Below, one piece after another: positions 1 through 41,225 of a stretch of 41,225 bases of DNA (positions are counted from its first letter, which is position 1; each line of letters opens with the position of its first letter). Made by a program: the position numbers and the translations under genes. The notes below the pieces were generated by a model that saw nothing but the letters and a program-made list of their open reading frames with translations, searched no databases and was not told the origin of the DNA. The DNA lies in contig JAFTJQ010000057.1 in NCBI GenBank assembly GCA_017456285.1, positions 1 through 41,225 on the forward strand, written 5' to 3'. Origin of the DNA: Lentisphaeria bacterium. GTDB taxonomy: Bacteria > Verrucomicrobiota > Lentisphaeria > Victivallales > Victivallaceae.

Positions 1-444
1 CGCTTTTTTGCGGAATGACACCTTAAATCTTTTGCCACGAGTTGCCACACAACGGGGGAGATTGCCACTTGTCACTAAATCGCTCCAAGTTACTCTCCAC
101 CTTTGTATTCCCCCTCTTCCTTGCGTTGCCAGGTCATGACTGCGGTGGTCGCGGCGATGATTATGGGAAGCCTAAGATGCCTGGGAGAGTTGGGAGCAAG
201 CGTATCTAAAATTTTCCGACCCGTCTGACCAAATGGGTTATCTCTGCCGCCGTTGCAAAATCAAGTTGACGTCATGCAGAGGAGCGAAAGCGACGAAGCA
301 TCCAGTCTACGAGCCGTTAGGCTCGCACTTCGTCGCTCCGAAAGAGCGACACCTACCGTAATTCCCCTGTCCTCCATAGCCTTTGGCGACGGAGGATGCA
401 TTCTTAATTTTTAATAAATATATTTCAATTCAAAGGTAATGCCC
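1..444. other. GC-richer non-coding tract, no gene seen
   Basis: No convincing reading frame is visible on either strand. The tract is visibly richer in G+C than the intergenic DNA elsewhere in the window, which is mostly A/T runs. It holds three copies of TTGCCAC within 70 bases (32, 42, 62), a nested inverted repeat (289-337, listed separately) and a short TCCTCC/GGAGGA pair near 370-395. It could be a decayed gene or an intergenic repeat unit. Nothing in it identifies a function. Confidence 0.5.
289..337. repeat. nested inverted repeat
   Basis: The outer arms AGCGACGAAG (289-298) and CTTCGTCGCT (328-337) are exact reverse complements. Inside them GAGCC (311-315) and GGCTC (320-324) form a second stem with a four-base GTTA loop. 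No T-run follows on either strand, so it does not look like a terminator. It resembles a dispersed palindromic intergenic repeat, but no second copy is seen in this window. Confidence 0.6.
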
Positions 445-478
445 AAAAAAAAGCTGCGGCAATTGCTTGCAGCAGCTT
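445..478 (-). terminator. rho-independent terminator of fabG
   Basis: Read on the minus strand, AAGCTGC, one mismatch, GCAA, a four-base loop, TTGC and GCAGCTT form an 11-pair stem followed directly by a run of eight Ts. It lies 25 bases past the fabG stop codon. Confidence 0.9.
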
Positions 479-502
479 AATAAAAAGACTGAACTATATT
501 GA

Positions 503-1246
503 TTACATCAACATACCGCCATCGACATTGATAACCTGACCGGTAACATAGTCTGAATCAGGTGATGCCAAAAAGTAAACTACATTAGCAACATCTGACG
601 GCTGTCCGCCACGACCTGCAGGAATGATCTTCAAGAATTGATCAGTAGCTTCCTGTGAGAGTTTGCCGGTCATATCGGTAATAATGTAACCCGGAGCAAC
701 TGCATTGACCTGAATGTTGCGGCTTGCAAATTCTTTAGCGGTAGTTTTTGCCAAAGCGATAACACCTGCCTTTGAAGCAGAGTAGTTAGCCTGACCGACA
801 TTACCCATGCGGCCGACGACAGATGCGATATTGATGATTTTACCTGCACGCTGTTTCATCATCGGGCGAACAACTGCTTTGGTGAAGTTGAATGTACCCT
901 TGAGGTTAACTGCGATAACTGCATCCCAATCCTGCTCGGTCATACGCAACATCAAAGTGTCACGGGTAATACCTGCATTGTTGACGAGAATATCGACGCT
1001 GCCCATATCTTTAACAACAGCGGCGACAGTAGCTTCTGCATCTTCCATTTTTGCGACGTTAGCGGCATAAGCGTAAGCCTCAACGCCTTTAGCTTTGAAT
1101 TCTTCGCAAGTAGCCTGTGCGACATCGAGCATAATATCAACGATAGCCAATTTAGCGCCTTCAGCAGCCAAGCGTTCACAAATAGCCTTTCCGATACCTC
1201 TTGCTCCACCGGTAACAAGAGCGACTTTTCCTTCTAATTTACCCAT
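503..1246 (-). CDS. fabG: 3-oxoacyl-[acyl-carrier-protein] reductase
   Basis: NADPH-dependent reduction of 3-oxoacyl-ACP to 3-hydroxyacyl-ACP in cytoplasmic type II fatty acid synthesis. The 247-residue length is standard for the family. The Rossmann motif TGGARGIG is at residues 12-19, NNAG at 89-92, and the catalytic set N114, S142, Y155, K159 is complete. The C-terminus VTGQVINVDGGM is typical of FabG. I chose the ATG at 1246 because AAAGGA sits eight bases before it and the encoded start MGKLEGKVALVTGG matches the family; an in-frame ATG ten codons upstream would add a Lys/Arg-rich tail. It stands alone with its own promoter (1314-1342) and terminator. No acpP or other fab gene is adjacent here. 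Another short-chain dehydrogenase activity cannot be formally excluded, but the match is strong. Confidence 0.93.
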   Translation of the reverse strand: MGKLEGKVALVTGGARGIGKAICERLAAEGAKLAIVDIMLDVAQATCEEFKAKGVEAYAYAANVAKMEDAEATVAAVVKDMGSVDILVNNAGITRDTLMLRMTEQDWDAVIAVNLKGTFNFTKAVVRPMMKQRAGKIINIASVVGRMGNVGQANYSASKAGVIALAKTTAKEFASRNIQVNAVAPGYIITDMTGKLSQEATDQFLKIIPAGRGGQPSDVANVVYFLASPDSDYVTGQVINVDGGMLM

Positions 1247-1313
1247 TTTTTTATTCCTTTCACTTCTTAAAAGCATTAATATTCAGAAAAGTTCAAAAAA
1301 CTTATACTTTGAT

Positions 1314-1342
1314 AATATAGCATAATCAATTACATTTTTCAA
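1314..1342 (-). promoter_or_regulatory. sigma-70-type promoter of fabG
   Basis: On the minus strand TTGAAA (1337-1342), a 17-base spacer and TATATT (1314-1319), with TATGC directly before the -10. It lies about 70 bases upstream of the fabG start. The same layout recurs at several other genes in this window. Confidence 0.6.
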
Positions 1343-1394
1343 ATAAAAAAAATTTTTTCGTCCTAAAAAAAATATATTTTGAATAACAGAATAC

Positions 1395-1435
1395 AAAAAA
1401 AGCTGTTGCAAAACGTCCTTATTTTACAACAGCTT
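1395..1435 (-). terminator. rho-independent terminator of the poly-Asp protein gene
   Basis: Arms at 1400-1413 and 1422-1435 pair over 14 positions, one of them a G-U wobble in RNA, around an eight-base loop. On the minus strand the stem runs straight into a T-run. It is 25 bases beyond the stop of the gene at 1460-1777. Confidence 0.88.
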
Positions 1436-1459
1436 GTAATTAATCTTTGTTATTTGAAT

Positions 1460-1777
1460 CTATTCGTCGAGCAGATCCTCGTCGTCAAGCTCATCATCAA
1501 AATCATCATCTTCTTCGAAGTCGAAATCATCATCAAAGTCATCATCGAAGTCGCCGTCATCATCAAAATCGAAGTCGTCGAATCCTAAATCTTCATCATC
1601 GAAGTCATCATCGAAGTCGCCGTCATCAAAATCATCAAGTTCATCGTCATAATCATCCATGTACATTGAGCTGCCGCCGCTAATCGCTGCACCGCACTCG
1701 GGGCAACATCCGTCATTCCCCTCGATAGCACTTTCAGTAATTTCAATATCGCAGTAGGGACAAGTGAGTTTTGCCAT
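1460..1777 (-). CDS. small zinc-ribbon protein with poly-Asp/Glu/Phe tail
   Basis: A 105-residue protein with two parts. The first 33 residues carry C6-x-x-C9 and C25-x-x-C28, a likely structural zinc ribbon. From about residue 40 to the end it is almost entirely Asp with regularly spaced Phe, Leu and Glu, strongly acidic and probably disordered. The start at 1777 has an excellent ribosome site (AGGAGGT). A promoter is seen at 1813-1840 and a terminator at 1395-1435, so this is a real, independently expressed gene. The tail contains a 27-base direct repeat at DNA level, so its length could vary by slippage. The function is unknown. Acidic tails of this type can mimic nucleic acid or bind basic proteins or cations, but nothing here shows which. 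Confidence 0.85.
   Translation of the reverse strand: MAKLTCPYCDIEITESAIEGNDGCCPECGAAISGGSSMYMDDYDDELDDFDDGDFDDDFDDEDLGFDDFDFDDDGDFDDDFDDDFDFEEDDDFDDELDDEDLLDE
1536..1628. repeat. 27-bp direct repeat inside the poly-Asp coding region
   Basis: The same 27 bases occur at 1536-1562 and 1602-1628, offset by 66 bases (22 codons), so recombination between the copies would stay in frame. The surrounding sequence is built of similar TCATCA/GAAGTC units. Confidence 0.8.
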
Positions 1778-1812
1778 AATTTACCTCCTGATTTGTTTTA
1801 ATTTGCAATGGT

Positions 1813-1840
1813 ACTATACAGAGTTTTCGTTATTTGTCAA
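1813..1840 (-). promoter_or_regulatory. promoter of the poly-Asp protein gene
   Basis: On the minus strand TTGACA (1835-1840), a 16-base spacer and TATAGT (1813-1818), about 36 bases upstream of the start codon at 1777. It has the only exact -35 consensus with normal spacing that I found in this window. Confidence 0.65.
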
Positions 1841-1942
1841 GTGTATTTTGTAATTTTTTTTAATTTTATTGCAAAAAAAATCAAAAAACACACAAATATC
1901 CCGTAATTTTTGAAAAATTGCAAAATATGTTTGGGCAATAAC

Positions 1943-3214
1943 TTATTCGCCGCGGAGGACGTTAATCGGATTTTGCTGTGCCGCCTTGTACGCAGGGTAA
2001 GTTCCGAAAATAATTCCGACCAGCGAAGAGATTATCAATGATGCAAGGATACTCCAAGTTGAATATATTGTCGGCATTCCGCTGTAATGCGTAATGATTT
2101 TCGCAATGCCGATGCCTGCTAAAATTCCCATTACTCCACCCGAAGTGGTCAGAAAAACCGTCTCAAGCAAAAACTGTAGAATAATATCAATTTTTTGTGC
2201 TCCCAAAGCTCGTCTGGTACCGATTTCTTTGCGGCGTTCAAAGACACTGGCAAGCATGATATTCATAATGCCGATACCACCGACAACCAGTGAAATTGCG
2301 GCAATTGAGGACATAACGATGGTAAAAATATTTTGTGTCTGCTCACGCTGTTTTAATAGCTCCAATGGCACGATCATGCCCCAGTCCTGCAAATTCTCAT
2401 GGCTTTTGCTTAAGTAATTGCTGATACGCTTGCTGGTATCGTCGATGTGCATAAGCTCCTCGACTTTGACAATTAAAACGTCATTCTCAACTTTAACAAT
2501 TCGCCATGCCCGACCCTCACGCCAGAAAGCGTAGTTATTATAGGTCGCCTCCGCAGTGCTTTCCGGAATCAGAATCATATCATTCTGCGCCCCGATTTCA
2601 GGGTATTGACTGCCGTATTCATTGTGAAAAATACCGATAATTTTGTAAACTTGATTTTCGATTCTCAAATTTGAACCGACGATATTCGTTTCGCCGAGTT
2701 GGAAAAGTTTTCGCTTGACATTTGTCCCGATTACGCAGACATTGTGTTTATCCCGGAAATCCATAGCACTGAAATATCTGCCGTCGACCATTTGAGAATT
2801 TGAATCTTCCAAAAATGTGTAATCTATTCCGATAAGTTTCAAATCAGTTCTGTTCAAGCCCTTCAAAACCTTTTTGCGGGTATTGGTCAGAGTTGAAATT
2901 CTATCCACATTGTCCATGTTGCTGATGTGAAAAACATCTTTATCGGTAAGCCCGTAACTCTCGACCACGCTGGAGGTTGAACCGCCGTCGCTTTTGCCGT
3001 CAATTAAAGGCTTCTGGGAGTAAATAATAATTTTGTCAATACCCATTGCTTCGATTTGCTCCAATGCAGCCCGCTTAGCCCCCTCGGAAATCGCCAGCAT
3101 GGCAATAACGCTTCCTACGCCGAAAATCACTCCGAGTGAGGTCAAAAAGGAACGGAATTTATGGAGCAAAAGGTTGTGAATTGACAACGCTAAAACATCT
3201 CTCGCAAGCATCAT
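1943..3214 (-). CDS. MacB/FtsX-family ABC transporter permease
   Basis: Inner-membrane permease of a type VII (MacB-like) ABC system, which couples ATP hydrolysis to movements of a periplasmic domain rather than classical transmembrane transport. It has 423 residues. There is one membrane segment at about 22-43, a large periplasmic domain of about 250 residues, then three C-terminal segments near 297-321, 355-375 and 386-406, the standard MacB topology. The motif ERRKEIGTRRALGA after the second segment is the family's conserved cytoplasmic loop. The ATPase is a separate gene ending three bases upstream (3218-3934), unlike E. coli MacB, where the two are fused. It is the last gene of the secretin-adaptor-ATPase-permease operon. 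LolCE-like lipoprotein release is a less likely alternative because the adaptor and secretin point to an exporter. Confidence 0.9.
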   Translation of the reverse strand: MMLARDVLALSIHNLLLHKFRSFLTSLGVIFGVGSVIAMLAISEGAKRAALEQIEAMGIDKIIIYSQKPLIDGKSDGGSTSSVVESYGLTDKDVFHISNMDNVDRISTLTNTRKKVLKGLNRTDLKLIGIDYTFLEDSNSQMVDGRYFSAMDFRDKHNVCVIGTNVKRKLFQLGETNIVGSNLRIENQVYKIIGIFHNEYGSQYPEIGAQNDMILIPESTAEATYNNYAFWREGRAWRIVKVENDVLIVKVEELMHIDDTSKRISNYLSKSHENLQDWGMIVPLELLKQREQTQNIFTIVMSSIAAISLVVGGIGIMNIMLASVFERRKEIGTRRALGAQKIDIILQFLLETVFLTTSGGVMGILAGIGIAKIITHYSGMPTIYSTWSILASLIISSLVGIIFGTYPAYKAAQQNPINVLRGE

Positions 3215-3217
3215 AAT

Positions 3218-3934
3218 TTATTGTCCCCCTGACTCTTTTTTCTCCTGTTCGACACTCTCAATTTGACCATCACGCAGGCGAATAATTTTGTCGTAATGCG
3301 GTGCCAGCAAGGGATTGTGGGTAACCATAACCAATGTTACCCCCTGATTATGAAGTTCATGGAATAACTCCATAATTTCATCACTGGTTTTTTCATCCAA
3401 ATTTCCCGTCGGTTCATCGGCGAGAATAAACGCAGGATTATTGCTCAAGGCACGGGCAATAGCAATTCTCTGGCACTCTCCGCCTGACAATTGCCCCGGA
3501 CGGTGACCCAAACGGTGACCGAGTTTAACCCGATGTGCCAATTCAAGTGCAATTTTTTGCCGTTTACGCTTCGGCACCCTGCCGTAAAGCATAGGAACTT
3601 CGATATTCTGCTCGACCGTTAAATGCGGAAAAAGGTTAAAGGACTGAAAGATAAATCCGATTTTTTTGTTGCGAATATCGGCAAGTTCCCAGTCGGTAAG
3701 CGATTCGACATTTCGCCCCTCCAGCAAATACTGCCCTGAAGTCGGCACGTCAAGCAAGCCGAGAATATTGAGCAGAGTCGATTTCCCTGAACCGCTGGTG
3801 CCGATAAAACCGACAAATTCGCCTCGCTTGACGGTCGCATTAATGCCTTTAAGAACAGGAACTTGCAAATCGCCTTTGACGTAGGTTTTGCGAATATCTC
3901 TCAATTCAACGATATTTTCCGAATCTGAAGGCAC
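3218..3934 (-). CDS. MacB-like ABC transporter ATP-binding protein
   Basis: Cytoplasmic ATPase of the exporter. It has 238 residues with a full motif set: Walker A GTSGSGKST at 45-53, Q-loop Q97, signature LSGGE at 149-153, Walker B FILADE at 169-174 with catalytic E174, D-loop NLD and switch H206. The sequence around ADEPTGNLD is typical of the LolD/MacB/FtsE group. It is separated by three bases from the adaptor gene upstream and from the permease downstream, so the three are almost certainly co-translated. The C-terminal tail is short and charged, with no extra domain. Confidence 0.93.
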   Translation of the reverse strand: MPSDSENIVELRDIRKTYVKGDLQVPVLKGINATVKRGEFVGFIGTSGSGKSTLLNILGLLDVPTSGQYLLEGRNVESLTDWELADIRNKKIGFIFQSFNLFPHLTVEQNIEVPMLYGRVPKRKRQKIALELAHRVKLGHRLGHRPGQLSGGECQRIAIARALSNNPAFILADEPTGNLDEKTSDEIMELFHELHNQGVTLVMVTHNPLLAPHYDKIIRLRDGQIESVEQEKKESGGQ

Positions 3935-3937
3935 TTT

Positions 3938-5482
3938 TTATTTATCTCCCTGCTTATTCTGATACGGTCGATAGAGGTAAACAACATCGCCCTCCTTAAG
4001 TCCGCTTAAAATCTGTACGAAGTTATCATTTGACTCGCCGATTTTGACATCGACTTCCTCGACGCCGCCGAGAGTGCTTTTGTAGACAAAGAAGCGGTCG
4101 TTATCCTCAAAAATCGCCTCAACCGGGACAAAAAGAGTTTTCGGAATAACTTTAGTTACCACGTTTAATTGTACACTCATACCATTAACGAGCAACGGTG
4201 ATTGCTCATCAAATTGGATTTTTGCTTTATAGACTTTCGGTGAAGAACTGTCCCAGTTAATCAAATTCACCGGCAAGGTCGCAATATTGGAAATTTTTCC
4301 CGTAACCTTTACCCCCGGAAGCGAATCAGGTGAGATAATTGCTTCATCGCCGACTTTGATTTTTGAGCGGTAAGCCTCCGGCAAGTCAAAGTCAACAATC
4401 AAATTCGACATTTCAGGAATGGTAATTAAAACTCTTCCTTTGCCGACATCCATACCGACCTGCACCTCTGTCCTGCCCCATGTCTGATCCGGGTCAGAAT
4501 AGATTACCACACCGTCAACCGGAGCTTTAATTACCATCATCTCCATGTATGAACGGTGACGCTCAAGTTGCGTTTCAGTCATTTTAATTCGCTTGCGGTA
4601 GTTGTCGATCTGTCGCTTTTTCTGAACCAATTTAGCATTGACTGAAATTTTAACTTTTCGCAGATTGAGTTCAGCATTTTCCAAAGCATTATTCAAAACC
4701 ATTAAGCGATTGGGGTGGTCATACCGACGCCAAGCACGGCGATTTGATTCGGCAGTGGTCAAAGCAATCTCCTTTGACTCCACAGTATCCAATTTAGTTT
4801 GCAGTTTCTCCCGATAGACCTCTTCCGGGTCTTCGTCTGAATTAGATGAATTGCTATTGTCTCTGGAATCACGAACTTCCTCGTAAGCATCTTGTGCATC
4901 TTTCAGGGCGTTTTCGGCGTCCTTGATTTTCTCCTCATGGCTGTTTCTTGAATTGACTCTCTCGATTCGGCGATATTTTTTCAATGCATCTTGTGCCTGC
5001 TGGAGGCGGTCGACTGCGGCTTGAATATCGGCGGCATTGGTACTTGCAAGGATTTTTTCCTCTTCAATTGCAATTGCCAATTCTTTAGTTAAGTTATCCA
5101 AATCAATCTCGTAGTCTTCAATTCTTTTTTTGAGGTCATCAGTTTCAAATTTAATTAAAACATCGCCTGCTTTTACCCAGCTGTTTTCCTCAATGATCCA
5201 CAATAACTTTGTGCCGAAGTTGGCACGCAGAGAGAGTTTGTGCTTTTTGCTGGCATTAACTGTGCCGCCCTGTATTAAACCGATAGGCAAATCATCTCTC
5301 TGAACTTTGAAAGTTCGGTCAGAAACCGCTGAACTAACCTGTTTCTGTTGAGATTCCTGCTGATTTTTGCGGAAGTTTCTGCGATTAATTACCACCATAA
5401 CGGCAATAACAAGCAATATCAGCAATATCGAGCCGACAATCCAAAATTTGCGGGAACTTTTTTTCTCGTTATTATTACTCAT
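3938..5482 (-). CDS. MacA/HlyD-like periplasmic adaptor (membrane fusion protein)
   Basis: Bridges the inner-membrane ABC complex and the outer-membrane channel. It has 514 residues, clearly longer than E. coli MacA (about 370). It starts with a membrane anchor at about 13-32, followed by the first half of a lipoyl/barrel-sandwich domain. A long helical region of roughly 200 residues (about 110-320) rich in Glu, Lys, Leu and Asp looks like an extended coiled-coil hairpin, interrupted near the middle by a Ser/Asn/Asp linker. Then come the second lipoyl half (APVDGVVIY) and beta-barrel and membrane-proximal domains. The long hairpin suggests adaptation to a partner other than TolC, which is an inference. 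The secretin gene ends six bases upstream and the ATPase starts three bases downstream. Confidence 0.88.
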   Translation of the reverse strand: MSNNNEKKSSRKFWIVGSILLILLVIAVMVVINRRNFRKNQQESQQKQVSSAVSDRTFKVQRDDLPIGLIQGGTVNASKKHKLSLRANFGTKLLWIIEENSWVKAGDVLIKFETDDLKKRIEDYEIDLDNLTKELAIAIEEEKILASTNAADIQAAVDRLQQAQDALKKYRRIERVNSRNSHEEKIKDAENALKDAQDAYEEVRDSRDNSNSSNSDEDPEEVYREKLQTKLDTVESKEIALTTAESNRRAWRRYDHPNRLMVLNNALENAELNLRKVKISVNAKLVQKKRQIDNYRKRIKMTETQLERHRSYMEMMVIKAPVDGVVIYSDPDQTWGRTEVQVGMDVGKGRVLITIPEMSNLIVDFDLPEAYRSKIKVGDEAIISPDSLPGVKVTGKISNIATLPVNLINWDSSSPKVYKAKIQFDEQSPLLVNGMSVQLNVVTKVIPKTLFVPVEAIFEDNDRFFVYKSTLGGVEEVDVKIGESNDNFVQILSGLKEGDVVYLYRPYQNKQGDK

Positions 5483-5488
5483 AATGGC

Positions 5489-6961
5489 TTATTTTTCCTC
5501 TTTTGCTTCGCTTTCAGTATCTGCTTCGCTTGAATTTGCATTATTTTCAGCGGCTTTTTCCAAAGTTTTGACCTCTTTGCTGCTTACTTTATCTGCCTGT
5601 AAATAGTCGCCGTTTACCGACCATGAGGCATCCAAAGAATCTACAATTTCACCTGCAAAACCGCTTATGCCCTTCTCGTGGTCGGGGATAACAGTTTTGT
5701 TGTCAATAATTCTGCCCAAAGCATTGCTGTTTACCGCCTGTGTATTGGGATTGTAAATTAAATCCTTGCTTGATTCAGCCGGAGGAATAATGTGAACTTT
5801 GATAAAGAAAAGCAATTGCACAACCTCTTTTGACTTGTTTTTGCCGGTAAAAAGTTCACCGATAATCGGAATATCACTCAAAATCGGGGTGCGTTCCTGC
5901 TGGAGAATATTGCGGTGGGTATAGAGTCCGCCCAAAGTTACAACCTGCTGATTCTGCATTCTCAAGTAACTTTCTGCACTTCTGACTGATACAACCGGTA
6001 CCGGATAAGAACTTTTGTCCGCACCGCCGGTAGAGAAATTCTCGTAGCGAAGCACAGTTGAAACTCTCGGATAGAGGCGAATAAGTACACCGTCATCATT
6101 GATTACCAATGGTTCAACCTCCAAAGTAACACCGACTTGCTTAAATACGGTTGAGAAAGAGAGGCTGTTATTAACTGAATTTGCCTCTTGAATCGGAATC
6201 TCCTCCGCGGTAACGATTTTAGCAATTTCATTGCGGGAAACTAAAATATTCGGAGATGAGATGACTTTCGCATCACTGGCAGTAAGCAGCCAATTAAAGT
6301 CGATATTGAAATTTCCCGGAGAGAAACTTCCGCTGATACCGCTGTCATTAGCATTTGTTTCGCCGGGGGTCTGATTGTTAGTAGCAACCTTGGTAGTGCC
6401 GTCATTGAAACCCATGGAGAGATTTCTCTGCATGCCGTCATTAAAAATAACCTCAACCACCTTTGCTTCAATCAAAACTTGCGGTGACGGAATATCAATT
6501 GTTTCCAACAGATTTTTGTAGTAGTTGATATTTTCAGTTTTATCTGAAATCATAACCATGTTGCGTTCTTTGATAACCTCAACTGTCGCATCAGTGGTTG
6601 CCAAACCGTCAATCGCACGGTAAACTCTGTCCACATCGGTAAATCTGGTGCGATACACCAAAGTTGAATAACCATTCGGAGCGTGGGAAATTTTGGTATA
6701 AGCCGGTGCAATAGGTTTAGCTTTGATATTCTGTAAATTAGGATAAATATTATAAGAAAAAAGTTCCTGTAACTCCTCGACAACTGCATTTACATTTTCC
6801 TTGCCCTTGGCGATGTCTTCCTCGGTTTTGACAATCGGACTGCCGTCGGGATTTACCAAAGGAATCACGGTTGCATCATTAGTTTGAGCTTCATCTGCCT
6901 GCATTATATTTACGGCAAAAAGTAATGCCGAAACCCCGAAAATTCTAAAAAAATTCTTCAT
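5489..6961 (-). CDS. secretin (type II/III secretion outer-membrane channel family)
   Basis: A 490-residue exported protein with a signal peptide ending near residue 22. Residues about 95-165 resemble a short N1-type periplasmic ring domain (TVEVIKERNMVMISDKTENI). Residues about 230-395 are the secretin domain, with VGVTLEVEPLV, VVSVRSAESYL, QQVVTLGGL and ERTPILSDIPIIGELF in the usual order, followed by a beta-strand end (LLFFIKVHIIPP). The C-terminal 80 residues are charged and low in complexity. At 490 residues it is shorter than GspD and has fewer N-domains. It is the first gene of an operon with MacA- and MacB-like proteins, and no gspE, gspF or pilus genes are near. This suggests it serves as outer-membrane channel of that exporter in place of TolC (inference). 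The start at 6961 has AAAGG seven bases upstream. Confidence 0.9.
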   Translation of the reverse strand: MKNFFRIFGVSALLFAVNIMQADEAQTNDATVIPLVNPDGSPIVKTEEDIAKGKENVNAVVEELQELFSYNIYPNLQNIKAKPIAPAYTKISHAPNGYSTLVYRTRFTDVDRVYRAIDGLATTDATVEVIKERNMVMISDKTENINYYKNLLETIDIPSPQVLIEAKVVEVIFNDGMQRNLSMGFNDGTTKVATNNQTPGETNANDSGISGSFSPGNFNIDFNWLLTASDAKVISSPNILVSRNEIAKIVTAEEIPIQEANSVNNSLSFSTVFKQVGVTLEVEPLVINDDGVLIRLYPRVSTVLRYENFSTGGADKSSYPVPVVSVRSAESYLRMQNQQVVTLGGLYTHRNILQQERTPILSDIPIIGELFTGKNKSKEVVQLLFFIKVHIIPPAESSKDLIYNPNTQAVNSNALGRIIDNKTVIPDHEKGISGFAGEIVDSLDASWSVNGDYLQADKVSSKEVKTLEKAAENNANSSEADTESEAKEEK

Positions 6962-7011
6962 TTATGACCTTTCTTTTTTTATTGTTGTTTTTTAATAATA
7001 ATACTAATAGT

Positions 7012-7040
7012 ATTATAGCACCATTTTATTGCTTTTACAA
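7012..7040 (-). promoter_or_regulatory. promoter of the secretin-ABC operon
   Basis: On the minus strand TTGTAA (7035-7040), a 17-base spacer ending in TGC, and a perfect TATAAT (7012-7017), about 50 bases before the secretin start. It lies back to back with the plus-strand promoter at 7093-7121. Confidence 0.6.
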
Positions 7041-7092
7041 GTCAAATTAAATAAAAATAAGAATTTTTCAAAAAAATTTTTAATTTTTATAT

Positions 7093-7121
7093 TTGATTTT
7101 TTAATAACTGCAAACTATATT
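7093..7121 (+). promoter_or_regulatory. promoter of the FG-GAP protein/esterase pair
   Basis: TTGATT (7093-7098), a 17-base spacer and TATATT (7116-7121), about 60 bases before the start codon at 7183. Confidence 0.55.
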
Positions 7122-7182
7122 ATGTAAGATAATTGTAATTAAATATTTAATGCCATATCAAATAATAAGGAGAAAAATAATT

Positions 7183-10100
7183 ATGTTTAATCGCAAACTA
7201 TTAACCTCTGTTTGTGCCGTTTTCGCAATAACTGCCGTATCAGCAGCAACCGTAAAAAATGTCTCTGTTTCCACCAACAGTCAAAAAGCAGCTAAATTAA
7301 TTGATAATGATTGCTCTGACGGCTCTTATTGGAATGCAGCATCTTTGCCTCATACGCTCGAATTTCAGTTTGCCGAAGCTGAAATATTGTATTCTGTATC
7401 CGTCTATCCCGGGTGCCGTTCTTATGCAGATTTCCCCAGTACCGAATGCGGCCCCAAGGAGTTAAAAGTTTGGGGGTTGCGAGATGGCAAATATATTCAA
7501 CTTACCGAGCAGGAAATTGTAACTTTGCCCCGTGACCATCGCAAATCAGAAGATTTTGTCGTAGAAATTCCGCTTAAAGCTGAAAAAATTCAAGCCGTAA
7601 AACTTGAAATTGTCAGCACTCACGACATCGGCAATAGAAATGGTGCAACCACTGCTTTGCCACTCGAAAAAAGAACTGTAAATATCCGCGAGGTCAAATT
7701 CAAAACTTTAGCCGCCAAACAAGCTCAAGATCTTGAACTTGCGAAAAAATTTGCTGAAATGAACTCCTTTTTAGCCGAATATGATAAATTTATCGCTCAA
7801 AAAAACATTTTGACTGAAGCAATCAAAGAAGTTTGGGGCGAAAGAGTCGAATTGCTCCGCAAATTAGTTGCTGATCGCAATGATGTTTTTGCCGCTGAAC
7901 GCAACTTAAAATATTTACAGAGACAAGTTTTGCCCTATTTTGCATTGAAAAATGCCGACTCTCTGAAAAAAGGTGCATTATCTTTGAATTTGAAAATCGT
8001 CTCTGATAATACTATTTCCATGCCGGCAACATTCCCCTTGCATTACGGAATTTTGGATAAAATTTTCGGACGTAAACTCTCTCGCTTCAATGTCAAAGTT
8101 GAGGCACAAAATGCTGACGGTACCAAAGTTCTTATCCGCAGCAGAGTTGATAATTTAACTCCTGCACGAGCTAATTTAGTTTGGCAGCTTCTGCCGGGTG
8201 CAAGCAGTTACAAGGTAACTTTCGTCCCGTATCAAAACGGCGAAAAACCGCTCAATAAAGCCCTCATCGGCGACGGAGATACTTTGATGGTTGACCGAGT
8301 TGTTACTCAAATATTGCCGTGGAATTTCTGGAACGTCCGCTTCCATGACCTTTTGGGCGACGGCACCAAGCAGTTAATCGCCGGACGCTGGACTGATTAT
8401 GCCCATATTTACCGCAACCTGGGAACTAATGAGAACCCGAAATACCATGAATCAGAACATTACATCGTTTTAGATAGTTTTGATACTCCCGTTGGTACAA
8501 CCGACCACCACGGATTAGCATTTTCACTGGTTGAGTGTGCTGATTTGGACGGCGATGGCAAATTGGATATGACCTTGCAGAGAACCTACGACACCATGCC
8601 GATATTCCTCCGCAATACATCAAAAAACAAGGGGGAACTCGCATTTGCCGACCCTGAAAATATACCACAATTAAATCAAAGATACCGTTACACTTTCGGC
8701 GATTTGAATGGTGATGGTTTGGCAGATGTGCTGGGTATCCGCATGCAAAAGGCAACTCCTGAGGTTGTTTATGCGCTTAATTGCGGAATGAACGGCAAAA
8801 AAATTCCGCAATTCAGCAAGTTTGAAAAACTCTCTTTGAATATTCCTGATTCCAAAGAATCTACCCGCTCAATTCACTCCTACAAGGCAGTACCCTATTT
8901 AATTGACCTTAATAATGACGGTTTGCTTGACTTGTCAGTATCATTGCCGCCGCAAGTTTTGGTACTTTTCAATGAGGGTGATGCTAAAAACTTCAAATTC
9001 GGTGCCCCGCAAGTTGTAAAACACCTTAACGGCAAAGAATTTGCAAATGAATTTTATTACACAAATGTAGGCTGGGGCGATATTAACGGCGACGGCTTGT
9101 GTGATTTATTCACCAGAGTGGTCAATAATTATTGGATCTCAAAAGGCTCCGTTTTGACTGTTGAAGACAATCCGACAAAACTTCAGGCACTCGAAAAGCA
9201 ACAAGCTTTGAGCGATGTCTATGTCGGTTTGGCTAACTTCCAACTTTTTGACATCGATAATGACGGTAAATTTGAGTTCTGCCAGTTGAATAATGCTTAT
9301 AATCTGCAAATTTACCGCTTGGATGATGACGGCAAATTTGATGCTCTCAAAAATATTCCGTTAGAGGGCAGAAGTTTCCAGCGTTACGGCTGTATGGATC
9401 ACAATGAATATCAGAGTTTTTACGCTCAAATGCTGATGTATGACTTTGACGGCGACAAAAAACTTGACGTACTGCTCAATACTGAACACAACTTTACTTT
9501 CGGTTACTATTCTCTCTATTTGAATCAGGGAGATTACAAATTCGGCAAAGAACTTCAAGTTACTCCGAAACTTGACCGAAGCCACATGAAAACTGTGAAA
9601 TCTCCAAAAGGCAAAGCAGTTGAGGCTACTCCGGACAGCAATTTGGACTTTCTTTCATTTGAAACAGCAAATTTGCTGGACTTGGAAGCAGGTAAAATCG
9701 AATTTAATTTTGCCTCATCCAGAAATACTTTTACCCGACAGGGCAGGACGCTTTTTTCTTCAGTTTTCTGGGACAAAAAACTCTATTCAACTTCAACAAA
9801 ACTCTATGAAGCCTATCGTAAGTGCAGTGATGTGGCAGAGTTTCTTAATCGCAATCCCGGCTTCGCTTTAGTTCAGTTGCGTGACGGCAAAATCCGTTGC
9901 CAAATCGGTAATACCTTTATGGAAACCAAGAAGCCCGTGGAACTTAAAAAAGACCGCTATCATAACTTCAAGGTTATTTGGAACAAAAAAGGTGTGAAGT
10001 TGCTTATTGACAATAGAGTTGTCGCTTCAACTTCTGCCCAACTCCAAAGCATTGCCGAGCGATTCCATTTAGGTTCAATGGCGGCACTTTCTTTGCAGTA

Positions 10101-10800
10101 CAATCGTGAATATCCGGATCGCAGAAAATCACATCCTTATGATCTGTCAACCCCGGCTTACGGATATTTTGAGGATTTAACTCTCTACAATGCCAAAGGT
10201 GAAAAAACTTTAGCTCTTGACTTTGAAAAAGATTTCGGGCCGATGGAAAAACGCAGTGCACTCTCTTACCGTTGCAATCCTGCTGTAACAGAGAATTACA
10301 ACGGCAAATGTGCTTTAGTCGCCCACATGGATGATTATTTCCGTATTGAAATCCCGAATTCAGGCAATCCGAAAGCCAGACTTTACGTTATCCCGTTTAC
10401 CAAAAATCTCGGTAAAGCCCCGACTTTCGACAAACCGATTCCGCTCAATCATGCTGACGGTAAACCATTCTATGCCCACAGCAGAACCAATATCCATCTG
10501 TATGATTGGAATAAGGACGGATTTGAAGACATTATCCTTGCTACTGAAAATCACCCGAATAACTACAATATCGGTATCGAACTTTTCCTCAATGACGGTA
10601 AGTGGAATTTCATCAGAACCCGTGATGCGGAAATTACCCGACTCAATGATTTGATGACCGCACACCACGATATTAAAATGCAGTTTGTCAATTTGACCGG
10701 AGGCGAAGAATCTGACATCCTTACTTGGACTGACCCCGGCATTCGTCTGTACAGTCGCAATTACCTTAAATTTGAAGCACCGAAATTTGTAGTTGAATAA
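7183..10800 (+). CDS. large exported FG-GAP/VCBS-repeat protein with LamG-like domain
   Basis: A 1205-residue predicted exported protein. I start it at ATG 7183 because AAGGAG lies nine bases upstream and the product then opens with a clean signal peptide (MFNRKLLTSVCAVFAITAVSA). Residues about 22-170 resemble a discoidin/F5-8C-like galactose-binding fold. From about 440 to 760 there are at least six FG-GAP/VCBS calcium-binding loops: DLDGDGKLD near 453, DLNGDGLAD near 506, DLNNDGLLD near 576, DINGDGLCD near 632, DIDNDGKFE near 689 and DFDGDKKLD near 753. A further loop, DWNKDGFED, is near 1107. Between them, about 815-1005, lies a LamG/concanavalin-like sandwich, so the beta-propeller appears split by an insertion. 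No catalytic motif is recognised. It is probably a surface or periplasmic glycan-binding protein; the next gene, an esterase, starts 19 bases downstream in the same operon. Confidence 0.8.
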   Translation: MFNRKLLTSVCAVFAITAVSAATVKNVSVSTNSQKAAKLIDNDCSDGSYWNAASLPHTLEFQFAEAEILYSVSVYPGCRSYADFPSTECGPKELKVWGLRDGKYIQLTEQEIVTLPRDHRKSEDFVVEIPLKAEKIQAVKLEIVSTHDIGNRNGATTALPLEKRTVNIREVKFKTLAAKQAQDLELAKKFAEMNSFLAEYDKFIAQKNILTEAIKEVWGERVELLRKLVADRNDVFAAERNLKYLQRQVLPYFALKNADSLKKGALSLNLKIVSDNTISMPATFPLHYGILDKIFGRKLSRFNVKVEAQNADGTKVLIRSRVDNLTPARANLVWQLLPGASSYKVTFVPYQNGEKPLNKALIGDGDTLMVDRVVTQILPWNFWNVRFHDLLGDGTKQLIAGRWTDYAHIYRNLGTNENPKYHESEHYIVLDSFDTPVGTTDHHGLAFSLVECADLDGDGKLDMTLQRTYDTMPIFLRNTSKNKGELAFADPENIPQLNQRYRYTFGDLNGDGLADVLGIRMQKATPEVVYALNCGMNGKKIPQFSKFEKLSLNIPDSKESTRSIHSYKAVPYLIDLNNDGLLDLSVSLPPQVLVLFNEGDAKNFKFGAPQVVKHLNGKEFANEFYYTNVGWGDINGDGLCDLFTRVVNNYWISKGSVLTVEDNPTKLQALEKQQALSDVYVGLANFQLFDIDNDGKFEFCQLNNAYNLQIYRLDDDGKFDALKNIPLEGRSFQRYGCMDHNEYQSFYAQMLMYDFDGDKKLDVLLNTEHNFTFGYYSLYLNQGDYKFGKELQVTPKLDRSHMKTVKSPKGKAVEATPDSNLDFLSFETANLLDLEAGKIEFNFASSRNTFTRQGRTLFSSVFWDKKLYSTSTKLYEAYRKCSDVAEFLNRNPGFALVQLRDGKIRCQIGNTFMETKKPVELKKDRYHNFKVIWNKKGVKLLIDNRVVASTSAQLQSIAERFHLGSMAALSLQYNREYPDRRKSHPYDLSTPAYGYFEDLTLYNAKGEKTLALDFEKDFGPMEKRSALSYRCNPAVTENYNGKCALVAHMDDYFRIEIPNSGNPKARLYVIPFTKNLGKAPTFDKPIPLNHADGKPFYAHSRTNIHLYDWNKDGFEDIILATENHPNNYNIGIELFLNDGKWNFIRTRDAEITRLNDLMTAHHDIKMQFVNLTGGEESDILTWTDPGIRLYSRNYLKFEAPKFVVE

Positions 10801-10819
10801 TAAAAGCGAGGAGGAAAAA

Positions 10820-12994
10820 ATGAAATTATCAAAGTTATTATTCGTATTAAGTTTTTTAAGCTGTTTCAGTGTGTTTGCAGATGTTAAACTGCCGACAATT
10901 TTCAGCAATGATATGATGCTTCAGCGTGATACTCAAGTTAATGTTTGGGGAAATGCTGATGACGGAGAAAAAGTTACCGTTACTTTCAAAAATCAAAAGG
11001 TCTCTACCGTTGCTCGAAACGGCAGTTTCGCAGTTTCACTTCAGCCATTACAAGCCGATGCTCAAGGAGCTGTTTTGCTCGTCGAGGGTAAAAATAAAAT
11101 CGAGATAAAAAATGTCATCGTCGGTGATATTTGGCTTTGCTCCGGGCAATCAAATATGGAGTGGCGACTCCAAAATAGCGACAAGGGTGCAGCCGAAATT
11201 GCCAATGCCAACTATCCTGCAATCCGCCTCTATTACGGCAATAATTACAAGCCGTATTTAACTCCGCAAGTCGATAATCCGAATGCGAAGTGGGAGGTTT
11301 GTTCTCCTGCAACTATCGGCAGATTTTCAGGCGTCGGCTACTTTTTTGCCAAAGAGATCAATAAAGAATTGAATGTACCCATTGGCTTAATCAGTGCAAA
11401 CTGGGGCGGAACCAGAATTGAGCCGTGGACTTCGGCTTATGGTTTTTCAACTCAAAAGTGCTACGAAGCAAATTACGCAAAATTAGTGAAAAATATCCCC
11501 GGTACTCCCGAATACAAGGCAAATCAATCTCAAATCGTTGCCGATATGAAAAAATGGATTGCCGATTCTGAAAAAGCAGTGGCTTCAAATGATTACCTTC
11601 CTGCCACTCCGGAATCAATTTTGAATATGCCGCGTTTGAGCAATCAGCAGCAGGATGCCGTGCTTTTTAATTCCATGCTTAATCCGATTAAAAATTTCCG
11701 AATCAAAGGTGCTTTGTGGTATCAGGGCTGTGCAAACTTGTCAAATGGTATGCTCTATCGCGACAAAATGCATGCATTAATTGCTTCATGGCGTAAAGAA
11801 TTTAATATGCCGACCATGCCATTGTATTTCGTTCAGTTAGCACCATTTACCTACGGCAATCAATATTTGCTGCCGCAATTCTGGGTCGCTCAACAGGCCT
11901 TTGCCGATGAAGATCCCTACTCAAAAATGGCAGTTATCAACGACATCGGTAATTACAAGGATATTCACCCCCGCAATAAACACGATGTCGGTCATCGTTT
12001 GGCTTTGCTGGCATTGAAATATACCTACGGTAAAAAAGATTTGGTTGCAGACTCGCCCTTTTTTGAATCATTAACGCGTGAGGGAAGTTCTTTAGTTATA
12101 ACTTTCCGTAATGCAAAACAATTAAAAACTACTGACGGTAAAGCTCCCAAATACTTTGAAATTGCCTCATTTGACGGTAATTTCTATCCGGCAACTGCGG
12201 TTATTGAGGGAAACACGGTCAAACTTGCAAGCGACAAAGTAACTGCTCCATTCATGGCACGTTATGCTTGGAATCAAAATGTTACAACCACTTTGGTAAA
12301 CGAAAACAATCTCCCTGCAGGTGCATTTAAGCAGTCTTTGCCGATTCCGTTGAGAATTAATTTGGATTCACTGGTGCCTGAAGCAAAAAATATGCAAGTT
12401 GCGTATGCTTTGCCGATTAAAAATATCAAAGAGGGTAATATGGTAAACTACATCGCCGACAACAGCAGAAAATTAATCGGTAAAAAAATTAAGAAAATCG
12501 GTTACTTCCTCTATCTCAAAAATCAGACTGATACCAAGTTTGTCTATGTAGAACTTGACCCATTTACGCAAGATATTACTAAACTCGGTCTTCCGACAGC
12601 AGAAACACAAATTTATTTCCGTCAAGCGGTAAAAAATTTGGTGGTCAAAAGCAATGTCGCTAATTTAACTTGCGGTAAAATCGCTCTCGGCAATATCGAA
12701 TTTTGGCCCTGCGATTATTCGATGAATAATTCCGCAAAGGTTGCAGGTGCATCTGATAATAAATATGATTGCGGTGATCACCCCGCAAATCCGAGTCGTA
12801 ATGGTTATGGTTCATTGCAAATTCATAATACCGCCAAAAGTGAAGTTATTTTGGCACTCAATCGCTTTAATTCTTCATTATGCGATGTCGGTATCGGCAA
12901 TAATGTTTCGGGGGGACAACCTGATTATACCTTTACTCAAAGTGCTAAAAATTATACTTACAGTGAATTTCTCATTCTCGTTGAAGTCGAGTAG
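10820..12994 (+). CDS. sialate O-acetylesterase-family SGNH hydrolase
   Basis: Exported esterase expected to remove O-acetyl groups from sialic acids or other glycans. It has 724 residues. The ATG at 10820 is preceded by GAGGAGG and followed by a signal peptide (MKLSKLLFVLSFLSCFSVFA), so it is preferred over an in-frame ATG nine codons upstream that overlaps the previous gene. Family motifs are present: LPTIFSNDMMLQRD at the mature N-terminus, GQSNMEWRL with the nucleophile Ser, the conserved NWGGTRIEPW, GALWYQGCAN, and IHPRNKHDVGHRLA, which supplies the Asp/His pair. The protein extends roughly 200 residues beyond the usual end with a region I do not recognise (about 510-724), perhaps an added sandwich or binding domain. 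It is co-transcribed with the FG-GAP protein. The substrate cannot be fixed from sequence. Confidence 0.85.
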   Translation: MKLSKLLFVLSFLSCFSVFADVKLPTIFSNDMMLQRDTQVNVWGNADDGEKVTVTFKNQKVSTVARNGSFAVSLQPLQADAQGAVLLVEGKNKIEIKNVIVGDIWLCSGQSNMEWRLQNSDKGAAEIANANYPAIRLYYGNNYKPYLTPQVDNPNAKWEVCSPATIGRFSGVGYFFAKEINKELNVPIGLISANWGGTRIEPWTSAYGFSTQKCYEANYAKLVKNIPGTPEYKANQSQIVADMKKWIADSEKAVASNDYLPATPESILNMPRLSNQQQDAVLFNSMLNPIKNFRIKGALWYQGCANLSNGMLYRDKMHALIASWRKEFNMPTMPLYFVQLAPFTYGNQYLLPQFWVAQQAFADEDPYSKMAVINDIGNYKDIHPRNKHDVGHRLALLALKYTYGKKDLVADSPFFESLTREGSSLVITFRNAKQLKTTDGKAPKYFEIASFDGNFYPATAVIEGNTVKLASDKVTAPFMARYAWNQNVTTTLVNENNLPAGAFKQSLPIPLRINLDSLVPEAKNMQVAYALPIKNIKEGNMVNYIADNSRKLIGKKIKKIGYFLYLKNQTDTKFVYVELDPFTQDITKLGLPTAETQIYFRQAVKNLVVKSNVANLTCGKIALGNIEFWPCDYSMNNSAKVAGASDNKYDCGDHPANPSRNGYGSLQIHNTAKSEVILALNRFNSSLCDVGIGNNVSGGQPDYTFTQSAKNYTYSEFLILVEVE

Positions 12995-13039
12995 TTAAAG
13001 TGCGACATTCACTTACTTAATTTTATGGAATAACTGAAG

Positions 13040-14014
13040 CTATAAGGACTTAAAGTAATACTCTGCGGTATCTTTAATTCCCTCGGAGAATTTCTTTATG
13101 ACCTTATAGTTAAGTTTTTCAGAAATTTTGTCTATACTTGCAAGTGATTTTTTGACATCACCGACTCTTTCCGGCCCGTAAACAGGTTCAATTTCAGCGA
13201 TTTTCGGGTCAAATTTGCTTAATTCATTACGGAGAGCTGCAAAAAGTTCATTCAAACTGATTGATTCACCGCAGGCAACATTGTAAACTTGATTTAATGC
13301 AGTTGCTTTCGTGCTTTCCATTGCTAAAATATTCGCAGAAATCACGTTGTCAATGTGGGTAAAGTCTCTTGAGTTAGAGCCGTCACCATTGATTGTCGGA
13401 GCTTGATGCTTCACCAGAGATGAGGCAAATTTAGGAATTACCGCCGCATAAGCACCGTCAGGAGATTGACGGCGGCCGAATACATTAAAATAACGCAAGC
13501 CGATAGTATCAATTCCATAAAGAGCGGCAAAGTTTTCAGCAAAAAGTTCATCGACATATTTGGTTATGGCGTAGGGCGATAAGGGCTTGCCGATACGCTC
13601 CTCGACTTTCGGCAATGCAAGCGAATCCCCATAACTTGAGGAACTTGCCGCATAGATAAATTTTTTAACTCCGCACTCTTTTGCCGCAGTCAAAACTTTT
13701 ACAAATCCGCCGATATTCACATCGGTACTCTCAATCGGATTTTTAATAGAACGCGGAACTGAACCGAGAGCCGCCTGATGCAGAACATAATCAATATTTT
13801 TGCAGGCTTGACAGCATGTATCATAATCGCGAATATCTCCCTCAAGAAGTTCAAAATCGGGATTGTCCTTGCAAAAATCTAAATTTTCACGCTTCCCGGT
13901 AGAGAAGTTATCCAATACTCGAATTTGACACCCCATTGCCAGAAGTGCCTCAACCAAATTAGAGCCGATAAAACCTGCTCCGCCGGTAACTAAAATTTTC
14001 TTTTTTTCGTTCAT
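13040..14014 (-). CDS. NAD-dependent UDP-N-acetylglucosamine 4-epimerase (WbpP-like)
   Basis: Extended short-chain dehydrogenase/reductase of 324 residues that interconverts UDP-sugar C4 epimers for surface polysaccharide synthesis. The NAD motif GGAGFIG is at 11-17, an AASSSSYGD Ser/Thr motif at 122-130, and the catalytic Y148-x-x-x-K152. ALGSVPRSI (82-90), FNVFGRRQSPDGAYAAVIP and the NGDGSNSRDFTHIDN stretch are the features that separate WbpP/TviC-type UDP-GlcNAc/GlcNAcA epimerases from GalE, so I favour GlcNAc-type substrates. It is monocistronic, convergent with the esterase gene, and has its own promoter (14044-14071). Confidence 0.85.
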   Translation of the reverse strand: MNEKKKILVTGGAGFIGSNLVEALLAMGCQIRVLDNFSTGKRENLDFCKDNPDFELLEGDIRDYDTCCQACKNIDYVLHQAALGSVPRSIKNPIESTDVNIGGFVKVLTAAKECGVKKFIYAASSSSYGDSLALPKVEERIGKPLSPYAITKYVDELFAENFAALYGIDTIGLRYFNVFGRRQSPDGAYAAVIPKFASSLVKHQAPTINGDGSNSRDFTHIDNVISANILAMESTKATALNQVYNVACGESISLNELFAALRNELSKFDPKIAEIEPVYGPERVGDVKKSLASIDKISEKLNYKVIKKFSEGIKDTAEYYFKSL

Positions 14015-14043
14015 AAAAATCCTGCAAAAAATTGTTTACTATA

Positions 14044-14071
14044 AAAATAGCATAAAAATTCTTAAAATCAA
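14044..14071 (-). promoter_or_regulatory. promoter of the epimerase gene
   Basis: On the minus strand TTGATT (14066-14071), a 16-base spacer ending in TATGC, and TATTTT (14044-14049), about 30 bases before the start codon. The TATGC-TAT extension is shared with the fabG and rpoD promoters. Confidence 0.5.
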
Positions 14072-14204
14072 ACTATTTTTGTATCTTTATGCTCATATTC
14101 CCTGAAATTTCAAAATTATAAGATATTTGCCCAAAAAAATTACATCTTTTACAAAATCATTAATTTTGAAAGTGAAAATCGCATATAGAAAGGAAAAATA
14201 AGTT

Positions 14205-14274
14205 GGGGGGGGGATTATTAATTTACCCCAAACCGCAACTTTCTCTTATTGGCGGCACATTATATCCCCCCCCC
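14205..14274. repeat. G9 ... C9 inverted repeat (52-base loop)
   Basis: Nine Gs at 14205-14213 and nine Cs at 14266-14274 are perfectly complementary. On the minus strand the G-run comes first and the C-run is followed by AACTTATTTTT, so a transcript from the pilin gene could form a nine-pair G-C stem ending before a U-rich stretch, like a large-loop terminator. AAGTTG and CAACTT (14200-14205, 14236-14241) offer an alternative stem. Homopolymers of this length are otherwise absent from this AT-rich window and are prone to slippage. Confidence 0.7.
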
Positions 14275-14341
14275 TGCAAAATTTTGAAGTACCGGATTTA
14301 ATATTAAAATCTTCTCTTCATGCTAAACATTTTTCTCGGCT

Positions 14342-14950
14342 CTAATGATTGTGATCACACTCAAACTCATGAACTTCATGCTCTTCTAAATCAAATTCCT
14401 TTGTTGCCGCATGTCCATCGGCAAAAAGGTAATTTGCCCGCTCCTCGCCATGGCGATTAACTGCAATCATATTTTCTGCATTTTCAGCATTATAGCATTG
14501 GTGAGTTAATGCGTCTCCATCATCACCTCGCTCAGAAACAACGATTTTTTCCGCAGGATTTTTTAATGCAACAATCTTCCTGCCGGTTGAAAAAATTTCA
14601 TTATAAATATAACTCTGACGATCTGATTCTTCATCAAATTTAATGTCACTCGGACATTTCATAAAATCTATTTTGTAGCCATAATTTTCCAGTGCATGAT
14701 ACCATGACGCATGATCATGAGAATGTTCATGTCCAGTATCATGGTCATGAGAATTACCCAAAACCGGATAAAAATCTTCATTATCATCCAAATAAAATGT
14801 CATTGCCAGCCCGGCTTGCTTCAAATTATTAACACACTGAATTGTTCTGGCTTTTTCCCTTGCTTTATTGAGTGCCGGTAAAAGCATCCCGGCGAGAATT
14901 GCAATGATCGCAATAACGACCAACAACTCGATGAGAGTAAATTTTTTCAT
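14342..14950 (-). CDS. His-rich type II pseudopilin-like protein
   Basis: A 202-residue protein with a class III (prepilin) leader: [10 protein letters not shown], the conserved Glu at mature position 5 and a hydrophobic helix [17 protein letters not shown]. The residue before the cleavage point is Lys rather than the usual Gly. The tail carries [16 protein letters not shown], a variant of the H-x9-DG motif of planctomycete and Lentisphaerae pseudopilins (here x10). Unusual features are a His/Asp cluster at about 67-85 ([18 protein letters not shown]) and a second at the C-terminus ([12 protein letters not shown]), both looking like divalent metal sites, probably zinc. It is second in a pair with the Cys/His membrane protein at 15006-15362, 55 bases upstream. 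The pairing and the His clusters suggest a role in metal binding or sensing, but this is inference. Confidence 0.85.
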
Positions 14951-15005
14951 TTAATATTCCTCCTGTTTATGTTGATTGATTTGAAATTAAAAATTTGCTT
15001 CAAAA

Positions 15006-15362
15006 TCAAAACACAGGAGGCCCTCTGGGACTGAAAATATCAAACTTCTGAAATATTAATTTTGTAAAAAGACAAACAATATTATTGATAATGCCGAATA
15101 TAAAAATCGCTAAAGCCGAACATAATAGTACACCATAAAAAATCTGAAAGTTTGAACAAATATTACAATTATCACTCTGCACTACATGACAATTATCTGC
15201 GACTTCTAAAACCGTTTCAATATGATTGGCATGTTCAACATAAGCAAAAATATCCGCTCCGACATAACTGCGACCAAACACATGGTTGCTTAAATGAAAA
15301 AAATCAACCATGTTCAATATCAAAACTGCATAAAAAATAGTTGTTAAAAATTTTTGCTTCAT
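15006..15362 (-). CDS. small membrane protein with Cys/His motif and C-terminal RGPP (DUF2946-like)
   Basis: A 118-residue protein with two hydrophobic segments, about 3-22 (signal or anchor) and 74-99. Between them is a polar region rich in possible metal ligands: H23, H27, H44, H47, C58-H59 and C66-x-x-C69. It ends SPRGPPVF. Short proteins of this form (N-terminal helix, His/Cys patch, second helix, RGPP or RAPP near the end) are often encoded with copper, zinc or cobalt export genes and include the DUF2946 group. The resemblance here is by pattern only. It precedes the His-rich pilin, and its promoter has a palindrome in the spacer (15391-15418). The start ATG at 15362 follows GGAAGG. No known transporter is adjacent. 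Confidence 0.7.
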   Translation of the reverse strand: MKQKFLTTIFYAVLILNMVDFFHLSNHVFGRSYVGADIFAYVEHANHIETVLEVADNCHVVQSDNCNICSNFQIFYGVLLCSALAIFIFGIINNIVCLFTKLIFQKFDIFSPRGPPVF

Positions 15363-15390
15363 AGCAATAAACTTTTCCTTCCTGATTTTT

Positions 15391-15418
15391 AATATACCAT
15401 TATTTTGATAATTTACAA
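15391..15418 (-). promoter_or_regulatory. promoter with operator-like palindrome (possible Fur/Zur-type site)
   Basis: On the minus strand TTGTAA (15413-15418), a 16-base spacer and TATATT (15391-15396). The inverted repeat ATTAT-TTTG-ATAAT (15399-15412) occupies almost exactly the spacer, where a repressor would block RNA polymerase. Its TGATAAT half matches a Fur-family half-site, but the full 19-bp Fur box is not present. Confidence 0.4.
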
Positions 15419-15488
15419 ATTAGTCAGGACTAAAAAATAAAAATTATTTTTCTTAATATATTCCGTATCGGTAAAATCATAATTCAAA

Positions 15489-15964
15489 GCCCGGCAGGCA
15501 CAACTTCAGCAAACATCACGGTCAATCGACCGGGTTGTTTACAATTCACCTTTAATTTCATAAATCCGCTATTATTGATTTTCCCTCATAAAGAGTGCTG
15601 GCCAAATTGCCGTTTTCATCCATTTTCAATTGCATCAATGCCGACAAGGCATCAAAACTCCAATCTTTATAATTAAAGCATTTAAAATCAGAACGCGCCT
15701 GATGAGTCAGAGCCGGGACTTTAATTTTTTCCGAATCACGGCGAAAACAATGGGTGAGAATCGGCTTATAAAAATTATCTATTTTGTATTCAGGAAACTG
15801 CCGTTTAAGCGAATCCGATAAAGCGAAGAACCGGTAATGCGGAGCAAAAAGGTATTTTCCTCATCTGAATTGAAAATTGCTTTGAAAAGCACAAAGTTGT
15901 TCATCATGCAAGCTCTGCCGATCGGCCATACGGGAAGTGCAGAAATAAAATTGATTTGATTCAT
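15489..15964 (-). pseudogene. remnant of a GH78-like (alpha-L-rhamnosidase family) gene
   Basis: Three successive frames on the minus strand read as one degraded protein. The first, from ATG 15964 (GGAG upstream), gives an N-terminal segment ending in LLRITGSSLYRIRLNGSFL, which resembles the start of the N-terminal sandwich of GH78-type proteins, and then stops. The second (about 15780-15570) gives FYKPILTHCFRRDS...WSFDALSALMQLKMDENGNLASTLYEG. The third (about 15570-15489) gives NSGFMKLKVNCKQPGRLTVMFAEVV, again typical of that region, then a stop. At least two frameshifts are visible. Sequence between the first two parts is shorter than expected and the whole catalytic domain is missing, so this is a decayed 5' fragment. 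It sits 54 bases downstream of the CE7 esterase in the same direction, so both probably formed one glycan-degradation operon. The family assignment is by motif memory. Confidence 0.65.
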
Positions 15965-16018
15965 GATTAATTTGCTCCGGTTTCTATTATAAAATTTTTT
16001 TAGAGTTAAAATCTTTTT

Positions 16019-17230
16019 TTATTTCAGATTGCGTTTAAGAAAAGCGTACATTTGATTTTTGATCACAGTATTTTCCTCATGCCCCATTTGAGAATACAAA
16101 TGAAGTTCTTTATGGGGACTTCTTGCATTATTATAAACGGCAATATTTCCGCCCGGGTGACAGCACATATCGCATAACCCAACATGAAATGTAATCGGAA
16201 TTTGTACGTTCTCAATAAAATAACCGCTATCAATATAGGGCAAAATATTTTTGTAAGCTGCTTCTTTCGGCTTTTCGTTTTCACGGTCTTCACGGCTCGG
16301 CCAATTGCCTTCAACAATATTAGCACCTGCACACATCCAAATTACAGCACCGGAAACTGCCGAATCCAATGCCGCCGCCGCAAGCGCCTGCCATCCGCCT
16401 TGACTGCCGCCCATGACAATTAGATTTTTGCCATCCCATTCAGGAAGTGTTTTTACAACTTCGACAGCTCTTTTGGCCCGAAGAAACATTTCGACAAAGT
16501 AACACTCCTCGACTTTTTTGCCGGCAAGACCTTTATGCCAATAGTTCAAAAAAGCATTATTCATTAAATTTAAATAATATTCAGGACTTTCATTAATCGA
16601 AACATCGTGTGCAAGCACCTCCAGATTTATAAAACCATCCAATGCCCGCATTACACCGCCGGCAAAGCCTGTGCCGCGAACTCCTGCTCCTTGAAATTCA
16701 ATGACAGCCGGAAGCGATTTGGCTTCGGCATTTTCCGGCATAAAAAGTTCTGCATGAAGCCGACTGTTATAAGCTGAATTGGCAGTTACCTCGCCACGTC
16801 GCAAACCACAATCAAATTCGCTGTATTTAATTTGAGTTTCAGGTGCAGTTTTTGCTAATAATTCAATCTGTTTTGCCCAGAAATCATCATAATCTGCCGG
16901 TTTGGGAAAATAGAGTTTAAGTTTTTCAGCTTCGGCAACTACTCCTGCACCGCAAGTTAAAACTTCGCCATCCTCGCTTGAAAAGGTAAAATTGCACTGA
17001 AAAGTTCCTGCTCTGTCAACTTTAATCGCCACAATATTTTTGCCGGGATTAATTTCAACAGCCCCCTTTTCCAACGGACGGTGCCAGCCGCGATTAATTA
17101 TATAATCGATTTTTTGTCCGAAAAAAGGAGAGTCATATTTACACAAATTAACACTGATATAAAAAGTATCCCCGACTTCGGCAATACCCTGCGGATGAGA
17201 GGTCGCACATTCAATTCTATAAATTCCCAT
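16019..17230 (-). CDS. CE7-type acetyl xylan esterase/cephalosporin-C deacetylase
   Basis: Alpha/beta hydrolase of 403 residues expected to remove acetyl groups from xylo-oligosaccharides or similar acetylated sugars. No signal peptide is present, so it is probably cytoplasmic and acts on imported oligomers. The CE7 signature is clear: GGSQGG at 274-279 with nucleophile S276, D354 in GLCDMCCHPGG and H384 in QMGHEEN. The conserved N-terminal landmark FPKPADYDDFWAKQ begins at residue 108. The first 100 residues form an extra beta-rich domain found in some CE7 members. ATG 17230 is preceded by a weak ribosome site, and the promoter is at 17283-17310. The decayed GH78-like gene follows directly. 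Confidence 0.87.
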   Translation of the reverse strand: MGIYRIECATSHPQGIAEVGDTFYISVNLCKYDSPFFGQKIDYIINRGWHRPLEKGAVEINPGKNIVAIKVDRAGTFQCNFTFSSEDGEVLTCGAGVVAEAEKLKLYFPKPADYDDFWAKQIELLAKTAPETQIKYSEFDCGLRRGEVTANSAYNSRLHAELFMPENAEAKSLPAVIEFQGAGVRGTGFAGGVMRALDGFINLEVLAHDVSINESPEYYLNLMNNAFLNYWHKGLAGKKVEECYFVEMFLRAKRAVEVVKTLPEWDGKNLIVMGGSQGGWQALAAAALDSAVSGAVIWMCAGANIVEGNWPSREDRENEKPKEAAYKNILPYIDSGYFIENVQIPITFHVGLCDMCCHPGGNIAVYNNARSPHKELHLYSQMGHEENTVIKNQMYAFLKRNLK

Positions 17231-17282
17231 TTTATCTCTTGAGTAATTTTAGTGATTAATTCTACTTAATTTCATTTAACAT

Positions 17283-17310
17283 AATATATAATAACTTTGC
17301 GAAAAATCAA
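17283..17310 (-). promoter_or_regulatory. promoter of the CE7 esterase
   Basis: On the minus strand TTGATT (17305-17310), a 16-base spacer and TATATT (17283-17288), about 50 bases before the start codon. Confidence 0.55.
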
Positions 17311-18112
17311 ATAAAAAAATTTTTAAATTCATTTATTTTTAAGCAGACGGGAAAGTTCTGCTTTTTAGATAATTTAAGCAGCAATATTAAAGAATTTTTC
17401 GAAAATTTTTGAAAATTTTTACACACTTTTTCTCAAAAAACATAATTTTTATTATTTTCGCTAAATTTGGGTTGCTGTTTGAAATTAAGTTCAAAAAAAA
17501 GATTTTTGATTTTAGATATTATTACTTTTTTACAATCCATTTTACAAAAAAAATTAAAATTTTCGCATTTTTTACGCAAAAATACTTGATTTATTTTGTT
17601 TAGGTACTATATTTATTATATGTGATATTTGCACGAAAATAAAAAATCAACAGAAGTTAATCAGGAGGATGATTTATAGGAAAAACTGTTGCGTGAAAAA
17701 ATTTGATTTTTTTGTGATTTTTGATAGCGGCGGGGCGTGCGGAATGCGGAAAATAACAGTGATTTGTGAAAAACCGCAAAAAAATTCTCACGAATCCCCG
17801 ATAGAAACAAGGGACTTATGACGTGTTCTCAACTGATGATTTTTGCAGAAGTTTTCAGTTCAGGATATGTCAAAAATCCAAAAAAGACAAATAATTTCAT
17901 TCTTCAAAAAATACGATATTTTTAATTAAAGGATTTTTTCATTACTTTTTTCATTTTATTAAAAACTTTTTAAGATAAGTTTTGAACTAATGGAAAAGTG
18001 ATTTTCCGATTTTATTATTAATTTTTCGATTTTTATACGGTTAAAATTACAGCCGTGTTGTTTTTCCCGATTTTGATTCCTTCAAAAAAAGAACATGAAA
18101 GGATTATAGATT
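17311..18112 (+). other. long AT-rich region upstream of ppdK
   Basis: About 800 bases without a convincing gene. From 17311 to 17580 it is mostly A and T runs. A plus-strand promoter candidate is at 17586-17613, which would give ppdK a leader of nearly 500 bases. At 17663-17668 AGGAGG directly abuts an ATG (17669) that opens a 50-codon frame ending at 17821; the lack of spacing argues against normal translation. The stretch 17725-17755 is locally GC-rich. A six-pair hairpin GGAAAA/TTTTCC lies at 17992-18007. ATGAAAGG just before 18113 is the ppdK ribosome site. Confidence 0.45.
17586..17613 (+). promoter_or_regulatory. candidate distal promoter of ppdK
   Basis: TTGATT (17586-17591), a 16-base spacer and TATATT (17608-17613), the same pattern as the other promoters listed here. 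It is about 500 bases from the ppdK start, so a nearer promoter may exist as well. Confidence 0.4.
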
Positions 18113-20908
18113 ATGTCAGTTGAGAAAAAATTCGTCTATTTTTTTGGCGGCGGTGCATCAGAAGGCACTGCAAGCATGCGTTCACTTTTGGGCGGTAAGG
18201 GGGCAAATTTGGCAGACATGGCGTCTTTGGGATTGCCGGTTCCACCGGGATTTACCATTACCACCGAGGCTTGTGCAGAGTACAGCAAAATCGGCAAGGA
18301 ACAACTTTTTGCTAAAATCGCCCCGCAAATCAATGCCGCTCTCGCAAAGTTGGAAGCAACTACCGGCAAAACTTTCGGCAAGGGCCCGAATCCGCTTTTA
18401 GTCTCTGTCCGTTCAGGTGCGGCGGCAAGTATGCCGGGAATGATGGATACAATTTTGAACTTGGGTTTGAATGATGAAACCTGTCAGGCGATGATTAATT
18501 TGACCGGAAATGAGCGTTTCGTGCTTGACTCCTATCGCCGTTTTATCCAGATGTTCAGCGATGTGGTGCTTCATGTAAATTTTGATGATTTTGAGCATGC
18601 GCTTGAGGCGGCAAAAAAGGCAAAAGGCGTGCAGCTCGATACTGAACTCAATGCCGCTGACTTGAGAAATTTGATTTGCGAATACAAAAAAATCGTAAAA
18701 AATGCTATCGGAAAAGATTTTCCGAGCGATCCGTTAGAACAACTTTATCGCGGAGCGGAAGCGGTTTTTGATTCATGGGACAACCCCAGAGCAATCCGTT
18801 ACCGCCAATTAAATGATATTCGCGGACTTCTCGGTACTGCGGTCAATATTCAGGCGATGGTTTTCGGAAATTCAGGAGAAAAAAGTGCGACGGGAGTGGC
18901 ATTTACCCGTGACCCGTCCACCGGAGAGAATGAGTTTTTCTATGGCGAATTTTTGATTAATGCCCAGGGCGAAGATGTAGTAGCAGGTATCCGCACCCCC
19001 CAGCAAATTACCATTAAAGGCTCTAAAAAATGGGCAGAATCTCATGGGATTTCTGAAGCTGAACGTGTTGAAAAATATCCCTCACTTGAGGAGGCAATGC
19101 CGGCTTGCTTCAAAGAACTTGACGCAATCAGACTTAAACTTGAACAGCATTACAAGGATATGCAAGACCTCGAATTTACTATCGAAAACGGCAAACTCTA
19201 CATGCTTCAGACCCGTAATGGTAAACGTACCGCCGCCGCCGCAATTAAAATTGCAACTGATTTGGTCAGAGAAAAACTTATTGATGAAAAAACTGCTGTA
19301 ATGCGTGTCGAACCGCAGCAGCTTGACCAATTGCTTCACCCGGTTTTTGTGAAGTCAGCAGAAGCTGCCGCAGAGAAACTTTGCGTCGGTTTACCCGCAA
19401 GCCCCGGTGCTGCAACCGGGCAGGTCGTATTTTCTGCTGAAGAAGCGGAAACTTGGGCGGATGCCGGACATAAAGTTATTTTGTGCCGTATTGAAACCAG
19501 TCCCGAAGACATCGGCGGTATGCACGTTGCTCAAGGAATTTTGACCACCAGAGGCGGTATGACCAGTCATGCGGCAGTGGTTGCCAGAGGTATGGGACGC
19601 TGCTGTGTAGCAGGTTGCGGAGATATTGATATTGACTATGCAAACAAGCGATTTACAATTAACGGCAAAACCGTCAACGAGGGTGATTTTATTAGTTTGA
19701 ATGGCTCAAACGGAGCGGTTTATCTGGGCAAAATCGAAGCCGTTGCTCCCGAATTGAGCGGCCCATTCAATGACATTATGAAACTTGCAGATAAATATCG
19801 CAAACTCGGTGTTCGTACTAATGCAGATAATCCTAATGACACTCAAGTTGCAGTGCGTTTCGGTGCCGAAGGAATTGGTTTGTGCCGTACTGAACACATG
19901 TTTTTTGAGGGCGACAGAGTAAAGGCTTTCCGCAAAATGATTTTGGTTTGCGAAAAAGTTAAGCGTACCAAAGAGGCACTTGGTGTCCGCAGTGTCGATG
20001 AACTTCTCTGCAAAATTACCCCTGAAACTGACGGCTATGAGGAAGTAATGCAGTTCAAGAGTTCACTTGAAAGTTTGTTACCCTTGCAAAGAGGTGATTT
20101 TGAGGCGATGTTCCAAGCCTTGGACGGCCGTCCCTGCATTATCCGCTTTCTTGATCCGCCGTTGCATGAATTTTTGCCGCACGATGAAAAAGGTCAGCAG
20201 GAGGTTGCTGATGAACTCGGAACAACTGTTGAAAAAATCAGAAATGTTGTCGCTTCACTTCATGAAATGAATCCGATGCTCGGCCATCGCGGTTGCCGAT
20301 TGGGGATGTCATACCCTGCAGTTACTGCAATGCAGGCAAGAGCAGTTGCCGAAGCCGCTGCGGCAGTAAAAGGTTCTAAACCTGAAATCATGATTCCGTT
20401 GGTCGGCAATGTCAAAGAACTTGCCGCTCAAAAAGCGGTGGTTAAAGCCGTAATCGCTGATGTCGAAAAAGAGAAAAATGTCAAACTTGATATTAAAATC
20501 GGTACTATGATTGAAGTCCCGAGAGCGGCAGTTACTGCTGATAAAATCGCCGAAGAGGCAGAATTTTTCTCATTCGGAACTAATGACTTAACTCAGATGG
20601 GTTGCGGATTTTCACGAGATGATGCAGGCAAATTCCTCGTTGACTATGTCAAATGGGGCATTTATGATTATGATCCATTCCAGGTGCTTGATACCGAGGG
20701 GGTAGGAGAACTTGTTCGCATCGCAGTTGAGAAAGGGCGTTCCACCAACAAGGATATTGTCTTAGGTATTTGCGGTGAACATGGCGGTGAGCCGAAAACC
20801 ATTGCTTTCTGCCATAAAACCGGCTTAAATTATGTATCATGCAGTCCTTTTAGAGTGCCGATTGCCCGCTTGGCGGCGGCACAAGCTGCGATTGCTGAAG
20901 ATAAATAA
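18113..20908 (+). CDS. ppdK: pyruvate, phosphate dikinase
   Basis: Interconverts pyruvate + ATP + phosphate and PEP + AMP + pyrophosphate in the cytoplasm; in anaerobes it commonly supports glycolysis with pyrophosphate or gluconeogenesis. It has 931 residues, slightly longer than the usual 870-910. The N-terminal ATP-grasp domain opens with GGKGANLADMASLGLPVPPGF. The phosphohistidine domain has GGMTSHAAVVARGMG with catalytic H486. The C-terminal TIM barrel carries FLDPPLHEFLP, the conserved GHRGCRLG and GICGEHGG with catalytic Cys at about 887. All key residues are present, and this motif set separates it from PEP synthase. It is monocistronic, preceded by GAAAGG and ended by a strong hairpin (20935-20984). 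Confidence 0.97.
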   Translation: MSVEKKFVYFFGGGASEGTASMRSLLGGKGANLADMASLGLPVPPGFTITTEACAEYSKIGKEQLFAKIAPQINAALAKLEATTGKTFGKGPNPLLVSVRSGAAASMPGMMDTILNLGLNDETCQAMINLTGNERFVLDSYRRFIQMFSDVVLHVNFDDFEHALEAAKKAKGVQLDTELNAADLRNLICEYKKIVKNAIGKDFPSDPLEQLYRGAEAVFDSWDNPRAIRYRQLNDIRGLLGTAVNIQAMVFGNSGEKSATGVAFTRDPSTGENEFFYGEFLINAQGEDVVAGIRTPQQITIKGSKKWAESHGISEAERVEKYPSLEEAMPACFKELDAIRLKLEQHYKDMQDLEFTIENGKLYMLQTRNGKRTAAAAIKIATDLVREKLIDEKTAVMRVEPQQLDQLLHPVFVKSAEAAAEKLCVGLPASPGAATGQVVFSAEEAETWADAGHKVILCRIETSPEDIGGMHVAQGILTTRGGMTSHAAVVARGMGRCCVAGCGDIDIDYANKRFTINGKTVNEGDFISLNGSNGAVYLGKIEAVAPELSGPFNDIMKLADKYRKLGVRTNADNPNDTQVAVRFGAEGIGLCRTEHMFFEGDRVKAFRKMILVCEKVKRTKEALGVRSVDELLCKITPETDGYEEVMQFKSSLESLLPLQRGDFEAMFQALDGRPCIIRFLDPPLHEFLPHDEKGQQEVADELGTTVEKIRNVVASLHEMNPMLGHRGCRLGMSYPAVTAMQARAVAEAAAAVKGSKPEIMIPLVGNVKELAAQKAVVKAVIADVEKEKNVKLDIKIGTMIEVPRAAVTADKIAEEAEFFSFGTNDLTQMGCGFSRDDAGKFLVDYVKWGIYDYDPFQVLDTEGVGELVRIAVEKGRSTNKDIVLGICGEHGGEPKTIAFCHKTGLNYVSCSPFRVPIARLAAAQAAIAEDK

Positions 20909-20934
20909 TTTATTTACGGTTATCTTATAAAGTC

Positions 20935-20984
20935 AGGGTGTCGAAGAGACGCATAAAAAGCGTCCTCCGACACCTCTTTTTTTG
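20935..20984 (+). terminator. rho-independent terminator of ppdK
   Basis: GGTGTCG (20937-20943) pairs with CGACACC (20968-20974), and GACGC (20948-20952) with GCGTC (20960-20964), closing an AT loop. A run of seven Ts follows at 20977-20983. Confidence 0.92.
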
Positions 20985-21022
20985 TTCGATTTTTTTATCG
21001 GAAAAGTCAGGTTCACTTGTTC

Positions 21023-21055
21023 CCAATAACCAATACAATTATGAGTTGTTATTGG
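21023..21055. repeat. 8-bp inverted repeat downstream of the sigma-factor operon
   Basis: CCAATAAC (21023-21030) and GTTATTGG (21048-21055) are complementary across a 17-base loop. No T-run follows on the minus strand, so it is at best a weak or factor-dependent end for the operon stopping at 21120. Confidence 0.4.
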
Positions 21056-21119
21056 ATTTTCCATACATTCTTGAGTTTATGTATCCACTGATAATTAATG
21101 AATTTTTAATTTTGAATTT

Positions 21120-21458
21120 TTATTCGACATAGGCAATTGTAAAGTTATTTTGCAATTCTTCATTGAGTTTTTCATTCAAAACCGCACAACTCTCATCAAA
21201 ATTTTCGGTAATTAAACTCAATTCAGCATAAAACTGCTCAATTTGTGCCTCCAATGCCAATTCTTCACTATTGCGAAGTGCTCGCTCCTGCAAGCGGACG
21301 CTTGCAAATACTCCGAGAACTGCTGCAAAAGTCAGCACTGCCGCAACTTTCAAAATATATCGATAAACTTTTTCCGATTTCCTGAACTGCTTTTCAGCCG
21401 CATATTCCAGAATTTTCATATCTAATTCAATCGGAATATCTTTGGTATTTTTTCCCAT
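21120..21458 (-). CDS. small membrane protein, possible anti-sigma factor
   Basis: A 112-residue protein with a charged N-terminal part of about 33 residues, one membrane segment near 34-54 and a C-terminal helical, Glu/Leu-rich region with coiled-coil character. It starts two bases after the ECF sigma stop codon, the usual place for an anti-sigma factor, and the N-in topology with a cytosolic segment fits. However, the cytosolic part is short and lacks the HxxxCxxC zinc anti-sigma motif, so the role rests on position alone. No family is recognised. Confidence 0.65.
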   Translation of the reverse strand: MGKNTKDIPIELDMKILEYAAEKQFRKSEKVYRYILKVAAVLTFAAVLGVFASVRLQERALRNSEELALEAQIEQFYAELSLITENFDESCAVLNEKLNEELQNNFTIAYVE

Positions 21459-21460
21459 AA

Positions 21461-22027
21461 CTATTCCTCCTTTTCAACTTCAGTTAATATCATTTTTAAT
21501 CGCTTTTTCGCATAATTCATCCGACTTAAAACAGTATTCAATGATATGCCCAGTTTTTTCGCAATATCCTTGAATGACATATTGCTGCAACGCAGATCAT
21601 AGACAACTTTCTGCTCCTGCGGCAACTGTTCCAACGCCTCCTGATAGATTTGACTGCTCTCGCTTTCTGTCAATTCAAACCACGGCATATCCGAGAGTTT
21701 ATCATTATGAATTTCACTCAACAAATCACCGTTAAACTCAAAAACAACCCCTTGCCGTTTCAACTTCCTCGCCCGATCGATAATCAAATTCCTCGCAATT
21801 GTTTTCAAATATGCCCCGAATGATGACTGATCATGGTACTGCGGCAGTCTGTCAATCGCCTTTATCCACGTTTGCTGAAAAATATCATCAAGTTCGCTGT
21901 CGCTGTTTTTCAAAAAATTATGCAGGTGAAAATAGAGCAATTTGCGGTAGCGGCCGTAAAGAATTTCGAATGCCCGCTCATCGCCTGACAAATAATTATC
22001 TATAAGTTCTTTATCGCTACGCTCCAC
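21461..22027 (-). CDS. ECF-type RNA polymerase sigma factor
   Basis: A 188-residue sigma-70 family member with only regions 2 and 4. Region 2 spans about 8-85 (DIFQQTWIKAIDRLPQY, then GAYLKTIARNLIIDRAR). Region 4 is about 128-180, with the helix-turn-helix FKDIAKKLGISLNTVLSRM. The linker between them is 40 residues and acidic. Translation starts at GTG 22027, with GGAAAG upstream. The LolA-like gene ends 63 bases before it, and the putative anti-sigma gene follows after two bases. It probably responds to an envelope signal, given the neighbouring exported LolA-like and membrane proteins (inference). Confidence 0.9.
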   Translation of the reverse strand: MERSDKELIDNYLSGDERAFEILYGRYRKLLYFHLHNFLKNSDSELDDIFQQTWIKAIDRLPQYHDQSSFGAYLKTIARNLIIDRARKLKRQGVVFEFNGDLLSEIHNDKLSDMPWFELTESESSQIYQEALEQLPQEQKVVYDLRCSNMSFKDIAKKLGISLNTVLSRMNYAKKRLKMILTEVEKEE

Positions 22028-22090
22028 TTTTTTAACTCACTTTCCTGCTTGTTTCACCATAAATAACGGCAAAATCACTGAAATATTGTA

Positions 22091-22849
22091 TTAATAATTA
22101 GAAATTTCGAAAATTTTGTCATCAACATCGACATTGAATTTCACCGACTGAATAACATTGCTTGCCGTAGTTTGTCCCACTTTGGAACTATTTTTTTTCG
22201 CCATAAATATTCCGTCATACTCGGTAAAATCGTCATTATTAACGGTAATCAATGCCTGCTTATTCTGTGCGGCAATCTCCATGGTATAGCGGAGGATATA
22301 AAAATTCTCGCAATCAACATAGAGTGTCAGCGGAATATTTGAGAATGAATCGGGAAGCATCCCATGAATTTTGTAACACTCTCGATTATTGACGATTTCT
22401 TTCTCCGCCGCAAGCTCGGCTTTGGAGAAAATTTTTGAATACTTCGTTGCAACATTCATAAATTGCATTTGCTGTAAAGTCGAATTACTCTCTTTTTCAG
22501 GAAGTTTATCCTTGCCGAATAGCGGACTAATTAAGTACCCGTCCTTGCCGTTAAAAATAATAATAATATCCAATGTTAAAACTTTCAAGGTGGTTTTGAA
22601 CTTATTAGGCGATTTGAAAATCATCTGATAATCCAATTCAAAATCGCCGAATCTGGAGACTTTTGTTTTGCTGTTTATTTCAAAAGAGTGAATATTTTTG
22701 CCCTTATTTAATGGGTCAATTGCCTGATCAACTCGACTTAAAATCTCTTCGCAACTCAATTTGGGCAACTCATTTGCATAAACAACTAAACTAAACAGAA
22801 AAATTAAAATTGAAAAAATATATCTTTGTAACATTTGAAATTTAAGCAT
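22091..22849 (-). CDS. exported LolA-like (outer-membrane lipoprotein-sorting fold) protein
   Basis: A 252-residue protein with an N-terminal signal peptide (cleavage near YAN, residues 23-25). The rest follows the LolA/LppX half-barrel pattern: SKTKVSRFGDFELDYQMIFKSPNKFK, then the strand run LDIIIIFNGKDGYLISP, then CYKIHGML and a C-terminal VKFNVDVDDKIFEI. Proteins of this type bind lipids or lipoproteins in the periplasm, and some sense envelope state for ECF systems. Its start overlaps the phosphatase stop by eight bases, implying translational coupling; a second in-frame ATG five codons later is an alternative start. True LolA function is unproven because no LolCDE genes are near. Confidence 0.7.
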   Translation of the reverse strand: MLKFQMLQRYIFSILIFLFSLVVYANELPKLSCEEILSRVDQAIDPLNKGKNIHSFEINSKTKVSRFGDFELDYQMIFKSPNKFKTTLKVLTLDIIIIFNGKDGYLISPLFGKDKLPEKESNSTLQQMQFMNVATKYSKIFSKAELAAEKEIVNNRECYKIHGMLPDSFSNIPLTLYVDCENFYILRYTMEIAAQNKQALITVNNDDFTEYDGIFMAKKNSSKVGQTTASNVIQSVKFNVDVDDKIFEISNY

Positions 22850-24263
22850 ATCTGATTAAAATCATGGTTTGGTCATCAATCTGTTCGGTAGCGAAATTTT
22901 CAACATCCGCAAGGATTTCAGCAATTACCTGATCCGAACTGTATCCCTTCTGAATCGCCGCATGGAAAGCATTTTTCAAACGCTCTAAACCATATTCCTC
23001 GTCATTTTCATTGACCGCTTCCGTAAGTCCGTCCGAAAATACCATAAAACTCATTCCATACTCAAATGCCAAGCAGAAAGTATCAAAATTCGTGTACTCC
23101 GACGGCAAAATTCCTAATGCCGCACCGTCTGGATAGATGACTCGCAAATGGTTATGCACGAAAGTAATAAGTTCAGTATGTCCTGCTCTGCCGAACTCCA
23201 ATAATGAATTCCTTTTATCCAAAAGACAGCAATTTACCGTAATAAATCTGCCGTCATCGGTGTCTGAATAAATTTTGTCATTAAGTTCAATCAAAAAACT
23301 TTGCAAAGTTGTGAATTTATCCGCTAAAGCTCGGATAAAACTTCTGGTCATCGCACTCAACATGCAAGCAGGCACTCCCTTGCCGCAGGCATCGCCGATA
23401 ACGATTAAAAGTCTGTCATCGTCAATTTTTACAAAATCGTAAAAGTCCCCATTCACCTCTTTGGCTGGTCGGGTATAGGCATTAATTGAGAATTGCGCCC
23501 ATTTCGGGAGGGATTTCGGCAGCAGTGAGTCTTGGATTTGTCGGGCAAAGTGCAACTCCTGATCGATTCTATCCTGCTGATTCAGCATGGCATAGGAATC
23601 TATTAACTGTTGCATGAGAACGATTTGCGTAGTCAGGTGCGAAAGTTGTTCAATCTGATTTTTGTCAAAACTTTTCGCATGAGTGCGTTTGCTGTTGAGA
23701 AGAATAATAATTCCATGAACTTTGTCATCGTGGAGCAATACATCGCCGATAACTCCGCGAATTGAAGCCGGGGCAATTGTATTGGCAAATCGGTCATCCA
23801 AACTGCCGTCGTCAATAATTTCACGAGCCTGCCCTGCGGCAATATCTCCTGCAAATGAACCGTCACCAACGGTAAATCGGCAAATTTTTAAGGCTTCTGC
23901 AAGGTATTTGTTATTGGTCAATAGATTCTGATTGCGGCTGGGGATTAAAGAGTAAGCACCGTGAAACCCCTGACAATAAAGTGTGCCATCCACATTTTTG
24001 TAAATCGCTACCGCTTCACAGCCGATCTGCTCGGCAACATATCGGCAAATCGTATTTGCGGCATCTTTCAAGCTATCGGGATCGGCAAGCGTATTCGAAA
24101 AATGCGAGAGGAAATTATTAAGTTCCTTTTTCTCATTTCTCAACTGCGACAGAATTTTCCGCAATTTTTTATTAAGCTGCAGCAGCAGCGGAAAAATCAC
24201 AATACTGATAATTCCGACAAAAAATAGTATCAATCTAAAAAATTGTGACATGTTATTTTCCAT
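22842..24263 (-). CDS. membrane-anchored GAF-SpoIIE (PP2C-type) serine phosphatase
   Basis: A 473-residue RsbU/SpoIIE-type phosphatase. Order: one membrane segment at about 9-29, a short coiled coil (30-50), a GAF domain (about 55-205) and a PP2C/SpoIIE domain (about 235-473). Phosphatase landmarks are present: ARQIQDSLLPKSLP entering the domain, EVNGDFYDF, IVIGDACGKGVPA and SDGLTEAVNE, which supply the metal-binding Asp residues. Such enzymes normally dephosphorylate a STAS anti-anti-sigma protein in partner switching, but no STAS or RsbW-like kinase is encoded in this window. The downstream ECF sigma factor may be its indirect output, or the partner lies elsewhere. An ATG four codons downstream is an alternative start. 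Confidence 0.88.
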   Translation of the reverse strand: MENNMSQFFRLILFFVGIISIVIFPLLLQLNKKLRKILSQLRNEKKELNNFLSHFSNTLADPDSLKDAANTICRYVAEQIGCEAVAIYKNVDGTLYCQGFHGAYSLIPSRNQNLLTNNKYLAEALKICRFTVGDGSFAGDIAAGQAREIIDDGSLDDRFANTIAPASIRGVIGDVLLHDDKVHGIIILLNSKRTHAKSFDKNQIEQLSHLTTQIVLMQQLIDSYAMLNQQDRIDQELHFARQIQDSLLPKSLPKWAQFSINAYTRPAKEVNGDFYDFVKIDDDRLLIVIGDACGKGVPACMLSAMTRSFIRALADKFTTLQSFLIELNDKIYSDTDDGRFITVNCCLLDKRNSLLEFGRAGHTELITFVHNHLRVIYPDGAALGILPSEYTNFDTFCLAFEYGMSFMVFSDGLTEAVNENDEEYGLERLKNAFHAAIQKGYSSDQVIAEILADVENFATEQIDDQTMILIRYA

Positions 24264-24317
24264 AATCTTGCTTTTTTGTCTCCACTAAACTATAAAATAA
24301 TTCCATTTTTCATAAAA

Positions 24318-24989
24318 TCAAGCCCTGAAACTTTTAATAACCCGATTAAGTTTATAGGGTTTATATACAATTGTGATATTTCCCGAAGCGTCGACTGTAA
24401 TTGACTTGATAAATTCCTGAAAAATTTGGTATTCGGGACGACTCATAAGTTCCTGCTCGATTTTTTCCTCAATTTTTTTAACAAGGTTTTGTGATAAATT
24501 AATTTTGCCGACTTGAACTTTTTTAAGGTCTGCATCTATGCAAGTTCCGTCGTATCGGATATTGCCGATGGCTTTGACTACCACGGTCAAATTGCAAATC
24601 GGCTCATAGGTACGCCATTGAATTTCAAAATTATCGGCGGTATAATTCAGAGAATATTCTTCAAAAGTTTTTTCGTTAATGCTTAAAACATTCACACCGA
24701 TAATTCGCAGAAAATCACTGCCGTTTTCGGCTAAACGAATTAAACTCGGCACATCTCTCGAAGCAATAACCAAACGCATCGTGTCTTCAGGATTTTCGGC
24801 TCTCTGGGCAGTACCGACAACTTGCCACACATAACGCATCCCGACCAAAGTATCTGCCTGACGCAGTTCTGCTTTGCGGAAATCAGGATCTCGTGAAAAT
24901 ATCATTGCGGCAACTGAACAGATAAAAAGCAAAATTGCAACTATCACAATTAAAATGACTTTAGTTATTGTTTTCATCTTTTTTGCCAT
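24318..24989 (-). CDS. membrane-anchored protein of unknown function
   Basis: A 223-residue protein with one N-terminal membrane segment (about 9-31) and an otherwise soluble, probably periplasmic, domain. It has a stretch VGKINLSQNLVKKIEEKIEQEL followed by FIKSITVDASGNITIVYKP, a helix-then-hairpin arrangement seen in lipid-binding TULIP-like or YpmS-like proteins; this is only a resemblance. It lies 17 bases downstream of tsaB and 54 bases upstream of the phosphatase gene, so it is probably expressed with both. Confidence 0.7.
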   Translation of the reverse strand: MAKKMKTITKVILIVIVAILLFICSVAAMIFSRDPDFRKAELRQADTLVGMRYVWQVVGTAQRAENPEDTMRLVIASRDVPSLIRLAENGSDFLRIIGVNVLSINEKTFEEYSLNYTADNFEIQWRTYEPICNLTVVVKAIGNIRYDGTCIDADLKKVQVGKINLSQNLVKKIEEKIEQELMSRPEYQIFQEFIKSITVDASGNITIVYKPYKLNRVIKSFRA

Positions 24990-25006
24990 GATATTCTCCT
25001 TTGCAG

Positions 25007-25696
25007 TTACTCTCCCGAAGGACTGTTGGCAACTGACGGACGAATGTAATAGAGTTTAGTTAAATCATTATCAAAATCGCCTAAATCATCAGCAAGCAAG
25101 TGTTTTGACTCGACCGTTTTCACAATTCGGAGAGTTTTGCCGATCACATCTGGCAAAATCAATTTAACTGCCCGCTCATCGTATTCAGGAGTTATGCAGC
25201 GGTCGAAACGGTTTTTGCCGAAAAATTCCGCCGCTTGTTCTTTATTAAGAATCTCTTCAACTCCGTCGGCAAAAATTTTGCCATCTTTTTGCGACACTCC
25301 GAAAACAATCACTTCCCGATTTCTGCCGTCAAAAATGATGCAAGTTTTTTCACCGTCAGCAATCTTGCCGCTCATTGCCAAAGCAAAAGCACTCGGAATT
25401 GTCCTGACTCGAATATCCTTTTTGCCGAAAGTAAATCCGCTTACCCACGCTGCGGCAATTCGCATTCCGGTAAAACTTCCGGGCCCAGAACCGACGGTAA
25501 ATTCCTTTACATCAGCAAGTGCTAAATTATTATCTTTCAAGATATTAGAAATAAATTCAGTGATTGCCGATGCTTCTCGTCTCTGCATGAGTTTATTCGC
25601 TTCAAGCAGAATTTTGCCGTCTTTCCCGTCAACCACGGTTAAATCAACACACGGCCCCGAAAAATCAATCGCCATTTTTAGAAAAGTTTTATCCAC
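25007..25696 (-). CDS. tsaB: tRNA N6-threonylcarbamoyladenosine (t6A37) biosynthesis protein TsaB
   Basis: Non-catalytic partner of TsaD in adding threonylcarbamoyl to A37 of ANN-decoding tRNAs. It has 229 residues with an ASKHA fold. The N-terminal FLKMAIDFSGPCVDLTV matches the first strand pair of the family, and GSGPGSFTGMR (69-79) is the hallmark TsaB motif. I keep the GTG start at 25696 because it has GGAG eight bases upstream, overlaps the lysA stop by eight bases, and preserves the first strand; the ATG at 25675 would truncate it. tsaD and tsaE are not in the window. Confidence 0.9.
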   Translation of the reverse strand: MDKTFLKMAIDFSGPCVDLTVVDGKDGKILLEANKLMQRREASAITEFISNILKDNNLALADVKEFTVGSGPGSFTGMRIAAAWVSGFTFGKKDIRVRTIPSAFALAMSGKIADGEKTCIIFDGRNREVIVFGVSQKDGKIFADGVEEILNKEQAAEFFGKNRFDRCITPEYDERAVKLILPDVIGKTLRIVKTVESKHLLADDLGDFDNDLTKLYYIRPSVANSPSGE

Positions 25697-26906
25697 GAGA
25701 CAACTCCATAATTTCAGAAATTAATTCCTCATCGGTTTGGGCTTTTCGGATGAGGGTAAATTCGCCATTGTCATAAATTACTTCGCTCGGCATCGGGCGG
25801 AGATTGTAAACACCGCCCATTGAATAACAGTAAGCCCCGGCATTTTGGATGTCCAAAATATCATACTCACGAATCTCATTCATCTCACGCTGTTCGGCGA
25901 AACGATCTCCGGTTTCGCAGATATTGCCGCAAATATCATAAATTTCTTTTTTGCCGTCAGGGTTGCTCAAATTCACAATGTGGTGATAGGCGTCATACAT
26001 AACCGGGCGGATAAGTTGCGGAAAACCTGAATTGCAACCGACAATGGTGCGAGTGCGATTGTATTTAATCGTATTGACTTCGACTAAAAGATGCCCTGAT
26101 TCAGCCACCATATATTTGCCGGGTTCAAAGTACATATCAAGTTTTTTGCCGTATTTCTTGCAGAAATCCTCAAAAATTTCAGTGATTTTGCTGCCCATTT
26201 CATAGTAATCAATCCGCTGTTCGTCAGGCTTGTAAGGAACTTTGAAGCCGCCGCCGAAGTCCATAAATTCCAAGTCGGGAAAATTTTCAACTGTGGCAAT
26301 CGCCATCAAGTTACGCATACTCTGATAGACGGATTCGGCTTTCTGCAATCCTGAACCTGTATGCTCATGCAAACCAACAACCTTTAAGTTGCCGAGTTTG
26401 ACCAGTTCCTTGACCTTTTCAACATCCGACAGCATAATACCGAATTTGGTTAAATCGCCTGCGGTCATGGTCTTCTCACTGTCGCCGTCTTTGACATCGG
26501 GATTGAAGCGAAGACAAATGCGTGAATTGGGATACTTCTCCGCAGTCTTTTTTAAGCGGGAGAGTTCGCCGATATTCATAACTACTCCGGTTTGATAGAC
26601 TCTGTCAAACTCCGCATCGGTCATATTATTGGCGGTGTAAATAATTCTTTTCGGGTCAAATCCGAGTTTCAATGCCATAAGAACTTCGGCGGGGCTGACG
26701 GTATCGACACCGCAATTGCAGTCACGAAGCGCTTTCAGGATTCCGACATTGTAATTAGCCTTCATCGCATAGTGGATTTTGAGTTGCGGATACTTGATAA
26801 AATCAAATAATTTCCTGTAACACTCTCTGATTTGCTCAATATCGTAAACATAAAGCGGAGTTCCGAATTTTTCGGTTGCCGCAAGTAATTGTTCTTTTTT
26901 CAACAT
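25689..26906 (-). CDS. lysA: diaminopimelate decarboxylase
   Basis: PLP enzyme of fold type III that converts meso-diaminopimelate to lysine, the last step of the pathway. With the ATG at 26906 it has 405 residues. The PLP lysine lies in HYAMKANYN (K49), HEHTGSG is the conserved His motif, EPGKYMVAESG binds the phosphate or substrate, and CETGD carries the active-site Cys across the dimer. A TTG five codons upstream would extend the frame but lacks a ribosome site. It is the first gene of the run ending at 21120, with a promoter at 26948-26976. Carboxynorspermidine decarboxylase is a relative, but the motifs fit LysA better. Confidence 0.88.
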   Translation of the reverse strand: MLKKEQLLAATEKFGTPLYVYDIEQIRECYRKLFDFIKYPQLKIHYAMKANYNVGILKALRDCNCGVDTVSPAEVLMALKLGFDPKRIIYTANNMTDAEFDRVYQTGVVMNIGELSRLKKTAEKYPNSRICLRFNPDVKDGDSEKTMTAGDLTKFGIMLSDVEKVKELVKLGNLKVVGLHEHTGSGLQKAESVYQSMRNLMAIATVENFPDLEFMDFGGGFKVPYKPDEQRIDYYEMGSKITEIFEDFCKKYGKKLDMYFEPGKYMVAESGHLLVEVNTIKYNRTRTIVGCNSGFPQLIRPVMYDAYHHIVNLSNPDGKKEIYDICGNICETGDRFAEQREMNEIREYDILDIQNAGAYCYSMGGVYNLRPMPSEVIYDNGEFTLIRKAQTDEELISEIMELSRG

Positions 26907-26947
26907 TTTTCTGCCATCCAATTAAATTTAACATATTAACCTATGAT

Positions 26948-26976
26948 AATATAATATTAAAACTTTACATTTTCAA
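26948..26976 (-). promoter_or_regulatory. promoter of the lysA operon
   Basis: On the minus strand TTGAAA (26971-26976), a 17-base spacer and TATATT (26948-26953), about 40 bases before the lysA start. No other convincing promoter was found between here and 21120. Confidence 0.6.
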
Positions 26977-27145
26977 GTTAAATTATCAATAAATTGAGGA
27001 TATACTTAAACAAAACTCAAAAAAAATTAAAAAAACTGCCGCTTTCCCGGTTATTTTGTTATAGAATGCTTGCTGAATTCGACGTTTTTTATTTCCAATG
27101 GATAAAAGCCAAACAGTTCTGATAATTTTGATTTGGAACAGGAAG

Positions 27146-27171
27146 TTGACAAATTTTTTGTAATTTATAAT
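27146..27171 (+). promoter_or_regulatory. imperfect promoter upstream of the orphan terminase
   Basis: Perfect TTGACA (27146-27151) and TATAAT (27166-27171) hexamers are separated by only 14 bases, three short of optimal, so activity may be low or need a factor that untwists the DNA. A strong ribosome site (AGGAGG) follows before the ATG at 27201. Confidence 0.3.
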
Positions 27172-27200
27172 TTAATTTTCACAGGAGGTATTTACTAACT

Positions 27201-28445
27201 ATGTTTAAGAAAACTTTAATTCAGCAGCAGGCTTTGAAGCTTTTAGCAGGCAAATCTCGCCATATTCTGCTTTTCGGCGGTTCAAGAAGCGGAAAAACCT
27301 TTATTTTAGTTTACTCAATTTTGGTGCGGGCGTTAAAGGCAGCAGGAAGTCGGCACATTATTTTAAGGTATCGGGCAAATTCAGTACGCCAAAGTATTCG
27401 CATGGATACTTTTAATAAGGTACTCAAACTCGCCTTCCCGAACTTGAAATTCTACGAAAACCGCCTCGACGGGTGTATCACGCTCCCCAATTGCTCGGAA
27501 ATCTGGTTCGGCGGTTTGGATAATGATGACCGCTCCGACCGCATCCTCGGCAAAGAATTTGCAACTATTTACTTTAATGAATGTTCAGAGATAAATTTTG
27601 ACTCGGTCAATACTGCTTTGACCCGACTTGCTCAAAAAACTACTCTCGTTAATAAAGCCTACTACGACTGCAATCCATCGGGTAAATCCCACTGGAGTTA
27701 CAAACTTTTCATCGAAAAAATCGATCCCGTAACCAACTTGCCGCTGTCGAATAAAGATCTCTACTCTTCGATGTTGATGAATCCTGCCGACAATATTGAC
27801 AATTTGCCAAGCGATTATGTTACTTCGACTTTAGAAAATCTCAATGAAAAACAGCGGAAAAGATTTTTGCTCGGCGAATGGTGTGATGAAGATGATTTGG
27901 GTTTGTGGAATACCAAACTTATCAATGACAGCCGCCTTGCCGAAGTCGATACTTCCTTACGCAAAATTATCATCGGTGTCGATCCTGCTGTAACCAACAA
28001 TTTAAGCAGTGACTTGACGGGAATCATTGTCGCCGCATTAGGAGAAAACGGACATTTTTACATTTTGGAAGATGCTTCACTCAAAGCCAACCCCACTGTT
28101 TGGGTAAAAAAAATTATTGACAAATATCACCAATACAATGCAGTCAAAGTAGTCTGCGAAGTCAATAACGGCGGAGACTTAATCGGTGAATTGCTGAAGT
28201 CAATGGACAACTCTATAAATTTTCGTCAAGTTCGTGCCGACAAGTCAAAAATTGCCCGTGCCGAATTGATTTTAAGCCTCTATGAGCAGAAAAAAGTTCA
28301 CCATGTCGGATTTTTCAGAGAGTTAGAAGACCAGATGTGTTCATACAATGAAAAAATTTCTAAATACAGTCCCGACCGACTCGATGCTTTAGTCTGGGCT
28401 TTGACCAATTTGAACGCCAAACAAATTCCCCTGATTATTGCCTAA
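27201..28445 (+). CDS. orphan phage terminase large subunit (PBSX/Terminase_3-like)
   Basis: The packaging ATPase-nuclease of tailed phages, or a domesticated derivative. It has 414 residues. The ATPase half has Walker A GGSRSGKT at 26-33 and Walker B TIYFNE at 122-127 with catalytic E127, followed by the coupling motif YYDCNPSG. The RNase H-like nuclease half has IIIGVDPAVT (Asp near 261), VVCEVNNGGD and SPDRLDALVWAL near 391-402. All acidic residues expected for ATPase and nuclease are present and the frame is intact. No portal, capsid, small terminase or integrase gene lies nearby: left is lysA, right is a GH127 gene. Codon use looks like the neighbours. It may be a phage relic kept by selection, part of a dispersed gene-transfer-agent set, or a defence nuclease. 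Confidence 0.88.
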   Translation: MFKKTLIQQQALKLLAGKSRHILLFGGSRSGKTFILVYSILVRALKAAGSRHIILRYRANSVRQSIRMDTFNKVLKLAFPNLKFYENRLDGCITLPNCSEIWFGGLDNDDRSDRILGKEFATIYFNECSEINFDSVNTALTRLAQKTTLVNKAYYDCNPSGKSHWSYKLFIEKIDPVTNLPLSNKDLYSSMLMNPADNIDNLPSDYVTSTLENLNEKQRKRFLLGEWCDEDDLGLWNTKLINDSRLAEVDTSLRKIIIGVDPAVTNNLSSDLTGIIVAALGENGHFYILEDASLKANPTVWVKKIIDKYHQYNAVKVVCEVNNGGDLIGELLKSMDNSINFRQVRADKSKIARAELILSLYEQKKVHHVGFFRELEDQMCSYNEKISKYSPDRLDALVWALTNLNAKQIPLIIA

Positions 28446-28494
28446 AAGTACAAGTAAAATTATAGAATTATACCCATCAACTCTCGATTAAATA

Positions 28495-28529
28495 AAATGC
28501 GTGAGGGATTTTATCACACCCACGCATTT
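28495..28529. terminator. hairpin between convergent terminase and GH127 genes
   Basis: AAATGCGTG (28495-28503) and CACGCATTT (28521-28529) form a nine-pair stem with a 17-base loop. T-rich sequence follows only after a few bases on the plus strand, so it is an imperfect intrinsic terminator that could serve both directions. Confidence 0.55.
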
Positions 28530-28571
28530 GTCAAACTTTTTATTGCTGATTTACTCTTTTTTTTGAGTATA

Positions 28572-30428
28572 TTATTCGCAACGAATCCAAACTGCCATAT
28601 TGGCGGCACCTCGATTATTCCAGAGTGCATACGGAATGGCAATAAATTCAATATTTTCACGCATTAAATCGCCCTCGAAATAGAGAGCTTCGTTATCGGG
28701 TGAACTTTCGGCAACTGCTTTACCTTTTATCCCTACAGTTTCTGCCGGTAATCCTGCAACTTCGCAAAGTTCAAAATCCTGATCTTTTTTGATAATCATA
28801 TTGGCAATTCCTTTTGGATTGTCAATTGTTTCGCAGGCATAAACCAATGGCCCTCGCATTAAAGCAATTCTGCCGGTATTGCCGGTAATTTTTAAGTTCG
28901 AATGAATTACTCTTACCGGCATATCAAGATTGTATTCAACGACGTCGGTTTCGCTCCAAGTGCGATTAATTGCAATGTAGGTTTTTTCTGCTTTTTCAGT
29001 GACAGCAACTCCATTAAGAGACATCTCATATTTTTTGCACCACTCAGGAATACGGAGTTTGAGGGTGAATTTTTTATTGCTTTTTACTTTAACGGTGATT
29101 TTACCGTCATAGGGATAACGGCTGATTACCTCTAATTCGCCGAAAGTGCTTTGGCAACTATTGGCAATCGGGAGATTCAGAGTTATTTCACTATCTGATT
29201 CGCTCCAGATGTAACTGAGCATTTCAGGGAGGAAACGGCAGAAGTTAGTCGGACAGCATGAGCAATCAAACCACGGCTGACGCTCTTTGGCTCCGTGATT
29301 GTAGGAGTAGGTATTGTCGTCGACCTCCAAGTAGTTGGTGTAGAAGAACTTATCTCCGCTTAAACTGATTCCTGAAAGAATGCCGTTAAAGATGGTTTTT
29401 TCCACAATCTCCGCATAACGGCCGTCACCTGTCGCATTGAACATGCGTGAAGCGAAGCGTGCCAAACCGATTGCCGCACAACTCTCTGCATACATCAGCG
29501 AGCCATTGGATAAATCATAGTCCGTAGTGAAAATTTCTCCGGAAAAACTTGAGCCGATACCGCCTGTAATGTACATTCTTTTGCGAGTAATATTTTCAAA
29601 AAGTGTTTCGCAGGCGTGGAAAAGTTCATCATCGTCAGAGAGTCGTGCTACATCTGCCATACCGCAATAGAGATAGACTGCTCTTACCGAGTGTCCGACT
29701 GCTTCAGTCTGTTCGCGAACCGGCTTGTGGGCTTGGAAACGCTCAATTTGAGTAAAGTTTTTTCCCTCGACTTCGGCGAAATAATTTGGGGAAGTGCCTC
29801 GTTCATCGATAAAATATTTTGCCAAATCAAAGTAACGCTTTTCTCCTGTCGCTTTGTAGAGGCGAATCAGGGCTAATTCAATCTCTTCATGTCCGGGGAT
29901 TCCGCGGACTTGACCCTCTTTGCGACCGAAATAACTCTCGATATAGTCAGCATAACGGCAGGCAACTTCAAGTAATTTCTTTTTGCCGAGCAGTTCATAT
30001 CCTGCTACTGCAGCTTCAAAAAGGTGTCCTGCACAATAGAGTTCATGGTTCATGTACAAACCTTGCCAGCGATCGCTTGAAACAGAGGAGAAGAAGGAGT
30101 TTAAGTAACCGTCTTTCTGCTGGGCGGAAGCGATTAAATCGATGATTTTATCGTATTCTTTCTCCAGTTCTTTGTCGGGATAGAGTGCGAGGATATTGGC
30201 AATTCCCTCCAGAACTTTAGCGACGTCAGAATCCCAGAAAATATGCGGTTTATTAGGCATACCCTCCTGCCAATCGAGTTTAAAAGCGTCAATACGCCCG
30301 GTTTCATAACATTTTTGAAGAGAGGATGGAATGGTGGCAGAATAGCAAGTTTTTATGCGTTTCTTAAAAATTCCGTCATTCGGGGTGACTTTGGTCATGT
30401 GAATAGAGTTGTAATTTTTTAATTGCAT
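28572..30428 (-). CDS. GH127-family beta-L-arabinofuranosidase
   Basis: Releases beta-L-arabinofuranose from arabino-oligosaccharides such as those of hydroxyproline-rich plant glycoproteins. It has 618 residues with no signal peptide, so it is probably cytoplasmic. The unusual catalytic zinc-thiolate site of the family is recognisable: SLMYAESCAAIG supplies the Glu-x-Cys pair (about 314-316), and FDCSCCPTNFCRF (about 385-398) supplies the Cys-Cys pair with the nucleophilic Cys. LGKKKLLEVACRYADYIESYFG and similar helices belong to the (alpha/alpha)6 barrel, and the C-terminal third is beta-sandwich. AAGGAG is eight bases before the ATG. It is divergent from the AraC regulator with overlapping promoters. 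GH146-like activity on the same linkage is possible. Confidence 0.9.
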   Translation of the reverse strand: MQLKNYNSIHMTKVTPNDGIFKKRIKTCYSATIPSSLQKCYETGRIDAFKLDWQEGMPNKPHIFWDSDVAKVLEGIANILALYPDKELEKEYDKIIDLIASAQQKDGYLNSFFSSVSSDRWQGLYMNHELYCAGHLFEAAVAGYELLGKKKLLEVACRYADYIESYFGRKEGQVRGIPGHEEIELALIRLYKATGEKRYFDLAKYFIDERGTSPNYFAEVEGKNFTQIERFQAHKPVREQTEAVGHSVRAVYLYCGMADVARLSDDDELFHACETLFENITRKRMYITGGIGSSFSGEIFTTDYDLSNGSLMYAESCAAIGLARFASRMFNATGDGRYAEIVEKTIFNGILSGISLSGDKFFYTNYLEVDDNTYSYNHGAKERQPWFDCSCCPTNFCRFLPEMLSYIWSESDSEITLNLPIANSCQSTFGELEVISRYPYDGKITVKVKSNKKFTLKLRIPEWCKKYEMSLNGVAVTEKAEKTYIAINRTWSETDVVEYNLDMPVRVIHSNLKITGNTGRIALMRGPLVYACETIDNPKGIANMIIKKDQDFELCEVAGLPAETVGIKGKAVAESSPDNEALYFEGDLMRENIEFIAIPYALWNNRGAANMAVWIRCE

Positions 30429-30477
30429 TGTAGTAACTCCTTAATTTTAGTGGTTAGTGATAATTTGTTTTAACAAT

Positions 30478-30520
30478 AATATAATTTATAATTTGCTTTT
30501 TTGCAAGAAGACTATATAGT
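30478..30520. promoter_or_regulatory. overlapping divergent promoters of GH127 and araC-type genes
   Basis: Minus strand: TTGCAA (30501-30506), 17 bases, TATATT (30478-30483). Plus strand: TTGCTT (30493-30498), 16 bases, TATAGT (30515-30520). The two -35 regions interlock in the palindrome TTGC-TTTTTT-GCAA (30493-30506), so a bound regulator could control both genes. Confidence 0.5.
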
Positions 30521-30546
30521 ATAAAAAGGAGACAAATTGCGACATT

Positions 30547-31338
30547 ATGAAAAAAATCGACATACAATTTTTGCCGTTAAATGGCGGCCGCTTTATTTCA
30601 CGGGGGCGTGGGCGACACCCGACGAGAAAGATTGATTCCGATGAATTAATTTATGTAGTCCATGGGCGGCTTGATATTTTTGAGGAACAGCAGATTTTCT
30701 CGGTCAAATCAGGCGAGTGGTTAATTTTGCGAAAGGGGCGTAAGCACGGCGGCTTGAACGATTACGGAAATGATTTGAGTTATTTTTGGATTCACTTTGT
30801 CGATGAAAACGGATTTTTGGCAAATTTTCCCTCCAAGGGTGCGGCGGTACACGAGGATGAGTTAAGCAGTTATTTTCATCTGTTGATCAATGAACAACAG
30901 CTTGAGGATACGGACATTGAGAGCCAAAAACTTTTGATGTTGCTGATTTTCAGGGAGTTACAGCGTTCAAAAAAACTTGATAATAAGTCAATCAGTGTTA
31001 CGCCGCTGGCAGAAGCAGCTCATCAAATTATTAAGTTGCGTTATACGGAAACTTTGAATGTCGAAATAATCAGCAGTGAATTAAAATGCAATGCCGAGTA
31101 TCTGGGAAGAATTTATCGCTTTTATTACGGAAAAAGCATCATTCAGGAGATAAATGATTTGCGAATAGACTATGCTGCCAGACTTTTAAGTAACAGCAGT
31201 GATTCAATTAAGGAGATAGTTTTTCGCTCCGGGTTTAATGATCCTGCCTATTTTCGGCGTCAGTTTGTGCGTCATTATGCCCTTACCCCTGCCAAGTTTC
31301 GAAAAAAATACCGATACGGCAATATAAATTCCAATTGA
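30547..31338 (+). CDS. AraC-family transcriptional regulator with cupin sensor domain
   Basis: A 263-residue regulator. Residues about 25-100 form a small cupin-like barrel (ELIYVVHGRLDIFEEQQIF, then SGEWLILRKGRKHGG) that would bind a sugar. The C-terminal 100 residues hold the two AraC helix-turn-helix units, with IISSELKCNAEYLGRIYRFYYG and the signature IKEIVFRSGFNDPAYFRRQFVRHYALTPAKFRKKY. Its position back to back with the GH127 gene makes that gene the likely target, with arabinose or an arabino-oligosaccharide as a plausible inducer (inference). AAGGAG lies 15 bases before the ATG, farther than usual, so translation may be weak. Confidence 0.88.
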   Translation: MKKIDIQFLPLNGGRFISRGRGRHPTRKIDSDELIYVVHGRLDIFEEQQIFSVKSGEWLILRKGRKHGGLNDYGNDLSYFWIHFVDENGFLANFPSKGAAVHEDELSSYFHLLINEQQLEDTDIESQKLLMLLIFRELQRSKKLDNKSISVTPLAEAAHQIIKLRYTETLNVEIISSELKCNAEYLGRIYRFYYGKSIIQEINDLRIDYAARLLSNSSDSIKEIVFRSGFNDPAYFRRQFVRHYALTPAKFRKKYRYGNINSN

Positions 31339-31417
31339 GTTGACAAATTGTGAGTTGCCAACGGACACGCCATGCCGCCATGCATCTACAGATAATTCTT
31401 AATTTGTACTTAAATAT

Positions 31418-31452
31418 AAAAAAGCCGAAGTAAAAATTTTTTTACTTCGGCT
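31418..31452 (-). terminator. rho-independent terminator of rpsU
   Basis: AGCCGAAGTAAA (31423-31434) pairs fully with TTTACTTCGGCT (31441-31452). On the minus strand a T-run follows at once. It also has A/T sequence on the other side and may stop the AraC transcript. Confidence 0.9.
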
Positions 31453-31470
31453 GACTGCAATCACACAAAA

Positions 31471-31641
31471 TTAGTTGTGACGATGCATTTTAGCTTCACG
31501 ACGTTTAACTTCGCTCGGCTTTTCGTAGTGACGACGGTTACGCAACTCCTTGAGAGTACCTTCTTTGTCGAGTTTCTTCTTCAAGCGACGCAATGCACGG
31601 TCGATAGCTTCACCCTTTTTTACGCGAACTTCTGTATCCAT
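31471..31641 (-). CDS. rpsU: 30S ribosomal protein S21
   Basis: A 56-residue basic protein of the small ribosomal subunit that helps base-pair mRNA leaders with 16S rRNA. The translation ([19 protein letters not shown]..., then [20 protein letters not shown]) matches S21, including the RRxxYEKPS core. An excellent GGAGGTG ribosome site precedes ATG 31641. It lies 81 bases downstream of rpoD in the same direction. This recalls the rpsU-dnaG-rpoD macromolecular synthesis operon of other bacteria, here with reversed order and no dnaG. Confidence 0.95.
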
Positions 31642-31722
31642 TTTTTCACCTCCTTCACTACATTTTTTATTTCATCGTACAAACACTTGCAGATTCAAAA
31701 TTAATCTGCACCAATTCAAATA

Positions 31723-33255
31723 TTAATCAACAGAGAATCCTGATTCATCTGCCAATAAAGTTTTTAATTTTGCTAAAGCCTGATTCTGAATCTGACGAAC
31801 TCGCTCACGGGTTCTGCCGATTTTCTGGCTTACTTCTTCCAAGGTCAAAGCTGTATACTTGCCTAAACCGAAACGCATTTCCAAAATTTTGCGTTCACGA
31901 TCCTCAAGTTTCTTCAAAAGCTCTTTCAAGCGGTTAATTGACTCGACATCCCCCAAAATCTGGTCAGGTGTCATCGCATGGCGGTCAGGAATAATATCCT
32001 GAAATTCACCCTCTTCACCCTGCTGAATAGAATCCTGCAAACTGAATGTATGCAAATCAGCTAATCGCAAACCTGAAACTGTTCTTTCGCTGAAATCCAA
32101 GTGTTCCGCAATTTCACTGTCAGTAGGCTCACGACCCAACTGCTCGGTAAGTTTCATTTTAACAGACTTAATTTTATTAATTTTGCCTGCTGACTGCACC
32201 GGCACGCGAATGATTCGAGCCTGATTTGCCAAAGCTCTACGCATTGACTGCTTAATCCACCATGCCGCATAAGAACTGAACTTCGCCCCTTTGGACGGGT
32301 CAAACTTCTCTACTGCTCTCATCAAACCGATATTGCCCTCGGAAATTAAGTCCAACAGCGGCAATCCCAATCCCTTGAAGTCATGAGCAATTTTCACCAC
32401 CAAACGCAAGTTTGCTTTGATCAAAGTGGTGCGAGCCTCTTCGTGGATAAATTCATTACCATGATGGATTTCATCAGAGAGGTCTTTTTCCTCTTCCTTG
32501 GTAATCAAAGGAATTTGAGCGATTTCCGACATATAAACTTTCATAGTATCATTTTTGGAAACCGGTGCGACTTTAGCATCCAAAGCACTCTTACGCGCAG
32601 AATCTTTCTCTTTTTTGGTAATCGGACGATTTACTGCACTTGTGACATCGCCTAAACGGCGTCTTTCTTTGGGGGCTTCTTCTTTATTTTTAGCAACATC
32701 ACCGAGGCGAATTTTACGTTTCGGACGTTCAGCAACATTGTTTTCCTCGCTGAATGCAGCTTCAAAATCAGCCATCATGGCAGCTTCTTGAGCAGGAGTA
32801 AATTCACTTTTTTCCTCAATCGGAGTCTCAATTTTTTCCACTTCAGTTTCTGCTGTTGCTTTTTTAGCGGTAGATTTTCTCATTTTCTGCGGACGACTTG
32901 AGCCCTCTTTGGTATTTTTCGCCGAAGCGGTTCTATCGCTTTTTTTCAAGCGACGTTTCTCGGTGGTGCTTTTTTCTGCTTTATCCGCACGTTTTGAAGT
33001 AGAAACACTCTCAACTTTATCGCTGTCAGCGACATTTTTTTCCGCTTTGACAGTCATAGCCCGTTTAGCGATTTTTTTGGGTTTTTCGGCAGTTTCGGCT
33101 TTTTCTGCGACCTCTTTTTGGGCCGTTTTGGTAATTCTCTTCGGCTTTTCAGCTTTGGTAATTTTTTCAGATTTGGCAGTTTTAGATTTTTTTACAATCT
33201 CTTCAGCGTTGCTGTTTTTTGCCAATTCCTGGTCTTTTTCTTTTTTTGCACTCAT
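31723..33255 (-). CDS. rpoD: primary (RpoD-like) sigma-70 factor with long basic N-terminal extension
   Basis: A 510-residue sigma factor. The conserved core starts near residue 230: region 1.2 ([21 protein letters not shown]), region 2 about 275-345 with [21 protein letters not shown] and [16 protein letters not shown] for -10 recognition and melting, region 3 ([18 protein letters not shown]), and region 4 with [22 protein letters not shown] for -35 binding. The first about 160 residues are almost only Lys, Ala, Glu, Thr and Ser, with repeated AEKxKK(I/R)xK-like units, and should be disordered and DNA-binding rather than a classical acidic region 1.1. Divergent from mfd; rpsU follows. Its promoter (33391-33418) fits its own consensus, suggesting autoregulation. 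RpoD is favoured over RpoS/RpoH types because of the rpsU linkage and housekeeping region 4. Confidence 0.92.
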
Positions 33256-33566
33256 TAGGCAATGCTCCGTTAATAGTTGAAAAATTTTATAATACCAAGC
33301 GTCTTTGCTCTAAAACGGATTTCTCTAAAAAATATTCCGAAAGCCGGGCCGCGTTTATCCGAAATTAAGCACAAATACACTAAACTGTATAATATAGCAT
33401 AAAAAATAATTTTTTCAAGTCATATTTTGTAAAAAAAATGAAAATTTTTAATTTTTTATCAAATTTTATTATTTTTCAATAAATCTCAACCTAAAAATTA
33501 GAATTTAACGCAAAATAATGTTATATTACCTCAAGAAAAATAAAAACTTTTTTAAGATTTCAAAAA
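33256..33566. other. 311-bp divergent region between rpoD and mfd
   Basis: Very AT-rich. It contains the rpoD promoter (33391-33418). For mfd, the TATATT at 33522-33527 is a possible -10 but has no clear -35. A GC-rich patch AAAGCCGGGCCGCG lies near 33340-33353. No small gene is seen. Confidence 0.45.
33391..33418 (-). promoter_or_regulatory. promoter of rpoD
   Basis: On the minus strand TTGAAA (33413-33418), a 16-base spacer ending in TATGC, and TATATT (33391-33396). The nine bases TATGCTATA are identical to those of the fabG promoter. Confidence 0.55.
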
Positions 33567-36500
33567 ATGTTCAATTGGAAAAAGAAAATTTTAGATTTTT
33601 TGCAGGACAATTCGCAAAAACTTGCCGATAACACCGCAAGAATTGACGAAGATGCCCTCTCCATGCTTATTCTGAAGCGATTTTTTCAAAATTCAGCAAA
33701 AAAACAGATTGCCGTCATGCTTCCGTCTCTTGCGGATAGTGAGAAAATTTTTGCCTCCTTGCAACTCTGGCTGAAAGTTCTTAATTTGCAGGACAAAATA
33801 TTTCCGCTCTTTCTCCCGGAGGAGTCAAGGGGCAAAATTGAACTTGCAGGCGTGCTTAATGAGAAAATTAAAGCCCTGAAAAATCTCGCCGATAATCCGA
33901 CTGTAAATATCGTCATCGGCAGTGCATTCAGTTTCACCAATCCGACAATGAGTTGCGAAAACTTCAAAAAATCAGGTATAACTTTGCGTAAAGGCATGGA
34001 AATTGATTTCTCGCAACTGCTGAATAAATTAGTTGAATTTGATTACGATGATGAACTTGAGGTTACTACTTGCGGTGAATTTTCCCGACGAGGCGGAATT
34101 ATCGACATATTTTCCCCTGAATATGACTTCCCTGCCAGAATTGAATTTTGGGGCAATGAAATTGAATCAATTCGCCGTTTCGACAATGTTACGCAGAGGT
34201 CAGTAGCTGAACTTGATGAGTATCGGATTCTCTCCAAAAGCCGTTACGGCGAAAATAGCGAGAGCGGCACAACAAGCGACTACTGCACATTTGATTATTT
34301 GCACGATGATGCGGAGCTTATACTCTATGAAATTGACAAAATCAAGGAAAATTTCTTACTTAACGAGGGCAATAGGCAGCTTGATAATTTCGAGAAATTC
34401 CGCAAATTCAAAACCGAAAAAAATGAGTTGTGTCTATTTTTTGAGCATGAAAATCCGCTTGCAGACGGTATCTCTCCTTGTTTCGTGCCGCTGTCAAACT
34501 TTATTGATTTACAGCAAAATTTGGGGAGCAAAAATAATTCAATTGATTTTCTACGCAAAGTTTTTTTTGAACGATTGGCATACTATGCTGATATTGACTA
34601 CAATATTGTGATTTTGAGCAATCAGAGTGATCGCTTGGAGAGCATTCGCAAGTATTCGCTTGCCCACACCGAATTGACGGAGAAAGTCCTCAGTTTTGAT
34701 AGCGGTCAACTCGCAAGCGGCATCGTTCTGCCGAAACTCAAACTCATTGTCATCTCCGAGAATGAAATTCTTACCGCCAATGCTTTCAAAAAGAAAAATC
34801 TCGTACAGGCATTCAAAAACGAGGAGTTGTCTCACGATAATCTCCGTCGCAACTTCTATTCAGACTCCGCCGACACCAATCGTGATTTCAATATTACCCC
34901 CTTTAATGAGGGAGATTATGTTGTTCACTTTAACTACGGAATCGGAATTTTTAATCGCTTAACTTTGGCGAGGGACAAAAATAATTTAATCAGAGAACTC
35001 ATGGAAATTGAATATCAGGACGGTCAAAAAATCTTAATCCCGATCAGTCAGAGTTATCAATTAAGCCGATATGTCGGCTCGCCCGGCAAAATTAAATTAA
35101 GCAAACTCAATAGCTCCAAGTGGAATAATGACAAAATTTCCGCCGCCAGAGCCGTAAAAGATTACGCTCGGCAAATGCTTCGGCTCCAAGCGGTCAGAAA
35201 TGTTCAGCAGGGAATCGCTTTTGACATCAACGAAGTTGATCTCAAAATGTTTTTGAGCGAATTTCCTTACGTTGACACCCCCGACCAAATCAACGCTACT
35301 ATGGACATTAAAAAAGATATGCAAAGCAGTAAGCCGATGGATAGATTACTATGCGGAGATGTCGGTTACGGCAAAACTGAAGTCGCCATGCGTAGTGCCT
35401 TTATGGCAGTGAATGCAGGCTATCAAGTGGCAATATTAGCTCCGACAACTATTTTGGTGCAGCAGCATTATGAATCTTTTTGCGAGCGTTTCGCCCGTTA
35501 TCCTTTTATCATTGAGAATTTGAGCCGCTTCAAAACCATGAAAGAGCAACAGCAGATTTTTGAAAAACTCAGCGAGGGCAAAATTGATATTATTATCGGT
35601 ACCAGTGCCTTATGTTCAAATTCGATTAAATTCAAAAAACTCGGGTTATTGATTATTGACGAAGAACAGCGGTTCGGGGTCAAGCAGAAAGAGAAACTCC
35701 GTGAATTAAGAACCGAAATTGACGTTCTGGCAATGTCGGCAACCCCGATTCCGAGAACTTTGTACCTCTCGATGGCAGGAGCAAGGGATTTAAGTACACT
35801 GGTAACTCCGCCCAAAGAACGCATGGTCGTTAAAACTTTGATTTCACAAAAAAATGAACGGGTAATCTATGACGCAATAAATTATGAACTCGGCAGAAAC
35901 GGTCAGGTTTTTTACCTCCATAATCGAGTTAAAACTATCGAAAATTGCCGTGATGAACTATCCAAACTTATCCCGTCATGCAAATTTGCAGTTGCTCACG
36001 GACAGATGCCGGAGAAAGATTTGGAAAAAGTTATGCTTGATTTCCAAAACGGCAAAATTGATTGCCTGGTTGCCAGCACCATTATCGAATCAGGGTTGGA
36101 TATTCCTAATGCTAATACCATTATCATCGATCGGGCTGATCGCTTCGGCTTGGCGGAATTGTACCAATTGCGAGGCCGTGTCGGCAGGTGGAAACATCAG
36201 GCATTTGCCTATTTGCTTATCCCCGAAAGCTCTCAAATTTCAAGCGATGGACATAAACGAATACGAGCAATTCGCCGCTGCTCAAATTTAGGGGCAGGAT
36301 TTCAGTTGGCTTTGCAGGATTTGGAGATTCGCGGGAGCGGCAATTTATTAGGAGCAGAGCAGAGCGGCCACTTGAATACAATCGGATTTGACCTCTATTG
36401 CCAAATGCTGAAAACTGAAATCGCTTACCTCAAAAAAGAGGAGGTAAAATTTTTGATAGAAGTCGAAATAAATATCGAATTTCTAATTCTCGGAATTTCG

Positions 36501-36875
36501 GCACCGGAGGGAATTTTAGCCGCCGGAATACCGCCTGATTTCATCGAAAGCGACCTGATGAGAATCGGGGTGTACCGTCAGTTAGCATCATGTACTTCCG
36601 TCGGGCAAATCAATGAGTTCAGAGGCGAATTAATCGACCGCTTCGGCAAAGTGCCCGATAGCGTCGAATATATGCTCAAGTACCACATTATCAGGATTTT
36701 AGCGGCAGAGAAAAAGTTTAATAAGTTGAGTGTTGTTGATAATGTCGTCTATCTGATTCGGGGTAATTCATCATATCGAGACAAGTACGGCAAACTTCCG
36801 AGATTGGGGGCGAAAAATCCGCCGAAATTAAAGTTGCAGCAATTAATACAAATTTTAGAGGCAGTAAATGAATAA
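33567..36875 (+). CDS. mfd: transcription-repair coupling factor Mfd
   Basis: ATP-dependent translocase that removes stalled RNA polymerase and recruits UvrA to the damaged strand. It has 1102 residues (E. coli 1148). The UvrB-homology module near 150-210 has GEFSRRGGIIDIFSP. The RNA polymerase-interacting (CarD-like) domain starts near 444 with NEGDYVVHFNYGIGIF. The helicase has Walker A GDVGYGKTE near 597, DEEQ near 698, and the motifs SATPIPRTL and QLRGRVGRW. The C-terminal TRCF regulatory domain is present. The region before the start lacks a good ribosome site (only AAGA), but no better start is in frame. Its stop overlaps the next gene's start by eight bases. Confidence 0.96.
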   Translation: MFNWKKKILDFLQDNSQKLADNTARIDEDALSMLILKRFFQNSAKKQIAVMLPSLADSEKIFASLQLWLKVLNLQDKIFPLFLPEESRGKIELAGVLNEKIKALKNLADNPTVNIVIGSAFSFTNPTMSCENFKKSGITLRKGMEIDFSQLLNKLVEFDYDDELEVTTCGEFSRRGGIIDIFSPEYDFPARIEFWGNEIESIRRFDNVTQRSVAELDEYRILSKSRYGENSESGTTSDYCTFDYLHDDAELILYEIDKIKENFLLNEGNRQLDNFEKFRKFKTEKNELCLFFEHENPLADGISPCFVPLSNFIDLQQNLGSKNNSIDFLRKVFFERLAYYADIDYNIVILSNQSDRLESIRKYSLAHTELTEKVLSFDSGQLASGIVLPKLKLIVISENEILTANAFKKKNLVQAFKNEELSHDNLRRNFYSDSADTNRDFNITPFNEGDYVVHFNYGIGIFNRLTLARDKNNLIRELMEIEYQDGQKILIPISQSYQLSRYVGSPGKIKLSKLNSSKWNNDKISAARAVKDYARQMLRLQAVRNVQQGIAFDINEVDLKMFLSEFPYVDTPDQINATMDIKKDMQSSKPMDRLLCGDVGYGKTEVAMRSAFMAVNAGYQVAILAPTTILVQQHYESFCERFARYPFIIENLSRFKTMKEQQQIFEKLSEGKIDIIIGTSALCSNSIKFKKLGLLIIDEEQRFGVKQKEKLRELRTEIDVLAMSATPIPRTLYLSMAGARDLSTLVTPPKERMVVKTLISQKNERVIYDAINYELGRNGQVFYLHNRVKTIENCRDELSKLIPSCKFAVAHGQMPEKDLEKVMLDFQNGKIDCLVASTIIESGLDIPNANTIIIDRADRFGLAELYQLRGRVGRWKHQAFAYLLIPESSQISSDGHKRIRAIRRCSNLGAGFQLALQDLEIRGSGNLLGAEQSGHLNTIGFDLYCQMLKTEIAYLKKEEVKFLIEVEINIEFLILGISAPEGILAAGIPPDFIESDLMRIGVYRQLASCTSVGQINEFRGELIDRFGKVPDSVEYMLKYHIIRILAAEKKFNKLSVVDNVVYLIRGNSSYRDKYGKLPRLGAKNPPKLKLQQLIQILEAVNE

Positions 36876-37752
36876 TCAGGAAAAAGAAGCAGAAAAATAT
36901 ATCATCGATTTGCATACGCACAGCACCTTTTCAGACGGAAGTTGCACACCGACTGAATTGGTTAAATTAGCCGCCGAAACGCCGAATTTGCGGGCATTGG
37001 CACTTACCGATCACGATAGCATCGAGGGATTGGATGAATTTTTTGAGGCAGGGAAGCAATATCCGCAACTTGAACTTATCAGCGGGGTGGAAGTTTCTAC
37101 ATTGTACGGCAGCAAAGAACTCCATTTGGTCGGACTTTTTATTGATTACCATAATGAAGAGTTGCGAAATTTCTTGAATATGCTCAAAAAAGAGCGGCTC
37201 GACCGTAATATCGTCATGGCAAAAAGACTTTTCTCTCTGGGATACGAAATTGATTATAATGAACTGCCATACCACCGAGATGATAGTTTAGGCAGAGTTC
37301 ATTTTGCAAAATACATCATGGAAAAATACGATTTTCCGAGTATCCAAGCGGTTTTTGACCAACTTTTGAAACAGGGCAAAAGTGCCTTTGTCGGACGTAA
37401 TTTGCCATTGCCGAGCGAGGCAATTAAAGTTATCAAAAACGCAGGTGGAATCGCAATTTGGGCACATCCGATTTTTCAGGAGCGAAGCCATGCAAGAAGT
37501 TACGCACGCCGAATCATCCGCAAACTTAAACCTTTCGGGCTTGACGGAATCGAGTGCCATTACAGTATGTTCAGTCCGGCACAAACCGCCGCATTAACCG
37601 AAATAGCCGAATCTCTCGAAGTTTTGGGCAGTGGCGGCAGTGATTTTCATGGGAGTAACCGTCCGAGCGTTCAGTTGGGAGTCGGTGGTGGATTTATGCA
37701 TATACCCTATTGCGTCCTAACTAAAATGAAAGAATCTCTTATAAAATCATAA
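36868..37752 (+). CDS. PHP-domain phosphoesterase (RNase AM/YciV-like)
   Basis: Metal-dependent phosphoesterase of 294 residues. Family relatives hydrolyse 3',5'-nucleoside bisphosphates and trim RNA 5' ends. All PHP motifs are visible: DLHTHSTFSDG (H16, H18, D23), LTDHD (H49, D50), SGVEVS, KELHLVGL, IWAHP and GGSDFHG near 257-263, together a trinuclear metal site. The start codon lies inside the end of mfd (ATGAATAA), so the two are translationally coupled; a link to DNA repair or nucleotide recycling is only suggested by this. HisK and PolC-type PHP domains are less likely given the length and the insertion after the third motif. Confidence 0.88.
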   Translation: MNNQEKEAEKYIIDLHTHSTFSDGSCTPTELVKLAAETPNLRALALTDHDSIEGLDEFFEAGKQYPQLELISGVEVSTLYGSKELHLVGLFIDYHNEELRNFLNMLKKERLDRNIVMAKRLFSLGYEIDYNELPYHRDDSLGRVHFAKYIMEKYDFPSIQAVFDQLLKQGKSAFVGRNLPLPSEAIKVIKNAGGIAIWAHPIFQERSHARSYARRIIRKLKPFGLDGIECHYSMFSPAQTAALTEIAESLEVLGSGGSDFHGSNRPSVQLGVGGGFMHIPYCVLTKMKESLIKS

Positions 37753-37810
37753 CCGAGTCAATTTTTTATGGGGTGGCGGTGGATAAATTTTAATATTTTC
37801 AAAAAAAAAT

Positions 37811-37838
37811 TTGCATTTTTAGAAAAATGGATTATATT
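37811..37838 (+). promoter_or_regulatory. promoter of tRNA-Ala
   Basis: TTGCAT (37811-37816), a 16-base spacer and TATATT (37833-37838), placing transcription start about 15 bases before the tRNA. Confidence 0.5.
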
Positions 37839-37860
37839 ACTTTATTGTTAAATAAAAAAC

Positions 37861-37937
37861 GGGGCAGTAGCTCAGTTGGCTAGAGTATCACACTGGCAGT
37901 GTGAGTGTCGAGGGTTCGAGTCCCTTCTGCTCCACCA
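37861..37937 (+). tRNA. tRNA-Ala (anticodon GGC)
   Basis: 77 bases including an encoded CCA end. The acceptor stem GGGGCAG pairs with CTGCTCC and contains the G3-U70 wobble that marks alanine tRNAs. The D arm is GCTC/GAGT, the anticodon stem TCACA/TGTGA with loop CTGGCAG (anticodon GGC), and the T arm GAGGG-TTCGAGT-CCCTT. All arms pair well. It lies at the edge of the island to its right; no second copy of its 3' end is visible in this window. Confidence 0.96.
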
Positions 37938-38099
37938 TTTACAAATTCTCAAGAGTTCAGTCAAGTATGATTGAACTCTTTGTTTTTATAGTGTTTTGTA
38001 CCTGTACCGCAATGGTTTACAGCAAATTCATTCTGTAGCTGTTCTCTCCATAGAGAACCACATAGACTCTCAAAAGCGTGTGTTTGAATAGAAATCTCC

Positions 38100-38255
38100 G
38101 GAAATTCTCTGCTATGTAAAGGTCGGCGACCTTTATGTATGGCTTTTCATGCAAAGTTTTAGAGATAAGAGATTTACAGAAGCACACGGCACAATAGAGC
38201 CAAATTCTCCGTTTCATGCCATAAAAAACAGAGAATTTCCCAGCCGACCTTTACA
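38100..38255. repeat. two interleaved perfect inverted repeats (A-B-A'-B' order)
   Basis: Arm A GGAAATTCTCTG (38100-38111) is the reverse complement of 38229-38240. Arm B TGTAAAGGTCGGC (38115-38127) is the reverse complement of 38243-38255. Because the order is A, B, A', B', the 12-pair and 13-pair stems cross, which is pseudoknot topology rather than a simple hairpin. Gaps within the pairs of arms are three and two bases. A further stem TATGGC/GCCATA (38138-38143, 38218-38223) fits between B and A'. B also forms a local hairpin AAAGGTC-GGC-GACCTTT that would compete. Confidence 0.75.
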
Positions 38256-38277
38256 AAGACCTTTATAAAAAACTGTG

Positions 38278-38392
38278 GAAAAATTCTCAAAAATCATACT
38301 TTTGAGCGTAAAATCCTCAAAAACAATAGTCGGGGTTTCAAATTGAATACACTTAAAATGACCATTCTTGAACCTTGAAAAATTCTCAAAAA
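38278..38392. repeat. 16-bp direct repeat containing AAATTCTC
   Basis: GAAAAATTCTCAAAAA occurs at 38278-38293 and 38377-38392. Its core AAATTCTCAA is also found at 37943-37952 directly after the tRNA. Confidence 0.7.
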
Positions 38393-38445
38393 GTTTGCTT
38401 CAATCAAAAATATCCACAACACCTGACTTTTGCTTTTCGGGCAAA

Positions 38446-38476
38446 GAAAAAAGCAGTCTGGAATTTTAATCCAGAC
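38446..38476 (-). terminator. rho-independent terminator of the island operon
   Basis: GTCTGGA (38456-38462) pairs with TCCAGAC (38470-38476) around a seven-base AT loop. On the minus strand the hairpin is followed by TGC and a run of six Ts. It lies 18 bases past the HTH gene stop. Confidence 0.85.
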
Positions 38477-38493
38477 CGCGAGATGACGGAGTT

Positions 38494-38877
38494 TTAGATA
38501 AGACCAAAATATTTCTTTTGCTCTTCCCAATTTTCAGGCCAGCTTTTCCGCAATGTTTCCATTGAAATGCTCTTTTTCAAAGTCCCATGCAAAATGGCAT
38601 GAATGATTTCCGGGGCAAGCAATGTCAATCTGACTGTTCGAGCTACATAGGCGGTGTCCTTCCCTACCGCCCTTGCCAGTTCTATGGCGTTACTGTATGT
38701 TCCGGAATCAATAAGTTCCTGCCAGCGGAAGGCTCTTGCGAGATTCAAAACAAGCGGATCCACCAACTTTTCAGAATCATCAGGCACAATAATCCGTTTT
38801 CTGCCTGCACAATGCCGGAACGACATTGGAATGGTCAACTTGACATTGCCATTTTCAAGGATTTCAATCTTGGTCAT
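38494..38877 (-). CDS. small HTH protein linked to the serine recombinase
   Basis: A 127-residue protein. Its first 30 residues are beta-like (KIEILENGNVKLTIPMSFRH). The middle, about 55-95, is a KorB/ParB-like helix-turn-helix (SNAIELARAVGKDTAYVARTVRLTLLAPEII). Its start overlaps the end of the recombinase gene by 14 bases, so it is translationally coupled and likely acts with it, perhaps as a directionality factor, DNA-binding partner or repressor (inference). Proteins of this form are found next to DUF2924/recombinase pairs in other phage-like islands. Confidence 0.75.
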   Translation of the reverse strand: MTKIEILENGNVKLTIPMSFRHCAGRKRIIVPDDSEKLVDPLVLNLARAFRWQELIDSGTYSNAIELARAVGKDTAYVARTVRLTLLAPEIIHAILHGTLKKSISMETLRKSWPENWEEQKKYFGLI

Positions 38878-40141
38878 TTACAATTGTCTCCATCATCGAT
38901 TTTATGTTTTCTGTCCGCAGTACGACTTCCATTTTATCTTCCCATATTGTTACGGTTTCCACCAGAAGCGTTACCAGACGGTTGTATTCTCCGGGAGTAA
39001 TTTCATTCCAGAATTCATCCTTAAAACAAGTTATTACTTCATGGGGAGAAAGTCCGGATTTTTCTGCGAATTGCAAAGTCAAGGACAGATCTCCAAGCAT
39101 TTTCTGCAACTGTCTCTTTACGATCCGCTCAACATCCTCTGCCGGTATTTGATGAACGGGACATTCTGCAATGCCCCGTCTGGCATCCTTGCAACACAAA
39201 TAATAAAAATATCTTTGACTGCCACGGGATGTGTATGTCGGCATCATTGCTCCACCACAGTGACCACATTTTAGAACATTTTTCAAAGGGGCAATAATTC
39301 CTTGCCGGTCTTTGGTTTCTTTGTTCCGGTCATTCTCTTTTAAGATTTCCTGAACTCGATTCCATACTTCGCTGGTAACAATTGCTTGTTGTTCGCCTTT
39401 GCAAATCGCATCTTTGTATTTTACCTCTCCAATATATGTATGATTGTTGAGCATCCGGTAAATATGATCACGCTGCCATGGATTACCAGCCCTTGTACGA
39501 AGTCCGGCTTGATTAAGTTCGCTTGCTATCAGTTTGGGCGATTGAACTTCAATAAAACGCTGGAATACTGCTCGAACAATTTCTGCGTCTTCCTCTTTTA
39601 TAACAAGTTTCTTATTTACAACAATATATCCAAACGGAACAGTCCCGCCCACAAACATGCCTTTTTTGCGACTGGCTTCCATTTTATCCTGTACCCTTTG
39701 AGCAATAATTTCGCGCTCAAACTGGCTGAAAGTGATCAAAATATTCAGCATCATTCGCCCGGAAGGTGTCGCTGTATTGATTTCCTGGGTCACTGCGACA
39801 AACTGAACACCCCACTCATCAAATTTCTTTGACAGGTCGGCAAAGTCGCAAATTGATCGGGAAAGACGGTCGATTTTATAAACAACAATAATATCCACCA
39901 ATCCGGCTTCGCAATCGCTGAGCAGTCGTTGTAACGCAGGGCGGTTGGTATTTCCCCCAGTGTATCCTCCGTCATCGTAATGCTCTGGCAAGCACACCCA
40001 TCCGTTGGATTTCTGACTTAAAATAAATGCTTCTCCGGCTTCTCTTTGAGCATCAAGACTTGAAAATTCAACATCTGAATCTTCCTGCATGACGCTCTTT
40101 CTACAATAAATTGCACATCGTTTTTTTACAACTTCCGACAT
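38864..40141 (-). CDS. large serine recombinase (site-specific integrase)
   Basis: A 425-residue recombinase that cuts and rejoins DNA through a phosphoserine link. The resolvase domain covers about 8-150, with YCRKS placing the catalytic serine at S16, and KIDRLSRSICDF, FSQFEREIIAQR as further landmarks. The recombinase domain follows (LIASELNQAGLRTRAGNPWQ). Then comes a zinc ribbon, CGHCGGAM...CC, with the last Cys pair near AECPVH. It is at the short end for the class, with a brief C-terminal coiled coil. Its ATG shares one base with the DUF2924 stop (TAATG). It is expected to mediate integration of the island; the crossover site is not identified. Confidence 0.93.
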   Translation of the reverse strand: MSEVVKKRCAIYCRKSVMQEDSDVEFSSLDAQREAGEAFILSQKSNGWVCLPEHYDDGGYTGGNTNRPALQRLLSDCEAGLVDIIVVYKIDRLSRSICDFADLSKKFDEWGVQFVAVTQEINTATPSGRMMLNILITFSQFEREIIAQRVQDKMEASRKKGMFVGGTVPFGYIVVNKKLVIKEEDAEIVRAVFQRFIEVQSPKLIASELNQAGLRTRAGNPWQRDHIYRMLNNHTYIGEVKYKDAICKGEQQAIVTSEVWNRVQEILKENDRNKETKDRQGIIAPLKNVLKCGHCGGAMMPTYTSRGSQRYFYYLCCKDARRGIAECPVHQIPAEDVERIVKRQLQKMLGDLSLTLQFAEKSGLSPHEVITCFKDEFWNEITPGEYNRLVTLLVETVTIWEDKMEVVLRTENIKSMMETIVNDQD

Positions 40142-40575
40142 TATTTCACCCCGAAGAATTTTTTCCCGTTCCAGTGAGTGCCTGTGATCTTATCGGCAAT
40201 TGCGGAAAGGGAACGGTACATTTCACCCTCAAATTCAAATTTATTATTGGGATGAACAATGACTTCATATGTTTTGCCTTTCCAATCCCTGCAAAGCCGA
40301 GTGCCTCTGGCAAGCGGTCGTGGAGTAACATTCGAAAATTGCAAGTTTGATGCCGGATCATTATTGGCAATTTCCGTCAGCGACGCTTTATCTTCGTCTG
40401 ACAAACCTCCAAAATAAATCTCCTGCAATTTATATGCAATACGATTTCTCAAATTCTTTGCATTGGTTGCGCCGCACTCAAAACCGAAAAGTTCTGAAAA
40501 CTTTTCTTTGAGAGCAGCAACATTACAATTTTCCAATGCTGTAATTTGCCGTTGTAAAATTTCTTTTTTATCCAT
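40141..40575 (-). CDS. DUF2924-family protein
   Basis: A 144-residue protein matching DUF2924 by pattern: a helical N-terminal half (LKEKFSELFGFECG, then NLRNRIAYKLQEIYFGGLSD) and a C-terminal part RPLARGTRLCRDWKGKTYEV followed by YRSLSAIADKITGTHWNGKKFFG. That second half resembles a small SH3-like or MTH538-type DNA-contact module. The molecular role is not established. It is repeatedly found upstream of serine recombinases in phage-like islands, as here. Start: GAGGAAAT before ATG 40575. Confidence 0.85.
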   Translation of the reverse strand: MDKKEILQRQITALENCNVAALKEKFSELFGFECGATNAKNLRNRIAYKLQEIYFGGLSDEDKASLTEIANNDPASNLQFSNVTPRPLARGTRLCRDWKGKTYEVIVHPNNKFEFEGEMYRSLSAIADKITGTHWNGKKFFGVK

Positions 40576-40606
40576 ATTTCCTCACAAAAAGTTGTTGTTG
40601 CGGAAT

Positions 40607-40714
40607 TCATCCTTGTAACTTTTGGCAAGACTTCTCTTTAATTCGCCTTAAAATTGCTGAAATAAGATCTGTTGCTTGCCGAATATGCTCCGGATTTTCT
40701 TTTCTAATAACCAT
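40607..40714 (-). CDS. 35-residue protein, first of a paralogous pair
   Basis: A tiny frame (MVIRKENPEHIRQATDLISA, then ILRRIKEKSC...) with a good ribosome site (AGAGGTGG) seven bases before the ATG. Its core PEHIRQA-DLI-AILRRIK matches the next upstream frame at 18 of 20 positions (18 identities by eye, the rest conservative). Such protein-level conservation between two adjacent frames shows both are translated. It should form one amphipathic helix. Function unknown; it sits between the terminase and DUF2924 genes. The gap to the DUF2924 start is 31 bases. Confidence 0.75.
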   Translation of the reverse strand: MVIRKENPEHIRQATDLISAILRRIKEKSCQKLQG

Positions 40715-40769
40715 AACCACCTCTCTGTTTCAGGTTGTAACTAATTCAGACCGTGCCATATATAAAGCA

Positions 40770-40877
40770 TCATACAGGTGATTTATCCAGTCGACTTGCT
40801 TTGATTCTGCGCAGAATTGCGGCAATAAGGTCAACAGCCTGCCGGATATGTTCGGGATATTCCTTTTTATCAGCCAT
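40770..40877 (-). CDS. 35-residue protein, second of a paralogous pair
   Basis: Begins MADKKEYPEHIRQAVDLIAA and continues ILRRIKASRLDKSPV, sharing the core PEHIRQA-DLI-AILRRIK with the frame at 40607-40714. The start codon lies inside the end of the terminase gene (eight-base overlap), and AAGGAG precedes it by five bases, so translation is coupled to the terminase. The DNA of the two copies differs at many third positions, while the protein core is kept, which indicates selection on the peptide. Function unknown. Confidence 0.78.
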   Translation of the reverse strand: MADKKEYPEHIRQAVDLIAAILRRIKASRLDKSPV

Positions 40878-41225
40878 TTTTGCTCCTTCTGATATCTGAA
40901 AGTTTCATTTTGCCGCTGGTGGTGGGTTGCGGTCTTTCCCCGATGCGGCGATCGGAAAGACGTATCATTGGTTTGCGAGCAGCTTTCACCGGCAGAGTTT
41001 CCGGGAGAGCAGCTCCGAGCATGGAGGCACAGACAGCACATCCTGCGATACAGTCAAGCCAATGGTTGTCAGTCCGGTCGGGTTTGAGCTTCCATTCGTC
41101 AACTGTTCTGCCGCGACCTTGGGTCTTGACTTTGTATTCGGCGGTCAGATGTTCTGCCAGGAGCTGATGTACTCCGGGAATCCTGCCGTACAAAGAAAGA
41201 TTGCCTTTTTCGCCGAGTTCCACCG
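40870..41225 (-). CDS. phage terminase large subunit, GpA-like (C-terminal part; runs off the window)
   Basis: Only the last 118 or so residues are in the window; the 5' part lies to the right. The stretch EYKVKTQGRGRTVDEWKLKP followed by DNHWLDCIAGCAVCASMLG is the conserved end of GpA-type (lambda-like) terminases, in which this Asp/His-containing region closes the nuclease domain. The tail after it is basic (RPQPTTSGKMKLSDIRRSKNG). It belongs to a different terminase family from the one at 27201-28445. Confidence 0.85.
   Translation of the reverse strand, partial: VELGEKGNLSLYGRIPGVHQLLAEHLTAEYKVKTQGRGRTVDEWKLKPDRTDNHWLDCIAGCAVCASMLGAALPETLPVKAARKPMIRLSDRRIGERPQPTTSGKMKLSDIRRSKNG

Follow-up and report, generated by a model that had tools for sequence, protein, structure and literature searches.

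What do two very small reading frames, placed between a terminase gene and a recombinase operon, contribute to a phage-like element? The question is raised by one end of a 41,225-nucleotide stretch of DNA from a Lentisphaeria bacterium (contig JAFTJQ010000057.1), which was analysed as a whole and is referred to here as the window. On the minus strand at the window end, the genes follow one another in the order terminase 3' end, small helix protein copy 1, small helix protein copy 2, DUF2924, large serine recombinase, and ParB-HTH (Table 1).

Table 1. Positions of the two small frames and of the features surrounding them in the window
Feature	Position	Strand	Remarks
Terminase large subunit, gpA-like, 3' end	40870..41225	-	Cut by the contig end; a neighbour outside the conserved unit
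Small helix protein copy 1, 35 aa	40877-40770 (40770..40877)	-	MADKKEYPEHIRQAVDLIAAILRRIKASRLDKSPV; C-terminal tail cut by a premature TGA
Promoter-like motif TGGATA-N17-TTTATA (or N18 with TTATAT)	40761..40789	-	In the decayed tail of copy 1; oriented towards copy 2 and the recombinase operon
Small helix protein copy 2, 35 aa from ATG	40714-40607 (40607..40714)	-	MVIRKENPEHIRQATDLISAILRRIKEKSCQKLQG; tail lost or frameshifted
DUF2924 protein	40141..40575	-	PF11149, E=1.6e-39
Large serine recombinase	38864..40141	-	Resolvase, Recombinase, and Zn ribbon
ParB-type HTH protein	38494..38877	-	Last gene of the cassette
tRNA-Ala(GGC)	37861..37937	+	Adjoins the cassette; plausible integration site

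Two one-helix proteins under constraint

A preliminary description of this DNA had proposed two separate, paralogous 35-residue frames, and both are indeed present. Their products are 60% identical, and when copy 1 was used as a query against the organism's own whole genome, it matched itself and copy 2 alone (E=1.1e-7); the likeness of the two is therefore not due to chance. The good ribosome sites described for the frames (AAGGAG and GAGAGGTGG) were also found, as was the start of copy 1 within the terminase stop region, where its ATG and the terminase TGA overlap by 8 nt. An in-frame GTG at 40720 is a possible alternative start of copy 2, whose stop codon lies 31 nt from DUF2924. Moreover, the view that third-position differences reflect constraint at the protein level was borne out: over the 22-codon helix, differences between the copies affect 15 of 16.7 synonymous but only 9 of 49.3 nonsynonymous sites. 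Both frames thus encode real one-helix proteins under protein-level constraint. They are old paralogues; a recent duplication was rejected, since synonymous change has reached saturation and the relative at locus L074 is closer to copy 1 than copy 2 is.

The proteins had tentatively been pictured as single amphipathic helices. AlphaFold2 does predict one helix, which spans residues 9-31 and whose core reaches block confidences of 93 and 85; amphipathy, assessed by the hydrophobic moment, holds for copy 2 (p=0.01) but is not clear for copy 1 (p=0.12). Relatives mostly measure 45-90 aa and usually occur as single copies, and many carry an in-frame C-terminal tail (LDK...LYI...KGV in Lentisphaerota) that is absent from both window copies: copy 1 is shortened by the premature TGA in its decayed tail, and the tail of copy 2 has diverged, probably through a frameshift. 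The length of 35 aa is therefore derived. Because the shortest relatives, of 24 aa, have no tail, this element is common but not needed for membership. Genes of this size had been expected to escape routine annotation, and family libraries do miss them. The window copies matched no family in Pfam or PHROGs, and eight relatives gave no credible family match in Pfam, NCBIfam (a scan that took in relatives only), or PHROGs. A sequence search of the PDB returned only weak beta-lactamase matches without meaning.

A family in front of DUF2924 cassettes

The window frames almost certainly belong to a family of small proteins attached to DUF2924-recombinase cassettes, in which the order is small helix protein, DUF2924, large serine recombinase, and ParB-HTH. 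They share the strand of DUF2924, lie directly upstream of it, and carry the helix core of the family, PxxIRQAxxLIxAxLRRI, which is under purifying selection (helix dN/dS of 0.13 among ten tailed Lentisphaerota relatives and 0.31 among 35 alpha-proteobacterial loci). Members are found directly upstream of DUF2924 cassettes in Lentisphaerota, Alphaproteobacteria, and desulfo-type and Acidithiobacillus-type elements. This one-helix family is undescribed; it is a new family and the fourth part of a mobile integration cassette.

As a direct query for related loci, the small protein proved too short or too diverse; sampling was based on DUF2924 and yielded 125 loci from viral and genome contigs; for most of them, the upstream region was read. 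Among the loci examined, from Lentisphaerota, Acetobacteraceae, Rhizobiales, Rickettsiales, and desulfo-type bacteria, the majority have a small frame encoding a similar helix ahead of DUF2924. Within the phylum, the small protein occurs in 11 of 195 genomes, and 10 of these 11 are among the 34 genomes with DUF2924 (chance expectation approx. 2). In a positional test, Lentisphaerota proteins were compared with 21,296 six-frame ORFs from 90 loci of other taxa, 239 of which occupy the slot directly upstream of DUF2924. At E<=1, all 26 matches of the query from L169 and all six of the query from L074 fell into this slot, matches that are not all independent because many of the loci are related; the query from L028 gave a single match at this threshold, in the slot but in another frame. 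Profile comparison linked the alpha and desulfo groups well (96%); the hhalign link between the Lentisphaerota and alpha groups was weak (17%), and a profile of 26 Lentisphaerota helices, used alone, found no significant alpha match and did not pick out the alpha slot. Homology between the Lentisphaerota and alpha-proteobacterial proteins is suggested by single-sequence searches together with position.

The preliminary description had assigned the frames a fixed place between terminase and DUF2924-recombinase, and one side of this place has held. DUF2924-recombinase is the constant neighbour, whereas the terminase is optional: in relatives, the gene upstream may be a sigma-like gene, one of several variable genes, or an unrelated phage gene. 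In the window and in many Lentisphaerota phages, the small gene does overlap the terminase stop. In Acetobacteraceae, a shared block of approx. 2.3 kb extends from the small gene to near the 3' end of the ParB gene, and the flanking genes differ on both sides. Stop and start codons of the small gene and DUF2924 overlap (ATGA or TGATG) in at least 47 of 127 loci, as counted by a crude script; this coupling is absent in the window and several other loci. Copies that do not adjoin DUF2924 keep the helix. At three alpha-proteobacterial loci (L108, L110, and L135), the cassette is flanked by variable, defence-like genes (HsdR-like, AAA ATPase, QatC-like), as judged by eye only.

Natural recombinants separate the cassette into parts. 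Two loci from different families of one order (L016 and L018) share 95-100% DNA identity over a stretch running from the terminase to the recombinase catalytic domain and including the small gene and DUF2924, but beyond this breakpoint identity falls to 64% in the C-terminal part of the recombinase and 56% in ParB at the protein level. Conversely, in two prophages of a single genome (L161 and L018 in G011), the terminase is 97% identical as far as the small gene's start codon; past this codon, the small proteins are 24 and 47 aa long, DUF2924 is only 44% identical, and the recombinase differs too. These breakpoints imply that the small gene travels with DUF2924 (and, in the first pair, with the catalytic domain) and not with the terminase or the target-reading part of the recombinase. 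Across L016, L017, L018, and L019, recombinase catalytic domains are identical while the C-terminal domain and the ParB-HTH gene are swapped, suggesting that these may be target-site modules exchanged as a unit.

Stop codons and frameshifts, which had been named as evidence against the two frames if present in related islands, do occur there, mainly in the C-terminal tail; nearly all relatives retain the helix. The exceptions are a few broken alpha-proteobacterial copies (in L106, L126, and L130, the helix part is broken and the tail DNA conserved) and two orphan remnants. These decaying copies, at approx. 6219 of L025 (genome G022) and approx. 783 of L027 (genome G064), lie before a sodium:alanine symporter gene with no DUF2924 nearby. 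Tandem pairs recur: L029 is arranged as in the window, in L031 the gene was duplicated along with the terminase end, and L044 holds a further pair, while two diverged copies are found in the L036/L038 and L037/L040/L046/L079 groups. The pair in the window exemplifies this recurring trend.

The same order is found in the sequenced temperate Acidithiobacillus phage AcaML1, where Gp5 is followed by Gp4 (DUF2924), Gp3 (recombinase), and Gp2 (HTH). Gp5 (AFU62850.1), a 'hypothetical protein' that has been neither named nor studied, comprises 63 aa with a helix and a tail and ends in a TGATG overlap; unlike in the window, the gene upstream of it is not recognisable as a terminase. The attB of the AcaML1 prophage is given as ssrA (printed 'srrA', with 'Int, Xis'; PMC3826726 Table 2). 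Two tandem ParB-HTH-like genes (Gp2 and Gp1; L185, 4706-5559) follow the AcaML1 recombinase and are annotated as 'recombinase small subunit' and hypothetical. The cassette adjoins the tRNA-Ala gene in the window (37861-38877) and a tmRNA gene in L086 (8877-9235).

DUF2924, the nearest partner of the small protein, is predicted to combine a helical N-terminal part with a DNA-binding part of the CcrM/RAMA type. In particular, the C-terminal part of the predicted structure matches CcrM (6pbd) over 54 columns at 2.3 A (E=0.67, probability 0.95), and a partial match of DUF2924 to RAMA has been described (PMC11342252). DUF2924 is thus probably itself a DNA-binding protein; the likeness to the RAMA domain, i.e., the C-terminal domain of CcrM, concerns this partner and not the small protein.

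The end of the small gene as DNA

The tail of the small gene behaves differently from the helix. Over its first 14 codons, the alpha-proteobacterial tail has a dS of 0.27, compared with 0.85 in DUF2924, and a dN/dS of approx. 1.2; a synonymous rate reduced to a third, combined with such a ratio, indicates constraint on the nucleotides. A conserved protein motif was accordingly rejected for the alpha-proteobacterial tail and is doubtful for that of Lentisphaerota. The alpha-proteobacterial sequence GTTCGC(C)TACACT is retained through a compensated frame shift. In Lentisphaerota, the tail terminates in the ribosome site of DUF2924 and the TGATG or ATGA overlap, and 18 of the 33 non-redundant loci carry the motif TKGMTA-N17-TTNWA there. 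At other spacer lengths, the count is 0-3, and mononucleotide shuffles give a mean of 0.04. Codon homology could account for the 17-bp spacing in copies where the motif is coding; however, the motif is also found where it is non-coding, namely after the stop codon of the small gene (L157, L160, and L161), out of frame (L034), behind the premature stop of copy 1 in the window, and in an intergenic region (see below).

The geometry of the motif is that of a sigma-70-type promoter, from which we infer a promoter function, although a simple sigma-70 promoter scan of the window did not call the motif at 40761..40789. Promoter-like DNA in the tail would explain why the window has lost the frame of this segment yet kept its DNA. 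A second, inverted copy (TGGATA-N17-TTRTAT) occurs in three lineages in an intergenic position approx. 2.6 kb upstream of the small gene and approx. 75 nt before another gene start (L018 at approx. 11021 and L019 at 11598 on the plus strand, L032 at approx. 3303 and L057 at approx. 3282 on the minus strand); these phages may share it as a promoter or operator. Two other explanations of the tail were set aside. No conserved fold was found in the alpha-proteobacterial tail and no match in Rfam, which argues against an RNA structure; an attachment site is not favoured, as blocks of similarity start at the small gene and stop near the 3' end of the ParB gene.

Possible roles of the helix protein

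Recombination directionality factors (RDFs) promote recombination between attL x attR and inhibit that between attP x attB; they share no common sequence. Those of large serine integrases (SPbeta SprB, phiC31 gp3, A118 gp44, skin, phi3T) resemble the helix protein in being small phage proteins encoded beside a large serine recombinase; a hydrophobic protein contact is plausible for the helix protein too, and RDF sequences are diverse by nature. The preferred reading, to which we give a probability of roughly 40%, makes the helix protein an accessory factor that serves the recombinase, perhaps as its RDF. It would dock either on the recombinase itself or on the DUF2924 partner, altering activity in the manner of an RDF. 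Excision control, one of the functions suggested in the preliminary description, is a possible role. With the promoter-like motif placed behind the small gene, the recombinase could be made without the helix protein: transcription from the tail motif would supply the recombinase alone and favour integration, whereas read-through transcription from upstream would supply both proteins and favour excision. In the window, where the motif lies between the copies, copy 1 would be carried on the terminase transcript and copy 2 on that of the recombinase.

RDFs are small and diverse, and their genes usually lie near that of the integrase (PMC6957869, PMC5814800); in SPbeta, the integrase and RDF genes are under separate promoters (PMC6957869). 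The small gene likewise lies in or beside a serine integrase unit, but it matches no described family in Pfam, NCBIfam, or PHROG, a match that an RDF need not show. Unlike known RDFs, the helix protein is tightly coupled to an extra DUF2924 gene and lacks a library match, and any likeness in function is putative. It differs from them, too, in that the same helix protein is paired with different C-terminal parts of the recombinase. RDFs are thought to bind the zinc domain of the integrase (PMC5814800), the part that is swapped here beneath an unchanged small protein; the occurrence of one small protein with two C-terminal parts counts mildly against RDF specificity for that part. A further objection to an accessory or RDF role comes from phage WO, in which DUF2924 directly precedes a large serine recombinase, as in the cassette (PMC10299305): no helix gene was found in this module, and an ankyrin-type gene precedes DUF2924. 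The broader proposal, that the cross-phylum one-helix family, down to its 24-aa members, provides DUF2924-type large serine recombinases with their directionality factor and that the gene end doubles as the recombinase promoter, is more tentative.

The very tight stop/start coupling to DUF2924 is no harder to reconcile with a constant subunit than with a regulated switch. The helix protein would then be made in step with DUF2924 and complexed with it as a DNA-binding adaptor needed in both directions of recombination. The overlaps at 47 loci or more point this way, as do the predicted helical and DNA-binding parts of DUF2924 and the fact that changes in the small protein accompany changes in DUF2924 but not those in the terminase or in the C-terminal part of the recombinase. 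However, the gap in the window and in several other loci breaks the coupling, an internal promoter-like motif would uncouple the two genes, and duplicated copies disrupt a one-to-one stoichiometry; a constant subunit is a possible but doubtful role. Autoregulation, in which the helix protein acts on transcription from the tail motif either directly or via DUF2924 or ParB-HTH, is unlikely. It would suit a promoter-like motif within the gene and the inverted copy before another gene in three lineages, but it demands regulation by a lone 22-residue helix without a recognisable DNA-binding fold, and the alpha-proteobacterial tail has no conserved RNA structure.

Slightly less likely still is a mere leader frame, whose translation matters for coupling and ribosome delivery to DUF2924 and whose peptide is functionless. 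The overlapping stop and start codons, the ribosome site in the tail, and the DNA-level constraint on the tail agree with it; the low dN/dS of the helix (0.13-0.31), the persistence of the peptide despite saturated synonymous change between the window copies, and the retention of the helix in copies away from DUF2924 do not. A partnership with the terminase or with packaging, which the place after the terminase had suggested and which the stop overlap in the window and many Lentisphaerota phages favours, is very improbable and was rejected, since the upstream gene differs in other taxa, the breakpoint at the start codon in G011 separates terminase from small gene, and linkage to the terminase is not conserved.

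Serine recombinases are widely used as genome tools. RDFs are difficult to recognise from sequence (PMC5814800); a family tied by position to a large recombinase group across phyla provides a ready list of candidate cofactors. It also shows that a conserved gene of 24-90 aa can escape family libraries, and the end of this gene appears to be kept as regulatory DNA rather than as protein. The placement of these serine recombinases at tRNA or tmRNA genes (tRNA-Ala in the window, tmRNA in L086, ssrA as reported for AcaML1) is worth mapping. If the directionality-factor reading is true, one short stretch of DNA would decide whether the recombinase is made with or without its factor.
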